NCBI RefSeq assembly: GCF_036186745.1
Contig: NZ_CP108086.1
Span: forward strand, 4,278,001 to 4,342,000
DNA: 64,000 nucleotides
Origin: Microbispora hainanensis
Lineage (GTDB): Bacteria; Actinomycetota; Actinomycetes; Streptosporangiales; Streptosporangiaceae
Direction of reading: 5' to 3'
The notes under the pieces: generated by a model
Seen by the model: the letters and a program-made list of their open reading frames with translations, nothing else
What the model was told of the DNA's origin: nothing
Database searches by the model: none
Shown: in pieces, positions 1 through 64,000 of the stretch
Numbering within the stretch: position 1 is the first letter of the stretch
Layout of the letters: every line of letters starts with the position of its first letter
Position numbers and translations under genes: made by a program

Positions 1-1
1 T

Positions 2-244
2 CAGGGGACCGCTGTGGATGTCGCCGACGGCACGGAGGCGTCAAGCAGCACCGCGAGCGACCTCGATGCCGTACCCGTGGGCGACGCCCTGAGCGACACC
101 GTGAGCGACACCGTGAGCGACACCGCGAACGGAGCGGCGAGCGACCCTGCGAGTGACCCTGTGAGCGACCCTGCGAGTGACCTTGTGCCGGGTCTCGCCA
201 CCCGGGGCTCCGAGCAACCCGGCTGGCGACGCGTAGGGCGATGA
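2..244 (+). CDS. C-terminal end of an acidic tetrapeptide-repeat protein (partial)
   Basis: The frame is open from the left edge of the window and stops at 242-244, so this looks like the 3' end of a gene that starts outside. The encoded tail is acidic and repetitive: nine imperfect 12-base units at 77-184 give tetrapeptides of the type VSDT/ASDP. The last 16 residues are basic and aromatic. Codon third positions are mostly G or C, as expected for a coding frame here. No domain is recognisable and no function is proposed. An open frame also exists on the opposite strand through the same repeats; it is judged a shadow because the repeat has a three-base period. Confidence 0.45.
   Translation, partial: QGTAVDVADGTEASSSTASDLDAVPVGDALSDTVSDTVSDTANGAASDPASDPVSDPASDLVPGLATRGSEQPGWRRVGR
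77..184. repeat. Nine imperfect 12-bp tandem repeats
   Basis: Units resemble GTGAGCGACACC in the first half and GCGAGTGACCCT in the second half, with one degenerate unit between. The period keeps both strands open, which explains the competing frames here. It lies in the tail of the partial plus-strand gene. Confidence 0.8.
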
Positions 245-422
245 GGGATCATCACAGGAACAGGGCGGTGACGAATCGGTCGGAGCCGTTGACGTCGCGG
301 CGCGGGTATGAGTAACTCCACAGCAGCGTTCATGGTCACGAAGCCTCGCGCCCGGCCCTGAGCGCCGAGTCGCTCGCCGGTTCCGTCCCACACGCCCGGC
401 CCAGGCCGCCCGGGGAGGCTAT

Positions 423-1313
423 GTGGATGACCAGTGGACCCGCCGGGTCTGGCCACCCGCGGAGGAGGAGTCTCCGCCGTCCGGACAGGCGCCCAGTCGC
501 CCGTACGGCGTCCCGGGCGGGCCGCCGCGGTCGTCCACGCCCCCTCGGTGGCCGACACGGCCGTACGGCGGCCGTGAGCCGGAGCGGAACCCCACCGAGG
601 AGAGCCTCACCGGCCTGTACGGCGCGCCGGTCGCCGAACGGTCACAGTCCGGCCGCCCGGCCTGGCCCTCGCTGGGCCTGGAGTCCCCCGAGCCCGAGGA
701 CGACCTGCCTCCGTCGGCGCGCCGCTACCGTGCGCCAGAGACGCCTCCCCGCCCGATGCCGCGGTGGTTACGGCGCCTTCTCGTCGGCGGCCTCGCGCTG
801 GTCTGCTCGGCCGCCGTCATCGGCGCGGTGGTGGTCACGGTCCTGAACCGGGCCGAGAGCGCGCCCCCCACGGTGGTCCACGACCAGATCGCCGGGGTCT
901 CCTACACGTTGCCGCCGGAGTGGCGGGAGGGCGTGGTCGCGCCAGTGACCGGCTTCACGTCCGCCGCCGCGCGCGGCGACAGCGCCACGGTCATGGCCCG
1001 GCCCGGCGACCGGGTGGACCCGCCCAACCTGCGTTCGGCCGTCATCGACCTGAGCGATCTCTACACGCAGCTGCTGCTGCACGGCGACAAGGTCGAGGTG
1101 ATCGATGACCGCGCCGTGACCGTCGGCGGGCGGCCGGGCCACACCCGGGCCGTACGCGCCGAATACACCGACGTGGTGAACGAGCCCGCCTTCATGCGGG
1201 TGACCCTGCTGACCAGGCCGGACGGCGGCAGCACGGTCCTGCTCGGGCTGGCCCATCCCGACCGTCCCCAGTCCCGCGCCGAGATCGAGGGCCTCATGTT
1301 GGGAGCCCGCTGA
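423..1313 (+). CDS. Single-pass membrane protein with proline-rich cytoplasmic region
   Basis: A protein of 296 residues. Residues 1-114 are proline- and arginine-rich and probably disordered. Residues about 115-138 form one hydrophobic transmembrane helix followed by an extracellular domain of about 155 residues. The outer domain (starting near GVSYTLPPEWREG) resembles the small PsbP/LpqN-like folds found on many actinobacterial surface proteins, but this is only an impression. The start is GTG at 423, four bases after a strong GGGGAGG site; an ATG two bases earlier opens a different, non-coding-looking frame. It stands alone on the plus strand with no obvious partner. Function unknown. Confidence 0.75.
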   Translation: MDDQWTRRVWPPAEEESPPSGQAPSRPYGVPGGPPRSSTPPRWPTRPYGGREPERNPTEESLTGLYGAPVAERSQSGRPAWPSLGLESPEPEDDLPPSARRYRAPETPPRPMPRWLRRLLVGGLALVCSAAVIGAVVVTVLNRAESAPPTVVHDQIAGVSYTLPPEWREGVVAPVTGFTSAAARGDSATVMARPGDRVDPPNLRSAVIDLSDLYTQLLLHGDKVEVIDDRAVTVGGRPGHTRAVRAEYTDVVNEPAFMRVTLLTRPDGGSTVLLGLAHPDRPQSRAEIEGLMLGAR

Positions 1314-1920
1314 CCCCACCGTCGTTCCCGCCGCCGTTGCTCCAGCCACCCCGCCCGCCCGCACCGCGCGCCACCGGGGCCTAACGCCCCCGCACCCCCG
1401 CGCGTGCCGCGCCACTCTCGCCCGCGGCACCACGCGCGCCGCGCCTCCCGCCTCGTGTGGCCTCCTGCGCCTCTGCGGAGCGGGGCGCCTATGGGCCCGG
1501 CTGCCCTGCACACCACGCCATTCGCGCCTCGCGTGCCCCTGGCGTATTGCGGTGCTCCGGTCCTGGGGTCGTGCGTCCGCTATGTCGGGAAATAGCGCCT
1601 GCTATCTCTCCTTGAATCCTCTCCGTTGATATGGGCGTTGAATCGGGACAGTATGCGATATGGCGGCCTGCTTCTTTGTCGCGTACGTCCGATCGAATGT
1701 GCATATCGGTGAGTTAGTGGTTTCTCCGGTGCTCGATCCCGCGATAGCGGGAGATCGCGGCATTTTCGGTGCGGCTTTGAGATAGGCGGAGCATCTGTTT
1801 GCCGGTATCCGATAAGTGGCTCGCTGCCCACGTTTCCCCTGACAGGTATCTTCGATGTCGCATCGCACGAAAACGCGGTGACCCGGAAACACCAATTCTC
1901 ACCATGGGGGGGAAATCAAA
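1314..1920. other. Long intergenic region with a lower-GC segment
   Basis: The first 250 bases are GC-rich without a supported frame. From about 1580 to 1910 the base composition drops clearly below that of the surroundings. This segment holds a short hairpin (TCCCGC, GATA loop, GCGGGA, 1737-1752) and leads into the TTG start of the next gene. It is probably its promoter and a long untranslated leader. No riboswitch class was recognised. Confidence 0.5.
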
Positions 1921-2532
1921 TTGATTTCTCGTAGGAGCAGCTCGGCCTCTGGTTCGCGTGGCGCCGGTCGCCTGCTGGCGCGGGCCGCCGCAGTGGCCGT
2001 GACGTGCGCATCTGTGGGGCTGTCGGGTGCGGTCGCGGCGAGCGCAGCATCGACGAAGACCACCCCGGCCACGCAGGCAGCGACTCCGCAGGGCGGAGGG
2101 GAGCAGCAGAAGTTCATCCCCTTCCCGAGGCTTGACGCGACGGACATCGTCACCGACTTCACGTTCACCGCCGGAGCGACGACCATCACCCCGACCATCA
2201 CCCGGACTTTCACCGGGTCGGCGCGCCGGGGTCACGTGTTCGTCAACGACGGCAACGCCTGGACGGACCTCACGCCGGTCTTCGGCAACACCGGCTTCTT
2301 CTACGACATCGCCCTGGCTCCGAGCACCACCACGGCGGTCCCGGCCGGGGCCACCGGGGTCACGCTCCCCGGCACCGGTGCCTCCGCGGGCCGGGTGAGG
2401 GTCACGGTGCGTCGGGCGGACGGCGCGATCCTCCGCTCCGACTGCACGGTCAGCAGCCTCAGCGGCGGTGGGACGCTCGGCACCTTCCTGCCGCTGTCCA
2501 CGGCCAACTGCACGGCGCCGACGACGCTGTAA
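1921..2532 (+). CDS. Secreted protein of unknown function
   Basis: A protein of 203 residues with a twin-arginine-free Sec-type signal peptide: basic N-terminus, hydrophobic stretch at residues 20-40 and a probable cleavage near ASAAS. The mature part is rich in Thr, Ser and Gly, predicted beta, with two cysteines late in the chain that could form a disulphide. No enzyme motif was found. The start is a TTG at 1921 with GGGGGGAAA directly upstream at 1905-1913; the ATG at 1904 is out of frame and stops at once. It is followed by a strong terminator, so it is likely a single-gene transcript. Similar small secreted proteins are common in Streptosporangiales. Confidence 0.7.
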   Translation: MISRRSSSASGSRGAGRLLARAAAVAVTCASVGLSGAVAASAASTKTTPATQAATPQGGGEQQKFIPFPRLDATDIVTDFTFTAGATTITPTITRTFTGSARRGHVFVNDGNAWTDLTPVFGNTGFFYDIALAPSTTTAVPAGATGVTLPGTGASAGRVRVTVRRADGAILRSDCTVSSLSGGGTLGTFLPLSTANCTAPTTL

Positions 2533-2557
2533 CGGCCGGTCCTGGCAGATAGCACTC

Positions 2558-2605
2558 AGGGCGGACAGCCGCGGAGCCCGACGGGCTCCCGGGGCTGTCC
2601 GCCCT
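2558..2605 (+). terminator. Strong hairpin terminator
   Basis: The arms AGGGCGGACAGCC and GGCTGTCCGCCCT enclose a second stem GGAGCCC/GGGCTCC with a GAC loop. There is no U-tract, as is usual for actinobacterial terminators. It closes the secreted-protein gene. Confidence 0.75.
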
Positions 2606-2916
2606 CGTGCGTCAAGGCGCCGGCTGGACACGGCCATCGCGGGAGCGTCTTCCCGTCGATGGACGAACGCGGCGGCCACGGGAAAGCAGGCCGGGGCCGT
2701 GGCGGGTGGAAGCGGCCGGGGCGGCGCACCTGCGGCATCGCGCCGGCCCCGATGTGCTCGACGGTGCTCGACTGTGCTCGACGCCACACCCGGTGAATTC
2801 CGGCCAGGCTGCGCGTGCTCGGCGCGTTCTGTCGGTCCGGCGGGCTAGTCTGAATCCACTGTGAGGGAGCGAACCGATAGAGACACCAGTGTTCCGATGA
2901 GTTCGGGGAGGCGTCG
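2606..2916. other. Intergenic region with triple GTGCTCGAC repeat and helicase promoter
   Basis: No supported gene. Three near-identical GTGCTCGAC units lie at about 2752-2780. A TAGTCT sequence at 2845-2850 fits an actinobacterial -10 element, which would give a leader of about 60 bases for the helicase gene. Confidence 0.4.
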
Positions 2917-4671
2917 TTGAGCGTTTCGGCCGCGTCCCACCTCTCCCCGTCCTACCCCGACAGAGCCGCCTGGGGCACCGCCCCGAAGCTGCGCGCATGG
3001 CAGCAGCAGGCCTACGACCTCTACTTCAGCCGCGAGCCGCGCGACTTCCTGACCGTCGCCACACCCGGCGCCGGCAAGACGACGTACGCGCTGCGGATCG
3101 CCAGCGAGCTGCTCAGCCGCGGGATCGTGCGCGCCATCACGATCGTCACCCCCACCGAGCACCTCAAGCGGCAGTGGGCCGACGCCGCGGCCCGGGTCGG
3201 GATCAGCATCGACCCCGAGTTCAAGAACAGCCAGGGCGCCACCTCGCGCGACTACATCGGGGTCGCGGTCACCTACGCGCAGATCGCCATGCACCCGGCG
3301 CTGCACCGGGCCCGCACCGAGGCGCGCAAGACGCTGGTGATCTTCGACGAGATCCACCACGCCGGCGACGCGAAATCGTGGGGCGACGGCATCCGCGAGG
3401 CGTTCGAGCCCGCGACCAGGCGACTCGGGCTGACCGGCACGCCGTTCCGGTCCGATGACAGCCCGATCCCGTTCGTCACCTACGTGGAGGACGGCGAGGG
3501 GGCGATGCGGAGCGTCTCCGACTACTCCTACGGCTACGGCCCGGCCCTGGCCGACGGAGTCGTCCGGCCCGTCATCTTCCTCGCGTACTCGGGAGAGATG
3601 AAGTGGCGCACGCGCGCGGGCGACGAGATCGCCGCCACGCTCGGCACGCCGCTGACCAAGGACCAGCTTTCGCAGGCGTGGCGGGCTGCCCTCGACCCGA
3701 AGGGCGACTGGATCCGCCAGGTCATCCACGCGGCCGACCGGCGCCTGACCGAGGTGCGCCGGGGCGTCCCCGACGCGGGCGGGCTGGTCATCGCCTCCGA
3801 CCACGAGGCGGCCCGCGCCTACGCCCGGCACATCCGCACGGTGACCGGGGAGGGCGCCGAGGTCGTGCTCTCCGACGACCCGGGCGCGTCCAAGAAGATC
3901 AAGGACTTCGCCACCTCCGACCGGCGCTGGCTGGTCGCGGTCCGGATGGTCTCCGAGGGTGTCGACATTCCCCGGCTGTGCGTCGGGGTCTACGCCACGA
4001 GCACCTCGACCCCGCTGTTCTTCGCGCAGGCCGTCGGGCGTTTCGTTCGTGCCCGCAAACGTGGCGAGACCGCGTCGGTCTTCCTTCCCTCGGTGCCCGT
4101 CCTCATGGGCCTGGCGGGCGAGATGGAGGAAGAGCGCGACCACGTGCTGGGCCGCCGCCGCGACGAGGACGGCCTCGACGACCTGCTGCTTGAGCAGGCC
4201 CAGCAGGAGAAGAAGCAGCCCGACGCGCTCGGCGACGAGCTGCCCTTCCAGACGCTGGAGGCGTCCGCGACCTTCGACAGGGTGCTGTTCGACGGCGGCG
4301 AGTTCGGCACCGCCGCCGCGCCCGGCTCCCCGGAGGAGGAGGACTTCATCGGCCTGCCCGGCCTGCTGGAGCCCGACCAGGTGGCCTCACTGCTGCGCAA
4401 GCGCCAGGCCGACCAGCAGGCGGCCAAGCGTAGGACCAAGAAGAGCGAGGAGCAGGCGCCCGCCCTCGCGCCGCACGAGCAGCTCGCCGAGCTCCGCAAG
4501 GAGCTGAACGGCCTGGTGGGCGCGTGGAACCACCGCACGGGCCAGCCGCACGGCGTCATCCACGCCGAGCTGCGTCGCGCCTGTGGCGGCCCCGCCATCG
4601 CCCAGGCCACCGCCGAACAGGTCCGCGAGCGCATCGCGATGATCCGCAAGTGGGCCACCCAGCGCAGGTGA
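2917..4671 (+). CDS. DEAD/DEAH-box superfamily 2 helicase
   Basis: A protein of 584 residues with a complete SF2 helicase core. Q/I region with Walker A GAGKT at 51-55, DEIHH (motif II) at 144-148, LTGTPFR (motif III) at 172-178, the GVDIPRL segment near 348-354 and QAVGRFVRAR (motif VI) at 371-380. The C-terminal 190 residues are charged and partly helical, without a recognised domain. The N-terminal order resembles stand-alone SSL2/RAD25-like DNA helicases of actinobacteria. The start is TTG at 2917, five bases after GGGGAGG at 2905-2911. No nuclease, methylase or defence partner lies next to it, so a specific role in repair or defence cannot be assigned. Confidence 0.9.
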   Translation: MSVSAASHLSPSYPDRAAWGTAPKLRAWQQQAYDLYFSREPRDFLTVATPGAGKTTYALRIASELLSRGIVRAITIVTPTEHLKRQWADAAARVGISIDPEFKNSQGATSRDYIGVAVTYAQIAMHPALHRARTEARKTLVIFDEIHHAGDAKSWGDGIREAFEPATRRLGLTGTPFRSDDSPIPFVTYVEDGEGAMRSVSDYSYGYGPALADGVVRPVIFLAYSGEMKWRTRAGDEIAATLGTPLTKDQLSQAWRAALDPKGDWIRQVIHAADRRLTEVRRGVPDAGGLVIASDHEAARAYARHIRTVTGEGAEVVLSDDPGASKKIKDFATSDRRWLVAVRMVSEGVDIPRLCVGVYATSTSTPLFFAQAVGRFVRARKRGETASVFLPSVPVLMGLAGEMEEERDHVLGRRRDEDGLDDLLLEQAQQEKKQPDALGDELPFQTLEASATFDRVLFDGGEFGTAAAPGSPEEEDFIGLPGLLEPDQVASLLRKRQADQQAAKRRTKKSEEQAPALAPHEQLAELRKELNGLVGAWNHRTGQPHGVIHAELRRACGGPAIAQATAEQVRERIAMIRKWATQRR

Positions 4672-5009
4672 CCTCGCGGTCATTCCATCGGGGCCGTACG
4701 GCTATGCGCGTGGTCCAGCGCGCCGGACCGGGCGACGCGTCGCGCCTCTGGTCGCCGTCGAGCACGACCTGCGGCTCGTGCACGCGCGCCTCCGGCGGCA
4801 GCAGCCAGAGTGCGCCGAAGAGTCGTTCGGTGTCTGCTGACGGCCTGCCGCCCGACGGGTGACGGACCGCGGCTCGCCGGTCCCCTGCGGGGCGGCGAAC
4901 CGCGGTGCCGTCGCGCCGGCTACCCGGGGCGGGCCAGGAGGACCTGCGGCAAGCCGTTCCGGGCACTGCCTGGGCCCCTCCCCGGGCTCCGGATTCCGGG
5001 CCGGGTCGA
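4672..5009. other. Intergenic region with one long hairpin
   Basis: No gene is supported. The arms ACCGCGGCTCGCCG (4866-4879) and CGGCGAACCGCGGT (4893-4906) pair with one mismatch, and the loop contains a further CCCC/GGGG stem. This may terminate the helicase transcript, the convergent minus-strand coiled-coil gene, or both. Short open frames on both strands look unlike neighbouring genes. Confidence 0.45.
4866..4906. terminator. Probable bidirectional terminator hairpin
   Basis: A 14-base stem with one mismatch and an internally paired loop lies between convergent genes. No U-run follows on either side. Confidence 0.5.
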
Positions 5010-5708
5010 TCAGGCGGACGCCTCCGCTCCGCCGTCCTCGGCATCCTCCACGCGCCGAGGGGCCGGTCGGTCGGCGAAGTTTCTCATCCGGATCTGGGCG
5101 TACACATCTTCCAGCCGGGTCAGGACCGAGTTGAACATCGTCTTGTTCATGTCGGTCATCCTGCGGAGGTGGTCGGCCATGCCGTCGACCTGTTCCGTCA
5201 GTGTGGTCACCTGGCCGCTCATCGCGTCGACCCGGGTGGTGAGCCCGTCGACACGAGCGGTGAGCACGTTCACCTGCCCGGTGAGGGTGTCGACGCGGTT
5301 GGTGAGTGTGTCCACGCGTGTGGTGAGGCCGTCCACGCGGCCGGTCAGGACCTCGACGTGTCCTCCGAGGGTTTCGACCTCTACGGTGAGGGTGTCCACC
5401 CGGCAGGTCAGGGTGTCGACCCGATTGCTGAGTTCGTCGATGCGCCCATCCATGCGGGCGATCGCGGTGTCGATGTGGTCGAATCGGACAGTAGCGACGG
5501 TCATCTGCCTGTTGAGAACGCTGACGTCGGCTCTGGTCTCCTCGGCGATGTGCTCGACCCGCACCAGGCGATCGCTTATCGCATCGATTTTTCCCCAATT
5601 CGGCTGCAGCGCGTCGTACGCGTGTGCTGCAGCCTGCTTGAAGCAATCGACGCCCAGTTTTTCCACTTCGTCCTCCAGGCGCTTGACGCGTTCGCTGAGG
5701 GTCTTCAC
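5010..5708 (-). CDS. Heptad-repeat coiled-coil protein
   Basis: A protein of 232 residues. From about residue 75 to 195 it consists almost entirely of seven-residue units of the type RVDTLTx or RVDGLTT, with hydrophobic residues at the a and d positions, so a long parallel coiled coil is expected. The C-terminal 40 residues are charged. There is no signal peptide or membrane helix. The start chosen is GTG at 5708, preceded by GGAG at a spacing of about seven; an upstream extension of 40 residues is open but lacks coding character. Similar proteins in actinobacteria are annotated only as hypothetical. The units are near-identical at the DNA level, which points to expansion by duplication. Confidence 0.75.
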   Translation of the reverse strand: MKTLSERVKRLEDEVEKLGVDCFKQAAAHAYDALQPNWGKIDAISDRLVRVEHIAEETRADVSVLNRQMTVATVRFDHIDTAIARMDGRIDELSNRVDTLTCRVDTLTVEVETLGGHVEVLTGRVDGLTTRVDTLTNRVDTLTGQVNVLTARVDGLTTRVDAMSGQVTTLTEQVDGMADHLRRMTDMNKTMFNSVLTRLEDVYAQIRMRNFADRPAPRRVEDAEDGGAEASA

Positions 5709-5970
5709 GTTCAGTGCTCCGATGCTGCTCGCAGCGTAGCCGGGGCTTCGCTGGGGGAAACAAGAGCGCTGTGCGTGCGCGGAGGTAATTGCTATCAGCT
5801 CGGAGGTCGCCGGAATGGGAATGTTCACGGCGGATTTTGCGGGTCCGTCGGCGGGGTGGGGATTTTTCGCTACCGGTGTGATGAATATTCACCCGGCTCC
5901 GCGTGCTCTGTGCGTCGTGTCCTCATTTCCCGCGATTTATGAACGGCTCGTTTCCACTCGCGTGGCGGCG

Positions 5971-6630
5971 CTATGAGGTGCGGGAGCGCAGCGGGATCTT
6001 GTCGCCGGTGTGGCCGTTGATCGCCACGTAACGCCGGTGGTTCCGGGTGACCGAGCTGAGCCGGAGGCTGAGGGAGGCTATGCCCTGCTCCACGCGTACG
6101 GGGACGTTGTGCGCTCCCTCGTGCTGCCGCGCCTCGGCGCCCTCCTGCACCCAGATGCGCAGCCGGCGTCCGGCCTGGTGGACGGCCACCGTCGCCGTGT
6201 CGCACTGTGCGGGAGACGCGGGCCAGAACACCGTGAGGCCGTGCAGGACCCTGCCGCGGAACGACAGCCGTACGGCCTGGGGGTCGGGGACGCGGGGATC
6301 GCAGGCGGGCGAGTGGCCGGGTTCGGGGGACGGAGTCGCGGCCGCCACCACGCTGGGGGACGGCGTCGGCCGGGCTTCGGCGCGCGGGTCGCGTACGGCG
6401 ACCGTCTGGGCGGGGACCCGGGCGGGCTCCTGGGCGAACCCCACGGTCATCGTGATCGCCTGCAGGGCCGCGAGCGTCAGCGCGCCCGTGGCGCGGCGCA
6501 CGCCCTTGTGGCCGCGCCCGAAGAGCAGCCAGATGCAGACCGGGGTCAGGACGAGCCAGCTGAGGCCGAGCAGGAACGCGAACATCGGGGCCGCCAATCC
6601 ACGAAGGGGTCGTCGCTCTAGGTAATACAC
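5971..6630 (-). CDS. Membrane protein with C-terminal extracytoplasmic domain
   Basis: Up to 219 residues. Two hydrophobic helices lie near residues 14-40 and 48-68, then a proline/serine-rich linker (about 75-105) and a domain of about 110 residues with one Cys pair (CDPRV and QCDTA) that may form a disulphide. The GTG at 6630 is used for this coordinate; an ATG 15 codons further in (MFAF) is an equally good start. No family is recognised. It is flanked by the coiled-coil gene on the same strand but separated by 262 bases. Confidence 0.6.
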   Translation of the reverse strand: MYYLERRPLRGLAAPMFAFLLGLSWLVLTPVCIWLLFGRGHKGVRRATGALTLAALQAITMTVGFAQEPARVPAQTVAVRDPRAEARPTPSPSVVAAATPSPEPGHSPACDPRVPDPQAVRLSFRGRVLHGLTVFWPASPAQCDTATVAVHQAGRRLRIWVQEGAEARQHEGAHNVPVRVEQGIASLSLRLSSVTRNHRRYVAINGHTGDKIPLRSRTS

Positions 6631-6735
6631 CCGTGACGCTTCGTGGTGAAGCCATTGATGTCCTGCGCGTGTCCCGGCCGCACGGCTCGGCGGTGTCGCG
6701 GATCAGGCGCGGATCGGGAGCGGGTCAGGAGCGGG

Positions 6736-7308
6736 TCAGGAGCGGAGGACGGGCTCTCCGACGAGCTCGACTCCGGCCTCGGCGAGGCGGGCGAGCGCCG
6801 CCTCGGTCGTCTCCCGGGCCACGCCCGCCGTCAGATCCAGCAGCACCCGTACGGCGAAGCCCTCGGCCGCAGCGTCGAGGGCGGTGGCCCGCACGCAGTG
6901 GTCGGTGGCGATGCCGACGATGTCGACGGCCTCGACGCCGCGGTCGCGCAGCCACTGGGCCAGGCCGACGCCGTCGGCGTTGGTTCCCTCGAACCCGCTG
7001 TAGGCGGCCTGTCGCGCGCCCTTGCTGAAGACCTCCTCGATCTTGGAGGTGTCGAAGGCCGGGTGGAAGTCCGCGCCGGGCGTGCCGGCCACGCAGTGCG
7101 GCGGCCAGGAGTCCACGAAGTCGGGCTCGTCCGCGAAATGGGCGCCGGGATCGACGTGGTAGTCGCGGGTGGCGACCACGTGGTCGTACGGGTGCTCCTG
7201 GATGTGGCGGCTGATCGCGGCGGCCACCTCGGAGCCGCCGCCGACCGGCAGGCTGCCGCCCTCGCAGAAGTCGTTCTGCACGTCCACGACGACGAGCGCG
7301 GTCTTCAT
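6736..7308 (-). CDS. pncA: Nicotinamidase/pyrazinamidase PncA
   Basis: Hydrolyses nicotinamide to nicotinate and ammonia in NAD salvage. The 190-residue protein is of normal length and aligns by eye with the mycobacterial enzyme along its whole length. The catalytic triad is visible as D9 ([10 protein letters not shown]), K96 and C138 (ATDHCVR). The metal ligands D49, H51, H57 and H71 are in the motif [11 protein letters not shown] and in WPPHC. It lies 64 bases downstream of pncB on the same strand, so the two consecutive steps of the pathway are co-transcribed. The product is cytoplasmic. Confidence in function is high. Confidence 0.96.
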
Positions 7309-7372
7309 GGGGTCACCTCACAGTGGCGATCACGGAGGACCGGCGTCGTCCTCATGCGCCGGTCCCCCGCGA

Positions 7373-8656
7373 TCACTTGAAGATAGTAGGGACTGCGGGG
7401 TCTCCGGGGGAGAGGCTGCACGCTTCCAGTGGCAACTCGGACAAAGTCGCCCGGTGGCGGTCGCGGGCGGCCGTCAGGGGTTCGCGGCCGACGATCTCGC
7501 CGTCCCGGACGAGTTCGGCCAGCAGGGGGCGGTCGTCCGTCTCCACCGGTTCGCGGGTGACGATCTCGGCGGTCGCGGTGCCGTCGACGGTCCTGCGGTA
7601 GGCCCACTTGCGCCCGCCGATGCTCGGCTTGCCGACGGACGCCTTGGCGACCGGCTGGAGCCTGCCCGCGTGGTCCTCCCGGGCGACGAGCTTGTAGACG
7701 AGGCTCGCCGTCGGATGGCCGGAGCCCGTGGACAGGGCGGTGCCGACGCCGTAGGCGTCCACCGGCGCAGCGGCCAGCGCCGCGATCGCGAACTCGTCCA
7801 GGTCGCTGGTGACGACGATCCGCGTGCGGTTCGCGCCCAGCTCGTCGAGCAGGCGGCGCACCTCCACCGCGACCACCGCGAGGTCGCCGGAGTCGATGCG
7901 CACCGCGCCGAGATCCGGCCCGGCCAGCTCCACCGCGGTCCGTACGGCCTTCGCCACGTCGTAGGTGTCCACGAGCAGGGTGGTGCCGAGACCGAGGGAG
8001 TCGAGCTGTGCCCGGAAGGCGTCCTCCTCCGAGTCGTGGAGCAGGGTGAACGCGTGGGCGGCGGTGCCGGCGGTCGGCACGCCGTAAAGACGGCCGGCCA
8101 TGAGGTTGGAGGTGGAGGCGAAGCCGCACAGGTAGGCGGCCCTGGCGGCGGCGACCGCGGCGTGTTCGTGGGTGCGGCGCGAGCCCATCTCGATCAGCGG
8201 CCGGTCGCCGGCCGCCTGGGCCATCCGCGAGGCGGCCGCCGCGATCGCGCAGTCGTGGTTGAGGATCGACAGCGCCACGGTCTCCAGCAGCACGGCCTCG
8301 GCGAACGTCCCCTCCACGACCATGATCGGAGAGCCGGGGAAGAACGCCTCGCCCTCGCTATAGCCGTACACGTCGCCGGAGAAGCGGTAGCCCGCGAGGA
8401 ACTCGCCGGTCGGCTCGTCCACGATCCCGGAGGAGCACAGGAACTCGATGTCCCGCTCCTCGAAGCGGAAGGCCTCGAGCGCGTCGAGGAACCGCCCGGT
8501 GCCGGCCACCACCCCGTAGCGCCGTCCTCCGGGCAGCCGCCGGGCGAACACCTCGAAGACCACCCGCCGATGCGCCGCACCGCTGGCGAGTGCGGCCTGG
8601 AGCATCGTCAGTTCGTAGCGGTCGGTCAGCAGGGCCGTGCCCGTGGTCGTGCGCAC
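7373..8656 (-). CDS. pncB: Nicotinate phosphoribosyltransferase PncB
   Basis: Converts nicotinate and PRPP to nicotinate mononucleotide, the committed step of NAD salvage from the free base. The 427-residue product has the family hallmarks: [10 protein letters not shown] at the N-terminus, [11 protein letters not shown], the [14 protein letters not shown] segment, the RIDSGDL phosphate-binding region and a late GGRKWAYRR motif. The start is GTG at 8656; the frame is open further upstream but that part overlaps the divergent clpS promoter and has no similarity. It heads a pncB-pncA pair. The upstream region shared with clpS is only about 40 bases. Confidence 0.95.
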
Positions 8657-8695
8657 GTGTCGAAGACTACGACGGTCGTGGTGCAGGATGGGTAC

Positions 8696-8983
8696 GTGGG
8701 TAGCACAGCTCCAACCGAGGTCGAGCGTCCGTCGTCGGACGTGCGCCCCGATCTGCCGTGGCTCACGATCGTGTGGAACGACCCGGTCAACCTGATGTCG
8801 TACGTCACGTACGTCTTCCAGACCGTGTTCGGCTATCCCCGGCAGAAGGCCGAGAAGCTGATGATGGACGTCCACCACAAGGGCAAGGCCGTCGTCGCCA
8901 GCGGCACCCGGGAGGAGATGGAGCGGGACGTGCAGATTCTCCACTCCTACGGGCTGTGGGCGACCGTCCAGCAGGACAAGTGA
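8696..8983 (+). CDS. clpS: ClpS, adaptor of the ClpAP/ClpCP protease
   Basis: An adaptor that delivers N-degron substrates to the Clp ATPase. The 95-residue protein carries the conserved WNDPVN loop that binds the N-terminal residue, the [13 protein letters not shown] helix and the MDVHHKGKA segment. The start is GTG at 8696 with AGGATGG upstream (8685-8691); in-frame codons further upstream lack a ribosome binding site. Its stop overlaps the ATG of the next gene (TGATG), showing translational coupling with the DUF2017 protein, the usual arrangement in actinobacteria. Confidence 0.95.
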
Positions 8984-9507
8984 TGAGCACGGGATTCCAG
9001 GCGACGCGCGACGGGGTGGCCGTCCAGCTCGACGCGGGCGAGGTGTCGATCCTGCGCTCGCTGGTGTCGCAGGTGCTCGGCCTGGTCGAGCCGGGGGCCA
9101 CCGGCGACGACCCGCTGGAACGCGCCCTGGGCATCGGATCGGCTGCTCCGCCCGCCGACCCCGTGCTCGCGCGGCTGTTCCCTTCGGCGTACTCGGACGA
9201 CGAGGACGCGGCGCAGGAGTTCCGGCGCTACACCGAGGCGACGCTGCGCGACGCCAAGCGGGCCGACGCGACCACGCTGCTGGAGACCGCGGAGCCGGGG
9301 CTGCTGACGCTGACCGCCGAGCAGGGGCAGGCGTGGCTGCGGGCGCTCAACGACGTCCGTCTCGCGCTCGGCGTGCGGCTGGAGGTCACCGAGGAGGTCC
9401 ACGAGGAGATCGCCTCGATGTCCGAGGACGACCCCCGCTATCCGGCGTACGTGACCTACGACTGGCTGACCTACCTGCAGGACACCCTTGTCAGGGCGCT
9501 TTGGTAG
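8983..9507 (+). CDS. DUF2017 family protein
   Basis: An acidic, helical, cytoplasmic protein of 174 residues without catalytic motifs. The family is found next to clpS in most actinobacteria, and the start codon overlaps the clpS stop, so a role linked to Clp-dependent turnover is a reasonable guess but unproven. Recognisable family segments are LDAGEVSILRSL near the N-terminus, FPSAYSDDEDAAQEFRRYT in the middle and RLALGVRLEV near the end. The next gene, mec, begins 10 bases after the stop. Confidence 0.88.
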   Translation: MSTGFQATRDGVAVQLDAGEVSILRSLVSQVLGLVEPGATGDDPLERALGIGSAAPPADPVLARLFPSAYSDDEDAAQEFRRYTEATLRDAKRADATTLLETAEPGLLTLTAEQGQAWLRALNDVRLALGVRLEVTEEVHEEIASMSEDDPRYPAYVTYDWLTYLQDTLVRALW

Positions 9508-9517
9508 GTTTCGCAGC

Positions 9518-9934
9518 ATGCTGACGATCTCACGCGAGCTGGTCGACAAGATCGTGGCCCATGCCCGGGCCGACCACCCCGACGAAGCGTGCGGTGTCGT
9601 GGCCGGGCCCGCCGGATCCGACCGTCCCGAGCGGTTCGTCCCCATGGAGAACGCCGAGCGCTCGCCGACGTTCTACCGGTTCGACTCGATGGAGCAGTTC
9701 CGTGTGTGGCGGGAGATGGACGACCGCGACGAGGTGCCTGTCGTGATCTACCACTCCCACACCGCCACCGAGGCGTACCCGTCGCGTACGGACATCAGCT
9801 ACGCCTCCGAGCCCGACGCCCACTATGTGCTGGTGTCGACCGCCTCCGAGGAGGAGACGCCCTTCCGGTCCTACCGGATCGTGGACGGCGTCGTGACCGA
9901 GGAGGAAGTCAAGATCGTAGAGTCGTACGGTTAA
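9518..9934 (+). CDS. mec: Mec-type JAMM metalloprotease (M67 family)
   Basis: A zinc protease of the JAB1/MPN fold with 138 residues. The JAMM signature is intact: E23 (DEACGV) and H79-S-H81 with S89 and D92 in the spacing HxHx7SxxD. In mycobacteria the homologue releases cysteine from the CysO-cysteine adduct. Here it lies upstream of cysO and cysM, which supports the same role. The start is ATG at 9518, ten bases after the preceding stop, with only a weak ribosome site. In contrast to the compact mycobacterial operon, 261 bases separate it from cysO. It may also trim the C-terminal extension of the CysO protein encoded here. Confidence 0.92.
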   Translation: MLTISRELVDKIVAHARADHPDEACGVVAGPAGSDRPERFVPMENAERSPTFYRFDSMEQFRVWREMDDRDEVPVVIYHSHTATEAYPSRTDISYASEPDAHYVLVSTASEEETPFRSYRIVDGVVTEEEVKIVESYG

Positions 9935-9937
9935 ACT
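9932..9937 (+). promoter_or_regulatory. Candidate -10 element TAAACT for a leaderless transcript
   Basis: TAAACT matches the actinobacterial TANNNT pattern and overlaps the mec stop codon. It ends six bases before the ATG at 9944, the spacing expected for a transcript starting at that ATG. Confidence 0.4.
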
Positions 9938-9943
9938 TGAACC

Positions 9944-10072
9944 ATGGCTAACGATGACGCTCGTCCTGTGTCGTCACCGGCTGTCCTGTCGCGCCGGGTG
10001 CGCCCGGAATCTCCTGTTCAGGCGTTCCTCTTCGCGCACACGCCGTCTGTCGTCGTCTACGACTGTCGCTGA
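9944..10072 (+). CDS. Possible leader peptide upstream of cysO
   Basis: A 42-codon frame starting MANDDARPV and ending in Tyr-Asp-Cys-Arg just before the stop. It has no ribosome binding site, but TAAACT is placed correctly for a leaderless mRNA. A hairpin follows 47 bases after its stop, before cysO. Short leader peptides ahead of cysteine genes are known from actinobacteria, and this layout fits an attenuation leader sensing cysteine or arginine charging through the final codons. An overlapping frame from 9954 has more cysteines early on and is an alternative. Expression has not been shown. Confidence 0.35.
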   Translation: MANDDARPVSSPAVLSRRVRPESPVQAFLFAHTPSVVVYDCR

Positions 10073-10119
10073 ACCCGGCCGCCCACGCGGCGTCGGGGGA
10101 AGAAGGCCGCTGGAATCGC

Positions 10120-10152
10120 CGTCCTCCTGTCCATGTTCAGAGCAGGAGGACG
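10120..10152 (+). promoter_or_regulatory. Hairpin between the leader frame and cysO (candidate attenuator)
   Basis: CGTCCTCCTG (10120-10129) and CAGGAGGACG (10143-10152) form a perfect ten-base stem with a 13-base loop. It lies 43 bases before the cysO start and contains AGGAGG in its right arm. The real ribosome site, AAGGAG at 10179-10184, is outside it. It could act as an attenuator or simply as a processing site. Confidence 0.45.
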
Positions 10153-10195
10153 CCCCACCATAACGACGACCACTGATCAAGGAGATTGAGCCGAC

Positions 10196-10474
10196 ATGGC
10201 CATCGAGGTCCGCATTCCTACGATCCTCCGCAGCTACACCGATGGCGCCAAGGCGGTCAACGCCAAGGGAGCGACCCTCGAAGAGCTGATCGGCGACCTG
10301 GAGTCGCGCCACCCCGGCCTGAAGGACCGGCTGGTGGACGAGACCGGGCTGCGCCGCTTCGTCAACGTCTACCTCAACGACGAGGACGTACGCTTCCTCG
10401 GCGGGCTCGGCACCCCTGTCGCCGACGGCGACACCGTGACCGTGCTCCCGGCCGTCGCGGGTGGAGCGCGCTAG
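10196..10474 (+). CDS. cysO: CysO, sulfur-carrier protein with C-terminal Ala-Arg extension
   Basis: A ubiquitin-like sulfur carrier of the ThiS/MoaD family, 92 residues. The mycobacterial homologue carries a C-terminal thiocarboxylate that CysM uses to make cysteine. Conserved features are SIPTILR-like VRIPTILRSY, VNVYLNDEDVRFLGG and VTVLPAVAGG. Unusually, the diglycine is not terminal: two residues, Ala-Arg, follow before the stop, so activation by adenylation would need prior trimming. The adjacent Mec JAMM protease is the obvious candidate. The start is ATG at 10196 after AAGGAG. The cysM ATG follows the stop codon directly. Confidence 0.93.
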   Translation: MAIEVRIPTILRSYTDGAKAVNAKGATLEELIGDLESRHPGLKDRLVDETGLRRFVNVYLNDEDVRFLGGLGTPVADGDTVTVLPAVAGGAR

Positions 10475-11422
<948 letters not shown>

Positions 11423-11492
11423 TCACCGTCGGACGCCGACCGGCTCACCCCGCCCGCTCCGGCATGGGTGGGCCGGAGATCCGGTTCGGACG

Positions 11493-11582
11493 GGATGAGC
11501 CGGAGTATGGGGTGAGCCGGAGTATCGGGGTGAGCCGGAGTATGGGGTGAGCCGGAGTATCGGGGTGAGCCGGAGTATGGGG
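11493..11582. repeat. Five tandem copies of a ~18-bp repeat
   Basis: The core GTGAGCCGGAGTAT is repeated five times, separated by GGG or CGGG. It lies between convergent cysM and the DUF3352 gene. There is no coding frame of interest and no spacers, so it is not a CRISPR array. Confidence 0.85.
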
Positions 11583-11583
11583 T

Positions 11584-13197
11584 TCAGTCGAACACGACCC
11601 GGAGGGTGAAGGTCGAGCCGTCCTCGCCGTGGGTGCCGCTCAGGCCGACCGCCCGCAGCTTCTCCACGTCGGCGCGCTCCTGGTCGTTCAGTCCGCGCAG
11701 GTAGAGCTTCTCCAGCCGGTTCAGGTCGGCGTACACGGCGTAGGTGGCGTTCGCGGCGTCCGGGACGGCCAGGCGGAAGGTCTCGCTCTCACCGAGCGTG
11801 CCGCCGCCGTTGAGCGCGTCGGCGTACTCCTGGGTGCTCGCGATCACGAACCGCCCGTCGCCCTCCGCGGTGGCGATGTCGGCGGACCTCTCCATGCCGT
11901 TCAGATGGGCCCTGAGCCGGTCGACCACCTCGCGTGCCTTGGCGGTGTCCGTCGTGACCACGGCGCCGGCCCTGGGCAGCGCGCCGTCGAGGTCCTGCTC
12001 GTCCAGGGCGAGCGTGAACGTGCGGCCGAGCAGCGTCGCGAGGTCGTCCGGCAGGGACAGGCCATATTGCGCCCGCGCCTCGTCGAGGGCCTGCCTGACC
12101 ATGGCGCCGCCCTGGTCGGTCGCCGCCTGCTCGATGGACGGCCACTGCTCGCGCAGCAGGTCGCCCAGGCCGGAGACCGAGGCCGCCGCGACCGTGGAGG
12201 CGGGCAGCTCGCCGATGTTCACCGGTTCGGGCCTGCCCCGCATGGCCGTGCCGCCGCGGGTGATCCCGGCCAGCTCGGCGTAGTCCCCGGAGAACCGGAG
12301 GGCGCCGGCGAACCGCATGCCCTTGATCTGCTCCAGCACGGGCGTCGCCGCGACCTCGCTCCAGCCGGCGTCGGCGACCTTCTCCACGTCCATCCAGAAC
12401 GACAGCACGCCCTGCTCGCCCAGCGCGCCGAGGTCGGCGGCGAAGTGCGGATCACCGGACAGCGGCGCCGCCTTGACGTACTCGTCGGCCAGCTTCTGGC
12501 TCGTCGCGATGACGGCGTACCCGTCGCGGAACGCCAGGCCGCCCTTGCTGCCGAGGCCCAGCTTGGCGATGCCGGCCCGGGCCGCCGCCTCGTCCTTCAC
12601 CTGTACGGCGAGCGCCCCGACGGGGTCGCCGCCGCCGTCCCCGGGGAGCACGGCGAGGCCGACGCGGTCGCCGAGCCAGGGTTCGACGTCTCTGGAGTAG
12701 TCGATCTTCGACAGCTCGGGGTCGTCCTTCTGCAGCGCGGTGACCAGGGCCTCGCGGGGGTCGTCCCCGCCGAAGGCGTCGCGTGTGGCGGAGAACTTGC
12801 GGGCGATGCCGAACAACGCGAGCTTCTGCCCGGCCGACGGGTCGAGGTCGAGCCGCACGTAGGCCATCGCGTTCGCGGGCAGCACGTCCTGCGGCTGCGT
12901 GCCGCCGCCGCTGAGCTTCGATGCGGCCCACACGCCGCCGCCGGCGACCACCCCGACGAGCACGGCGGCCACCAGCGCGATGATCCAGCCGCGTCCCCGC
13001 CTGCCCTGTCCGGGAGGCGGCGCGGGCGGGCCGACCACGGTGGCGAAGCCGATCTCCTCGGGCTCCGTCCAGGACGGCAGCCGCACGGTGTGCGCCTCGC
13101 TCGCGGCGGCGCGGGGAATGCGATAGGCGACGGTGCGGTCGAGGTCGGGCTCGTCGCCCGGCCGCCACGGGCCCGGGGGGTTGGGGGAGGAGGACAT
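11584..13197 (-). CDS. DUF3352 membrane-anchored protein
   Basis: A protein of 537 residues. An N-terminal cytoplasmic proline-rich region of about 70 residues is followed by one transmembrane helix (about 72-95, GWIIALVAAVLVGVVAGGGVW) and a large extracellular domain of the DUF3352 type, beginning near LPANAMAYVRLDLDPSAGQK. The family is widespread in actinobacteria and has no known function. The long plus-strand frame opposite it is a GC-rich shadow. The start is ATG at 13197; an in-frame ATG three codons upstream lies in another frame. It is convergent with cysM. Confidence 0.85.
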   Translation of the reverse strand: MSSSPNPPGPWRPGDEPDLDRTVAYRIPRAAASEAHTVRLPSWTEPEEIGFATVVGPPAPPPGQGRRGRGWIIALVAAVLVGVVAGGGVWAASKLSGGGTQPQDVLPANAMAYVRLDLDPSAGQKLALFGIARKFSATRDAFGGDDPREALVTALQKDDPELSKIDYSRDVEPWLGDRVGLAVLPGDGGGDPVGALAVQVKDEAAARAGIAKLGLGSKGGLAFRDGYAVIATSQKLADEYVKAAPLSGDPHFAADLGALGEQGVLSFWMDVEKVADAGWSEVAATPVLEQIKGMRFAGALRFSGDYAELAGITRGGTAMRGRPEPVNIGELPASTVAAASVSGLGDLLREQWPSIEQAATDQGGAMVRQALDEARAQYGLSLPDDLATLLGRTFTLALDEQDLDGALPRAGAVVTTDTAKAREVVDRLRAHLNGMERSADIATAEGDGRFVIASTQEYADALNGGGTLGESETFRLAVPDAANATYAVYADLNRLEKLYLRGLNDQERADVEKLRAVGLSGTHGEDGSTFTLRVVFD

Positions 13198-13627
13198 CGG
13201 GGCTCACTCACAGGCGTCGTCGTCAGGTACGCCGTGAAGGTAGGCGCGGCCGGTAGCGGTGCGCTTGCAGCCCACTTGACCGCGAGCCCGCCGCGGCCAG
13301 GCCAGGTGGGCCCGGCGATGCGTGCCGCCGTGCCCGAGCCGCCGCGCCCCGGCCCGGCCAGCCTGTCGAGCGAGGCCGACCGCGCCCGAGCCCACCGGCC
13401 CGCGATGCAAGCCGGCCGCGCCCGAGCCGCCGCGCGCTGGCCCGCGATGCGAGCCCGCCGTGCGGAGCCGGCCACGCGAGCCGCGCGCCCGGCCCTGCGC
13501 GCCCGGTCCGTTCGCGTGAGCAGGCTCACTCGCGTGAGCAGGCTCACGCGAGTGAGCCGTGGGATCCGCCGGAGTGCCACGCTACAGTAATGAGCAGAAC
13601 ATTATTCGGTAGAGCGGCGAGGGGCGC
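13198..13627. other. Intergenic region with repeats and a long palindrome
   Basis: GC-rich sequence with low-complexity CCGCGCCCGAGC-like repeats, then a 17-base perfect inverted repeat (13523-13558), and a TACAGT -10-like element at 13583-13588. It separates the divergent DUF3352 and thioesterase genes and should hold both promoters. No gene seen. Confidence 0.5.
13523..13558. promoter_or_regulatory. Perfect 17-bp inverted repeat with 2-base spacer
   Basis: GGCTCACTCGCGTGAGC and GCTCACGCGAGTGAGCC flank a central AG. Part of the left arm (CGCGTGAGCAGGCTCAC) is also repeated directly upstream from 13513. The position, about 25 bases before a -10-like TACAGT, suggests an operator or a cruciform-forming terminator. 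Confidence 0.6.
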
Positions 13628-14422
13628 ATGACCAAGTTCGACGAGGCGACGCAGGCCATCCGGGTCGACGACACCACTTACGACGTCTGTCTCGACGACG
13701 GATACTCCATCGGAGGGCCGCTCAACGGCGGCTATCTCATGGCCACGATGCTGCGCGCCGTGGTGGACGCCTCGCCGCACGCGCACCCGATTTCGACGAG
13801 CGCCCAGTTCCTTCGCGTGGCCAGGCCGGGCCCGGCCCGGGTGCTGCTCGAACCGCTCAAGACGGGCCGTACGGCGACGATGACCCGGGCGCGGCTCGTC
13901 CAGGACGGCGAGTCGTTCATCGAGATGCTCGTCACGACCGCCACGCTCAACGAGGAGGCGGCCCCCGACTGGGCGGACGGCCCGTCGGCCGTCATGCCGG
14001 ACCTGGCCGACTGTGTGCGCCTGCCCCAGCCCAAGCCCGAGTCGAACATGAACCTCAGCGCCCGGATGGAGCTCGCCTTCGACCCGCCCACGATCGGCTG
14101 GCTCACCGGCGCGCCGACCGGACGGCCCGAGTCGCGGGCGTACTTCCGGCTGGTGGAGCCGCAGGACCCCGACCCGTACGTGCTGGCGCTGGCGGTGGAC
14201 GCGCTGCCGCCGGTCGTGTTCTCGGCGGGGGCGCGGGGCTGGGCCCCGACGGTGGAGCTGACCTGGCACCTGCGGGCCCTGCCCGCGCCGGGGTGGCTGA
14301 CCCTGATCGGCGGCGGACGCCTGATCAGCGACGGCTGGTTCGACGAGGAGGTCGAGGTGTGGGACTCGGCGGGCCGGCTCGTCGCCCAGTCGCGCCAGAT
14401 CGCGCGCCTGGGCCGGGGCTAG
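13628..14422 (+). CDS. Acyl-CoA thioesterase family protein (double hotdog)
   Basis: A protein of 264 residues of the TesB-like thioesterase family. The N-terminal hotdog contains GGPLNGGYLMATMLRAV and the strand HPISTSAQFLRVARPG; the C-terminal half repeats the fold. This matches thioesterases of unknown physiological substrate common in actinobacteria. The start is ATG at 13628 after GGCGAGGGGC. It is a single gene, divergent from the DUF3352 gene, and its promoter may be controlled through the nearby inverted repeat. Confidence 0.82.
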   Translation: MTKFDEATQAIRVDDTTYDVCLDDGYSIGGPLNGGYLMATMLRAVVDASPHAHPISTSAQFLRVARPGPARVLLEPLKTGRTATMTRARLVQDGESFIEMLVTTATLNEEAAPDWADGPSAVMPDLADCVRLPQPKPESNMNLSARMELAFDPPTIGWLTGAPTGRPESRAYFRLVEPQDPDPYVLALAVDALPPVVFSAGARGWAPTVELTWHLRALPAPGWLTLIGGGRLISDGWFDEEVEVWDSAGRLVAQSRQIARLGRG

Positions 14423-14504
14423 ACCGTACGTCACCGCCGCCCGGCGCGCGATGTGAGCATTCTTACCGTCTGCGGCGGGGATCAGTCCCCTAACCTTGGG
14501 AAGC

Positions 14505-15341
14505 GTGCCGGAGGACAACACCCGGGCGATCGGGATCTTTGACAGCGGGGTGGGCGGCCTGACCGTCGCCCGGGCGATCATCGACCAGCTGCCCCATGAA
14601 TCGATCTTCTACGTGGCCGACACGGCCCACCAGCCGTACGGACCCAAGAGCATCGCCGAGCTCCGCGCATACGCGCTGGAGGTCATGGACCACCTGGTAG
14701 AGCACGACGTGAAGATGCTGGTCATCGCGTGCAACAGCGCCAGCTCGGCCGTGCTCAGGGACGCCAGGGAGCGCTACGACGTCCCGGTCGTCGAGGTGAT
14801 CCAGCCCGCCACCCGGCGGGCAGTGCGGGCCACGAGGAACGGCAGGGTCGGTGTGATCGCCACCCGGGCCACGATCGAGTCGATGGCCTACCACGACGCC
14901 TTCGCCGCCGCCCCCGACGTCGAGCTGGTCGCGGTGGCCGCGCCCCTGCTCGTGGAGTTCGTCGAACGGGGCGAGACGATGAGCGAGGAGCTGATCGAGG
15001 TGGTCACGGGCTATCTCAAGCCGATCCAGGACGCGGGGTGCGACACGCTGATCCTCGGCTGCACGCACTATCCGCTGCTCACCGGAGCCCTGTCGTACGT
15101 CGCAGGGGACGGGGTCACGCTGGTGTCCAGCGCCGAGGAGACGGCCAAGGACGTCTACCGCGTCCTGCACGACCGCGGGCTGTCCAACGGCGCGGGCGAG
15201 CCGCGGCACCGCTTCCGCGCGACCGGCGACACCGAGCTGTTCGAACGGCTCGGGCAGCGCTTCCTCGGTCCCGAGCTCCAGTCGGTGGAGCGGACCGCCT
15301 CCGGCATCGGCGACGTCAGCGGCGTAGGGAGTTCGCGATGA
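14505..15341 (+). CDS. murI: Glutamate racemase MurI
   Basis: Produces D-glutamate for peptidoglycan. The 278-residue protein has the N-terminal [13 protein letters not shown] motif and both catalytic cysteines, C76 in ACNSAS and C186 in LGCTHYP. The start is taken as GTG at 14505: a TAACCT -10-like element at 14491-14496 would give a leaderless transcript. A TTG nine bases upstream is the alternative. Its stop overlaps the ATG of the following metallo-hydrolase gene, and murI, this hydrolase, rph and rdgB form one compact operon, an arrangement conserved in actinobacteria. Confidence 0.95.
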
Positions 15342-16090
15342 AGTTGACGATCATCGGGTGCTCGGGCAGCTTCCCCGGCCCCGACAGTCCGGCCTCCTGC
15401 TACCTCTTCGAGGCCGAGGGCTTCCGGCTGCTGATGGACTTCGGCAACGGCTCGCTGGGCCCGCTCCAGCGGCACGCCGGGCTCTACGACGTCGACGCCA
15501 TCCTCCTGTCCCATCTGCACGCCGACCACTGCCTCGACCTGTGCGCCTATCACGTCGTGCGCACCTACACCCCCGACGGCCCCCTGCCCAAGGTGCCCGT
15601 GCACGCCCCCGCGGGCGCCTCCAAGCGGCTCAACGCGGCGTACGCGATGCCGGACGAGCCCGTGCTTGAGACCTCCTTCGACTTCGTGCGGCTGTCGCCC
15701 GGCACCCGGCACGTCGGCCCGTTCGAGGTGACGGCGGCCCCGATGAACCACCCCGTGGAGACCTACGGCTTCCGCGTCACCCACCAGGGCCGCTCCGTCG
15801 CCTACTCGGCCGACACCGGCGAGTCGGCCGAGCTGGTCAAGCTGGCCCACGAGGCCGACGTGCTGCTGTGCGAGGCGTCCTTCCTCGATCAGCCGGGCCT
15901 GACCCCCGGCCTGCATTTGAGCGGCAGGCAGGCGGCCGAGCACGCTGCCCGCGCCGAGGCCGGCGCGCTCGTCCTCACCCATCTCGTCCCGTGGTACGAC
16001 AAGTCGCGCATTCTGGAGGACGCCTCGCGGGGCGGCTTCGCCGGGCCGATGGAGTTGGCACGGAGCGGGGCCGTGTATGACCTAGGGTGA
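15338..16090 (+). CDS. MBL-fold metallo-hydrolase
   Basis: A protein of 250 residues with the metallo-beta-lactamase signature H59-L-H61-A-D63-H64 ([11 protein letters not shown]) and later HP, D and H ligands ([24 protein letters not shown]). The architecture resembles RNase Z-like or cyclic-phosphodiesterase-like members. It overlaps the murI stop by four bases (ATGA) with GGGAG upstream. Its constant position between murI and rph in actinobacteria suggests RNA or nucleotide metabolism, but the substrate is unknown. Confidence 0.9.
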
Positions 16091-16095
16091 CCCGT

Positions 16096-16812
<717 letters not shown>

Positions 16813-16831
16813 TCCACGGGAGATCGACAGC

Positions 16832-17434
16832 ATGAACAAGGTGATCCTCGCCACCCGGAACACCGGGAAGATCGTGGAGCTGCGCCGGATCCTCGCCGAC
16901 GCCGGTGTGCCGGTCGAGCTCGTCGGCCTCGAGGGGTTCCCGCACATCGGCGACGTGGCCGAGACCGGGCTCACGTTCGCGGAGAACGCGCTGCTCAAGG
17001 CCCACGCGATCGCCTCCGCCAGCGGCCTGCCCGCCATCGCGGACGACTCCGGCCTGTGCGTCGACGCGCTGAACGGCATGCCGGGCATCTTCTCCGCCCG
17101 CTGGTCGGGGCGTCACGGCGACGACGACGCCAACCTCGACCTGCTGCTCGCGCAGATCGCCGACGTGCCGGACGGCCGCCGCCAGGCCCACTTCGCGTGC
17201 TCGGCCGCGCTCGCGCTGCCGACGGGGGAGGAGCACGTGGTGGAGGGGGCCGTGCACGGCCATCTCATCCGCGAGCGGCGCGGCACCGGCGGCTTCGGCT
17301 ACGACCCGATCTTCGTGCCGGACGGCGACACCCGTACGACCGCCGAGATGACGGCCGAGGAGAAGGACGCGATCAGCCACCGCGGCAAGGCGTTCCGGGC
17401 CATCGCCCCGGTGATCGCCCAGGTGGTCTCGTAA
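16832..17434 (+). CDS. rdgB: Non-canonical purine NTP pyrophosphatase RdgB/HAM1
   Basis: Removes dITP, XTP and ITP from the nucleotide pool. The 200-residue protein shows the N-terminal ATRNTGKIVELRRIL substrate motif, TFAENALLKA, DDSGLCVDAL and the C-terminal GFGYDPIF and SHRGKA segments, all typical. It is the last gene of the murI-rph-rdgB operon. The start is ATG at 16832 after GGGAGATCGAC. Confidence 0.96.
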   Translation: MNKVILATRNTGKIVELRRILADAGVPVELVGLEGFPHIGDVAETGLTFAENALLKAHAIASASGLPAIADDSGLCVDALNGMPGIFSARWSGRHGDDDANLDLLLAQIADVPDGRRQAHFACSAALALPTGEEHVVEGAVHGHLIRERRGTGGFGYDPIFVPDGDTRTTAEMTAEEKDAISHRGKAFRAIAPVIAQVVS

Positions 17435-17492
17435 CACCTCTCGTAATCACGTCGTAAGACCCGGGCGGGCGGACGGGCGTAGCGTTCAGGAT

Positions 17493-19463
17493 GTGAACGC
17501 AGCAGGCACCCGCATGCCCGCCTGGGCGGCCGCGCTGACCGGCCTCGTCGCCGGCGCGGTGGCGCTCGGGGTGGCCCAGATCGTCGCCGGTCTGATCGAT
17601 CCCGGCGCCGCGCCGGTCGTCGCCGTGGGCGGCGCGATGATCGACTCCACGCCCGCCGGTCTCAAGGAATGGGCGATCAGCACCTTCGGCTCCAACGACA
17701 AGCCGGTCCTGCTCGGCGGCATCGTCGTCGTGCTCGCCCTCGTCGCCGCGGGTCTCGGCCTGCTCGCCCGCCGCAGGACGGCGTACGGCACGCTGGGCCT
17801 GGCCGTGTTCGGCCTCGTCGGCGCCGCCGCGGCGCTGTCCCGGCCGGACGCCGGGGTGGCGCACGTCCTGCCCTCGCTCATCGGCGCCGCGGCCGGCGCG
17901 TGGACACTGCCGCGCCTGAAGCGCCGCGCCCTGAGCAGCGGCGAGGAGGACTATGTCGCCGCAAGCCGGGCCGCCGACCGCGCCGCGCCCGCCAGGGTCC
18001 TGACGGCGCCCGCACCGGCAGAGCGCACGGAGGCATCGGGCACGGCGGCATCGGGCACGGCGGCATCGGGCACGGCGGCATCGGGCACGGAGGCAGCGGG
18101 CACGGCGGCATCGGGCACGGCGGCATCGGGCACGGAGGCAGCGGGCACGGCGGTAGAGGGCGCGGCGGCAGCGGGCACGGCGGTAGAGGGCGCGTGGGTC
18201 GCGAGCGTGGGCGAGGAGAGCCACGCGGCGGAGACCGGTCTCGCGCCGTCGCCCGGCCGGTCGGCGGCACCGTCGCAGGGTCGGTCGGCCGGCCCGGCGC
18301 CCGCCATGCCGGCCGTCATGCGGCCGGGCACGGGATCCGGTGCGGGCTCGGGCACGGGATCCGGTGCGGAATCGGACGCCGTGCCGTACGTCTTCGACCG
18401 GCGCAGGCTGCTGACCGGGGCGGCCGCGGGGGTCGCGGTGGCGGGCGTCGCCGGGTTCGGCGGATGGCTGCTGAAGGGCTCCAAGGACGCCGAACTGGCC
18501 CGCCGCGGCGTGTCCAGGATGCTGCCGCGCGCGGCCCGCCCGGCCGCGCCGATCCCCGCGGGGGCGGACCTGCGCATTCCCGGCCTCTCGCCGTTCGTCA
18601 CCCCCAACGCGGATTTCTACCGTGTGGACACCGCACTCGTCGTGCCGTCGGTGGACCCGGCCCGATGGACGTTGAAAATCCACGGGCTGGTGGACAGGCC
18701 GGTCGAGCTGACCTTCGCCGACCTGCTCAAACGCCCTTTCATGGAAGCGGACGTCACCTTGACCTGCGTGTCCAACGACGTCGGCGGGCCGTACATCGGC
18801 AACGCCCGCTGGCTCGGCACCCGGCTCGCCGACGTGCTGCGCGAGGCCGGGATCAGGCGCGATGCCGACATGCTGCTCAGCGTCTCCCAGGACGGCTGGA
18901 CCTGCGGCACGCCGGTCGACGTGGTCATGGACGGCCGCGACGCGCTGCTCGCCGTCGCCATGAACGGCGAGGTGCTCCCGGAGGCCCACGGCTTCCCGGT
19001 CCGCCAGGTCGTGCCCGGACTGTACGGATATGTGTCGGCGACGAAGTGGGTCACCGAGATCAGGGTCACCCGGTTCGACCAGGAGGAGGCCTACTGGACG
19101 CCGCGCGGCTGGGCTCCCAAGGGCCCGATCAAGACCCAGTCGAGGATCGACCTGCCCCGTGACGGGGACGACGTCACGGCGGGCCGTACGACCGTGGCGG
19201 GCGTCGCCTGGGCCCAGCACCGCGGCATCGACGCGGTGGAGGTCCGGGTGGACGGCGGCGCGTGGCAGCAGGCGAAACTCGCGCAGGTCCCCGGGCCCGA
19301 CACCTGGCGGCAGTGGTCGCTCGACCTCGACCTGACGCGGGGCCGGCACACGATCTCCGTGCGGGCCACCGACGCGACCGGCTACACCCAGACCTCGGAG
19401 GAGGCCCCGCCCGCCCCCGACGGCGCCACCGGCTTCCACACGATCGCCGTCACGGCCCGCTGA
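17493..19463 (+). CDS. Membrane-bound sulfite-oxidase-type molybdopterin oxidoreductase
   Basis: A protein of 656 residues. The first 140 residues hold four transmembrane helices; a low-complexity linker with 15-base DNA repeats (residues about 180-235) follows; then a fifth helix at about 305-325 and an extracytoplasmic sulfite-oxidase-like catalytic domain. C425 in LTCVSNDVGG is the expected molybdenum ligand; the GYVSATKWVTEI segment and the C-terminal immunoglobulin-like dimerisation domain are also present. Substrate and electron acceptor are unknown. The start is GTG at 17493; TAGCGT at 17480-17485 would permit a leaderless mRNA. No heme partner is adjacent. Confidence 0.9.
   Translation: MNAAGTRMPAWAAALTGLVAGAVALGVAQIVAGLIDPGAAPVVAVGGAMIDSTPAGLKEWAISTFGSNDKPVLLGGIVVVLALVAAGLGLLARRRTAYGTLGLAVFGLVGAAAALSRPDAGVAHVLPSLIGAAAGAWTLPRLKRRALSSGEEDYVAASRAADRAAPARVLTAPAPAERTEASGTAASGTAASGTAASGTEAAGTAASGTAASGTEAAGTAVEGAAAAGTAVEGAWVASVGEESHAAETGLAPSPGRSAAPSQGRSAGPAPAMPAVMRPGTGSGAGSGTGSGAESDAVPYVFDRRRLLTGAAAGVAVAGVAGFGGWLLKGSKDAELARRGVSRMLPRAARPAAPIPAGADLRIPGLSPFVTPNADFYRVDTALVVPSVDPARWTLKIHGLVDRPVELTFADLLKRPFMEADVTLTCVSNDVGGPYIGNARWLGTRLADVLREAGIRRDADMLLSVSQDGWTCGTPVDVVMDGRDALLAVAMNGEVLPEAHGFPVRQVVPGLYGYVSATKWVTEIRVTRFDQEEAYWTPRGWAPKGPIKTQSRIDLPRDGDDVTAGRTTVAGVAWAQHRGIDAVEVRVDGGAWQQAKLAQVPGPDTWRQWSLDLDLTRGRHTISVRATDATGYTQTSEEAPPAPDGATGFHTIAVTAR
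18032..18194 (+). repeat. 15-bp minisatellite inside the oxidoreductase gene
   Basis: About eleven units of GCATCGGGCACGGCG type encode ASGTA pentapeptides in the linker between the membrane part and the catalytic domain. The period is a multiple of three, so length changes keep the frame. Confidence 0.85.
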
Positions 19464-19624
19464 CCGTCCCGCGCGATCTCCGGCGAGAGCCGGGTACGGG
19501 TCGCCGGGCCGGGATCGGCGGCCGGGCCTGAAGTCGGGTCTGGAGTTGGGAAAACCCGCCGTGCCCCGGACGGCCCGCCTCTACCATCGGCACCCTGATG
19601 GGCGCGAGGAGGGGGGCCAAGCGC

Positions 19625-21691
19625 GTGAACCAGGAGAGGGCGCGCCGCCACGCGAGGTGGCGGTTGCCGTCCGGTGTGTACAACCCGGTCGTGTCGGCCG
19701 ACGGCCGGAGATGGCGGGACTACGAGCAGGCCGCGGAAGCGCCCGCTCCCTCGCTGGAGGACCGGCGTCTGGAGGTACGGCTGGCGGCGTTGCCGCTGGG
19801 TGTGGACACCGTGACCTTGCCGGTGGTGCCGGCAGCGAGGAACGGCGAGAACGGGCACCGCGGGGGCCACGGGCTGGGAGCGCTGACCGGGCGGCGCGCG
19901 GGGCCGTTAGATCCTCGGGACGCCGTGACCGCCGCGACGCCCGCCGACGCCGGGGCCACCCGGAGCGCTGGGGACCGGGAAGACACCGGGGATCCCGAGG
20001 AGCTCGGGGACTTCGAGGACGCACAGGACTCCGAAGACGCACCAGACGCCGGGGACGTCGAGGGCTTCGAGGACGCCGAGGGCTTCCAGGACGCCGAGGG
20101 CTTCGAGGACGCCGAGGGGGCGGCCGACGGGGAGGCTGCTCGGGAAGCGGCGGACGAGACGGTGCCTGAGAACAGCGCCGAGGAGACCGATGAGAAGACC
20201 GCCCAGCTGATCGCCACGGCACCCGACGGCACGCCGCAGCCCGAGAAAGGAGCGGCAGGGCCCGAGATGGCAGGGGCTGGGGCAACAGGGTCGTGGGCGG
20301 CAGGATCCGGTGCGGAGCCCGGCGGGGAACGTTCCGGCTTCGGGGAGCCGAGCGCAGGATTGCCTGGCGTCGGGATGCCCGGCATCGGGATGCCCGGAGC
20401 GGAGGAGTCCGCTGCGGGGGAGCCGAATGTGGGCGCGTCCGGTACGGGGGAGCTGAGCGCAGGATTGCCTGGCATCGGTACGTCTGGCATCGGGATGCCC
20501 GGAGCGGAGGAGCCCGGCGTGGGGGAGCCTGGCCCTCACGACTCCGGCGACCTGACGCACGTGGTGGAGCGCGTGACCCCCGCGACCGAGACGGACGGCA
20601 CAGGCACCGGCACCGGCACCGACGCCGACATCGACTCCGCGTGCGAGTACGAGGACGACGACGTCGAGGACCCGGCCAAGCTCCCGGATCCCCTGGCAAG
20701 CGAGAACCACCTTGGGACGGCGGCCGCAGGCACACAGGTTGGCGCAGTGGAACAGGACTGCGCGGCGGAACAGGAGGGTGCGCCGGTAGACGAGGTCACG
20801 ACGGCCGAGGCGACCCGGACGGCCGTGCCGACCGTGACGTCCCTGACGACTGTGACGGCCATGCCGACCGTCGAGAGCGATCGGCCGCAGGACCCGATGC
20901 CCGAGACGGGACACGACGTCGCCGCCCTGGCCGGGCAGGACGAGTGGCTCGTCGAGACCTCGCCCGCGCCGACGCTTCCCATGCAGCCGGGCATGGCCGC
21001 CGACGACGGCCCGGAGACGGGCGAACTCGATGATGCCGACGACTTCTGGTCGGCCGTGCTGCGCGACGAGACCGAGCGTGACTGGCTCGACAGCCCGGAC
21101 CGCCCGCGTCGGCTGGAGGAGACCCGTCCGTACGGCAGGCCCGGCGGCCTGGCCGAGGCGGATCCAGGCGGCCAGGTGAGCCTCATGCAGGCGGTGAGCG
21201 GGCGCTTCCCGGACCCGCGAGGCACGTGGATCCGCCTGATCAACGCCGAAGGCCCGACGGAGGACGCGTTCAGGTCCAACAACGCCGTCGACTGCGCGCT
21301 GTCGGTCATGTCCACCTGGCACGGTGAGCCTGTCGTGGCGGCGCGCAGGCAGCCGGAGTACGACGGGTCGGGGCGCCCGCTGCTGACCGGGGAGACCGGG
21401 GGCGTCGCCCGCGCCGAGGAGTGGCTCGGGCATCGCTTCGAATACGTGGGCCACGGCCGCCGGGCGTACGTGGCGATCGCGCAGCGGCTGATCTTCGGTG
21501 GTCACGGTGCCGCCGCCGTCCTCATCACCCGGTGGGCCGGGGGAGGCAGCCACGCGTGGAACGCCGTCAACTGCCGGGGCGAGGTCCTGTGGATCGACGC
21601 CCAGCGGGGTCACATGGCCGTGGAGCCGCCGTACGAGGATGTGACGGGGGTCTTCGCGGTGGTGATCGACCGCCAGGGCCGCCGCCTGTGA
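19625..21691 (+). CDS. Large acidic protein with C-terminal papain-fold (Tox-PL-like) domain
   Basis: A protein of 688 residues. A short basic N-terminus with RRHARWRLPSGVYNPVV is followed by about 480 residues of acidic, repetitive, probably disordered sequence, including EGFEDAEGFQDAE units and PGIGMPGAEE units. The last 170 residues form a domain with C557 (NAVDCALS), H643 (GSHAWN) and D658/Q660 (WIDAQRG), the order and spacing of papain-fold glutamine-deamidase toxins (Tox-PL). The start GTG at 19625 follows GAGGAGGGGGG with eight-base spacing; an ATG at 19598 lacks such a site. There is no signal peptide and no immunity gene is evident. Protein deamidase or protease activity is inferred only. 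Confidence 0.75.
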   Translation: MNQERARRHARWRLPSGVYNPVVSADGRRWRDYEQAAEAPAPSLEDRRLEVRLAALPLGVDTVTLPVVPAARNGENGHRGGHGLGALTGRRAGPLDPRDAVTAATPADAGATRSAGDREDTGDPEELGDFEDAQDSEDAPDAGDVEGFEDAEGFQDAEGFEDAEGAADGEAAREAADETVPENSAEETDEKTAQLIATAPDGTPQPEKGAAGPEMAGAGATGSWAAGSGAEPGGERSGFGEPSAGLPGVGMPGIGMPGAEESAAGEPNVGASGTGELSAGLPGIGTSGIGMPGAEEPGVGEPGPHDSGDLTHVVERVTPATETDGTGTGTGTDADIDSACEYEDDDVEDPAKLPDPLASENHLGTAAAGTQVGAVEQDCAAEQEGAPVDEVTTAEATRTAVPTVTSLTTVTAMPTVESDRPQDPMPETGHDVAALAGQDEWLVETSPAPTLPMQPGMAADDGPETGELDDADDFWSAVLRDETERDWLDSPDRPRRLEETRPYGRPGGLAEADPGGQVSLMQAVSGRFPDPRGTWIRLINAEGPTEDAFRSNNAVDCALSVMSTWHGEPVVAARRQPEYDGSGRPLLTGETGGVARAEEWLGHRFEYVGHGRRAYVAIAQRLIFGGHGAAAVLITRWAGGGSHAWNAVNCRGEVLWIDAQRGHMAVEPPYEDVTGVFAVVIDRQGRRL

Positions 21692-21751
21692 CCACCCTGC
21701 CGACGCCTGCGGCCCGTGCGGCGAGCACGGGCCCTGCGGCGGCGACGGCGG

Positions 21752-22705
21752 TCAGGGACGGTCGTGGAGCGCGTCGTCCGCGTCGAGCCGTTCGATGAAG
21801 CCGAGGACCCGGGCGGCGACCCGCTCGGGGAACTCGCCGTTGAGGGCGTGGGAGGCGTCCGGCCACAGCTCGACCGTGCCGTGGGCGAGCAGCCGGCGGG
21901 CGCGTTCCGCGGCCCTGCCCGGATTGTGGATGATGCTGCGCCCGGCGATCACGGCGAGGGCCGGCACGCCGACCGCGGCGACCTCCTCGTCCGAGGGGTA
22001 CGTCGGCGGGGGGAGGAATGCGGCGAACTCCCGCATCCCGGCGGAGATCAGGGCGGCGACCGGCTCGTCGCCGGATATGTCGGCTCCGCCGGAGATCCAG
22101 CCCAGCAGCCGCCTGCGCCACGGCTCGGGGAGCGGCCCCACCGCTCCCAGCGAGACGGCGACCGCCTTCCAGGTGATCCGGCCGAACAGGCAGGCGGGAT
22201 CGAGCAGGCTCAGGGAGGCGACCTTCTCCGGGGCGTGCATGGCGAGCCGGAAGGCGGTCCACCCGCCGATCGACACTCCCAGGAGGTGCGTACGGTCGAG
22301 GCCGAGCCCGGCCAGGAGTTCCGCGAGCCACACGCCGTGGTCGGCCGCGCTCGCGAACGGCCTGCTCTGCACCGAGAGGCCGGGCTCGCCGAGCAGGTCG
22401 ATCGCGTAGACGACGCGGCCGGAGGCGCGGAGGCCGGCGAGGTTCGGCGCCCACATCGGGGTGGACGCGGTGCGTCCCGGCAGCAGGAGGAGCGGCGTTC
22501 CGGCATCGGCGCCGTCCGCGCCGAAGCGGTAGGCGCGGACCGTGCCGAAGCCGGTCGGCACATCCCGGACCTCGTCACACGGCGGGAGGCCGGCCATGGC
22601 CCGGTCATACGCCCGCCGGTAGCGCGCGTAGGCCGGCGCGTCCCGGAAGTGCCCGAGGCGGCGCCGGCGGAACTGCGCTCCGATGTTGGGCCGCACCTCG
22701 TTCAC
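21752..22705 (-). CDS. Alpha/beta hydrolase
   Basis: A protein of 317 residues with a typical alpha/beta-hydrolase fold: the oxyanion region LLLLPGRTAS, the nucleophile elbow GVSIGGW, an acidic residue in the GVPALAVIAG region and a late His in WPDASHALNGEFP. The substrate is unknown. It is divergent from a TetR-family gene, with two short palindromes between them, so it is probably the regulated target. The start is GTG at 22705. Confidence 0.85.
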   Translation of the reverse strand: MNEVRPNIGAQFRRRRLGHFRDAPAYARYRRAYDRAMAGLPPCDEVRDVPTGFGTVRAYRFGADGADAGTPLLLLPGRTASTPMWAPNLAGLRASGRVVYAIDLLGEPGLSVQSRPFASAADHGVWLAELLAGLGLDRTHLLGVSIGGWTAFRLAMHAPEKVASLSLLDPACLFGRITWKAVAVSLGAVGPLPEPWRRRLLGWISGGADISGDEPVAALISAGMREFAAFLPPPTYPSDEEVAAVGVPALAVIAGRSIIHNPGRAAERARRLLAHGTVELWPDASHALNGEFPERVAARVLGFIERLDADDALHDRP

Positions 22706-22732
22706 GTACGGATCCTCCGCTCACCTTGGCAG

Positions 22733-22770
22733 TACGATCGTATTGCATCACTATCACAATACGTTCGTAT
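22733..22770. promoter_or_regulatory. Twin operator sites for the TetR regulator
   Basis: TACGATCGTA (22733-22742) is a perfect palindrome and ATACGTTCGTAT (22759-22770) is a second, related one. Their centres are 27 bases apart in the intergenic region between the divergent hydrolase and tetR genes. Confidence 0.65.
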
Positions 22771-22790
22771 CGCGAAAGAGGGAGCGGGCC

Positions 22791-23414
22791 GTGCCGAAGC
22801 AGGTCGACCACGCGGCCCGGCGGGAGGAGATCGCCCAGGCCGCGCTGCGGCTGTGCGCGCGAGACGGCCTGGCCGGAGTGACCATAGGGCAGGTGGCACA
22901 GGAGGCCGGCGTCTCCAAAGGGCTTGTGCAGCACTACTTCGCCGGGAAGGCCGATCTGCTGCGCGCCAGCGCCCAGGTCCTGAGGGGAGAGATCGAGCGC
23001 CAGGTTCGCGATGCCGTACGGGACGCTCACGGCCCTGCGGAAACGCTGCGGTGCGTGCTGCTCGCGATCGTCGAGCTGGGCGTGACAGCCGTGGTCCCGC
23101 TGCTCGCCGGGCACGCGTTCCTGAGCATGGCCGTCGCCGACCCGGAGATCCGCGCCCTCTATCGTGCCGGCGGTGACGGCGTCCATCGCGAGATCGCCGC
23201 GCTGCTGGCGGCCGCCGGCCCGGCCCCGGACGTCGATCCCGGCGCGGAGGCCCACGCACTGCTCGGTCTCGCGCGTGGCCTCGCCGACGGCGTGCTGCTC
23301 GGGGAACTCGGCGTCGACGCCGCGGCCGCGATCGTCGACCATCACCTCGGCCGGATCCTGCCCGGGGCCCGGGCCCGCTCCGACGATCCTTCCCCGTCGC
23401 GGGTCTCCGGGTGA
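22791..23414 (+). CDS. TetR-family transcriptional regulator
   Basis: A protein of 207 residues. The N-terminal helix-turn-helix (residues about 10-55, with GLAGVTIGQVAQEAGVSKG and LVQHYFAGKADLL) is typical of TetR/BetI-type repressors; the C-terminal ligand-binding domain is helical and alanine-rich. The start is GTG at 22791 after GAGGGAGC. It is divergent from the alpha/beta hydrolase gene, and two related palindromes in the shared promoter suggest autoregulation plus control of the hydrolase. Confidence 0.92.
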   Translation: MPKQVDHAARREEIAQAALRLCARDGLAGVTIGQVAQEAGVSKGLVQHYFAGKADLLRASAQVLRGEIERQVRDAVRDAHGPAETLRCVLLAIVELGVTAVVPLLAGHAFLSMAVADPEIRALYRAGGDGVHREIAALLAAAGPAPDVDPGAEAHALLGLARGLADGVLLGELGVDAAAAIVDHHLGRILPGARARSDDPSPSRVSG

Positions 23415-23490
23415 CGACCAGCGTCGGGTGTCGGTCGTCGGTCGTCGGGCATCGTGTGGCCGGAGACGGCGTGCGTGCCCGGCCCCGCCG

Positions 23491-23560
23491 CCCGGGTCAC
23501 CCGCTCGCCCGGGTCACCCGCTCGCCCGGGTCACCCGCTCGCGCGGGCGGCCCGGGTCAC
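23491..23560. repeat. Tandem 17-bp GC-rich repeat
   Basis: Three copies of a CGGGTCACCCGCTCGCC unit, then a degenerate fourth, between the convergent tetR and ABC permease genes. Confidence 0.7.
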
Positions 23561-23628
23561 CGCCGTACCGGCCCGGGCGACCGCTGTTCCGGTCCGGACG
23601 GCACTGGTGAGCGGCGGGGGAGCGGTGG

Positions 23629-26118
23629 TCAGGAGGCGGCCAGCGCTCCGACGACCGAGGCCCGGGCGGCACGGCGGGCGGGCAGCAGCGCGGCGAGCAC
23701 TCCGGCCAGGCCGGAGGCGGCGATGAAGAGCAGGATCTGCCCGATCGGCAGCTCGAAGGAGACGTCCGTCGTGAACGCCGTCGTCGCCGCCCAGCCGTAC
23801 GCGGTGCCGAGCACGACGCCGACGATCGCACCGACCAGGCCGAGGACCAGCGCCTCGACCGAGAGCATGCCCCGTAGCTGCGGCCGGGTCAGGCCGAGGG
23901 CGCGCAGCAGTGCGGACTCGCGGGTGCGTTCGTGGACCGAGAGCGACAGCGTGTTCGCGATGCCGAGCAGGGAGATCACGATCGCCAGGGCGAGCAGCCC
24001 GGTGACGACCATGAGGATCGAGTCGAGCGCCTCGTCGAACTGGCCGCGGATCTCGGTGGTGCTGCCGACCTTGACCGCCGGGTAGGCCGCCGTCGCGGCG
24101 TCCACGATCGTGCGCGCCCGTTGGGGGTCCACCCCGTCCGCGGTGTTCACCAGGACCTGCGCGTCGTCCACCCTGCCGAAGTGCCGCTCGAAACTCTGCT
24201 CGGCCATGGTGATCGACGGCAGCATCGACACGTCGGACTTCAGCACCGCCACGATCTTGAGCGGGGTGCTCTTTCCCTTCGACGTGACCGTCACGGTGTC
24301 ACCGACCTTTGCGCCGAGATCCCGGGCCACGTCGTCGGCCACCGCGACGTCGCCCACGCCGAAGCCGTCCATGGTGCCGGACGACGCCTCCGGCTTGATG
24401 GCGGTGCCGATGGACGACTGGGTGACCGTGCCCACCTTGTAGTCGTGGCCGTTCACCTTGGCCTTCTCCCCGCGGAACTCGGTCACCGTGGCCAGGTCGC
24501 GGTTCGCGCGCAGCGTGTCGGCGATCGAGCGGGGGATCGTGCCCGTCTGCGAGGACAGGATGTAGTCGGCGGGGAACTGCTGGTCGAGCCGGCCGCTCAC
24601 GGTGGTCCGCATCGTGGAGGTCAGGACCGCCATGAACGTCATCAGCGTCACGCCGACCGTCAGGGCCACCGTCGTGGTCGCCGCCCGCTTGGGGTTGCGC
24701 CGCGCGTTGTCCACGGCGAGCCGTCCCGGCACGCCGAACAGCCGCGCCGGCACCCAGCCGGCCAGCCCGCTCAGCGGCCGTACGATCACCGGGCCGAGGA
24801 TGAGCACCGCGAAGAACACGAGCACGCCGCCCGCCATGACCGTCAGCAGTGCCGCCTGGCTCGGCTCCTGCAGCACGCCCGCCACGGTGAGGCCGACCCC
24901 GGCCAGCACGAACAGGGCGGAGGCGACCATCCGGACGACCCCGGTGCGGAAGGTGTGCTCCTCGACCTGCGTGCGCAGCGCCGCGACGGGCGGCACGCGG
25001 GTGGCCTGGCGCGCCGGGAGCAGGGCGGCGGCCATCGTCATGACGGTGCCGGTGCACATGCCGACGACGATCGTCTGCGGGGACAGGCTCACGGTGCCCG
25101 TGGGGATGTCCGTCCCGACGGCCCGCAGCACGGCGACCGCGGCGGCCCCGAGGCCGAGGCCCGTCAGCAGGCCGAGCACCGACGACACCAGGCCGACCAC
25201 GGCCGACTCCAGCACGATCGAGCCGAAGACCTGCCGCTTGGTCGCGCCGATGCAGCGCAGCAGCGCCATCTCGCGCATCCGCTGCGCGACCAGGATGCTG
25301 AAGGTGTTGTAGATGACGAGCGCGGCGACGAGCAGCGCGACCGCGCCGAACAGCAACAGGCCCAGCCGGAAGGAGGACGTGTCCACATGGTTGCGCTGGG
25401 CCACCTCGTCGGCGCGTTCCCGCCCGGTGACGACCTTCGCCTCGCCCGTCGCCGCCGCGACGGCCGTACGCAGGCTCTCCTGCGAGGGGCCCGAGGAGAG
25501 GACGTCGATCTCGGTGAAGCCCTTGGCGCCGGTGACGCGCCGAGCCGTGCCGGGGGTGAACGCGACCGCGCCCCGGTAGGCGAGCTCCTGGTCGAGGCCC
25601 ACGTCGAAGACGCCGACGAGGCGGAACTCCTGCCGCTTGCCGGCATGGTCGAGCACCGCGATGGTGGCCCCGGGCGTGAACCCCTGCGTCTTGGCGGTGT
25701 TCTCGTCGAGCACCGCCTCGTCGGCGGCAGAGGGGGCCCTGCCGGAGGTGATCTTGATGCGGCTCGCCGGGATCGACACCCCGGCCGTGGGGTAGTCCCC
25801 CACGACCTTGCCGTCCTTGCCGATGAGCGGCACGTCCCCGGACACCATGGGCTGCGCATCCTTGACGCCCGGCACCGCCTTGATCGCCGCGAGCGCGCTC
25901 TCCGGCAGGTTCTCGTCTGGCCCGGCGCCGTCCTTGGGCGTCACCACCACATCCACCTTGTCGGCGTCCGCGGCGAACGACTGGGCGAACCCGGCGTCGA
26001 TGGTGTCGGTGAGCACGAACGTGCCCGCGATGAAGCCGACCCCGAGCACGATCGCCAGAGAGGTGAGCACCAGGCGCAGGCGGTGCGCCAGGAGCCCGGC
26101 GAGGGTGGTCCGGAACAC
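23629..26118 (-). CDS. MacB/FtsX-type ABC transporter permease
   Basis: A protein of 829 residues with two FtsX-type permease units. The first transmembrane helix (about 17-37) is followed by a large extracytoplasmic MacB-like domain, then three helices near residues 250-385; a second such unit (about 475-829) completes the eight-helix arrangement with a second extracytoplasmic domain. Such permeases export lipids, peptides or antibiotics, or work by mechanotransmission, together with the ATPase encoded three bases upstream. The operon with a NarL-type two-component system suggests induction by a cell-envelope stress. The long plus-strand frame opposite is a shadow. Confidence 0.93.
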
Positions 26119-26121
26119 GGC

Positions 26122-26865
26122 TCAGGCCTCCAGCGCCATCAGCGTGTCGAGCACGGCCTGCGGCGTCGGCCGATCGACCTCGCTCACCAGCAACCCGTCA
26201 CGCAGGAAGACCACCCGGTCGGCGTACGACGCCGCCACCGGGTCATGGGTCACCATCACGATCGTCTGCCCGAGTTCGCGTACGGACCTGCGCAGGAACG
26301 CCAGCACCTCGGCGCCGCTGCGTGAGTCGAGATTGCCGGTCGGCTCGTCGGCGAAGATCACCTGAGGCTTGCTGATGAGCGCCCGCGACACGGCGACGCG
26401 CTGCTGCTGGCCGCCCGACAGCTCGTTCGGCTTGTGCCTGAGCCGGTCACGCAGGCCGACCGTCTCGATCACGCGGTCGAACAACGCCTGGTCGGCCTGA
26501 CGGCCCGCGATCTCCAGGGGCAGCCGGATGTTCTGCTCGGCCGTCAGCGTCGGCAGCAGGTTGAACGCCTGGAAGATGAACCCCACACGCTCGCGCCGCA
26601 GGAGCGTGAGCTGCTTGTCGTTCAGACCGGTGATCTCGACGTCGCCGATGCTCACCCGCCCGTCCGTCACGGTGTCCAATCCGGCCAGGCAGTGCATCAG
26701 GGTGGATTTGCCGGAGCCGGACGGCCCCATGATCGCGGTGAACGCCTCCGCGGCGAAGGCGACGTCGATGCCGCGCAGCGCGTGCACCGCCGCGTCGCCC
26801 TCGCCGTACACCTTTGTCAGTCCACGCGCGACGACCGCGGTGCGGACCTGGGTTGTCGTAGTCAT
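26122..26865 (-). CDS. ABC transporter ATP-binding protein (MacB/LolD type)
   Basis: A protein of 247 residues with Walker A GPSGSGKST, the Q-loop, the signature LSGGQQQRVAVSRAL, Walker B VIFADEPTGNLD and the H-loop MVTHD. This pattern is that of the LolD/MacB/FtsE subfamily. The gene ends three bases before the permease, so the two form one transporter. It is preceded by the response-regulator gene on the same strand, with 113 bases between. Confidence 0.95.
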   Translation of the reverse strand: MTTTTQVRTAVVARGLTKVYGEGDAAVHALRGIDVAFAAEAFTAIMGPSGSGKSTLMHCLAGLDTVTDGRVSIGDVEITGLNDKQLTLLRRERVGFIFQAFNLLPTLTAEQNIRLPLEIAGRQADQALFDRVIETVGLRDRLRHKPNELSGGQQQRVAVSRALISKPQVIFADEPTGNLDSRSGAEVLAFLRRSVRELGQTIVMVTHDPVAASYADRVVFLRDGLLVSEVDRPTPQAVLDTLMALEA

Positions 26866-26978
26866 GCCGCCACGCTATGGCCGTGATCAGGGCGTTTCCT
26901 CGGCCTCGCGGACGTTCTCGGCGTGCGGCCCCGGTACGGGCCCGCTGGGACGTGTGCGACTGGTGAGGTAGTCCGGCC

Positions 26979-27644
26979 TCAGCCCCGCGGATGATCGGGG
27001 GACACTACGCCCGTCTCGTACGCGTAGACGACCACCTGGGCCCGGTCGCGCAACCCCAGCTTGGCGAGGATGCGGCCGAGATGGGTCTTCACCGTCGCCT
27101 CCGCGAGATGCAGCCGCGCCGCGATCTCGGAGTTCGACAGGCCGCGGGCCACGTGGACCATCACCTCACGCTCCCGCGCCGTCAGCACGCCCGAGTCCTC
27201 CCGCCGCGCGTCCCCCTCCGGCAGGAGCACGGCGAAGCGGTCGAGCAGACGGCGGGTCGTGCTCGGCGCGACCACCGCGTCGCCGGAGTGGACCGACCGG
27301 ATCGCGCTGATCAGCTCGGCCGGCGGCACGTCCTTCAGCAGGAACCCCGCCGCGCCCGCCTTGATCGCGGCGAACGCGTACTCGTCGAGGTCGAACGTCG
27401 TGAGGATCAGCACCTTGGGGCCGTCGGGCGCCGCGCAGATCACGCGGGCCGCCTCCACGCCGTCCATCCGCGGCATGCGGACGTCCATGAGGACCACGTC
27501 GGCCTCGACGGCGCGCAGCGCCTCGACGGCCGCCAAGCCGTCCGCCGCCTCGCCCACGACCTCGATGTCCGGCTGCGCCCCGAGGACCATCCGGAACCCG
27601 GTCCGCACCAGCTCCTGGTCGTCCACCAGCATGACGCGTATCAC
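26979..27644 (-). CDS. NarL/FixJ-family response regulator
   Basis: A protein of 221 residues. The receiver domain has D8-D9, the phosphoacceptor D54 (VLMDVRMPRMDG), T and K positions (ILTTF, LLKDVP); the C-terminal LuxR-type helix-turn-helix contains LTAREREVMVHVARGLSNSEIA. It should be phosphorylated by the histidine kinase encoded next to it and probably activates the adjacent ABC transporter genes. Confidence 0.95.
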   Translation of the reverse strand: MIRVMLVDDQELVRTGFRMVLGAQPDIEVVGEAADGLAAVEALRAVEADVVLMDVRMPRMDGVEAARVICAAPDGPKVLILTTFDLDEYAFAAIKAGAAGFLLKDVPPAELISAIRSVHSGDAVVAPSTTRRLLDRFAVLLPEGDARREDSGVLTAREREVMVHVARGLSNSEIAARLHLAEATVKTHLGRILAKLGLRDRAQVVVYAYETGVVSPDHPRG

Positions 27645-27916
27645 TGCCGCTCCGTTCCGCTCGTCATCGCCGCGATCCCCGCAACCGTACGCGGCCGGGA
27701 GACGGCCGGGTCACCACGGTCCGGGACCTGCCGTTCATCACGGGTTGGGGCCGGCCGGCCGCTTCGGCCGGGGGACCGCCGGGCGTCCCGGCCGGGTCAC
27801 CACGGTCCGGGACCTGCCGTTCATCACGGGTTGGGGCCGGCCGGCCGCTTCGGCCGGGGGACCGCCGGGCGTCCCGGCCGGGGGCCGGCTGGGCGTTGGG
27901 CCGGGAGCCGGCCGGG
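27645..27916. other. Intergenic region between the kinase and response-regulator genes
   Basis: It is occupied mostly by an exact 86-base tandem duplication. No gene seen. Confidence 0.7.
27704..27882. repeat. Perfect 86-bp tandem duplication
   Basis: Positions 27704-27789 are repeated without change at 27790-27875, and the third copy begins for seven bases before diverging. The unit contains two GGCCGG-rich inverted repeats. Identity without any substitution implies a recent duplication. Confidence 0.9.
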
Positions 27917-29110
27917 TCACGCGGCCACCCCGACGGGAATGCGGGCGACCACCCGGAACCCGCCGCCCATGCGCGGGGCGGCCTCGACGCTGCCGCCGTA
28001 CATCGCCGCCCTCTCCCGCATGCCGATCAGCCCGTGCCCGCCGACCATGCGCGGTGCGGCCGCGCCCCTGCCGTCGTCGCTGATCCTCAGCTCGATCTCA
28101 CGCCTGCCGTACGTCACCTCGACCCAGGCCCGAGTGCCCGGGCCGCCGTGCTTGAGCGCGTTCGTCAGCGCCTCCTGCACGATCCGGTAGACGGCGAGCT
28201 GCTCGCCCTCCGGCAGGCTCCGCGCGGTGCCGGACACGGTGAACTCGGTCGGCAACCCCGAGGCCCTGACCTGCTCGATCAGGTCGCCGAGCTGGGCGAC
28301 GCCGGGCTGCGGAGCGTACTCCTCCGCCGGGCTGCCAGCGTCGTGCCGCAGCACGCCCACCAGCCTGCGCATCTCGGCGAGCGCCTGCCGCCCGGTCGCC
28401 GAGATCGCCTGCATCGCGCGCCGGGCCTGCTCGGGGTCGCTGTCGATGGCGTATCCCGCGCCGTCGGCCTGGACGACCATCACGCTGACGTTGTGGGCGA
28501 CCACGTCGTGCAGTTCGCGGGCGATGCGGGCGCGCTCGGCCGCGGCGGCGATGCGCGCCTGCTGGTCGCGCTCCCGCTCGGCCCGCTCGGCACGTTCGAC
28601 CAGGCTCTCCACATAGCGGCGGCGCGTGTTGGTGTAGATCCCGGCGAGCCAGACGGCGACGATGAACGCCGAAGACGAGACCCATGCCCGCCCGGCCTCG
28701 AGAGACCAGCGCAGCATCGCCAGCAGCAGCCCGAACTCGGCGACCGCACCGGCGGCCAGCGCCCACAGGAGTGTGGAGCGCGCGACGACGTTGTACAGCG
28801 CGACGAGCACCGCGATGTTGGCGGGCAGGACGATGACGCCGAGCAGCCACTGGACGAAGCTGACGGCGGAGACCACCGCGAAGACCTCACGGGGATGGTC
28901 GCGGCGCCACGTCAGCGGAACGATGAGCGCGGCCGACAACAGCAGCAGCCAGGGCACGCCGACCTCACGTGCCCCCATAGCGCTGGCTCGGCTGAACACT
29001 TCGACGGTGATCAGGCTCAACAGCGCCAGCGGGGAGACCGTGAGCGAGTCCACGAGCTTGCTGTGGCGCCGGGTCCAGGCGCGCAGTCTGCCGAACACGT
29101 ACCCAACCAT
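27917..29110 (-). CDS. Sensor histidine kinase (HisKA_3 type)
   Basis: A protein of 397 residues. Four to five membrane helices occupy residues 22-165, without a large sensor domain, so the signal is probably sensed in the membrane. The phosphoacceptor is H201 in ARELHDVVAH; the catalytic ATPase part includes VYRIVQEALTNALKHG (N box) and ISDDGRG and GHGLIGMRERA (G boxes). It pairs with the downstream NarL-type regulator. The start ATG at 29110 lacks a clear ribosome site. Confidence 0.94.
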   Translation of the reverse strand: MVGYVFGRLRAWTRRHSKLVDSLTVSPLALLSLITVEVFSRASAMGAREVGVPWLLLLSAALIVPLTWRRDHPREVFAVVSAVSFVQWLLGVIVLPANIAVLVALYNVVARSTLLWALAAGAVAEFGLLLAMLRWSLEAGRAWVSSSAFIVAVWLAGIYTNTRRRYVESLVERAERAERERDQQARIAAAAERARIARELHDVVAHNVSVMVVQADGAGYAIDSDPEQARRAMQAISATGRQALAEMRRLVGVLRHDAGSPAEEYAPQPGVAQLGDLIEQVRASGLPTEFTVSGTARSLPEGEQLAVYRIVQEALTNALKHGGPGTRAWVEVTYGRREIELRISDDGRGAAAPRMVGGHGLIGMRERAAMYGGSVEAAPRMGGGFRVVARIPVGVAA

Positions 29111-29264
29111 ATGTATCGGCTGCTCAGGAGGGTCTCACCCTTGCGGCGGATCCGGTGGTACGACTCAGGTCGCAGCCGCCTGCCGCGTTTACGCCGTTCT
29201 TACGGATCTCGGCGCATTCTTGTCCTCGGGAGCGCTTCTGTGAAGCGGGTCAAGGGAGATTTGG

Positions 29265-30131
29265 ATGGCGGATCAGGACGCGGGGTCGCGCGGCGCAGGG
29301 GACGAGCCGCGCGGCCCGCGCCCGGAGCCGGAGACGGGGCCGGCCCGGCCGAGTGAGCCGACCACGACCAGCGGACCGGCCGGACCCGCCGGGCCGACCG
29401 CGCCTCTGCCACCTGGGAACACTCCCACGACGCCCTGGACCAGCCCGGCCGGCTCGCCCGGAGGCGCGGGGCCGGGATCGCCACGGACCGGGAACACGCC
29501 CGGAGGTGCGGGGCCAGGCTCACCTGGGATCGGCCTGGGAAACACGCCCGGAGGCGGGGCAGGCGCGGCCGGCACCAGTCCGGGAAACGTCGGGCCGGGA
29601 CCGGCGTGGACCGGCCCGGGGAACGTGGGGCCGGGATCGCCTTGGACCGGGCCTGGGGGCAGGCCCGGCGCGACGGGACCGTACGCGACCTGGGCAGGCT
29701 CCGCAGCCCCTGGTGGCCCCGGGCAGGGAGGCGTCGGCGCGCCCCCGACCGGCAGCGGGTATGCCTTCGGCCCCGGCGGCGCGGGATGGAACGCCCCGGG
29801 CTGGCACGACCCGCGGCCGCGGGTCGCCTCGGCCCCGCGGCCCGGCATCGGCACGCGCCTGGCGGCCCGGCTGCCCCGCGGACACGTGGGGCAACTCGTC
29901 GCCGTCGGCGTCGCGTCGGCGATCGTCGGAGCGCTCCTCGGCGGTGGCGTCGTCGCCATCACCGGCATGATCTGGGACCGGTCGCACGCGGGGACGACCT
30001 GGATCGGCGGAGACGACCGGCAGCGGTTCTTCCCCCGCGGCTTCGGCCAGGACGTGCCGCAGGGCCAGAACGGCCTGCCTCCCTGGTGCAGGCAGACCGA
30101 CGCCGGAGTGCGCTGCCAGGCGCCCGGCTGA
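29265..30131 (+). CDS. Gly/Pro-rich single-pass membrane protein
   Basis: A protein of 288 residues. Residues 1-190 are disordered and rich in Gly, Pro, Ala and Thr with repeats such as GNTPGGAGPGSP and GNVGPGSPWTGPG. One transmembrane helix lies at about 210-235. A short extracytoplasmic tail ends with two cysteines that could pair. The start is ATG at 29265 behind AAGGGAGA. Proteins with this layout are frequent in actinobacteria; some take part in secretion or envelope processes, but nothing specific can be assigned. Confidence 0.75.
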   Translation: MADQDAGSRGAGDEPRGPRPEPETGPARPSEPTTTSGPAGPAGPTAPLPPGNTPTTPWTSPAGSPGGAGPGSPRTGNTPGGAGPGSPGIGLGNTPGGGAGAAGTSPGNVGPGPAWTGPGNVGPGSPWTGPGGRPGATGPYATWAGSAAPGGPGQGGVGAPPTGSGYAFGPGGAGWNAPGWHDPRPRVASAPRPGIGTRLAARLPRGHVGQLVAVGVASAIVGALLGGGVVAITGMIWDRSHAGTTWIGGDDRQRFFPRGFGQDVPQGQNGLPPWCRQTDAGVRCQAPG

Positions 30132-30154
30132 GAGCTCGCGTTTCGTCTTCCCGA

Positions 30155-30190
30155 TAGGCGCGTGCCGGCGGAGGGGCCGGCGCGCGCCTA
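30155..30190. terminator. Long hairpin terminator
   Basis: TAGGCGCGTGCCGGC (30155-30169) and GCCGGCGCGCGCCTA (30176-30190) pair with one mismatch around a six-base loop, between convergent genes. Confidence 0.7.
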
Positions 30191-30311
30191 CGGGTCTTCC
30201 CCGCATCGGCGCCGTCGGTATCGAACTTCCATGGCGGTTGCCGGAGAGCCCGTGGTCGGCGCCGTAACCTCTTGCCGCGCCTGCGCGCATCCCCATCACG
30301 GCCACTCCCGC

Positions 30312-31028
30312 TCACTCTGAGCGCGGAGCAGCGCGATCGCCGTGTGCCGCCGCGAACCGATCGAGGAAGTCGAGGTCGTCCGCCGTGACCATCACGGCCA
30401 TTCTCGCGGGCGCTCTCCGCCGGTCGAAATAATCGCCGCCTTCGACGGTATTCGGCGTGCCGCTGTTTTCATTTGATTTGTTGTGGGGCCGGCGGGATTC
30501 GAACCCGCACTGTACGGCACCTAAAGCCGCGGTCTCCTGCCGTTGGACTACGGCCCCTTTTCCTCTTCCCTTTCCTGCGAAGTTCTCCGTCTGAGAATGG
30601 CAGTTCGGGCAGAGAAATCTCAGATTGTCTTTTCTGTTGTCCAGCCAGTTTCCGTTGATGTGCTCGATGTGCAATGTCAACGGCCGACCTTGCCAAGTGC
30701 CGCCTATCTTACAGTCTGCGCAGCGGTAGGGAACTCCCACTTCGCGAAGCGCCCGGCGAAGCTTCGTCGGCTTCTCGCGGGTGGCACCCGGGTGGTTCAG
30801 GACCAGCACCTGCGCCGGAAGGCTCCGCCGTGGTGACGCCTGCCCCCGCCTGTGGGCCTGGCCGAGGAAGTGGGATGTGTCGATGCCGAAGTGCTTGAGG
30901 CGGCGGCTGATGTGGGCGTGGGCGCCGCCCGACCAGGGGATGCCGAGATAGCGCAGCACGTCGGCGATGCTGGTCGCGCCGGCCGCCGCGTCGGCGAGCA
31001 GCTCGGGGGTGTATTTGTACTTCGCCAT
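30312..31028 (-). CDS. HNH endonuclease whose frame runs through a tRNA gene
   Basis: An open frame of 238 codons. Residues 1-65 form a helical DNA-binding-like module (LLADAAAGATSIADVLRYLG and ISRRLKHFGIDTSHF). The HNH nuclease domain spans about 95-145: zinc cysteines C103, C106, C140 and C143, the catalytic H123 in HIEHINGN, N135 and a final CPNCHS. There is no stop after the domain. The frame continues into a tRNA gene whose first base is the first base of codon 158, crosses it, and ends 55 codons later. The start ATG at 31028 has TAAATT seven bases upstream, so a leaderless mRNA is likely. The part after residue 157 may never be translated if the tRNA is excised. Confidence 0.8.
   Translation of the reverse strand: MAKYKYTPELLADAAAGATSIADVLRYLGIPWSGGAHAHISRRLKHFGIDTSHFLGQAHRRGQASPRRSLPAQVLVLNHPGATREKPTKLRRALREVGVPYRCADCKIGGTWQGRPLTLHIEHINGNWLDNRKDNLRFLCPNCHSQTENFAGKGRGKGAVVQRQETAALGAVQCGFESRRPHNKSNENSGTPNTVEGGDYFDRRRAPARMAVMVTADDLDFLDRFAAAHGDRAAPRSE
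30484..30557 (-). tRNA. Unusual tRNA, anticodon UAG, short variable loop
   Basis: The 74 bases fold as a complete cloverleaf. Acceptor stem GGGGCCG/CGGCCCC, D stem of three good pairs with a mismatched fourth, anticodon stem GCGGC/GCCGT with loop TTTAGGT, five-base variable loop, T stem GCGGG/CCCGC with loop TTCGAAT, discriminator A. CCA is not encoded. The anticodon UAG reads the leucine codon CUA, but bacterial tRNA-Leu normally has a long variable arm, which is missing here. The gene lies inside, and in the same orientation as, the HNH endonuclease frame, directly after its nuclease domain, so it has probably no promoter of its own. Amino acid identity is uncertain. Confidence 0.88.
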
Positions 31029-31085
31029 GCCCCGGAATTTATCGGCCGCGACCGACAATTCCGGGAGTGTGGCGAAAGGGATATC

Positions 31086-31553
31086 TCAGGAAATTCCCAG
31101 CTCTTTGGTGAGTCGGGCGACATGGCCGGTGGCCTTCACGTTGTAGAGGGCCTTCTCGACCTTTCCGTCCGGGTCGATGATGAAAGTGGAGCGGATGACG
31201 CCCATCACCGTCTTGCCGTAGTTCGTCTTCTCGCCGTACGCGCCGTACGCCTTGTGCACGTCGAGGCCGGTGTCGGACAGCAGCGGGAAGGTGAGCGCGT
31301 CACGCTCACGGAACTGCCGCAGCTTGGCGGGCTTGTCCTTGGAGACGCCCAGCACCACGTAGCCCTGCTCGGTCAGCGCGCCGAGGTTGTCGCGGAAGTC
31401 GCAGGCCTGCTTGGTGCATCCGGGGGTCATCGCCGCCGGGTAGAAGTAGAGGATGACCCGCTTGCCGCGGAACGACTCCAGCGAGACCTCGTTTTCGTCG
31501 GCGTCGGTCAGGGTGAAGTCCGGCGCGGGGTCGCCGGGCTGGAGCTTGCTCAT
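31086..31553 (-). CDS. bcp: Peroxiredoxin of the BCP (PrxQ) family
   Basis: A thioredoxin-dependent thiol peroxidase, cytoplasmic, 155 residues. The peroxidatic C46 and resolving C51 lie in TPGCTKQACDFRD, preceded by VILYFYPAAM. Normal length for the family. The start is ATG at 31553 with GGAGG at proper spacing. The HNH gene begins 57 bases downstream on the same strand but probably has its own promoter. Confidence 0.95.
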   Translation of the reverse strand: MSKLQPGDPAPDFTLTDADENEVSLESFRGKRVILYFYPAAMTPGCTKQACDFRDNLGALTEQGYVVLGVSKDKPAKLRQFRERDALTFPLLSDTGLDVHKAYGAYGEKTNYGKTVMGVIRSTFIIDPDGKVEKALYNVKATGHVARLTKELGIS

Positions 31554-31688
31554 CACGTCCTCCGGAAAAAGGTGACCCGCGGCGATCGGCGGGCAAGCGT
31601 CAACCAAACTACCGGCTCAGCCGCTGTGCGGGGCGACCGCCGGACCTGGCAGACTGATCACACACGAATACCACAGGAGGGGGATCGC

Positions 31689-32018
31689 ATGGCGGACACC
31701 GATCCCGATGCGCTGGAACGGAAGATCGAGCGCACGCGGGCGGAACTCGCTCGCACGGTCGACGCCATCGCGGACCGGGTGAGCCCGAAGCGGGTCGCGG
31801 GGCGCGGCGTCGCGAAGGCGAAGGCCAACGCGCGCGACTTCGTCACGTCGATGGGGGACATGGTCCTGGGGCCGCGCACGTACGCCCCGGCCGACGGCGA
31901 GGGCGAGGAGCCCGCGGAGTACGAGGCGCCCGACATCGCTCCGGTGCTGATCGGGATCGGCGTGGTCGTCGTCGTGGGCGCGGCCATCGTGCTGCTGCGC
32001 CGCCGCCGATCTCGCTGA
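31689..32018 (+). CDS. DUF3618 membrane protein
   Basis: A protein of 109 residues. The N-terminal helix with LERKIERTRAELARTVDAIADRV is the DUF3618 hallmark, and one transmembrane helix lies at about 83-103, followed by an arginine cluster. The function is unknown; relatives often accompany phage-shock-like membrane proteins. The start is ATG at 31689 after CAGGAGGGGG. Divergent from bcp and convergent with the next gene. Confidence 0.88.
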   Translation: MADTDPDALERKIERTRAELARTVDAIADRVSPKRVAGRGVAKAKANARDFVTSMGDMVLGPRTYAPADGEGEEPAEYEAPDIAPVLIGIGVVVVVGAAIVLLRRRRSR

Positions 32019-32069
32019 AACGCCGCTGGGCCGCCGGCCCACGGCGGACCGCTGAGACGCCGCGTGGCC

Positions 32070-32098
32070 ACGCCGCCGTGACGGGTTCACGGCGGCGT
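32070..32098. terminator. Bidirectional terminator hairpin
   Basis: ACGCCGCCGTGA and TCACGGCGGCGT form a perfect twelve-base stem with a CGGGT loop between convergent genes. Confidence 0.75.
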
Positions 32099-32139
32099 TC
32101 GCGTTCCCCGGCCGTGTCCGGAACCATCGAGACCGGCGG

Positions 32140-33315
32140 TCAGAGGAAGGTTTTGCCCTCGCCGCGATAGGTCGGGACCTCCTCGGTCACCCGATCGCCC
32201 TCGACCAGGTGCAGACCGGCGAAGCGTTCGCACAGCTCCCCGGCCTTCGCGTGGCGGAACCAGACGCGGTCGCCCAGACGGAGGTCGGCGGCGGCCTCGC
32301 CCAGTAGCGGCGTCTGCACCTCACCCGCCCCCTCGTCCGGGTGATAGCGAAGCCCCGCCGGCAGGTACGGCTGGGGCAGCCGGGTGGGCCCGGGGGACCC
32401 GGAGGCGGGGTAGCCCCCGCCGAGCACGGTCGCGACGTCCGGAGCCGGCTTGCGCACGACCGGCAGGGCGAACAGCGCCGCCGGACGGCCGGTGAAGCCC
32501 CGATAGAAGTCGAACAGCCGGGGATGGAAGAACCCCGAGCCCGCCGCGACCTCGGTGATCGCCCGCTCGGCGGCGGTCTTCTCGATGCTTCCCGTCCCGC
32601 CGCCGTTGACGAACTCCAGGTCGGTGACCTGGCGTACGGCCTGCACGATCCGGCCGCGCCGCACGACCAGCTCGCGGCGCGACCGTTCCTGCATCCACCG
32701 CACCGCGCGGCCGTACGGCCCCGGAACGTCGTCGCCCACCCCGGCGATCTGGGCCTCGTACGCCATGAGCCCGGTCAGCCGCACCCCGGGGCGCTTGACG
32801 ATGTGCGCGGCGATCTCGGCGGCCTGCTCGGGCTCGCGGATCGGCGACCGCAGCGCGCCCGCACGGAACGCGCCGCCGAAGGCCACGAACCCGGCGTCGA
32901 TGTCCAGGCACACCCGGATCCGGTGGGGGAGGCGCAGGCTCTCGATGAGGTCGAGGTGCTCGGGCGAGTCGATCACGACGGTGATCTCCCGCGCGGCGAT
33001 TTCGTCCGTCCCCAGGGCGCGCAGCGCGGTCCTGTCGGCCGTGGGATAGGCCACGAGCACGTCCCGCAGGCCGGTGGAGACCAGCCACAGCGCCTCGGGC
33101 AGCGTGAAGGCCATGATGCCCGAGACGCCGTCCATGCCCAGGATGCGTTCGAGCACGGCCCGGCAGCGGATCGACTTGCTGGCCACCCGGATCGGCTTGC
33201 CCCGGGCGCGGCGCACCATGGAGGCCGCGTTCGACCGGAGCGCGTCCATGTCGAGGACCGCGAAGGGCGGCTCAAGGTGGGCCGTCGCCTGGTCGAGGCG
33301 CTGTCGGTCGTCCAT
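32140..33315 (-). CDS. PLP fold-type III amino acid deaminase/aldolase
   Basis: A protein of 391 residues of the alanine-racemase-like barrel family that includes D-threonine aldolase and D-serine dehydratase. The PLP lysine is K47 in RVASKSIRC. Other segments include FVAFGGAF, LTGLMAYEAQIAG, VNGGGTGS and a C-terminal domain with GDRVWFRHAKAGELCERF, where His and Cys could bind the metal seen in D-threonine aldolases. The substrate is probably a D-amino acid or beta-hydroxy-amino acid; this is an inference. Single gene, start ATG at 33315. Confidence 0.85.
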   Translation of the reverse strand: MDDRQRLDQATAHLEPPFAVLDMDALRSNAASMVRRARGKPIRVASKSIRCRAVLERILGMDGVSGIMAFTLPEALWLVSTGLRDVLVAYPTADRTALRALGTDEIAAREITVVIDSPEHLDLIESLRLPHRIRVCLDIDAGFVAFGGAFRAGALRSPIREPEQAAEIAAHIVKRPGVRLTGLMAYEAQIAGVGDDVPGPYGRAVRWMQERSRRELVVRRGRIVQAVRQVTDLEFVNGGGTGSIEKTAAERAITEVAAGSGFFHPRLFDFYRGFTGRPAALFALPVVRKPAPDVATVLGGGYPASGSPGPTRLPQPYLPAGLRYHPDEGAGEVQTPLLGEAAADLRLGDRVWFRHAKAGELCERFAGLHLVEGDRVTEEVPTYRGEGKTFL

Positions 33316-33492
33316 GGGCGCAGCCTAATACGGCACCGCCGGGAAATACATGAGCGCCGTTCACGTTAACCGTGCCCGGGCAAAATCTCCGCCGTGGAGC
33401 GTTCATGATCGCGCAAGGCCGCGGGTGACCCGCCCGTCCCGCCGGTGCTCCGTGTACCCATGGTGAGGTGACTACCGGGCGGGCCCGGCACG

Positions 33493-34245
33493 GTGAGCGG
33501 GAAGGGTGAACGGCTGATGAGCGTCGTGCAGGGAATCCTGGCGGGTTCGTCGGCGAGGAGCGCCGACGGCGACGCCGAAGGCTCCGACGACGCCGGACAA
33601 GGCTTCGGATACGGCTTCGGATACGGCTCCGGAGGCGCCGAGAGCGCGGGCGGCGGCGACGGCGTCAGGGGCGCGGGAAGCGACACCGGCGGCGGACGCG
33701 CCGCGGCGGGCCGGAACGCCACGCGCCTCCTCCTGCCGGGCCGGACCCCGGCCGCCGTCGTGGTCGCCACCGTGATCGCCCTGCTCGGCTGGGTGTGCAC
33801 CGCCGTGGTCGTCGCCGTCATGCTCGGCATGTCCCTCGACTGGCGGCTGCCGCCCCGGCTGATGAACCTCACGACGTCGGACCCCGCCGTTCCCGCCGCC
33901 GGGGCCGGCATGATCGTCTGCGGTCTGGGGCTGGTGGCCCTCGCGCTCGTTCCCGGCCGTCCCCGGCTCATGCCCCTGGCCTGCTCGGACCCGCTGCTCG
34001 CGATGGGCCTGACCCGCTCCGGGCTGCGCCGTACGCTCGCCGCCTCGGCCCGCGAGGTCGAGCACGTGCGGCGGGCCGACGTCCACATCCTCCGCAGGCG
34101 GATCGAGGTCGCCGTGGTGGCCGACGCCGACACGACCGGCGCCCTGCTCCGCGAGGTCGGCGCGGCGGTCGGCGACCGGCTGTCGGGCCTCGGCGTCCGG
34201 TCCCGCCACGAGGTGGTCGTACGGCTGCGCAGGAGAGGGGGCTGA
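33493..34245 (+). CDS. DUF6286-type membrane protein (Asp23/AmaP system)
   Basis: A protein of 250 residues. A Gly/Ser-rich disordered N-terminus (about 80 residues, GFGYGFGYGSGG) precedes two transmembrane helices at about 97-118 and 135-155. The C-terminal domain has RSGLRRTLAASAREVEHVRRADV and a beta-alpha-beta like end, typical of DUF6286 proteins that accompany alkaline-shock (Asp23/Gls24) genes. The start is GTG at 33493; ATG at 33517 is possible. Followed one base later by amaP. No Asp23 gene is in the window. Confidence 0.72.
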   Translation: MSGKGERLMSVVQGILAGSSARSADGDAEGSDDAGQGFGYGFGYGSGGAESAGGGDGVRGAGSDTGGGRAAAGRNATRLLLPGRTPAAVVVATVIALLGWVCTAVVVAVMLGMSLDWRLPPRLMNLTTSDPAVPAAGAGMIVCGLGLVALALVPGRPRLMPLACSDPLLAMGLTRSGLRRTLAASAREVEHVRRADVHILRRRIEVAVVADADTTGALLREVGAAVGDRLSGLGVRSRHEVVVRLRRRGG

Positions 34246-34246
34246 C

Positions 34247-34738
34247 ATGCGTCCGCGATGGGGGAACCGCATCGGGCTCCTGCTGGTGGGCGTCGCGCTC
34301 GTCGCGGGAGGCTTCGGCCTGCTGACCGCCGTACGCCGGCGGCCCGGCGTGACCCTGATCGACGCGAGCGTGGCCGACGGGAGCGTCGTCGACGGGAAGC
34401 CGTGGGCGCTGCCCCTGCTGGCCGGGGCGGCGATGGTGCTCGCCCTGGTCGCGACCCGCTGGCTCTTCATGGCGCTCGGCTGGGGCCGGGTCGGCACCCG
34501 CACCGGCGCCGGCATCGCCATGCTCGGCGTGGCGTTGAAGGGGATCGACGGGATCGGCCGCATCTCGGTCAGGCTCGTGCGCGACGGCAGGGTGCGGGTG
34601 ACGGTGTCGCTCCGGCGGTCGGCCGACCTGCGGCAGGTGATCAGGCGGCTGGACGAGTCGGCGGTCTCACGCGTTCGCCGCGCGGTCGGCCGCGACGACG
34701 CGCTTGCGGTCGTTCGCCTGCACGTCCGCCGCCGCTGA
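34247..34738 (+). CDS. AmaP-like alkaline-shock membrane anchor
   Basis: A protein of 163 residues with two transmembrane helices (about 9-28 and 60-80) and a cytoplasmic alpha/beta domain, as in AmaP proteins that anchor Asp23 to the membrane. It follows the DUF6286 gene without a gap (stop at 34243-34245, ATG at 34247). Its last 72 bases overlap the end of the convergent glycosyltransferase-like gene, an unusually long overlap. The usual Asp23/Gls24 partner is not adjacent. Confidence 0.72.
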
Positions 34739-36094
34739 CCGGCCCTGCCTGCGCCACGGCGCGGGCGTCGCGCCCGTGCCGATGGCAAGCCCGGCGGCCA
34801 GGCAGGCGAGCGGCACGACCGGCACCACATAGCGGTGGTCGAAGGCGGCGATCAGGGGCGGCAGCAGGAGCAGGGCCGCCGCCGCGGTCCAGGGCAGCAG
34901 CGCCGTCCACCGCCGGGCGACCAGCCCGGCGAGCCCGGCCAGCAGGATCACCGCCAGCAGCGGCCCCCGCAGGAAGCCCTGCTCCTGATAGGCGCGCAGC
35001 AGGCCCGCGAACGGCTCCACTACCTTGGTGTCCCCGGAGCTTCCCTGGTAGGCGGTGGTCAGCTCGCCCGCCGTACGGCCGGCGGAGGCCACCTTGGACG
35101 TGAACGGCTTCACCGAGGCGGGGAAGACGTACGCGCTCTGCGGCCCGGGGGAGGGGTAGACCTTCCGGTCCCATTCGAACGCCCACATGGCGTCGTGCAG
35201 CCCGGTCATGAGGAAGTCGAGGGGCTGGCTGCGGATCGCCAGCGAGGCGAACTCGCTCGCCAGCCGGTCCTTGTCCTTCTTCACCCGCTGGATGGGCGAG
35301 TCGGCGTCCCAGATGTAGGCGGGCGCGGCCAGCCGGGGCCCCGACGGGCACAGCACCGCCAGCTCCTTCGGCGGCTCCATCACCGAGCAGTCGGCGAAGG
35401 TCATCGTGCGCGACCACAGCCACGTGCTGTTGCCGCCCAGCCCGTACGACCCGTGGGTGTCGTGGAACCAGACGGCATAGCCGCCGAGCACGGCGGACGC
35501 GGCGGCGAGCCCGGCGAGCGCGGCCTTCCATCGTCCGGCGAGCACCACCGGCAGCAGCGCCAGCGCGATCAGGGGCAGCCCGAGGGTGCGGGTGACCGTG
35601 GCGAACCCGAGCAGCAGCAGCGCCGCGACGACGGCCCACCCGCCCGGGCGGGGACGCCACAGCAGGATCGTCACGGCGGCCACGACCAGCGCGGTGAACG
35701 GCAGGTCCGCCATGACGAGGTGTTCGAGCTGGATCTGGTGGACGTCGAGAAGCACCGGCGCCGCCGCCAGCGCCGCGCCCCAGCCGGGCAGCCGGGTGCG
35801 GCGGCGCAGCAGCGCGTACACGCACACGGCCATGCCGAGACCGAGCAGATGCTGGACGATCACGACGGCGGTGACGCTGCCCAGCGGGCTCAGCGCCGCC
35901 AGGAACAGCGAGTAGCCGGACGGCCGTGAGGGCAGCGGCCGCAGGTCGAGCGCCGAGCTGAGGTAAGCGAAGGAGTCGGCCCAGAACCACAGCGCGGGCC
36001 GGTAGCCGAGCACGGCGAGCGCGCGCAGTGCGACGCCCGCCGCCAGCACGACCAGGAACGCCCGATGCGGGCGCAGCGCCTCGCGCCACCTCAC
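34667..36094 (-). CDS. Polytopic GT-C-like membrane glycosyltransferase
   Basis: A protein of 475 residues with about ten transmembrane helices. An acidic motif after the first helix ([10 protein letters not shown]) and the layout of helices with one large extracytoplasmic loop (about 215-370) resemble GT-C enzymes that use polyprenyl-phosphate sugars. No specific family can be named. The start is GTG at 36094, seven bases after GGAGGAGGG. Convergent with and overlapping amaP by 72 bases. Confidence 0.75.
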
Positions 36095-36264
36095 GTGACG
36101 GCCCTCCTCCTCGCCGGGAAGTCACCACGATATTGGCGAGCGGCACATGCGTCACATTCGAGACGTCACCGCGCGGGCCCTCACGGACGGCGGCGTGCTC
36201 AGCGCCACCTCCGGCACCGCACCCGTCCCCGCCGCCGTGCCCGGCGGGGGCGGGGACGCGGGGA

Positions 36265-37638
36265 TCAGCACTCGATGACGTTGACGGCGAGGCCGCCGCG
36301 CGAGGTCTCCTTGTATTTGTCGAGCATGTCCCTGCCGGTGTCGCGCATCGTCTTGATCGCCTTGTCGAGCGACACGAAGTGGCGGCCGTCGCCGCGCAGC
36401 GCGATGCGGGCGGCGGCGATGGCCTTGATCGAGGCGACGGCGTTGCGCTCGATGCACGGGATCTGGACGAGCCCGCCGATCGGGTCGCAGGTCAGGCCGA
36501 GGTTGTGCTCGATGCCGATCTCGGCGGCGTTCTCGACCTGCTCCGGCGTCCCGCCGAGCGCCTCGGTGAGGCCCGCCGCCGCCATCGAGCAGGCCGAGCC
36601 GACCTCACCCTGGCAGCCCACCTCCGCGCCGGAGATGGAGGCGTTCTCCTTGAACAGCACGCCGATCGCGCCCGCGGTGAGCAGGAAGCGGATGACGCCG
36701 TCCTCGTCGGCCCCTGGAAGGAAGCGCATGTAGTAGGACAGAACGGCCGGCACGATGCCGGCGGCGCCGTTGGTCGGCGCGGTGACGATCCGGCCGCCCG
36801 CCGCGTTCTCCTCGTTGACGGCCAGCGCGAACAGCGTGACCCAGTCCATCGCCCGCAGCGGGTCGGCGCCGTCGGCCTCGCTCTGCAGCCGCCGATGGAG
36901 CTGGTGGGCCCGTCGGCGCACCTTGAGGCCGCCCGGCAGGACGCCCTCGCGGCTGGTGCCGCGCCGTACGCACTCGGCCATCACCGCCCACAGATGCAGC
37001 AGGCTGGAGCGGATCTCCTCCTCCGTACGGCCGAAGGCCTTCTCGTTCTCCATCATCACGCCGGAGATCGACAGGCCCGTGTCGGCGCAGTGCGCGAGCA
37101 GTTCGTGCGCGGTCGTGAAGGCGTACGGCAGCACCGTGTCGTCGGGCTTGATCCGGTCGGCGCCGGTGGCGTTCTCGTCCACCACGAAGCCGCCGCCGAC
37201 CGAGTAGTACACCTTCTCGCGCAGCACGGTGTCGTCGGCGTACGCCGTGAACCGCATGCCGTTCGGGTGGTGGGGCAGCGACAGTTTGCGCTCGAAGACG
37301 AGGTCCTCGCCGACCACGAACGGGATCTCGTGCACGCCGTACACCGTGACCGTGCCGCTCGCCCGCATCGCCGCCAGCCGTTCGTCGACGGTGTCGACGT
37401 CGACCAGTTCGGGCTTGTCGCCGGACAGGCCGAGCAGGACCGCCTTGTCGCTGCCGTGGCCCTTGCCGGTCAGCCCGAGCGAGCCGTACAGGATCGCCTC
37501 GATCCGGGTCACCTTCTCCAGCAGCCCGTCCTGGTGCAGCCCGCGGGCGAACCTGTGCGCCGCCGCCATCGGACCGCCCGTGTGCGAACTGGACGGTCCG
37601 ATGCCCACCTTGAACAGGTCGAAGACGCTGATCGCCAT
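36265..37638 (-). CDS. sdaA: L-serine ammonia-lyase SdaA (iron-sulfur type)
   Basis: Deaminates L-serine to pyruvate. The single-chain enzyme of 457 residues shows the N-terminal [20 protein letters not shown], the GTVTVYG region, and the three iron-sulfur ligands C342, C384 and C395 ([19 protein letters not shown]) at the same spacing as the E. coli enzyme. It lies 25 bases after gcvH on the same strand and is therefore probably under the glycine riboswitch, linking glycine breakdown through serine to pyruvate. Confidence 0.96.
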
Positions 37639-37663
37639 TGACCGTCGCCCTTCGCGCCGTCTG

Positions 37664-38056
37664 TCAGGACTCGCCGGAGGTCAGCGCGGCGTACTCCGCG
37701 GCCGACAGCAGGTCGTCGGGCTCCTCCTCCACGCGCACGCGGAACAGCCAGCCCTCGCCGTACGGGTCGGAGTTGACCAGCGAGGGGTTGTCCACGACGG
37801 CGGAGTTGATCTCGACGATCTCGCCGCCGACCGGCGCGAAGATGTCGCTCACGGACTTGGTGGACTCCACCTCGCCGACCGCGTCGCCGGCCGCGATGGT
37901 CGCGCCGACCTCGGAGTGCACCTCCACGTAAACCACGTCGCCGAGCTGCTCGGCCGCGTACGCCGTGATGCCCACCGTCACGGTGCGGCCGTCCTCAAGC
38001 CCGGCCACCCACTCGTGTTCCTTGGTGTAGCTCAGGTCGTCCGGAATGGTGCTCAC
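37664..38056 (-). CDS. gcvH: Glycine cleavage system H protein
   Basis: A lipoyl carrier of 130 residues. The lipoylated lysine is K67 in [10 protein letters not shown]; the N-terminal TKEHEWV and the GDVVYVEV strand are typical. The start is GTG at 38056, overlapping the gcvT stop as GTGA, with AGGAGGAGC upstream. gcvP is not in the window. Confidence 0.96.
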
Positions 38057-39144
38057 TTGCTCCTCCTGTAGAAAGGCAGATCGACGACGTCGACCGGTTC
38101 TTGGCTGCCCCGGATGTCCACGGCCAGGCCACCCTTCTCCAGGGCGCCCTCGTCCACGTACGCCATGGCGATCGGGCGGCCGAGGGACTGCGACGGAGCG
38201 CCGCTGGTCACCTCGCCGACGACGGCCCCCTCCCGGGTGACGGAGTAGCCGTGGCGGGGCACGCGCCTGCCGCGCGCCACCAGCCCGACCAGGCGCCGCC
38301 TGGTGCCGTACTCCGCCGCCCGCTCAAGGGCGGCCTTGCCCACGAAGTCGCCCGGCTTGTCGAAGCGGACGACCCGGCCGAGGCCCGCGTCGAACGGTGT
38401 GATCGCCGCGCTCAGCTCGTTGCCGTAGAGCGGCATGCCGGCTTCCAGACGCAGGGTGTCGCGGGCCGACAGCCCGGCGGGGACGAGCCCGGCGTCTCTG
38501 CCCGCCTCGGCGAGGGCGTTCCACAGCGGCACGGCGTGCTCGTTCAGCACGAAGAGTTCGAAGCCGTCCTCGCCGGTGTATCCGGTGCGGGCGATCAGGG
38601 CGGGCGCGCCCGCGACGATGCCGGCGACGATGGCGTAGTACTTCAGCTCGTCGAGGTCGGCGTCGGTCAGCGCGGCCAGGATCTCGGCGCTGCGCGGGCC
38701 CTGCACGGCGACCAGCGCGTACTCGTCCGACCTGTCGGTCACCTGCGCGTCGTAGCCCCGGACGCGTTCGGCGAGCTCACGGGCGACGAGGGCGTAGTTG
38801 GAGGCGTTGGCGACGACCATGTACTGGTCCTCGTCGAGGCGGTAGACGATGAGGTCGTCGAGGATGCCGCCGGTCTCGTTCACGATCATCGTGTAACGGG
38901 CGCGGCCGGGCGCGAGGACGCTGAGGTGCCCCACGAGCGCGTGGTCGAGCGCCTCGCCCGCCTGCGGGCCGACGACGAAGATCTCCCCCATGTGGGACAG
39001 GTCGAACAGGCCCGCGGCCGTGCGCACCGCGTTGTGCTCGGCCGACTCGCTGCCGTAGCGCAGGGGCATCTGCCAGCCCGCGAAGTCGGTCAGGGTCGCG
39101 CCCAGACTTTCGTGGACCCCGCGGAGCGGGGTGGATCGGGACAT
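38053..39144 (-). CDS. gcvT: Aminomethyltransferase, glycine cleavage system T protein
   Basis: Transfers the methylene group from the H protein to tetrahydrofolate and releases ammonia. The 363-residue protein has [21 protein letters not shown] at the N-terminus, [12 protein letters not shown], the folate-binding [13 protein letters not shown] and the C-terminal barrel. The start is the ATG at 39144 with GAGG upstream; a GTG two codons earlier is less likely. It is the first gene after the tandem glycine riboswitch. Confidence 0.96.
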
Positions 39145-39187
39145 GCGCACCTCGGAAGGACGGATGCTGCGTTTGACTATCGGGCAT

Positions 39188-39375
39188 CCTCCCCCTCTGT
39201 CATCGGCGCCTGAGAGCTTCGTCCGATCTTTGCCGGACTTTCACCTTCGGCGAGGCCTGACGGCCTTCTTTCCAGAGGTCACCTGGCCCGCACGGTCCTT
39301 TGCCTTGAGAGGTTCGCGGGGAGGGCTTGCTCCTTCAGGGGCCCTGACCGGATGCCAGGACGCTCTCCCGCACGG
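39188..39375 (-). promoter_or_regulatory. Tandem glycine riboswitch
   Basis: On the minus strand the region contains two consecutive aptamer patterns. The first runs from GGGAGAGCG (near 39368) through GAAGGAGCAAGCC and CTCTCAAGGCAAAGGACCG; the second from GACCTCTGGAAAG through CCGAAGGTGAAAG, CCGGCAAAGATCGGAC and ends with AGCTCTCAGGCGCC. These are the conserved elements of the two-domain glycine riboswitch. It lies about 45 bases before gcvT and should activate gcvT-gcvH-sdaA at high glycine. Confidence 0.88.
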
Positions 39376-39478
39376 GATCACCGGTGTGCTGCAAGCCTAG
39401 TGGGTCGCCGCCATCCCCGTAACCGGCCGGATCACCTGATTTCCCCTGTCACTTCCCGGCCGTGCCATCCCGTACGGG

Positions 39479-40288
39479 TCAGTGGCTGGAGTCGCACGGC
39501 GGCCGATGCGCCGCGCGGAGCCGCACATGGGTGGACGGGAGGTCGTCGCCGGTGAGGATCCGCTGGTGGAGGGCCTGGGTGTCGGGGGACGGCTCGGTGC
39601 CGAGGCGGTCGACCAGGGTGCGGCGCAGCCGCTGGTAGGACGCCGAGGCGTCGTGGGTGCGGCCCGACCGGTGCAGCGCCAGCATGAGCTGCCGGTGCGG
39701 CCGTTCGCGCAGCGGGTGGCGTCTCGCCCATTGGGCCAGGCCGCCGACGATCTCGTGATGGTGCCCGAGCGCCAGCCTGACGTCGAAGAGGTCCTCGGTC
39801 ACCGCGCGCCGCTCCTCGTCGAGCCGGTCGGCCCACGCGGAGAGCGCGTCCACATGCCTCATGGCGAGCAGGGCGTCGCCGCGCCACAGGCTCAGCGCGT
39901 TCTCGAACATCCGCGCCGCATTGTGGTAATCGCAATTCTCACGAGCGATTCTGCCCTGTGCCGCAAATTGGTTGAATACTTCAGCATCCACGGATGCCGG
40001 TGGCACGGAAAGAAGGTAGCCGCCCTCCACGGTGTGCAGTGGAGAAAGGTGGGGGTCGCGGGGCGACAGACGTTGCCGCATCTGCGCGATGTAGGTGGTA
40101 AGATTCCGCGCCGCCGATTTAGTGGGACGGCCATTCCACAACAGATCGATGAGCCGGTCCCGGTGGACCGCGATATTCGGATTGAGCAGGAACAACGCGA
40201 GCAGCTGCCGGTGCCTCGGGGCGAGTCCGGCGATGACATCCCCTGAGGGCTTCATGGCCAGGAACGTTCCGAGCACGGCGTATAACAC
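39479..40288 (-). CDS. SARP-family transcriptional activator
   Basis: A protein of 269 residues with the two-part small SARP layout: an OmpR-like winged helix (about 1-95, with APRHRQLLALFLLNPN and LIDLLWNGRPTKSAARNL) and a bacterial transcriptional activation domain (about 100-250, with RLDEERRAVTEDLFDVRLALG and PLRERPHRQLMLALHRSG). Such proteins activate antibiotic or RiPP clusters by binding direct repeats near -35. The start is GTG at 40288 after GAGGGGA. Base composition is lower in GC than in neighbours, which suggests acquisition. It probably controls the adjacent peptide-maturation genes. Confidence 0.88.
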   Translation of the reverse strand: MLYAVLGTFLAMKPSGDVIAGLAPRHRQLLALFLLNPNIAVHRDRLIDLLWNGRPTKSAARNLTTYIAQMRQRLSPRDPHLSPLHTVEGGYLLSVPPASVDAEVFNQFAAQGRIARENCDYHNAARMFENALSLWRGDALLAMRHVDALSAWADRLDEERRAVTEDLFDVRLALGHHHEIVGGLAQWARRHPLRERPHRQLMLALHRSGRTHDASASYQRLRRTLVDRLGTEPSPDTQALHQRILTGDDLPSTHVRLRAAHRPPCDSSH

Positions 40289-40663
40289 GGTTCCCCTCGC
40301 ACGAAAGCAGCGTGAACGCGCCGACGACGCGGCTGTGATCGCTATTTGACCATATCCCTCTCCGGCGGCGTGCGTCAAAATATATGCCGTTTCTATGTCG
40401 GCTGCCCGGGGGCCCATAAACACCGCTCCGCCCGGGCCAATGCCGGCTCCGCATGCTCCGATACGCCGATAACCCAAATGAAAGCGGTTGCAGATGCTGC
40501 TCTCGCCGGCCGTCCCCGGAGGCGGTGTGCGTGAGTGGCGTCGATTAGCCGGATGATCGGCGCGCGTACGGTGCCGCGCCCGGGCTGGCGTGAATCGAGC
40601 CCGGGGAGGGGGAATCGGGCCCGGGGAGGGGGAATCGGGCCCGGGGAGGCGCGAATATCGCGC
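40289..40663. other. Lower-GC intergenic region with 20-bp tandem repeats
   Basis: It lies between the SARP gene and the end of the TIGR04500-like gene. The stretch 40290-40540 is less GC-rich than average and probably holds the SARP promoter. No precursor peptide gene with a ribosome site was found on either strand. Confidence 0.5.
40594..40650. repeat. Three tandem 20-bp repeats
   Basis: The unit TCGGGCCCGGGGAGGGGGAA occurs nearly three times with one or two changes, just downstream of the TIGR04500-like gene. Confidence 0.85.
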
Positions 40664-41995
40664 TCAGCGGGCCGCCGTGAGGCCGTCTTCCGCCGCGGGG
40701 GCCCGCAGGGCCTGGTTGACGGCCTCGGTGCGCCGGGCGTCGCCCCACACCCACTCCACGCGGGCCTCGCGCCGCCGCCCGGCCAGCCAGTCGTCGAAGA
40801 GCCGCTGCTCGATCCCTTGCCGGGTGGCGTCGTCGAAGGTAGCGGGTCTGACCTCCACGACCTGGACGACCACGGGGTCGGGTCCGTACGGGCCGAGGAC
40901 GTCGCCCGGTGCGGCGTCCGCCGCCTCCGGGCCGAGCTCGGCGCGGAACAGGCGGCGCAGCCGGGCGTCCGCGCCGTGGTCGAGCGTCTCGGCGGCGGAG
41001 GCGAGGGAGCCTGGTCCGCCGTCCCGCAGCCGGTCGGCGGCGGCCCGGGCGGCCTCCACCCGGGGATACCGCAGGAACACCGCGCACAACCGGTCGTAGG
41101 AGCGAGGGGCGGCGGCGAAAAGACTTTCGGCGCGGTCACCGGCGACCCGGCGACGAAGCCGGGCGATCCCCGCCTCCTGGGCCACGACGTCCTCCAGGCC
41201 GGCGTGGTCGAGGCCGCGTTCGGCCATCCACTCCTGGGTGGCCTCGACCGTGAGCAGCCCCCGGGCCCGCCGGAAGGCGTCGAGAGCGTCCTGCAACTCG
41301 GCGGCGGACAGGTCTGCCGGGTCGCCGGCCAGCTCCTGCGCGACCAGGGCGGCGTCGACCAGTCTGCTGGCGAGTGAGGCGTCGCTCCACAGCTCGTCCA
41401 GCACCGCCATGGCCTGCTCCATGGCGACCTCCATGCCGTTGACCCGCACGACGACCTGCTCGCCGGAGTTGCGGCTGCCCCGCAGCGGCCAGGGCAGCGC
41501 GAGGTCGGGAGCGAAGGCGATCGAGACCGTGCCGTCGCCCACCGGGAGCAGCATGTCGTAGTGACATCTGCCGCCGGGGTGGTCGCGCTGCCACACCAGG
41601 CGCATCGGCACGCCTTCGTGCTCCGCCCGCAGGCCGCCCAGCAGGAGCCTGGCCTCGGCGGGTTCCCGATCACAGATCCGGCGCAGGTACGCCAGGACAT
41701 CGGTCAGCAGACGGGCAGAAGGAACAACACCACGGTGGACACCACTCTGGGCGGCGCGGTGGGCGGCACTGCCGACAGGAGTCTCGGTGGCACCAACGGC
41801 GGCAACGACGGCGGCACTCTGGGTGGCGCGGTGGGCGGCACTGCCGGCCGGAGATTCGGTGGCATCAACGGCGGCACCAAGCGGGGCACCGACGGCGGCA
41901 CTCGGGGCGGCGCGATCGGCGGTGCTGCGGTCGGCACTGCGGTCGGTGCTGTGGTCGGTGTTGTGGTCGGTGTTGTGGTCGGCACTGTGCGGCAT
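40664..41995 (-). CDS. Putative peptide-maturation protein, TIGR04500-like
   Basis: A protein of 443 residues. The first 100 residues are low complexity: HNTDHNTDHSTDRSADRS and two ATETPVGSAAHRAAQS-like repeats. Residues about 110-220 hold a globular domain with PMRLVWQRDHPGGRCHYDML. The C-terminal 200 residues are helical and end in a parvulin/PpiC-reminiscent segment (FDDATRQGIEQRLFDDWLAGRRREARVEW). This matches my memory of the TIGR04500 family found next to ATP-grasp RiPP ligases. Its molecular role is unknown. The start ATG at 41995 follows GAGGAGCCCGAC. Confidence 0.7.
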   Translation of the reverse strand: MPHSADHNTDHNTDHSTDRSADRSTADRAAPSAAVGAPLGAAVDATESPAGSAAHRATQSAAVVAAVGATETPVGSAAHRAAQSGVHRGVVPSARLLTDVLAYLRRICDREPAEARLLLGGLRAEHEGVPMRLVWQRDHPGGRCHYDMLLPVGDGTVSIAFAPDLALPWPLRGSRNSGEQVVVRVNGMEVAMEQAMAVLDELWSDASLASRLVDAALVAQELAGDPADLSAAELQDALDAFRRARGLLTVEATQEWMAERGLDHAGLEDVVAQEAGIARLRRRVAGDRAESLFAAAPRSYDRLCAVFLRYPRVEAARAAADRLRDGGPGSLASAAETLDHGADARLRRLFRAELGPEAADAAPGDVLGPYGPDPVVVQVVEVRPATFDDATRQGIEQRLFDDWLAGRRREARVEWVWGDARRTEAVNQALRAPAAEDGLTAAR

Positions 41996-42069
41996 GTCGG
42001 GCTCCTCGGGGCGCGGTCGATCCCGCTCCCTCCGAGCGGGATCTGTCGGGCTGGTCGGCGGCGGGGATG

Positions 42070-43056
42070 TCAGGCCGGTTCGAGCAGGAGGTCGCAGAGG
42101 GCCTCGCTGATCGGCAGGCCGGTCATGTTCTCGACCCACAGCCACTGGGCGTTGGGGTTGACCTCAAGGAAGACGTGACGGTCGTCCGGTGTGACGATCA
42201 GGTCGACGGCGCCGTACAGCAGGCCGAGGCGGTCCATAAGCGCGAGGCACCGGTCGGCGATCTCCTCCTGCAACCGGTGCGGCCGATGCGGCGTGGTCCT
42301 GGTGTCGTAGTAGCGCCAGTCGAGGCTCGACCGGTTGGACGCCTGCGAGTGGATCTCGGCGGCGAAGATCCGTCGCCCGACGATGGTGACGCGCAGCTCG
42401 ACGCGCTTCGGCACCATCTCCTGCACGATCACGGGGCAGAACCGCAGGCCGTCGGCGTACGCGAGGTCGCGGGGCGACACCGGCTCGGTGAGGCGCGTCG
42501 CGGTGAGGCCGCCCGCGACGCCCTCCACGAGCGGGACGTGGAAGGCCTTCGTGATGATCCGGCCGTCGTGCCGGTCGTGGAAGTCGAGGAACGACTCGGC
42601 GTCCGTGGTGATCAGTGTCTCCGGGATCGCGAACCCGAGCTCCGCGGCGAGCGCGAGCTGGGAGGACTTCTGGCCGGACCGGCGGAAGACCGACTCGCGG
42701 GCGGGCACCTGACGGCACGGCAACTGCTCCCACAGGTCGCCGAGCAGGCTCTTGCACTCCTGCACGGTGTGGGCGGCGACCGCAGGATCGGCGATCTCGG
42801 GGTGCGCCCGCGGGGGAGTCGGCCGGCGCCACCACACGGCGGACACCGTGTCGAGGTCGATCGTCTCCTTGTCGCGGCGCAGGATGCGGCGGGTGCCGAG
42901 GTCGGTGCCGTAGCCGAGGTCCAGCTTCGCGGAGACGGGGAAGTCGCCGGGGTCGAAGACGCTGACGCGCGCGCCGCGCCGGGCGAGTAGACCGCCGACC
43001 CGCTCGGCGTGCGGGTCGTCCTCGCTGGTGAGCACGAGAACGTGAGAAGAGCGCAA
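42070..43056 (-). CDS. ATP-grasp ribosomal-peptide ligase (MvdD/TgmB-like)
   Basis: A protein of 328 residues with the ATP-grasp fold. Characteristic pieces are WWRRPTPP near 75, the ATP-binding IITKAFH and VIVQEMVPKRVELRVTIVG segments, and the metal-binding FLEVNPNAQWLWVE. The last motif is typical of graspetide ligases, which form ester or amide crosslinks between Ser/Thr/Lys and Asp/Glu side chains of a precursor peptide. The start is TTG at 43056, eight bases after AAAGG. Same strand as the SARP, TIGR04500-like and C39-exporter genes. Confidence 0.85.
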   Translation of the reverse strand: MRSSHVLVLTSEDDPHAERVGGLLARRGARVSVFDPGDFPVSAKLDLGYGTDLGTRRILRRDKETIDLDTVSAVWWRRPTPPRAHPEIADPAVAAHTVQECKSLLGDLWEQLPCRQVPARESVFRRSGQKSSQLALAAELGFAIPETLITTDAESFLDFHDRHDGRIITKAFHVPLVEGVAGGLTATRLTEPVSPRDLAYADGLRFCPVIVQEMVPKRVELRVTIVGRRIFAAEIHSQASNRSSLDWRYYDTRTTPHRPHRLQEEIADRCLALMDRLGLLYGAVDLIVTPDDRHVFLEVNPNAQWLWVENMTGLPISEALCDLLLEPA

Positions 43057-43442
43057 CGGAGGGCCTTTCGACGTGCCTCAACAGACCTGAGCGCGGACGG
43101 GACGCCGGGGCGGCGCCTTCCGGAAGTGGCCCGAAACCGGACAGAACCCGAATCGACCGGGCCTGAATGGACGCGGCCTGAATGGACCGGGTGTGAACGG
43201 CCAGGGCCTTGATCGAGCGAGCCGTGCATCGGCAGGTACGGGATCGAGCGGGCCGTGGACCCACGAGGCGCAGTGCGGGGCCGTGGATCTACGGGCCAGG
43301 CGGGTAGGGACGCCACCGAGAGCCACCGGGCGCGGGCGGAGACCGCTGGCTGCCATCGGTGGCCACGTGAGCGACCTGAGCCCCGGTGCCGCACCACCGG
43401 AGCTGCCTGGCTGCCGAGGTCACCGGTGTCGCATCACCGGAG
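43057..43442. other. Gap between the exporter and ATP-grasp genes where a precursor would be expected
   Basis: 386 bases. It contains 15-base repeats (CCTGAATGGACCGGG type, 43150-43195) and two copies of a 20-base GGTGCCGCACCACCGGAGCT-like sequence about 40 bases apart (near 43386 and 43426). Minus-strand frames of 64 and 92 codons exist but have no ribosome site and poor codon usage. It may hold a degenerate precursor gene. Confidence 0.45.
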
Positions 43443-45542
43443 CTACCGCCGTCGCCCAGGGCCGCAGGAGCTAGTGCGGCCACGGCCGCCGCAGTCGGCG
43501 TCCCGCACGGTGCTCAGTCGGTGGGCGATGACGACGCGGGTGCCCGCGAAGCCGCGCAGGCTCTCCTCGATCGCGGCCTCGGCCACGGTGTCGAGGTGGC
43601 TCGTGGCCTCGTCGAGCAGCAGCATCCTCGGCTCCGACAGCAGGGCGCGGGCGAGCGCGAGCCGCTGGCGCTGCCCGCCCGACAGCCCGCCGCCGTCGGT
43701 GAGCAGCGTGCGGTAGCCCATCGGCATGGCCCTGATCTCCTCGTGCAGGCGGGCCGCCCGGGCCGCCCGTTCCACCTGCTCCGGGGTGGCGGAGGGGACG
43801 TTGAGCGCGATGTTGTCGAAGATCGTGCCGTGGAAGAGGACGGGCTCCTGCGGCACCACGCCGAACTGGCGGCGCAGGGCGCGGGGATCGAAGGCGGCGG
43901 CGGGCACGCCGTCGTAGCGGATCTCGCCCTCGCCGGGCGTGAGCAGCCCCAGGATCAGCCGGGCCAGGGTGGTCTTGCCGGAGCCCGAGGCACCGACCAG
44001 CGCGACCTTCTGCCCGGGGCGCACGGTGACCGTGACGTCCCGCAGGATCCACGGGCTGTCGGGGCCATAGCGGAAGCCGACGCCGTCCAGCTCGATCCGC
44101 CCGGTGAGCGTACGGGTGACCGGGGCGGCGGGAACGGGCTCGGGCTCGGCGTGCCAGACGTCGGCCAGCCGCTCCACGTGCGGCCTGACCCCTTGTACGG
44201 CCTGCAGGCCGGCGATCAGCGAGCTCAGCGGGGCGAGCGCGGCGCCGGCCAGGGCTTGCAGGGCGAGCATCCCGCCGAGCGTCAGCGTGCCGTCCGCCAC
44301 CTGGCGGGCGCCCGTCCAGACGAGGGTGAGCGGGGCGGCGAACTGCAGGGCCCCGAGCAGGGCCTCCTGCATGGCCTGCGCCCGGCCGCTTCGCCCGGAA
44401 CGCTCGGCGACGGTGGCGACGGCCGTCGCCCATCGGTCCGCGATCCGCGGCTCCGCGCCGGAGGCCTTGACGGTCTCGATGCCGCGCAGGCCCTCGATCA
44501 GCCTGCTCTGCAGGTCGTTGCGGGCTTCGGTCTCGCGGTGGGTCAGGTCGCCGACGCGGCGGCGGGTGAGGAGGAGCAGGCCCGCCTGGGCGAGGGCGAA
44601 CGCGACCAGGCAGCCGCCGACCAGAGGGCTGCGCACGCCGATCGCGATCACGTATCCCAGGGCCAGCGGGGCCTCCAGGAAGGCGAGCGTCACCTGGTTG
44701 GTGAGGACCTCCCGGATCAGCGAGGTCGCCAGCACGCGGTTGACCAGGTCGGCGGAGCCGCGCAGGGCGAAGAACCGGTAGGGCGCCGCGAGGAGCCGTT
44801 CGCCCGTTACGCGCACCAGCTCGCCGTCCGCGCTCGCCCTGAGCGAGACCATCGCGTATCCGCGCAGCACCCGGACCAGCCCGTACGCGGCGACCAGGCC
44901 GAGCACTCCGAAGCCCGCGATGGTAAGCAGGTCGTGGTCGCCGGCCGGCAGCACCCGGTCGACGACCAGCTCGGTCAGCGCCGGGAGGGCGAAGCCGAAC
45001 GCCTGCATGACGACGCTGAGCGCCACCAGCAGCGCGAGCAGCCGGCGATGGCCCGCGAAGGCGACAGAGGCGGGCCACCGCCACCAGCGGCCCCGCCGGG
45101 GGCGCGCGGTCCGCCGGAATCCGGGGCCGGGGGTGAAGACGAGCAGCACGCCGCTGTAGTCCAGGGCGAGCTCGGCGGTGGTGACGCGACGGCGGCCCGT
45201 CTCGGGATCGACGATCGTGACCCCGCCGCGCCCGTGACGCTCGACGACCACGTAGTGGTCGCCCTTCCAGTGCGCGATCGCCGGGAGCGGCGCGTGCGCC
45301 AGCCCCTCGGGAGGCAGGGAGAAGGCCCGTGCCTCCAGCCCGCGCCGCCTCGCCGCCCTGACCAGGGTGAGCGCGGAGGTGCCGTCACGGCCGGCGCCCA
45401 GCTCCTCGCCGAGCTCGCGCACCTCCACGTGGTGCCCGTACGCGCCGAGGACCATGGCGAGGCAGGCGGGGCCGCACTCGGTGGGGGTGCGCTGGTGGAC
45501 GACAGGAACCCTGCTGGAAGCTGTGCCGCGATTGAGCCTCAT
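43443..45542 (-). CDS. Peptidase C39-containing ABC exporter, shortened C-terminus
   Basis: A protein of 699 residues. The N-terminal C39 peptidase (catalytic C23 in TECGPACLAM, His in DHYVVVERH) cleaves leader peptides after a double glycine; then six transmembrane helices (about 165-440) and an ATPase domain with Walker A GASGSGKTT, signature LSGGQRQRLALARAL, Walker B MLLLDEATSHLD and the H-loop IAHRLSTVRDAD. Directly after the H-loop the sequence changes to a Cys/Gly/Arg-rich tail and stops, so the usual last 40 or so residues are missing or frameshifted. The start is ATG at 45542. It would export the product of the adjacent ATP-grasp system. Confidence 0.82.
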   Translation of the reverse strand: MRLNRGTASSRVPVVHQRTPTECGPACLAMVLGAYGHHVEVRELGEELGAGRDGTSALTLVRAARRRGLEARAFSLPPEGLAHAPLPAIAHWKGDHYVVVERHGRGGVTIVDPETGRRRVTTAELALDYSGVLLVFTPGPGFRRTARPRRGRWWRWPASVAFAGHRRLLALLVALSVVMQAFGFALPALTELVVDRVLPAGDHDLLTIAGFGVLGLVAAYGLVRVLRGYAMVSLRASADGELVRVTGERLLAAPYRFFALRGSADLVNRVLATSLIREVLTNQVTLAFLEAPLALGYVIAIGVRSPLVGGCLVAFALAQAGLLLLTRRRVGDLTHRETEARNDLQSRLIEGLRGIETVKASGAEPRIADRWATAVATVAERSGRSGRAQAMQEALLGALQFAAPLTLVWTGARQVADGTLTLGGMLALQALAGAALAPLSSLIAGLQAVQGVRPHVERLADVWHAEPEPVPAAPVTRTLTGRIELDGVGFRYGPDSPWILRDVTVTVRPGQKVALVGASGSGKTTLARLILGLLTPGEGEIRYDGVPAAAFDPRALRRQFGVVPQEPVLFHGTIFDNIALNVPSATPEQVERAARAARLHEEIRAMPMGYRTLLTDGGGLSGGQRQRLALARALLSEPRMLLLDEATSHLDTVAEAAIEESLRGFAGTRVVIAHRLSTVRDADCGGRGRTSSCGPGRRR

Positions 45543-45633
45543 GGTCCACGGAGTGTCGGCCGGGAGGCTTGTCCATCGCTTGTGACCGGCTTCAATCCCG
45601 CGGCCCCGAAAAGCGGTGGCGAAAAGCGGCGGC

Positions 45634-46323
45634 TCAGTGGCGGGCGGCGGTGACCAGGGCGTGGAACAGCGGCCCGTCCTCGTCGGCCTCCGGATGCCAC
45701 TGGACGGCCAGGGCGAACGCCGCGCCCGTGACCTCGACGGCCTCGATCGTGCCGTCGTCCGAGCGGGCGGTGACCTCCAGCCCGTCCGCCAGGCGGTCGA
45801 TCGCCTGGTGATGGTAGTGGGCGGGCGTGAGGTCCTCGCCGTCGTAGATCTTGGCCAACCCCGGCGAGAGCCGTACGGGAAGGCGGCCGAACGTCCCGGG
45901 CGCGGGGGAGTGGGCGGTGTGGCCGACCACGTCGGGCAGGTGCTGCTGGAGGGTGCCGCCCAGCGCCACGTTGAGCACCTGCAGGCCCCGGCAGATGCCG
46001 AGGAACGGCAGGCCGGTGCGCAGGGCGGCCTCCAACAGTCCGAACTCCGCCTCGTCGCGGAACTCCCTGACATATCCGGTCTGTTCCGCGGGCGGCGCGC
46101 CGTAGCGGGCGGGGTCGATGTCGCCCCCGCCCGCGATGATCAGCCCGTCCAGCCGTTCCACCAGCGCGGCGGGCTCCCCGGCCGGCGGCAGGATGACCGG
46201 CTGGCCGCCTGCCCGCGCGATGTGGTCGACGTACATGTACGGCAGCAGCGCCGTCGGCATGTCCCAGACGGTGAACCTCGCCGGCTCGACGTAGCAGGTC
46301 ACGCCGATGACGGGACGGGCCAT
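45634..46323 (-). CDS. Class I glutamine amidotransferase-like gamma-glutamyl hydrolase (PuuD type)
   Basis: A protein of 229 residues. The nucleophile Cys is in FLGICRGLQVLN, and the His/Glu of the triad in VQWHPEAD. IIAGGGDIDPARYG is typical of gamma-glutamyl-GABA hydrolase (PuuD) relatives, which cleave gamma-glutamyl amides made by a glutamine-synthetase-like enzyme. The start is ATG at 46323 after AAAGGGG. It is the last gene of the GlnA-like/ALDH/SDR operon, 11 bases after the SDR gene. Confidence 0.9.
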   Translation of the reverse strand: MARPVIGVTCYVEPARFTVWDMPTALLPYMYVDHIARAGGQPVILPPAGEPAALVERLDGLIIAGGGDIDPARYGAPPAEQTGYVREFRDEAEFGLLEAALRTGLPFLGICRGLQVLNVALGGTLQQHLPDVVGHTAHSPAPGTFGRLPVRLSPGLAKIYDGEDLTPAHYHHQAIDRLADGLEVTARSDDGTIEAVEVTGAAFALAVQWHPEADEDGPLFHALVTAARH

Positions 46324-46334
46324 GGCATACCCCT

Positions 46335-47099
46335 TTACAGCGGAGTGACGTACGCGCCGGAGATGCCGCCGTCGACCAGGAACTCCGAGGCGGTGATGAA
46401 CGACGCGTCGTCGGAGGCGAGGAACGCGACCGCCGCGGCGATCTCCTCGGCCCGGGCGAAACGGCCGATCGGCACGTGGACGAGACGGCGCTGGGCGCGC
46501 TCGGGGTCCTTGGCGAACAGCTCCCGCAGCAGCGGGGTGTCCACCGGCCCGGGGCACAGCGCGTTGACCCGGATGCCCTCGCGGGCGAACTGGACGCCCA
46601 GCTCGCGGCTCATCGCGAGCACGCCGCCCTTGGAGGCGGTGTAGGAGATCTGCGAGGTGGCCGAGCCCATGACCGCGACGAACGACGCGGTGTTGATGAT
46701 CGAGCCCTTGCCCTGCCGCTGCATGTACGGGATGACGTGCTTGCAGCACAGGTAGACGCTGGTGAGGTTGACCTCCTGCACCCGGCGCCAGGCGTCGAGG
46801 CCGGTCTCCAGGATGGAGTCGTCGTCCGGCGGCGAGATGCCCGCGTTGTTGAACGCGATGTCGACGCTGCCGAACTCCTCGAACGCGGTCCGGTACATCC
46901 GGGTCACGTCGTCCTCGTTCGCCACGTCGGCCTTGACGAACAGGCCGCCGACCTCGGCGGCGGCCTTCGCGCCGGCCTCCTCGTCGAGGTCGGCCACCAC
47001 GACCTTGGCGCCCTCCTGGGCGAACCGGCGGGCCGTGGCCAGGCCGATGCCGCTGCCCGCGCCGGTGATGACGGCGACACGGTCCTGCAAACGCTGCAT
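46335..47099 (-). CDS. Short-chain dehydrogenase/reductase
   Basis: A protein of 254 residues with the NAD(P)-binding VITGAGSGIGLATAR, the NNAG motif, the catalytic S/Y/K (YTASKGG) and the C-terminal GPVDTPLL and LVDGGISGAYV. An acidic residue after the second strand (VVADLDEEAG) favours NAD. In the operon it lies between the aldehyde dehydrogenase and the amidotransferase and probably acts on an alcohol or aldehyde intermediate of amine catabolism. The start is ATG at 47099 with GGAG upstream. Confidence 0.93.
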   Translation of the reverse strand: MQRLQDRVAVITGAGSGIGLATARRFAQEGAKVVVADLDEEAGAKAAAEVGGLFVKADVANEDDVTRMYRTAFEEFGSVDIAFNNAGISPPDDDSILETGLDAWRRVQEVNLTSVYLCCKHVIPYMQRQGKGSIINTASFVAVMGSATSQISYTASKGGVLAMSRELGVQFAREGIRVNALCPGPVDTPLLRELFAKDPERAQRRLVHVPIGRFARAEEIAAAVAFLASDDASFITASEFLVDGGISGAYVTPL

Positions 47100-47103
47100 T
47101 GAT

Positions 47104-48459
47104 CTACTCCGTGGAGATGAAGACGTTCTTGGTCTCGGTGAAGGCCGACAGGGCGTCCGGGCCGAGCTCCCGGCCGAGGCCCGACTGCTTGAAGCCGCCG
47201 AACGGGGTCCAGTAGCGGACGCTGGAGTGCGAGTTCACCGACAGGTTGCCCGCCTCGACGGCCCGCGCCACGCGCAGCGCCCGGCCCACGTCGCGGGTCC
47301 AGATCGACCCCGACAGGCCGTACGCCGTGTCGTTGGCGATCCGCACCGCGTCGGCCTCGTCCTCGAACGGCACGACCGACACCACGGGCCCGAAGATCTC
47401 CTCGGTGAACGCCCTGCGGAAGGACTCCGAGGACGATCCGGCCAGCACGGTCGGCGGGAACCAGAAGCCGGGGCCGCTCGGGCACGACCCGGCGGCGTAC
47501 ACGTCGGCCTCGGTGACGAACGACGCGACGCGCTCCCGGTGCTCGGCGCTGATCAGCGGGCCCATCTGGGTCGCCGGGTCGTTCGGGTCGCCCACCCGCA
47601 CCGCGCGCACCGCCTCGGCGAGCCGCGCGAGGAAGTCGTCATAGACGGAACGCTCCACCAGGATGCGCGAGCGGGCGCAGCAGTCCTGGCCGGAGTTGTC
47701 GAAGACCGCCATCGGGGCGGACTCGGCCGCCCGGGCGAGGTCGGCGTCGGCGAAGACGATGTTGGCGCTCTTGCCGCCCAGCTCCAGCGTCACCCGCTTG
47801 ACCTGCTCGGCCGCCTTGGCGCCGATGAGCTTCCCGACCTCCGTCGAGCCGGTGAACACGATCTTCCGTACGTCGGGATGCTCGACGAGCCGGGCGCCGG
47901 CGACCTCACCCTCGCCGGGCACGACCTGGAGCACGCCCTCGGGCAGCCCGGCCTCCAGGGCGAGCTCGGCCAGCCGCAGCGCGGTCAGCGGCGTCCACTC
48001 GGCGGGCTTGACGATCACCGTGTTGCCGGCGGCCAGGGCCGGGGCGACTCCCCAGGTCATGATGACCATCGGGAAGTTCCACGGCACGATGATCCCGACC
48101 ACGCCCAGCGGCTCTGCGAACGTGACGTCCACCCCGCCCGGCACCGGGATCTGCTTGCCGTGGTCGCGCTCCGGCGCGCCCGCGTAGAAGTTCAGCACGT
48201 CGCGGACGTTGCCCGCCTCCCAGCGGGCGTTGCCGATCGTGTGCCCGGCGTTGGCGATCTCCAGCCGCGCCAGCTCCTCCGCGTGGTCCTCGACCACCTG
48301 CGCGAAGCGGCGCAGCAGCCGGGCCCGCTCGCCCGGGGCGACCGCCCGCCACGCGGGGAAGGCCCGGGCGGCCCGCTCGACCACCCGGTCCACCTCGGCG
48401 GCGTCCGCCATCTCGACCTCGGCGACCACGTCTTCGGTCGCCGGATTGACTATCTTCAC
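47104..48459 (-). CDS. Aldehyde dehydrogenase family protein
   Basis: An NAD-dependent dehydrogenase of 451 residues. The catalytic Cys lies in NSGQDCCARSR, the general base Glu in LELGGKSAN, and the cofactor motif is FTGSTEVGK with PWNFP. It is somewhat shorter at the N-terminus than the 475-500 residues typical of the family. The start is GTG at 48459, overlapping the stop of the upstream glutamine-synthetase-like gene as GTGA, so the two are translationally coupled. It would oxidise the gamma-glutamylated aldehyde. Confidence 0.94.
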   Translation of the reverse strand: MKIVNPATEDVVAEVEMADAAEVDRVVERAARAFPAWRAVAPGERARLLRRFAQVVEDHAEELARLEIANAGHTIGNARWEAGNVRDVLNFYAGAPERDHGKQIPVPGGVDVTFAEPLGVVGIIVPWNFPMVIMTWGVAPALAAGNTVIVKPAEWTPLTALRLAELALEAGLPEGVLQVVPGEGEVAGARLVEHPDVRKIVFTGSTEVGKLIGAKAAEQVKRVTLELGGKSANIVFADADLARAAESAPMAVFDNSGQDCCARSRILVERSVYDDFLARLAEAVRAVRVGDPNDPATQMGPLISAEHRERVASFVTEADVYAAGSCPSGPGFWFPPTVLAGSSSESFRRAFTEEIFGPVVSVVPFEDEADAVRIANDTAYGLSGSIWTRDVGRALRVARAVEAGNLSVNSHSSVRYWTPFGGFKQSGLGRELGPDALSAFTETKNVFISTE

Positions 48460-49802
48460 AGCCGTTCGAACCCCCGATAGAGCTCCCAGTCGGTGACCGC
48501 CGCGTCGAAGGCGGCCAGCTCGACCCGCGCGTTGTTGGCGTAGTGCTCGACCACGTCCTTGCCGAAGGCCTCCTCGGCGATCGGCGACTCCTCCCACAGC
48601 GCCAGGGCGTCGCGGAGCGTGGAGGGCACCCGCTCGGCCCCGGAGTCGTACGCGTTGCCGGTGAACGGCTCCTCCAGCTCCAGCCCGTCGTCGATGCCGC
48701 GCAGCCCCGCCGCGATCATGGCGGCGACCGCGAGGTACGGGTTGACGTCGCCGCCGGGCACCCGGTTCTCGATCCGCAGCGAGGGGCCGTGGCCGACCAG
48801 CCGCAGCGAGCAGGTGCGGTTGTCCACGCCCCACTTGACGGCGGTGGGGGCGAAGCTGCCGGGCACGAACCGCTTGTAGGAGTTGATGTTGGGCGCGTAG
48901 AGCAGGGTCAGCTCCCGCATCGCCGCGAGCTGACCGGCGATGAACCGCCGCCCGGTCTCCGACAGCCCGTACGGCTCGCCGCCCGCCATCACGGGGGTGC
49001 CGTCGGCCTCGCGCAGCGAGATGTGGATGTGGCAGGAGTTGCCCTCGCGCTGGTTCGGCTTGGCCATGAAGGTGATCGACCTGCCGTCCTGGGCGGCGAT
49101 CTCCTTGGCGCCGTTCTTGTAGAACACGTGGTTGTCGCACGTGGTCAGCGCGTCGGCGAACCGGAAGGCGATCTCGTGCTGGCCGAGGTTGCACTCGCCC
49201 TTGGCCGACTCGACGTACAGCCCCGCGCCCTCCATGCCGAGCCTGATCCTGCGCAGCAGCGGCTCGATGCGGGAGGTGCCGAGCAGCGAGTAGTCGACGT
49301 TGTAGAGGTTGGCCGGGGTCAGGTCGCGGTAGCCCCGCTGCCAGGCCTGCTCGTAGCTGTCGTCGTAGACGACGAACTCCAGCTCGGTGCCGACGTAGGC
49401 GGTCCAGCCGCGTTCGGCGAGCCGGGCGAGCTGGCGGCGCAGGATCTGCCTGGGGGAGGCCACGACGTCGGCGCCGTCCTCCCACACCAGGTCGGCGAGC
49501 AGCAGCACGGTGCCCTCGTGCCAGGGCACGCGGCGCAGCGTCGACAGGTCGGGCCGCATGACGAAGTCGCCGTAGCCGCGCTCCCAGGACGACATGGCGT
49601 AGCCGTCCACGGTGTTCATGTCGACGTCCACCGCGAGCAGGTAGTTGCAGCCCTCCGCTGCGTGGCTCAGCACCTCCTCCAGGAAGTACCGCGCAGAAAG
49701 CCGCTTGCCCTGCAGCCGCCCCTGCATGTCGGTGACCGCGAGCAGGACCGTGTCCACGCGGCCCGCTTCGACGTCATCGCGGAGTCGATCCACGCTGAGC
49801 AC
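48456..49802 (-). CDS. Glutamine-synthetase-like gamma-glutamyl amine ligase
   Basis: A protein of 448 residues of the GlnA family. The N-terminal beta-grasp has VTDMQGRLQGKRLSARYFLEEV; catalytic pieces are TELEFVVYD, AKGECNLGQHEIAFR, KPNQREGNSCHIHISL and ENRVPGGDVNPYLAVAAMIAAG. The C-terminal adenylylation motif of true glutamine synthetase is absent. The neighbours (aldehyde dehydrogenase, SDR, gamma-glutamyl hydrolase, FadR-type regulator) match actinobacterial loci where GlnA3/GlnA4 enzymes gamma-glutamylate polyamines or ethanolamine. The start is GTG at 49802 after GGGAGG. The substrate is inferred. Confidence 0.9.
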   Translation of the reverse strand: MLSVDRLRDDVEAGRVDTVLLAVTDMQGRLQGKRLSARYFLEEVLSHAAEGCNYLLAVDVDMNTVDGYAMSSWERGYGDFVMRPDLSTLRRVPWHEGTVLLLADLVWEDGADVVASPRQILRRQLARLAERGWTAYVGTELEFVVYDDSYEQAWQRGYRDLTPANLYNVDYSLLGTSRIEPLLRRIRLGMEGAGLYVESAKGECNLGQHEIAFRFADALTTCDNHVFYKNGAKEIAAQDGRSITFMAKPNQREGNSCHIHISLREADGTPVMAGGEPYGLSETGRRFIAGQLAAMRELTLLYAPNINSYKRFVPGSFAPTAVKWGVDNRTCSLRLVGHGPSLRIENRVPGGDVNPYLAVAAMIAAGLRGIDDGLELEEPFTGNAYDSGAERVPSTLRDALALWEESPIAEEAFGKDVVEHYANNARVELAAFDAAVTDWELYRGFERL

Positions 49803-49820
49803 GGTGCCTCCCGTCCAAAA

Positions 49821-49834
49821 GTCTGGAATCAGAC
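49821..49834. promoter_or_regulatory. Inverted repeat GTCTG-GAAT-CAGAC
   Basis: A five-base inverted repeat with four-base spacer, 19 bases upstream of the GlnA-like start, in the region shared with the divergent FadR-type gene. A likely operator for that regulator. Confidence 0.45.
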
Positions 49835-49945
49835 CATTGAGGGCATGCAAGCACCATGTTCCCCTCGTCGTCAACAATGTCCGAGGGGTTTAACCTCGAT
49901 CACAGGGACGGGGGACCCGCTGTGACGGGTGGAGGGACGATGCGC

Positions 49946-50743
49946 ATGGAGATCACCCCGGCGGAGACGTCCGTCTCCCGTTCCCGGACCCCGGCCGAGC
50001 CCGCCTCTCGGGACGCGGCGGTGGGGATCACCGGCGCGGTGTCGCTGCTGCGGCCGGTGCGGGCGGGCAACGCGTTCGAGGAGACCGTCGAGCGCCTGCT
50101 CCAGGCCATCAAGCTCGGCGTCGTCCCGCACGGCGAGAAGCTGCCGCCGGAGCGCGAACTGGCCGCCCGGCTCGGCATCAGCAGGGTCACGCTGCGCGAG
50201 GCGATCCGCGCGCTGCAGGAGGCCGGTTACCTCGACGTACGGCGCGGCCGGTACGGCGGGGCCTTCGTCGTCTACCAGCCGCCGAGCCCGCGCAAGGGCG
50301 ACCTGCGCAGGGCCGTCACCCGGATGGGAGAAGACGACCTCGAAGACGCGCTGACGTTCCGGATGGCCGTCGAGTGCGGGGCGGCCCGGGTGCTCGCGAC
50401 CACCGAGCTGACCCCGGGACAGCGGGAGACGCTCGCCGCCCGGCTGGCCGGGGTGAACGACGCGGCGCCGGCCGACTATCGCAGGATGGACATCGCGTTC
50501 CACCTGGCGATCGCGGAGCTGAGCGGGTCGCCGCTGCTGGCCGCCGCGTGCGCCGACGCCCGGCTGCGGGTCACCGACCTGCTCAACGCGATCCCCGTGC
50601 TGGGGCCCAACATCGAGCACGCCGCGGTGCAGCACGCCGCCATCGCCGCCGCGATCCTGGACGGCGACCCGGAGGCGGCCGAACGGGCGGTGGCCGAGCA
50701 CCTGGAGGGCACGGCGGCCCTGCTGCGCGGCTTTCTCGCGTGA
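49946..50743 (+). CDS. FadR/GntR-family transcriptional regulator
   Basis: A protein of 265 residues. The winged helix (about 45-110) has GEKLPPERELAARLGISRVTLREAIRALQEAGYLDVRRGRYGG split by the usual wing; the C-terminal FCD domain has D/H metal-type positions (MDIAFHLAIAE, QHAAIAAAI, AEHLEG). The ATG at 49946 has GGAGGGA at eight-base spacing and is preferred over the ATG at 49940. It is divergent from the GlnA-like operon and is its likely repressor. Confidence 0.92.
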   Translation: MEITPAETSVSRSRTPAEPASRDAAVGITGAVSLLRPVRAGNAFEETVERLLQAIKLGVVPHGEKLPPERELAARLGISRVTLREAIRALQEAGYLDVRRGRYGGAFVVYQPPSPRKGDLRRAVTRMGEDDLEDALTFRMAVECGAARVLATTELTPGQRETLAARLAGVNDAAPADYRRMDIAFHLAIAELSGSPLLAAACADARLRVTDLLNAIPVLGPNIEHAAVQHAAIAAAILDGDPEAAERAVAEHLEGTAALLRGFLA

Positions 50744-50787
50744 CCACTTCCCCCGCGTCGTAGCATCGGAGGCCGGGGGATCGCTTG

Positions 50788-51648
50788 ATGGCCGGCTGGT
50801 TTCACGAACGCATCATCGAGGCGCACCGTCTGCCGCTGTTCTGCTTCTTCGCCGCGCTGATCACGGCATTCGTCTTCACGCGGGTGAACGTACGGCTGAT
50901 CAGGGCGCGGGTGCGGTGGCTCGGCAACGTCAGCGTGGGCGAGATGCACATCCACCACGTGGTGTTCGGCGTGGTGCTCACGCTGCTCGGCGGGGTGGCC
51001 GGGCTGGTCCTGTCGGACGTGTCCACGGGGTGGTACTCGTTCTCCGCGGCCGTGTTCGGCGTGGGCGCCGCCCTCGTGCTCGACGAGTTCGCGCTGATCC
51101 TGCACCTGCGCGACGTCTACTGGCAGGAGGAGGGCCGCACCTCCGTGGACGCGGTCTTCGTGGCGATCGCCGCCACCGGCCTGCTGCTGCTCGGGCTGCG
51201 CCCGCTCACCTGGAACGGCGCGGCGGACGGCGGCCACTGGACGGCTCTCGCGTTCCTCTTCGTCAACCTAATCTTCGCCGTGATCACCCTGCTCAAGGGG
51301 AAGATCTGGAGCGGCCTGCTGGGCCTGTTCGTGCCGCCGCTGCTGTACGTGGGGGCGGTGCGGGTGGCCCGTCCCGGCTCGCCCTGGGCCCGCTGGTGCT
51401 ACTCGGAGCGGGCGCGGCGGCCCCGGCCGCGCCTGATGGCCAAGGCGATCCACCGGGAGGAGCGCTGGCGCCGCCCGGTCATCCGGGTGAAGATCGCGGT
51501 GCAGGAGTTCGTCTCCGGCCGCCACGACCTGCCCGCGCCCGCGCTGCCCGACCGGCGCCTCCGGCGGCGGGTCGTGTCCCCCCGTCCCCGTCAGGGGGCG
51601 GACCATCCCGGGCGTCCCTGGCGGTCGGGCCGGCCCCGCGCCCACTGA
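50788..51648 (+). CDS. Conserved integral membrane protein
   Basis: A protein of 286 residues with five to six transmembrane helices in the first 195 residues and a basic cytoplasmic tail rich in Arg and Pro. GEMHIHHVVFG and LDEFALILHLRDVYW are conserved-looking segments with His and Asp residues inside or near the membrane. The family is common in actinobacteria and has no known function. The start is ATG at 50788 after GGGGGA. Confidence 0.8.
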   Translation: MAGWFHERIIEAHRLPLFCFFAALITAFVFTRVNVRLIRARVRWLGNVSVGEMHIHHVVFGVVLTLLGGVAGLVLSDVSTGWYSFSAAVFGVGAALVLDEFALILHLRDVYWQEEGRTSVDAVFVAIAATGLLLLGLRPLTWNGAADGGHWTALAFLFVNLIFAVITLLKGKIWSGLLGLFVPPLLYVGAVRVARPGSPWARWCYSERARRPRPRLMAKAIHREERWRRPVIRVKIAVQEFVSGRHDLPAPALPDRRLRRRVVSPRPRQGADHPGRPWRSGRPRAH

Positions 51649-51800
51649 GACCACGCCGCCGTCCCGAAAGAGGGATGATCCGTGACGCCGGGCCGACGAC
51701 CGTGAGCGGTCACCGAACCTCCGGGGCCGGGGAGGAGTCGTAGGAGACAGGGCGGCAGCCGCGCCTTTCCGATTCGCCTTCGCCAAGGAGGCTGTGACTG

Positions 51801-52253
51801 ATGGCTCGATGGTCATTCCGGCGGTTTTTATCGGGTGCCGGGTCGGTCGCGTTCTTCGTGGCCTGGTTCGGCATCCTGATCGTGGCGCTCGTCGCCCAGG
51901 TTTCCAACCTCGTCTCGGCCCTGGACCTCGGGCGGCACGGTGTCCGCACCACCGGCGTGGCCCTCGCCACCCGGTCGGAGACGTGGAACGACACCGACGG
52001 CCACCCCATTACCGTTGACTACACGAAGGTCGGTTTCACGGTGGGCGCACAACGGCACGTCGAGGAGATCTCCGGCCGGTACGCGACAGGGGAGAAGGTC
52101 CGCATCGTCTACGACCCCGAGAACGTGAACGTCGTCAGGAGCGAGGAGGACACCGGCCTCGGCGGGCTGGCCGGACATTTCGTGCTGATCGCCATCCTGC
52201 TCGCCATGCTGGTCTTCGGCGTCAGCTTCGTTTTCTCCTGGTACCGATGGTGA
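51801..52253 (+). CDS. DUF3592-like membrane protein
   Basis: A protein of 150 residues with two transmembrane helices (about 12-38 and 125-148) and an extracytoplasmic domain with the DUF3592 pattern: TTGVALATRSETWNDTDGHP, then GEKVRIVYDPENVNVVR. Function unknown. The start is ATG at 51801 after AAGGAGG. Confidence 0.82.
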   Translation: MARWSFRRFLSGAGSVAFFVAWFGILIVALVAQVSNLVSALDLGRHGVRTTGVALATRSETWNDTDGHPITVDYTKVGFTVGAQRHVEEISGRYATGEKVRIVYDPENVNVVRSEEDTGLGGLAGHFVLIAILLAMLVFGVSFVFSWYRW

Positions 52254-52411
52254 CGATGCCCGCCGCGATGTGATCGAGATCCGCGTACGCGCCGAGGATC
52301 CGGCTCCGGGAACGCCCTGCCGGGACGTGTGCCGATCGCTCAAAGAGCATTTCGGCCGGTTCTGTGGGTATTTCACCCCAAGTAAGAGCGGTGGGGGTGG
52401 GAGGGGTGGTC

Positions 52412-52606
52412 ATGGAGTCTCGCGAGCGGTTCATGTTCCAGCGGATGGCGGCACAGCTCAAAGGGGAGGCGGCGCTCCTGACGGGGGACCGGCTCATGGC
52501 TGCCGAGGCACGCGCGGAGGAGGCCGAGGCCGACCTGTGCCTCACCTGGTACGCGATCATGGACACCACCCGGATGATCCGCCTGACCTACGGAGTGCCG
52601 GGATGA
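52412..52606 (+). CDS. Small helical protein of unknown function
   Basis: A 64-residue, mostly alpha-helical protein with the run LMAAEARAEEAEADLC. The ATG at 52412 lies behind GAGGGGTGG; an in-frame ATG 16 codons upstream lacks one. No family is recognised. It ends 38 bases before the nucleotidyltransferase-like gene but does not resemble an AbiEi antitoxin. Confidence 0.55.
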   Translation: MESRERFMFQRMAAQLKGEAALLTGDRLMAAEARAEEAEADLCLTWYAIMDTTRMIRLTYGVPG

Positions 52607-52644
52607 GGGATCATCACGGTGGGTGCGCGGGCGATACTGACGTG

Positions 52645-53346
52645 GTGACCGCGTCTTCCACCTTCCCGGCGCCCCCGTTCCACCTGCGCCTCATCGAGGA
52701 CGCGCGGCCGGTCCTCGACCGCTACGGCCTGCTGCTCGCCGGCGGTTACGCGCTGCTGGCGCACGGATGCACGTCGAGGCCGGTGGACGACCTCACCTTC
52801 GCCACCGGCGGCGAGGCCCCGCTGGAGGAGGCCGGCCGGGCGCTGGCCGAGGCGTTCGGCAGCACCGGCCTGTCGGCCGAGGTGCGCGAGGCCGGCGCCC
52901 GCATCGGCCGCGTCGTCGTCACCGACGAGATCACCGGCCAGTCGTGCGAGGTCACCCTGCTCCGCGAGCCGCTGCGCGACCGGCCCGCCGACATCGGCCC
53001 CTGCCGGGTGCTCGGCCTGGACGACGCCGTGGGGCTCAAGGTGCGCGCGCTGCAGGACCGCGGCCTGCCACGCGACTTCGCCGACGTGGCCTCGGTGTCC
53101 GGCCTCTACTCCTTCCGCCTGCTCGAACAACTCGGCGCGCGCTACGACGACGAGTGGCGGGTGGAGGACCTGGTCGAACGGCTGGAGACCGTCGACCTGC
53201 TGGCCGAAGAGGCGTTCGGCGGCCTGGACGAGGAGGGCGTCGCCGCCGTACGCCGCTTCGCGTACGCCTGGGCGGAGGACATCAAACTGCGCCGCGTCGA
53301 CGACGGCGACGCCGAGTTCGACCTGGACGTCCCCGACCTGGACTGA
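52645..53346 (+). CDS. AbiEii-like nucleotidyltransferase, orphan
   Basis: A protein of 233 residues. The N-terminal segment LLAGGYALLAHG (GG at 33-34) followed by SRPVDDLTFAT (D48, D49) matches the AbiEii/AbiGii nucleotidyltransferase core, where GG and two acidic residues bind the nucleotide and metal. Family members are the toxin half of abortive-infection systems, but many relatives are not toxins. No AbiEi-type antitoxin gene is adjacent. The start GTG at 52645 lies six bases after GATACT, so a leaderless mRNA is likely; GTG at 52642 is the alternative. Confidence 0.72.
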   Translation: MTASSTFPAPPFHLRLIEDARPVLDRYGLLLAGGYALLAHGCTSRPVDDLTFATGGEAPLEEAGRALAEAFGSTGLSAEVREAGARIGRVVVTDEITGQSCEVTLLREPLRDRPADIGPCRVLGLDDAVGLKVRALQDRGLPRDFADVASVSGLYSFRLLEQLGARYDDEWRVEDLVERLETVDLLAEEAFGGLDEEGVAAVRRFAYAWAEDIKLRRVDDGDAEFDLDVPDLD

Positions 53347-53485
53347 TCCACGACGTCCGAAATCCCCGCGCGCATCGGCGTTTCCGGTGAATTAGGGTCT
53401 CCGGGAGATCGCACACAGGCTGCGCAGGGCCCGGGCACAGGGCCGGCGCGCCCGGTCCGTGCGCAGTGCTCGCGGAGGGGGCTCC

Positions 53486-55270
53486 ATGGGGACGGAGGGC
53501 GACGGCCCTGACGGGGGACGGCCCGCGCCACGGCCGAAGGCGTCACTAGGGGAGCGCGCCGCCTGGCGGCTGCTGCTCGACCAGGTGCGCCCCCACCGGC
53601 GGGTGCTGCTGCTGGGCGGCGTGCTCAGCCTCGTCGGCAGCCTCACCGGGCTCGCCATGCCGGTCATGGCCAAGCGGGTGATCGACACGTTCGGCGCGGG
53701 CGGCGCACTGGCCGGCCCGGTGCTCGGGCTGTCGGCCGCCGTCCTGGCCGGGGCGCTGATCTCGGCGGCCGGGCGGTTCCTGCTGGAGCGGATGGGCGAG
53801 ACCATCGTGCTCGACTCGCGCCGGGGCCTGGTCGACCGCATCCTGCGGCTCACGGTCTCCGACGTCGACCGGCTCAAGCCCGGCGACCTGCTGTCGCGGG
53901 TCAGCTCCGACACCACCCTGCTGCGAGCCGTGTGCACCGACGCGCTGGCCTCGCTGGTCGGCTCGGTGTTCACGTTCCTGGGCGCCGCCGTGATGATGGC
54001 GATCATGGACGGCCTGCTGCTGGTCGTCACGCTCGCCGTCGTCGCGCTGGTCGGGCTCCTGGGCGTGGTCATCGCCCCGCGCATCCGCCGCGCCTCCCTT
54101 CAGGCACAGGTGGCGCTCGGCGAGATGGGCTCGATGCTCGACCGCGCCCTCCAGGCGTTCCGTACGGTCAAGGCCAGCGGCGCGGAGGCGCGGGAGATCG
54201 CGACGGTGGGCACGGCGGCCGCCGAGGCGCGCGACCGGGGCGTGGCCGCCGCCGCGTGGACCTCGCTGGCCGGGATCGGCGCGTGGATGTCGATCCAGCT
54301 CGCGTTCCTCGCGGTGCTGGGGGTGGGCGGCGCGCGGGTCGCGTCGGGGCAGATGGAGATCTCCACCCTGATCGCGTTCCTGATGTACCTGTTCTATCTG
54401 GTCTCCCCGATCGGCCAGATCGTGCAGAGCCTCACGCAGATCCAGAACGGCCTGGCCGCGGTGACCCGCATCCAGGAGATCGCCACGCTGCGCACCGAGC
54501 CCGCCGCCCCGGCGGCGCGGGCGGGGGGCGAGCCGGTCGGGGTGACGTTCTCCGGGGTCGTCTTCCGCTACGGCGACGACCGGCCGGTGGTCCACCAGGG
54601 TGTGACGTTCGAGGTGCCGGCGGGCGGCATGACCGCGCTGGTCGGCCCCTCGGGCGCGGGCAAGTCGACGGTGTTCGGCCTGGTCGAGCGGTTCTACGAG
54701 CCGCAGGAGGGGACGATCACCGTCGGCGGGCGCGACATCCGCGAGTGGCCGCTCGGCGAGCTGCGGGCCATGCTCGGCTACGTCGAGCAGGACGCCCCCG
54801 TGCTCGCGGGGACGTTGCGGGAGAACCTCGTCTTCGGCGCGCCCGGAGCGACCGACGAGGAGGTCGCCCGCGCCCTCGCCCGTACGCGCCTGGACGACCT
54901 GGTCGAGCGGTTGCCCGAGGGACTGGAGACGCCGGTCGGCCATCGCGGCGTGCTGCTGTCGGGCGGCGAGCGGCAGCGGGTCGCCATCGCCAGGGCGCTG
55001 CTGCGCAAACCCCGGCTGCTGCTGCTCGACGAGGCGACCTCACAGCTCGACGCGGTCAACGAGGTGCGGCTGCGGGAGGTCGTGGCGGAGGTGGCGCGCG
55101 AGACCACGGTGCTGGTGATCGCCCACCGCCTGTCCACCGTGACCGGCGCCGACCGGATCGTGGTGATGGAGGCCGGTCGCGTGCGGGCCTGGGGGACCCA
55201 CGACGAGCTGGTCTCGGCCGACGAGCTCTACCGCGAGCTGGCCGCCACGCAGTTCCTCGTCTCGTCCTGA
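53486..55270 (+). CDS. ABC transporter, fused permease and ATPase
   Basis: A half-size exporter of 594 residues. Six transmembrane helices lie in residues 35-320; the ATPase domain has Walker A GPSGAGKST, signature LSGGERQRVAIARAL, Walker B LLLLDEATSQLD and the H-loop VIAHRLSTV. It belongs to the MsbA/LmrA-like type B exporters and probably works as a homodimer or with a partner elsewhere. The start is ATG at 53486 after CGGAGGGGGC. The substrate is unknown. Downstream lie GC-rich tandem repeats. Confidence 0.93.
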   Translation: MGTEGDGPDGGRPAPRPKASLGERAAWRLLLDQVRPHRRVLLLGGVLSLVGSLTGLAMPVMAKRVIDTFGAGGALAGPVLGLSAAVLAGALISAAGRFLLERMGETIVLDSRRGLVDRILRLTVSDVDRLKPGDLLSRVSSDTTLLRAVCTDALASLVGSVFTFLGAAVMMAIMDGLLLVVTLAVVALVGLLGVVIAPRIRRASLQAQVALGEMGSMLDRALQAFRTVKASGAEAREIATVGTAAAEARDRGVAAAAWTSLAGIGAWMSIQLAFLAVLGVGGARVASGQMEISTLIAFLMYLFYLVSPIGQIVQSLTQIQNGLAAVTRIQEIATLRTEPAAPAARAGGEPVGVTFSGVVFRYGDDRPVVHQGVTFEVPAGGMTALVGPSGAGKSTVFGLVERFYEPQEGTITVGGRDIREWPLGELRAMLGYVEQDAPVLAGTLRENLVFGAPGATDEEVARALARTRLDDLVERLPEGLETPVGHRGVLLSGGERQRVAIARALLRKPRLLLLDEATSQLDAVNEVRLREVVAEVARETTVLVIAHRLSTVTGADRIVVMEAGRVRAWGTHDELVSADELYRELAATQFLVSS

Positions 55271-55661
55271 CCGGCGTCCGCGTAGTCCTGCCGACCGGCA
55301 CACGCGATGTCCGTCCGACCGGCACACGCGAAGCCCGTCCGACCGACGCACGCGATGTCCGTCCTGACCGGCGTCCGCGAAGTCCGGCCGACCGGTGTCC
55401 GAGATCCCCGCGTGACCGGTGCCCGTGATCTCCGCAGACGCCGATGGCGAAGCCGTGAGCAGCCCTTACACCGGGCCACAGCTTCTTTCGACCGGAGACC
55501 GGGAAGATCGGTGGTGCGTAACCTCTCCTTCACCACCGCCCGGTTGCCGGAGCTGTCGCGCGTGCGGGCGCGTCCGGTGACCAGGGTCGGAGGCGGGGCG
55601 TCCCGGCCATGCCGGGGCGCTCCGCCACGCTTCACAGGCTGCCGGTTATCCGGCTACCCGG
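55271..55661. other. Intergenic region with degenerate 24-bp tandem repeats
   Basis: It separates two convergent transporter genes. About seven degenerate units fill the first 160 bases; the rest has no recognised gene. Confidence 0.6.
55275..55435. repeat. About seven degenerate 24-bp tandem repeats
   Basis: Units of the type GACCGGCACACGCGATGTCC repeat at roughly 24-base steps. Because the period is a multiple of three, they give open frames with RPTGTRDV-like octapeptides, but there is no start site that supports translation. Confidence 0.7.
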
Positions 55662-56411
55662 TTATCCGGCGAGGTGGCGCATGGAGCGGACCGACCAGGC
55701 CAGGGCGGGCACCGCGAGCACCGCCATCAGGACGAACGCGAGCGCCACGTGGCCGTCCGCGAGGTCGCCGGCGAACAGCGCCCGCCCGGCCTCGACCGCG
55801 TGATAGAGCGGGTTTACCTGGGCCACCGTCCGCATCCACGCCGGAGCGAGCGACATCGGCAGCAGGATGCCGGTGAACAGGATCAGCGGCAGCGCGAAGA
55901 ACTGCAGGATCTGCGACATGCCGTTCTCGTCCCGCACCGCGAGGGCCAGGCCGTACGACAGGCCGGAGGCGAAAAGACCGGTCAGGGCCATGAGCACGAG
56001 CATCAGGGCGACGCCGGGCAGGCTGGGCCGCATGCCCATCAGCAGGGCCACCACGATGATCACCAGAGCCTGCGCCACCAGCACGATCATGTCGCGCAGT
56101 GTCCGGCCCAGGACGATGGCCGGGCGGCTCGCCGGGCTCGCGGCGAGCCGTTCGAGCACTCCGGTGCGGATCTCTGCGATCATGCCGAAGCCGACGAACA
56201 ACGAGCCGAACAGCGCGATCATCACCATCACGCCGGGGGTGAACATGGCGAGCGTCCGCTCGTCCCGCACGCCGGGCATGGTGTTGGCCAGCAGCGGGGC
56301 GAACAGCAGCAGATAGAGGACGGGCTGGAGGAGGCCGAAGAACGGCCAGATCGGATTGCGGGCGGTGTTGCGCAACTCGTAGGCCAGGAACAGGCCGGTG
56401 TGCTTCAGCAT
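55662..56411 (-). CDS. ABC-2 type permease (DrrB-like)
   Basis: A protein of 249 residues with six transmembrane helices and the ABC-2 pattern: LAYELRNTARNPIWPFFGLLQPVLYLLLF at the N-terminus, RTGVLERLAASPASR cytoplasmic helix, and NPLYHAVEAGRALF at the end. Together with the upstream ATPase it forms an exporter resembling daunorubicin-resistance DrrAB. The start is ATG at 56411. Third gene of the PadR-ATPase-permease operon. Confidence 0.92.
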   Translation of the reverse strand: MLKHTGLFLAYELRNTARNPIWPFFGLLQPVLYLLLFAPLLANTMPGVRDERTLAMFTPGVMVMIALFGSLFVGFGMIAEIRTGVLERLAASPASRPAIVLGRTLRDMIVLVAQALVIIVVALLMGMRPSLPGVALMLVLMALTGLFASGLSYGLALAVRDENGMSQILQFFALPLILFTGILLPMSLAPAWMRTVAQVNPLYHAVEAGRALFAGDLADGHVALAFVLMAVLAVPALAWSVRSMRHLAG

Positions 56412-56467
56412 GGCTGCGTCTTTCCGTCGGCGTGTCTTTCCGCGGGCGGGTGATTTTCGAGTGGAGT

Positions 56468-57451
56468 TCAGGCGGCGTCGCGGAGCGAGCGGCCGGTCTT
56501 GTGCAGGAAGACGTCGTCGAGCGTGGCCCGTTCGAGCGCGACCGACTCCAGGGTCAGGCCGTGCCCGGTGAGCGCGGCCATCAGGTGCGGCAGTGCCCGC
56601 TCGCCGTCGTCGAGATAGACGCGCAGCAGGTCGCCGCCGGCCCGCACCTCCCGCGCGTACGGCAGGCCCTCCAGCACCCGCGCCGCCTCGTCCGTGCAGG
56701 ACACCCGCAGGGACACGACATCCCCGGCGATCTCGCGCTTGAGCTCGGCGGGCGTCCCGGCCGCGACGACGCGCCCGTGGTCGACGATGACGAGGCGGTC
56801 GCACAGCGCGTCGGCCTCGTCCAGATAGTGGGTGCTGAGCAGGACGCTCGTCCCGGCGTCGCGCAGCGCCTTGATCTGGTCCCACAGGTTGGCCCGGTTC
56901 TGCGGGTCGAGGCCGGTGGTGGGCTCGTCGAGGAACAGCAGCGGCGGCCGGTGCACCAGGCCGAGCGCGATCGCGACCCGCCGCTTCTGGCCTCCCGACA
57001 GGGTGCGGGCCGGCCGGTCGGCCAGTGTCGTGAGGTCGAACGCCGCGAGCACCTCGGCGGTGCGGGTGGTGGCCTCGGCCGCCGTCAGGCCGTTGACCCG
57101 GGCGGCGAGCATGAGGCCGGCCCTGGCCGTGTTGTATTCGTCCACGCCGCCGGCCTGGCCGACGTACCCGATGCGGCGCCGCACCTGCTCGGGGGAGGCC
57201 AGCAGGTCGTGCCCGGCCACCGTCGCGGTGCCGCCGGTGGGCGCGACCAGCGTGGCCAGCATGCGGATCGTCGTGGTCTTCCCCGCGCCGTTCGGGCCGA
57301 GCACCCCGAAGATCTCGCCCTCGGCGACGTCGAGGGCGACGCCGCGCACGGCCTCCACCGGCTCGGCGGCCGGGCCGCCGCGGCGGCCACGGCGCCCACG
57401 GGGGCCGCGAGGGCGGTAGGTCTTGCGTAACTCCCGCGCTTCAATGATCAC
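56468..57451 (-). CDS. ABC transporter ATPase (DrrA-like)
   Basis: A protein of 327 residues with Walker A GPNGAGKTTT, signature LSGGQKRRVAIALGL, Walker B LLFLDEPTTGLD and H-loop STHYLDEAD, and the C-terminal extension typical of DrrA. Unusually, an Arg/Gly-rich stretch (residues about 12-30) interrupts the first strand region. The start is GTG at 57451 with GAGGAG upstream. It follows the PadR gene by 17 bases and is co-transcribed with the permease. Confidence 0.93.
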   Translation of the reverse strand: MIIEARELRKTYRPRGPRGRRGRRGGPAAEPVEAVRGVALDVAEGEIFGVLGPNGAGKTTTIRMLATLVAPTGGTATVAGHDLLASPEQVRRRIGYVGQAGGVDEYNTARAGLMLAARVNGLTAAEATTRTAEVLAAFDLTTLADRPARTLSGGQKRRVAIALGLVHRPPLLFLDEPTTGLDPQNRANLWDQIKALRDAGTSVLLSTHYLDEADALCDRLVIVDHGRVVAAGTPAELKREIAGDVVSLRVSCTDEAARVLEGLPYAREVRAGGDLLRVYLDDGERALPHLMAALTGHGLTLESVALERATLDDVFLHKTGRSLRDAA

Positions 57452-57468
57452 ATTCGGCTCCTCGTCGG

Positions 57469-58008
57469 TCAGGGAAGGTCGTCGTGCTCGATGCGCTCGA
57501 CGGCCTGTTCCAGCCACTCCAGCTGGGCGCGGAATTCGGCCGCGGTCAGCTCCAGGCACTCGTCCACGTGCCGCGGGGCGCCCGCCGCGCGCTTGGCGTG
57601 ACGGGCCCGCTCGTAGCTCGCGAACCCCGCGCGCAGCAGCTCGGCCCTTTCCCGCACGATCGCCGGCAGATCGGCCTTGGGCAGCCGGTCCATGAACGTC
57701 AGCGCGACCTGGAACGGGTCGACGATCGGCATGATCTCCGACCAGTGCTCGCGGAGCCGCCGGTCGAACTCGGCCCGTCCCTCGGGCGTGATGCCGTAGA
57801 CCGTCCGCCCCCGGCCGGAGGGCCGGTCGTCGCCGACCACTTCGAGCAGGCCCTCCTGGGCCATCTTCCCGAGGGCGTGGTAGATCGAGCCGAAGGCGAT
57901 GTTGGCCCAGTGCTGGGCGCCCCACAGTTCGAGTTTCTTGCGCACCTCGTAGCCGTGCAGCGGCCCATCGAGCAGCACGCCCAGGATCAGCACTCGCGTC
58001 GATGACAT
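57469..58008 (-). CDS. PadR-family transcriptional regulator
   Basis: A protein of 179 residues. The winged helix at 1-90 has ILGVLLDGPLHGYEVRKKLE, FGSIYHALGKMAQEGLLEV and a VYGITPEGRAEF wing; the C-terminal part is a dimerisation coiled coil. PadR repressors often control the drug exporters next to them, and here two transporter genes follow directly. The start ATG at 58008 lies just behind an 18-base palindrome, so the protein probably represses its own operon. Confidence 0.93.
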   Translation of the reverse strand: MSSTRVLILGVLLDGPLHGYEVRKKLELWGAQHWANIAFGSIYHALGKMAQEGLLEVVGDDRPSGRGRTVYGITPEGRAEFDRRLREHWSEIMPIVDPFQVALTFMDRLPKADLPAIVRERAELLRAGFASYERARHAKRAAGAPRHVDECLELTAAEFRAQLEWLEQAVERIEHDDLP

Positions 58009-58012
58009 ATTC

Positions 58013-58030
58013 AAATTTGTATACAAGTTT
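58013..58030. promoter_or_regulatory. 18-bp palindrome, probable PadR operator
   Basis: AAATTTGTA and TACAAGTTT form a near-perfect dyad (one mismatch) around the core TTGTATACAA, an AT-rich island in GC-rich DNA. It lies immediately upstream of padR and within the promoter of the divergent gene at 58048. Confidence 0.7.
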
Positions 58031-58047
58031 GAGTATGGTAGTCAACC

Positions 58048-58395
58048 ATGAACCGCGAGACAGACAGGCACGAGATCCGCAGGGACGACGACGGCGCCCT
58101 GCTCGGATACGTCCGGCGGACCGGCGGGGAGTGGGAGCCGCTGACCGTCTTCGGCTACCCCATCGGCCCGGCCGGGCCGTACGAGCGGGCGGAGGAAGAG
58201 GTGCGCCGCGCCGGGCTCGACGTGCTCGCCGGGCAGTGGGAGTTCCTCGAAGACGGCGAGTGGTATCGCTGCGTGATCCTGGAGGCCTCCGCCGGCGAGG
58301 TGCGGGTGCGCCCGGCCGACCACCGCTACCCCCACCACCGCTACGCCCTGACCCTGGAGCGCCCCACCCCCGAGACGCTGCGCCCGGGGCGGTGA
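58048..58395 (+). CDS. Small conserved protein of unknown function
   Basis: A hydrophilic 115-residue protein with GALLGYVRR, GQWEFLEDGEWYRCVILEAS and a C-terminal RYALTLERP. It looks globular and cytoplasmic; no family name comes to mind. The start ATG at 58048 has TATGGT eight bases upstream, so the mRNA is probably leaderless. It shares the promoter region and the palindrome with padR and may be co-regulated. Confidence 0.72.
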   Translation: MNRETDRHEIRRDDDGALLGYVRRTGGEWEPLTVFGYPIGPAGPYERAEEEVRRAGLDVLAGQWEFLEDGEWYRCVILEASAGEVRVRPADHRYPHHRYALTLERPTPETLRPGR

Positions 58396-58475
58396 AACGC
58401 CCGCCGCACCCGGCCGGCCGGAAACGCGCCACGCGGTGTGCGGCAAGATCCGCGCGGCGTTCTAAGGTGAGGTCC

Positions 58476-59162
58476 ATGCGACCCACGGCTCTGATCACCG
58501 GCGCCTCGCGGGGTGTGGGGGCGGCGATCGCCCGTGCCCTCGCCTCCGACTACGACCTCTTCCTGGGCGGCCGGGACGGCACGGCGCTCGACGCGCTGTG
58601 CGCGGAACTGCCCGCCGCCCGCCCCTGGGCGGTGGAGCTGACCGAGCTCACCCCCGCCGACGTGGAGGGGATCGAGCGGCTCGACGTGCTCGTCCACAGC
58701 GCGGGCGTCGCCAGTGTCGGGCCCCTGGCCGACACCCCCGCCCGCGAGTGGCGGCGGCTGATGGAGGTCAACGTCATCGCGGTCGCCGAGCTGACCCGGC
58801 TGCTGCTGCCCGCGCTGCGCGCGGCACGCGGGCACGTCGTGCTGATCAACTCGGGGGCCGGGCAGCGGGCCAACCCCAACTGGGGCGCCTACGCCGCGAG
58901 CAAGTTCGCCCTGCGGGCGTTCGGCGACACGCTGCGCGAGGAGGAGCACGCCAACGGCGTCCGGGTCACCGCGATCTTCCCCGGGCGGGTGGACACCGAC
59001 ATGCAACGAGCCATCCGGGCCCAGGAGGGCGGGCCGTACGAGCCGGGAAGATACCTGGAGCCGGAGTCGGTGGCGCGGGCCGTGCTGGCCGCGGTGACGG
59101 CGACGCCCGACGCCCACGTCACCGAGATCACCGTGCGGCCGGCTGGGGGACCCACCCGCTGA
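58476..59162 (+). CDS. Short-chain dehydrogenase/reductase
   Basis: A protein of 228 residues with ALITGASRGVGAAIA, the HSAGVAS motif, catalytic S and YAASK, and IFPGRVDTDM. Typical for small SDRs; cofactor preference is probably NADP because of the GGRD after the second strand. The start ATG at 58476 follows TAAGGT at seven bases (leaderless) and also an AAGGTGAGG that could serve as a ribosome site. Substrate unknown. Confidence 0.92.
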   Translation: MRPTALITGASRGVGAAIARALASDYDLFLGGRDGTALDALCAELPAARPWAVELTELTPADVEGIERLDVLVHSAGVASVGPLADTPAREWRRLMEVNVIAVAELTRLLLPALRAARGHVVLINSGAGQRANPNWGAYAASKFALRAFGDTLREEEHANGVRVTAIFPGRVDTDMQRAIRAQEGGPYEPGRYLEPESVARAVLAAVTATPDAHVTEITVRPAGGPTR

Positions 59163-59241
59163 CGCCCCCGCGAGGCGCGCGGGACGGATGTTCATTACAG
59201 TGGCATCACCGCCATGCCGCCCATCTGGAGGACCGGTGCAC

Positions 59242-60579
59242 GTGACCTACTGGTGCGAGATGGCGTGGCTGCCGCCCGGCGAGATCGTGGAGAGCGTGGT
59301 CGTCGGCGTCGAGGGCCGCCGCATCGTCGAGGTCAGGCCCGAGGCGGCGCCTCCACCCGGAGCCGTACGGCTGGCCGGGCTCACCCTGCCCGGCCTGGCC
59401 AACTGCCATTCCCACGCCTTCCACCGCGCCCTGCGCGGCCACACCCAGACCGGCCGCGGCAGCTTCTGGACCTGGCGCGAGCGGATGTACGCGGTCGCCG
59501 AGGCGCTCGGCCCGGACAGCTACCTCGACCTGGCCACCGCGACGTACGCCGAGATGGCGCTCGCCGGGATCACCACCGTGGCCGAGTTCCACTACCTGCA
59601 CCACGGACCCGGGGGGCGGCCGTACGCCGACCCGAACGCGATGGGCCACGCGCTGGTCGAGGCGGCCAGGAGGGCCGGGCTGCGCATCACCCTGCTCGAC
59701 ACCTGCTATCTGACCGGCGGCATCGGCGACGCCCTCACCGGCACCCAGCTGCGCTTCGGCGACGGGGACGCCGATCGATGGGCCGCCAGGGCCGACGACC
59801 TCGCCCAGGTGTACGAGGGCGAGGAGGACGTCGAGATCGGCGCGGCCATCCACTCCGTGCGCGCGGTGCCGCCCGAGCAGATGCCCGTGGTCGTCGACTT
59901 CGCCCACCGGCACACCGCGCCGCTGCACGCGCACGTCTCCGAGCAGCCGGCGGAGAACGAGGCGTGCGTCGAGCTCTACTCGGCCACGCCCGTGCAGGTG
60001 CTGCACGAGCACGGCGCGCTCGGACCACGCTCGACGGCGGTGCACGCCACCCACCTGTCCGACGTGGACGTGGCGCTGCTCGGCGGCTCCACCACCCACG
60101 TGTGCATGTGCCCCACCACCGAGCGCGACCTCGCCGACGGCGTCGGCCCCGCCCGCAGGCTGCTGGACGCCGGATCGCCCGTCACGCTCGGCACCGACAG
60201 CCAGGCGGTCATCGACCTGTTCGAGGAGGCCAGGGCGGTGGAGCTGGACGAGCGGCTGGTCACCGGCGAGCGCGGGCACTGGCACGCCGAGCAGCTCCTG
60301 AACGCCGCGACCGCCATCGGGCAGGCGTCGCTGGGTTTCCCCGACGCCGGATGCCTGGTGCCCGGGGCCTGGGCCGACCTCGTCTCCGTCCGGCTCGACT
60401 CGGTCCGTACGGCCGGAGCCACCAAGGCGACTGCGGTGGAGGCGGTGGTGTTCGCCGCCACCTCCGCCGACGTCTACTCGGTGGTCGCGGGCGGACGGCG
60501 GATCGTGGAGGACGGACGGCACGTGCTCGGTGACGTCGGCGCGCTGCTGGGCGAGGCGCTCGCCCCGCTCAACCGGTGA
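59242..60579 (+). CDS. hutF: Formimidoylglutamate deiminase HutF
   Basis: Converts N-formimidoyl-L-glutamate to N-formyl-L-glutamate and ammonia in the five-step histidine degradation route. The 445-residue amidohydrolase has metal ligands H56 and H58 ([12 protein letters not shown]), [12 protein letters not shown] with His and Glu, HATHLSD and [15 protein letters not shown]. The start GTG at 59242 has GGAGGA nine bases upstream; GTG at 59236 is too close. hutI overlaps or follows directly. hutH and hutU are not in the window. Confidence 0.93.
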
Positions 60580-60632
60580 GGTTTGCGCCGTTCACGGGGT
60601 GGCGAGGATCAGGAAACGTGGGGCCGAGCGGC

Positions 60633-61781
60633 ATGACATCAGTCGTTTACACGGGGATCGGATCGCTGTACACGGCGGACCCCGAGCGGGAGGAGATCGA
60701 GGACGCCGCGCTGGTGGCGGAGAACGGGGTGGTCCGGTGGATCGGCCGGTCCGCCGACGCCCCGGCCGCCGACGAGCAGGTCGACGTGGAAGGGCGCGCG
60801 GTCATCCCGGGGTTCGTGGACAGCCACGCGCACCTGGTGTTCGCCGGCGACCGCACCGAGGAGTTCGCCGCGCGGATGGCCGGACGGCCCTACACCGCGG
60901 GCGGCATCCGCTCGACCGTCGAGGCCACCCGCCGGGCCACCATCCCCGAGCTGGTGTCCACCACCGCTCTGCTGGTGTCGGAGATGGCCATGCAGGGCAC
61001 GACGACGTTCGAGATCAAGAGCGGCTACGGCCTCACCGTGGACGACGAGCGCCGCAGCCTGGAGATCGCCTGCCAGTTCACCGAGGAGACCACGTTCCTC
61101 GGGGCGCACGTCGTGCCGCCGGAGGCGTGCGCCGACGACTACGTCCGCCTCGTGACCGGCCCGATGCTGGAGGCGTGCGCGCCGTACGCCAAGTGGGTGG
61201 ACGTGTTCTGCGAGCGCGGCGCGTTCGGCGAGGAGCACAGCAGGGAGGTGCTCGCGGCGGGCCGCAAGGCCGGGCTGCAGCTCAGGGTGCACGCCAACCA
61301 GCTCGGCCCGGGGCCGGGCGTGCGGCTGGCCTGCGAGATGGGGGCGGCATCCGCCGACCACTGCACCCATCTCGATGACGCCGACGTGGACGCGCTGGCC
61401 GCCTCCGGGGTGGTCGCCACCCTGCTGCCGGGCGCGGAGTTCTCCACCAGGTCGCCCTACCCGGACGCGCGGCGGCTGCTCGACGCGGGCGTCACGGTGG
61501 CCCTGGCGACCGACTGCAACCCGGGCACCTCGTTCACCACCTCGATGCCGTTCTGCGTCGCTCTCGCCGTACGCGAGATGGGCATGACGCCGCTCGAGGC
61601 CGTGCGGGCGGCAACCCGTGGCGGCGCACGGGCGCTGCGGCGCACCGACGTGGGCACCCTGTGCGTCGGCGCCCGCGCGGACCTCGTCATCCTGGAGGCG
61701 CCGTCGTACGTCCACCTCGCGTACCGGCCCGGAGTGCCGCTGGTGGCGCAGGTGTGGCGAATGGGGCGCCGCCTCGTTTAG
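60633..61781 (+). CDS. hutI: Imidazolonepropionase HutI
   Basis: Hydrolyses 4-imidazolone-5-propionate to formimidoylglutamate, the step just before HutF. The 382-residue protein has H65 and H67 ([11 protein letters not shown]), EIKSGYGLT, the H in [15 protein letters not shown] and ATDCNPGTS. The start is uncertain: ATG at 60633 gives the usual N-terminus; a GTG at 60619 with AGGA, and a GTG at 60576 overlapping the hutF stop, are in frame. Co-transcribed with hutF. Confidence 0.94.
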
Positions 61782-62005
61782 ACCCGCGCAACCTGGGTAA
61801 ACGCCTTTCTTCCCGGCCGCGCATCCTCCTCAGGGAGGAAACCGAAACCATTCCCCGGTCGTATCCGTTTGGGGAATCTTTGCCATGGACCGGCCGTTGT
61901 CCGGGTCAGAAGCAGGAAGCCGGGGACCGTGCCGAACGGGGCGGACACGTCCGGCTCACCGGCTCACATATTGCATATCGCGGCGGCGGAACGAGGTGCC
62001 ATCGG

Positions 62006-62938
62006 ATGGCGACGGGGAATCGGACGCAGGAACAGCACATCTCTGACCGGGATCTGCTCGGGACATATCTGGCCGAGATCGGCCGCGTCCCCTTGCTGAC
62101 CGCGGAGCAGGAGGTCGAGCTGGCCAAGCGTATCGAGGCGGGGTTGTTCGCCGAGCAGTTGCTCGACAGCGGGCGGCCCGAGCCGAAGATCGCGAATGCG
62201 ACCGACGAGGAGCTGGAGCGAATCGCGATCTCGGGACGGCGGGCCAAGGACGAATTCATCCAGGCCAATCTGCGCCTCGTGGTCGCGGTCGCGAGGAAAT
62301 ACTCCGGACGGGGAATGCCGCTGATCGATCTTGTGCAGGAGGGCAACCTCGGTCTGGTCCGCGCGGTGGAGAAGTTCGACTATCGCCGGGGATACAAGTT
62401 CTCGACCTACGCCACCTGGTGGATCAGGCAGTCGGTGGGCCGCTCGATCCACGAGCAGGCGCGGCCGGTGCGGCTGCCCACCCACGCGGGCGAGCAGATG
62501 ACGCGGCTCATGCGGGTGCGCAGGGACATGCTGGCGGAGTTCGACGCAGAGCCGACCGACGCCGACCTCGCCGAGGTGCTCGACCTGCCGATCGAGCGGG
62601 TGCAGGAGCTGCGCCGCTGGGCCTCCGACCCGGTCTCCCTCCAGCTCGGCGTGGGCGACGAGGACGAGACCGAGCTCGGTGACATGATCGCCGACGAGAC
62701 CTGGGCGGACCCCGAGCAGCAGGCCATGGCCACGCTGGAGAAGGAGCGCCTGGAGGAGTGGCTGACCGGCCTGGAGGGCCAGATGCGCGAGATGCTGCGC
62801 TGGCGGTACGGCCTGGTGGACGGCCGCGAGCACACCCTCACCGAGGTGGGGGAGCGCTACGGCATCGGCCGTGACCGCGCCCGGCGCATCGAGCGCGACG
62901 CGCTGGTGCGGCTGCGCAAGATGGCCAGCGCCGCGTAA
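62006..62938 (+). CDS. Sigma-70 family, primary-like group 2 sigma factor
   Basis: A sigma factor of 310 residues with regions 1.2 (LLGTYLAEIGRVPLLTAEQEV), 2 (LRLVVAVARKYSGRGMPLIDLVQEGNLGLVRAVEKFD, with YKFSTYATWWIRQ for -10 recognition), 3 (RLPTHAGEQM) and 4 (HTLTEVGERYGIGRDRARRIERDALVRLRK). The long N-terminal region of HrdB is missing, so it is a nonessential group 2 factor rather than the housekeeping one. The start is ATG at 62006 with GAGG upstream. A strong hairpin follows the gene. Confidence 0.93.
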   Translation: MATGNRTQEQHISDRDLLGTYLAEIGRVPLLTAEQEVELAKRIEAGLFAEQLLDSGRPEPKIANATDEELERIAISGRRAKDEFIQANLRLVVAVARKYSGRGMPLIDLVQEGNLGLVRAVEKFDYRRGYKFSTYATWWIRQSVGRSIHEQARPVRLPTHAGEQMTRLMRVRRDMLAEFDAEPTDADLAEVLDLPIERVQELRRWASDPVSLQLGVGDEDETELGDMIADETWADPEQQAMATLEKERLEEWLTGLEGQMREMLRWRYGLVDGREHTLTEVGERYGIGRDRARRIERDALVRLRKMASAA

Positions 62939-62965
62939 CACGCGCCCCCACACCGGCCGGTTCGT

Positions 62966-62993
62966 CACGCGGGGCGGGCGTTCGCCCCGCGTG
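62966..62993. terminator. Hairpin terminator after the sigma-factor gene
   Basis: CACGCGGGGCG and CGCCCCGCGTG form a perfect eleven-base stem, itself enclosed by outer CGGCCGG/CCGGCCG pairs. Confidence 0.75.
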
Positions 62994-63076
62994 CCGGCCG
63001 CCTCGCCGCTACGAGGCTTCGCCGTCGAGCCCCAGCGCGTGCGCGTTTCCGGCGCACCAGTCGGAGAAGCCGGGGG

Positions 63077-63211
63077 GCGGTGGCCGATGGTGGCGGCGAT
63101 GCTCTCGACCTGCCCCGCGATGGTGAACGTCTCGTCGCCGGTGAGGGTGTAGGTCCGGCCTTCGTGGCCGTTCTCGGTCAGCACGAGGGCGGCGACGGCC
63201 GCGACAGCAGG
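63077..63211 (-). pseudogene. Remnant of an NmrA/NAD(P)-binding oxidoreductase gene
   Basis: The minus-strand frame encodes VAALVLTENGHEGRTYTLTG and ETFTIAGQVESIAATIG. These are typical of the middle of NmrA-like SDR proteins. The N-terminal nucleotide-binding part and the C-terminus are missing, and no start site exists. Confidence 0.65.
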
Positions 63212-63379
63212 CTCGTGAGGCTCTGGCTGACCGACGCGGGCCGAGCGCTCCGGGAGCCGGTCGCGGCCGAGCGCCATGGCCTGGAGGAGAAGATCACCGC
63301 CGGGCTCACCGAGGCCGAGATCCGCAAGCTGATGACCGCGCTGGGCAAGGTCTACGAGTCGGCCAGAGCTCTGCTGTGA
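63203..63379 (+). pseudogene. Remnant of a MarR-family regulator gene (C-terminus only)
   Basis: Encodes DSRLVRLWLTDAGRAL, then REPVAAERHGLEEKITAGLTEAE and a final helix, matching the wing and C-terminal helix of MarR regulators. The helix-turn-helix and start are missing. It abuts the NmrA remnant on the other strand. Confidence 0.7.
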
Positions 63380-63392
63380 GCAGGGCATCGTG

Positions 63393-63422
63393 ACGCGCAC
63401 CCTCTTTGGGGGTGCGCGTTTT
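63393..63422 (+). terminator. Rho-independent-type terminator
   Basis: ACGCGCACCC and GGGTGCGCGT form a ten-base stem followed by TTTT, the clearest U-tract terminator in the window. It closes the MarR remnant. Confidence 0.8.
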
Positions 63423-63440
63423 GTCGTTCCAGACACATCC

Positions 63441-63487
63441 GAAACAGGCCCGAAACACGGTGGTGGCGAGTTTCACACATGTGAAAC
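63441..63487 (+). promoter_or_regulatory. GlnR-like operator region upstream of the ammonium transporter
   Basis: GAAAC at 63441 and 63452 are separated by six bases, the GlnR spacing. Further on, GTTTCAC and GTGAAAC (63470-63487) form a perfect inverted repeat with an ACAT spacer. Ammonium transporter genes are classic GlnR targets in actinobacteria. Confidence 0.55.
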
Positions 63488-63624
63488 ACACATGGTCGTG
63501 GGCTGAAACGGCGGAAGAACACGCTGTCGCCAACGTCAGTGCGCCAGCCGGCCGAGGTTGCCCGGGAGGAAGTCACTGCGGGAGTGATAACGGCCATACG
63601 CCAAATGTAAGGAGGGCCGCGTCG

Positions 63625-64000
63625 GTGAAGATCGATACCGGCACCACCGCCTGGATGATCACAGCCACCGCTCTGGTGCTGCTGATGACGCCCGGGCTCG
63701 CGTTCTTCTACGGGGGCATGACCAGGGCGAAGAGCGTCCTGAACATGATGATGATGTCTTTCGTCAGCATCATCACCATCACCCTCGCCTGGGTCCTGTA
63801 CGGCCACTCGCTGGCCTTCGACGCCTTCGGCGACGGTGACAACTTCATCAACAAGCTCGTGGGCGGGGGAGACGCCCTTGGCCTGCAGAGCCTGATCGAC
63901 ACGCCCACCGCGGACGACGGCACCGGTATGCCGAGCCTGGTGTTCTCGGCCTTCCAGCTCACCTTCGCGATCATCACCGTGGCTCTCATCAGCGGCGCCA
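63625..64000 (+). CDS. amtB: Ammonium transporter AmtB (partial, 3' end outside)
   Basis: The first 125 residues of an Amt family channel: TTAWMITATALVLLMTPGLAFFYGG (helix 1), RAKSVLNMMMMSF and an FQLTFAIIT segment beginning helix 3 before the window ends. The start is GTG at 63625 with AAGGAGGGCC at 63609-63618. The gene runs off the right edge; glnK and glnD usually follow. Transport of ammonium under nitrogen limitation is expected, in agreement with the GlnR-like sites upstream. Confidence 0.95.
   Translation, partial: MKIDTGTTAWMITATALVLLMTPGLAFFYGGMTRAKSVLNMMMMSFVSIITITLAWVLYGHSLAFDAFGDGDNFINKLVGGGDALGLQSLIDTPTADDGTGMPSLVFSAFQLTFAIITVALISGA

Follow-up and report, generated by a model that had tools for sequence, protein, structure and literature searches.

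The window, a stretch of 64,000 nucleotides from the single 8.8 Mb contig of the genome of a soil bacterium, Microbispora, carries an HNH endonuclease reading frame that contains a tRNA-Leu gene. Comparison with relatives indicates that the HNH protein is most likely a homing endonuclease targeting tRNA genes. The full reading that we favour, and consider probable, is that of a homing HNH nuclease specialised on tRNA-Leu(UAG), which in Streptosporangiaceae would enclose the tRNA between its HNH part and a ribbon-helix-helix (RHH) domain.

A tRNA gene in the reading frame of an HNH nuclease

The HNH ORF extends over 30312-31058 on the minus strand, with an ATG at 31028 and a stop codon at 30312-30314 (Table 1). 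No stop codon is present in the ORF upstream of or within the tRNA, which is also on the minus strand. A single tRNA, with a UAG anticodon, is found at 30483/30484-30557 (ARAGORN and Rfam; 54.2 bits, cut-off 29). Codon 158 of the ORF starts at its first base, 30557, as (31028-30557)/3 = 157. The two programs and the ORF coordinates bear out an earlier note on this DNA, which had described a UAG tRNA in frame and on the same strand inside an HNH gene. The coordinates also agree with its statements that the tRNA starts exactly at codon 158 and that no stop follows the nuclease domain. The 12-nt spacer between the HNH domain and the tRNA is found in 11 other loci of the same genus (L034-L043, L046).

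Table 1. Features of the HNH-tRNA locus and its neighbour (window positions).
Feature	Position	Strand	Evidence or remark
bcp-like peroxiredoxin	31086..31553	-	AhpC-TSA match; old neighbour of tRNA-Leu(UAG), outside the element
N-terminal helix-turn-helix-like part, residues 5-56	30861..31016	-	
HNH domain with CxxC...CPNCH motif, residues 103-149 from the ATG	30582..30722	-	Pfam PF01844, PHROG 10822
Spacer between HNH domain and tRNA, 12 nt, encoding GRGK	30558..30569	-	
Class I tRNA-Leu(UAG), 74 nt, discriminator A, no encoded CCA	30484..30557	-	ARAGORN, Rfam RF00005
In-frame translation of the tRNA: GAVVQRQETAALGAVQCGFESRRP	30484..30557	-	
In-frame spacer between tRNA and RHH remnant	30402..30483	-	Frame open
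RHH remnant split over two frames	30300..30401	-	HMM matches in two frames of L033, and sequence

The nuclease matches PHROG 10822, "HNH endonuclease" (1.2e-49). With the Pfam HNH profile (PF01844) the window copy reaches 20.7 bits, just below the cut-off of 21.4, and relatives L039 and L107 pass it. An alignment of 17 sequences reveals invariant residues W112, H123, G126, R132, N135, R137, C140, P141 and C143. The alignment and the PHROG match support an HNH motif with CxxC/CxxCH zinc ligands. No GIY-YIG family is found among the profile matches; HNH families are matched instead. The HNH part evolves under purifying selection.

The fold stability of the tRNA is ordinary (z -1.27; 22 of 200 shuffled sequences fold equally well). 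A scan with a sigma-70 pattern, which says little for an actinomycete, gave no promoter, and no Rfam intron reaches the gathering score within the window.

The HNH family is linked to tRNA genes

When 84,980 species genomes were scanned, at least 557 relatives of the nuclease were confirmed, of which the best 80 (hereafter the named loci) were examined. Actinobacteria account for 79 of them, the closest relatives among these best 80 of at least 557 being from Microbispora; the 80th is from Calothrix. A tRNA with a UAG anticodon lies no more than 700 nt from the HNH match in 79/79 actinobacterial loci, on the HNH strand in 76 cases and on the other strand in 3. Because the association recurs in all actinobacterial loci among the best 80 of at least 557 relatives, it is not due to chance. 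The idea put forward earlier, that the nuclease travels with a tRNA, is therefore strengthened by these loci, and by the viral ones described below. The linkage also supports a homing-type unit, another suggestion of the earlier note, as the best reading.

The bcp gene is present in 62 of the 80 named loci, at times on the far side. Since the neighbourhood varies in this way, the tRNA rather than bcp is the constant partner of the HNH gene. In L128, L131 and L160, the HNH gene and the UAG tRNA converge from opposite strands, so the side of insertion is not fixed.

Within the genus, the HNH gene is found in 13 of 15 genomes, the one studied here included. In a set of 20 loci, the HNH gene is followed on its 3' side by a UAG tRNA of the same strand in the 16 closest (L033-L048). 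The four weakest have a UAA tRNA (L049), a Thr tRNA (L050), a Pro tRNA (L051) or no tRNA (L054). In L049 (G046:C43:197-273), a related HNH fragment is followed, 69 nt further on, by a class I tRNA with a UAA anticodon. This locus may represent a sister lineage associated with a different tRNA gene.

Relatives in tRNA arrays

Search of a phage collection revealed relatives of the HNH protein in 213 records. Viral relatives sit in tRNA arrays beside many tRNA types. In the best 80 of 104 confirmed viral loci, a tRNA is located within 700 nt of the HNH gene in 72 cases and is overlapped by the HNH ORF in 22, twice on the opposite strand. The proximity is particular to the family: when 30 PF13392 matches with loci from the same viral records were sorted by profile score, 18 of 21 HNHs of the window's family were near a tRNA, as compared with 1 of 9 from other families. 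Sorting by coordinates gave 13/15 and 6/15, respectively. In a tree of 157 HNHs, 44 are not followed by a tRNA within 150 nt. For 14 of the 39 labelled viral HNHs, the nearest relative has the same tRNA (3.2 expected; maximum of 11 in 1000 shuffles).

The HNH gene of Escherichia phage mistaenkt lies in a tRNA array and terminates 1 nt ahead of a tRNA-Leu. The recorded host of this phage is E. coli K-12 MG1655, and tRNA-gene homing by this HNH family should therefore be testable in an ordinary laboratory. In Calothrix sp. NIES-4105 (L158), the HNH gene is located inside a large tRNA array. Short Leu-type tRNAs (UAA-like and CAA) are observed in this array.

A ribbon-helix-helix domain beyond the tRNA

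The earlier note overlooked that the ORF runs towards a predicted DNA-binding domain located beyond the tRNA. In six genera of Streptosporangiaceae, the family to which Microbispora belongs, the ORF passes the tRNA in frame and enters an RHH domain. Among the 76 named loci having the tRNA on the HNH strand, RHH is found beyond the tRNA in all 10 read-through ORFs, in frame in 8 of them, and in only 2 of the 63 ORFs that end in or before the tRNA. This is the fairer count, the 76 loci having been gathered by HNH alone. A wider set of 104 rows, comprising 12 duplicate pairs and thus 92 distinct loci, was partly gathered with the composite protein, which favours full-length copies. In these 92 loci, 34 ORFs end before the tRNA, 31 end inside it, 24 go through and 3 have the HNH broken upstream. 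RHH is found in 23 of the 24 read-through cases (21 in frame), in 2 of the 31 ending inside the tRNA, in none of the 34 ending before it and in 2 of the 3 broken ones. One locus with an altered CPNCH motif (L308, G009) was left out of the 92-locus, start-codon, UUA and pN/pS sets. Stops inside the tRNA (31 distinct loci) correspond to position 8 (U8-A9-G10) in 14 cases, to the D-loop UAA in 8 and to the anticodon UAG in 4. The earlier note would have taken the coupling as accidental if related HNH genes lacked the tRNA or ended before it. The outcome is mixed: none of the 79 actinobacterial loci lacks the tRNA, and ending before it is common, in 34 of 92 loci.

Like the HNH part, RHH is under purifying selection. 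The spacer between tRNA and RHH has a pN/pS of 0.58 in the ORF frame versus 0.92 and 1.34 in the other frames, as calculated with 9 chosen pairs of relatives. The predicted model of the whole composite is poor, save for the N-terminal helix-turn-helix and RHH. In the window, RHH is split, apparently by a frame-shifting deletion. Since RHH is broken there, though the HNH part is open, we consider the window copy as decayed.

These data bear on another view of the locus, an ordinary overlap in which a tRNA merely happens to follow an HNH gene and the HNH ORF extends across it owing to the scarcity of stop codons in GC-rich DNA. Two of the three frames through the window tRNA are indeed stop-free and the tail of the window copy is decayed. 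This view is nevertheless very improbable: it is contradicted by the comparative data, namely the linkage in 79/79 loci among the best 80 of at least 557 and the RHH domain beyond the tRNA in 10/10 named read-through loci.

A second alternative is that two genes are present, an HNH homing endonuclease gene beside a tRNA and a separate RHH regulator or former antitoxin gene with its own start, the shared frame being accidental. An intact RHH homologue resembles ParD RHH structures, and MazE9 by sequence; matches to the NCBIfam and Pfam ParD profiles are below cut-offs. Such a likeness would suit an independent gene, as would the ATG, GTG or TTG codons upstream of the RHH strand in 15 of 20 intact copies and the 4 of 14 named RHH loci where RHH is out of frame with HNH. 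However, 5 of the 20 have none of these starts (rarer starts being left aside), and those present vary in kind and position. Moreover, RHH is absent from 26/26 loci devoid of HNH and from 61 of the 63 named loci stopping in or before the tRNA. No toxin-like neighbour was seen in limited searches: a home-made MazF-like pattern, used with no positive control, gave no match in 104 loci, and no toxin family was found among 8 downstream ORFs of 6 loci. A toxin-antitoxin pair is thus unsupported within this limited search. Overall, we regard two separate genes as rather unlikely and favour a single composite frame crossing the tRNA. The case for this composite is slightly weakened, and that for two genes slightly strengthened, since the covariation between gap and tRNA length arises partly by construction.

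In the composite loci (L301-L327), the anticodon loop of the nested tRNA reads in frame as the rare UUA codon, and UUA occurs one or more times in all 20 intact composites. In Micromonospora loci such as L120, L125 and L140, the HNH gene and the tRNA are separated by 430-465 nt and the HNH ORF is extended. The stop codon of these extended ORFs is often the D-loop UAA of the tRNA or its anticodon. The gap was considered as a possible remnant of a class I tRNA, which was rejected: in L120, the one copy scanned, it matches helix-turn-helix or transposase-like profiles, below cut-offs. In this copy, such sequence precedes the tRNA, in contrast to the RHH located beyond it in Streptosporangiaceae.

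Empty sites and decayed copies

A pattern search for UAG tRNAs in 60 genomes gave, among the matches listed, 26 loci without HNH, some of which end at contig edges. The UAG tRNA is present in all 26 (10 of class I, 16 of class II) and bcp in 18. Because these relatives keep the tRNA, often beside bcp, HNH is a dispensable insertion. Comparison of occupied and empty loci shows that HNH has been inserted next to an older tRNA gene, often accompanied by bcp.

Within a single genus, a homing endonuclease gene is expected to be present in some genomes, missing from others and decayed in others still. In Microbispora, HNH occupancy is sporadic, with an empty site in G005 and decayed copies in G004, G010 and the window. 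G005 has bcp and the UAG tRNA, and HNH was not found; in G004 and G010, HNH is broken and the tRNA is kept. Neither HNH nor tRNA was found in the fragmented assembly of G014.

The gene might instead have been domesticated, the HNH protein controlling or protecting tRNA-Leu(UAG) for the host, for example in defence or through transcription coupled to the neighbour. The proximity of bcp in 62 of the 80 named loci and the purifying selection on HNH would be consistent with such a role. It fits poorly with the genus: no HNH was found in G005 or G014, G004 and G010 carry broken copies, and the tRNA is kept in all of these except the fragmented G014, where none was seen. The relatives beside many tRNA types in viral arrays also argue against domestication, which we consider improbable. 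A homing endonuclease agrees better with these data.

Identity and decoding role of the tRNA

Bacterial tRNA-Leu normally belongs to class II. The variable loop of the window tRNA is only 5 nt long (ACAGT), with no long arm, which places this tRNA in class I. Of the genome's 56 tRNA matches, 55 were read, the match at 8773508 being left out. They correspond to 51 distinct sequences, three of which are class II tRNA-Leu (CAA, CAG and GAG). No UAG tRNA other than that of the window was found in the genome. No class II tRNA with a UAG or UAA anticodon was detected by pattern searches that required the common T-loop and would miss other T-loops. The only UAA and UAG tRNA-Leu found in the genome are both of class I, at G000:C1:1135378-1135450 (L066, L089) and at window positions 30484-30557. 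ARAGORN does not recognise a further UAA pattern match, at G000:C1:2783641, as a tRNA. In the 79 named HNH loci of actinobacteria, the UAG tRNA is of class I in 37 and of class II in 42.

In 129 ORF pairs of G000 and G001 (42,225 aligned codons), CUA is aligned with Leu in 23 of 26 cases and UUA in 9 of 9; when the direction of the comparison is reversed, the values are 20 of 26 and 7 of 8. These alignments establish CUA as a Leu codon and rule out its reassignment. The class I tRNA must therefore supply Leu, if it is truly the only reader. An amber suppressor is ruled out as well, since the anticodon is UAG, not CUA, and reads CUA. The earlier note had also proposed a system supplying a decoding tRNA. 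As an addition to the host's set this is not supported, the window tRNA being the only UAG tRNA found and relatives devoid of HNH having one too.

A possible mechanism

From these comparisons, we infer cleavage, homing, a readthrough protein, competition and addiction. A free-standing HNH homing endonuclease would cut tRNA-Leu(UAG) loci without HNH, and repair would copy the nuclease gene along with the tRNA that it carries. Gene conversion after such cuts could explain the alternation of class I and class II UAG tRNAs at the locus. In Streptosporangiaceae, the ORF would lead from HNH, through the tRNA gene acting as a linker of roughly 25 residues, to the C-terminal RHH domain. One transcript might then be cut by RNase P and 3' processing to release the tRNA, which would destroy the message, or be translated through the tRNA into the endonuclease; processing and translation would compete on the same RNA. 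For transcripts whose ORF stops within the tRNA, RNase P processing would deprive the nuclease message of its stop codon, as the earlier note reasoned. Loss of the element would risk loss of the CUA-decoding tRNA, which may favour persistence of the element. That a host-needed tRNA is nested between catalytic and DNA-binding domains, with tRNA and protein mutually exclusive for each transcript and the selfish gene hard to delete unless the only CUA reader found is lost as well, is in our opinion an evenly balanced proposition.

Relation to known systems

Published work already covers HNH genes within the tRNA arrays of phages and mycobacteria, as well as the idea that such genes disperse tRNAs (PMC5966550, PMC6409571, PMC6582537). 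The accessible parts of these papers describe HNH genes in arrays and no tRNA nested in frame. As in the arrays of mycobacteriophages and Mycobacterium, the window gene is located beside a tRNA gene, and the window HNH and a phage-array HNH both match PHROG 10822. In contrast, a single chromosomal tRNA-Leu(UAG) and no array was seen here, and two domains of one ORF flank the tRNA in Streptosporangiaceae.

SegB of phages T4 and T6 adjoins tRNA genes, cuts inside them and promotes their amplification (PMC13096335); cutting of tRNA genes by SegB of T-even phages, with their amplification or spread, is described in the parts consulted of PMC13096335 and PMC6409571. By analogy, SegB could provide a working model for homing of the window HNH at tRNA genes. 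However, SegB is a GIY-YIG nuclease, of another catalytic family, and the accessible part of PMC13096335 mentions no tRNA enclosed in its gene. The C-terminal RHH resembles in fold and sequence the antitoxins ParD and MazE9, from which it differs in continuing the HNH frame and in having no downstream toxin gene seen in limited searches. The UAG anticodon, the A discriminator and CUA as Leu are as in bacterial tRNA-Leu. The short loop is unlike canonical class II tRNA-Leu, whose long arm is found in 16 of the 26 loci without HNH and in 42 of the 79 named HNH loci.

In the literature, where subscription journals were thinly covered and absence is weak evidence, we found no description of an in-frame tRNA gene separating two domains of a homing endonuclease, nor of a link between actinobacterial HNH and tRNA-Leu(UAG). 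The ORF crossing the tRNA in frame into RHH, with a tRNA gene as putative inter-domain linker, therefore appears to be new. If correct, it would offer a clean test case for RNase P processing versus translation on one RNA, and one for replacement of a tRNA gene in place. It would also illustrate how a selfish gene shields itself by enclosing a gene needed by the host.

Elsewhere in the window, Rfam identifies tandem glycine riboswitch aptamers at 39187-39380 on the minus strand (65.2 and 51.6 bits).
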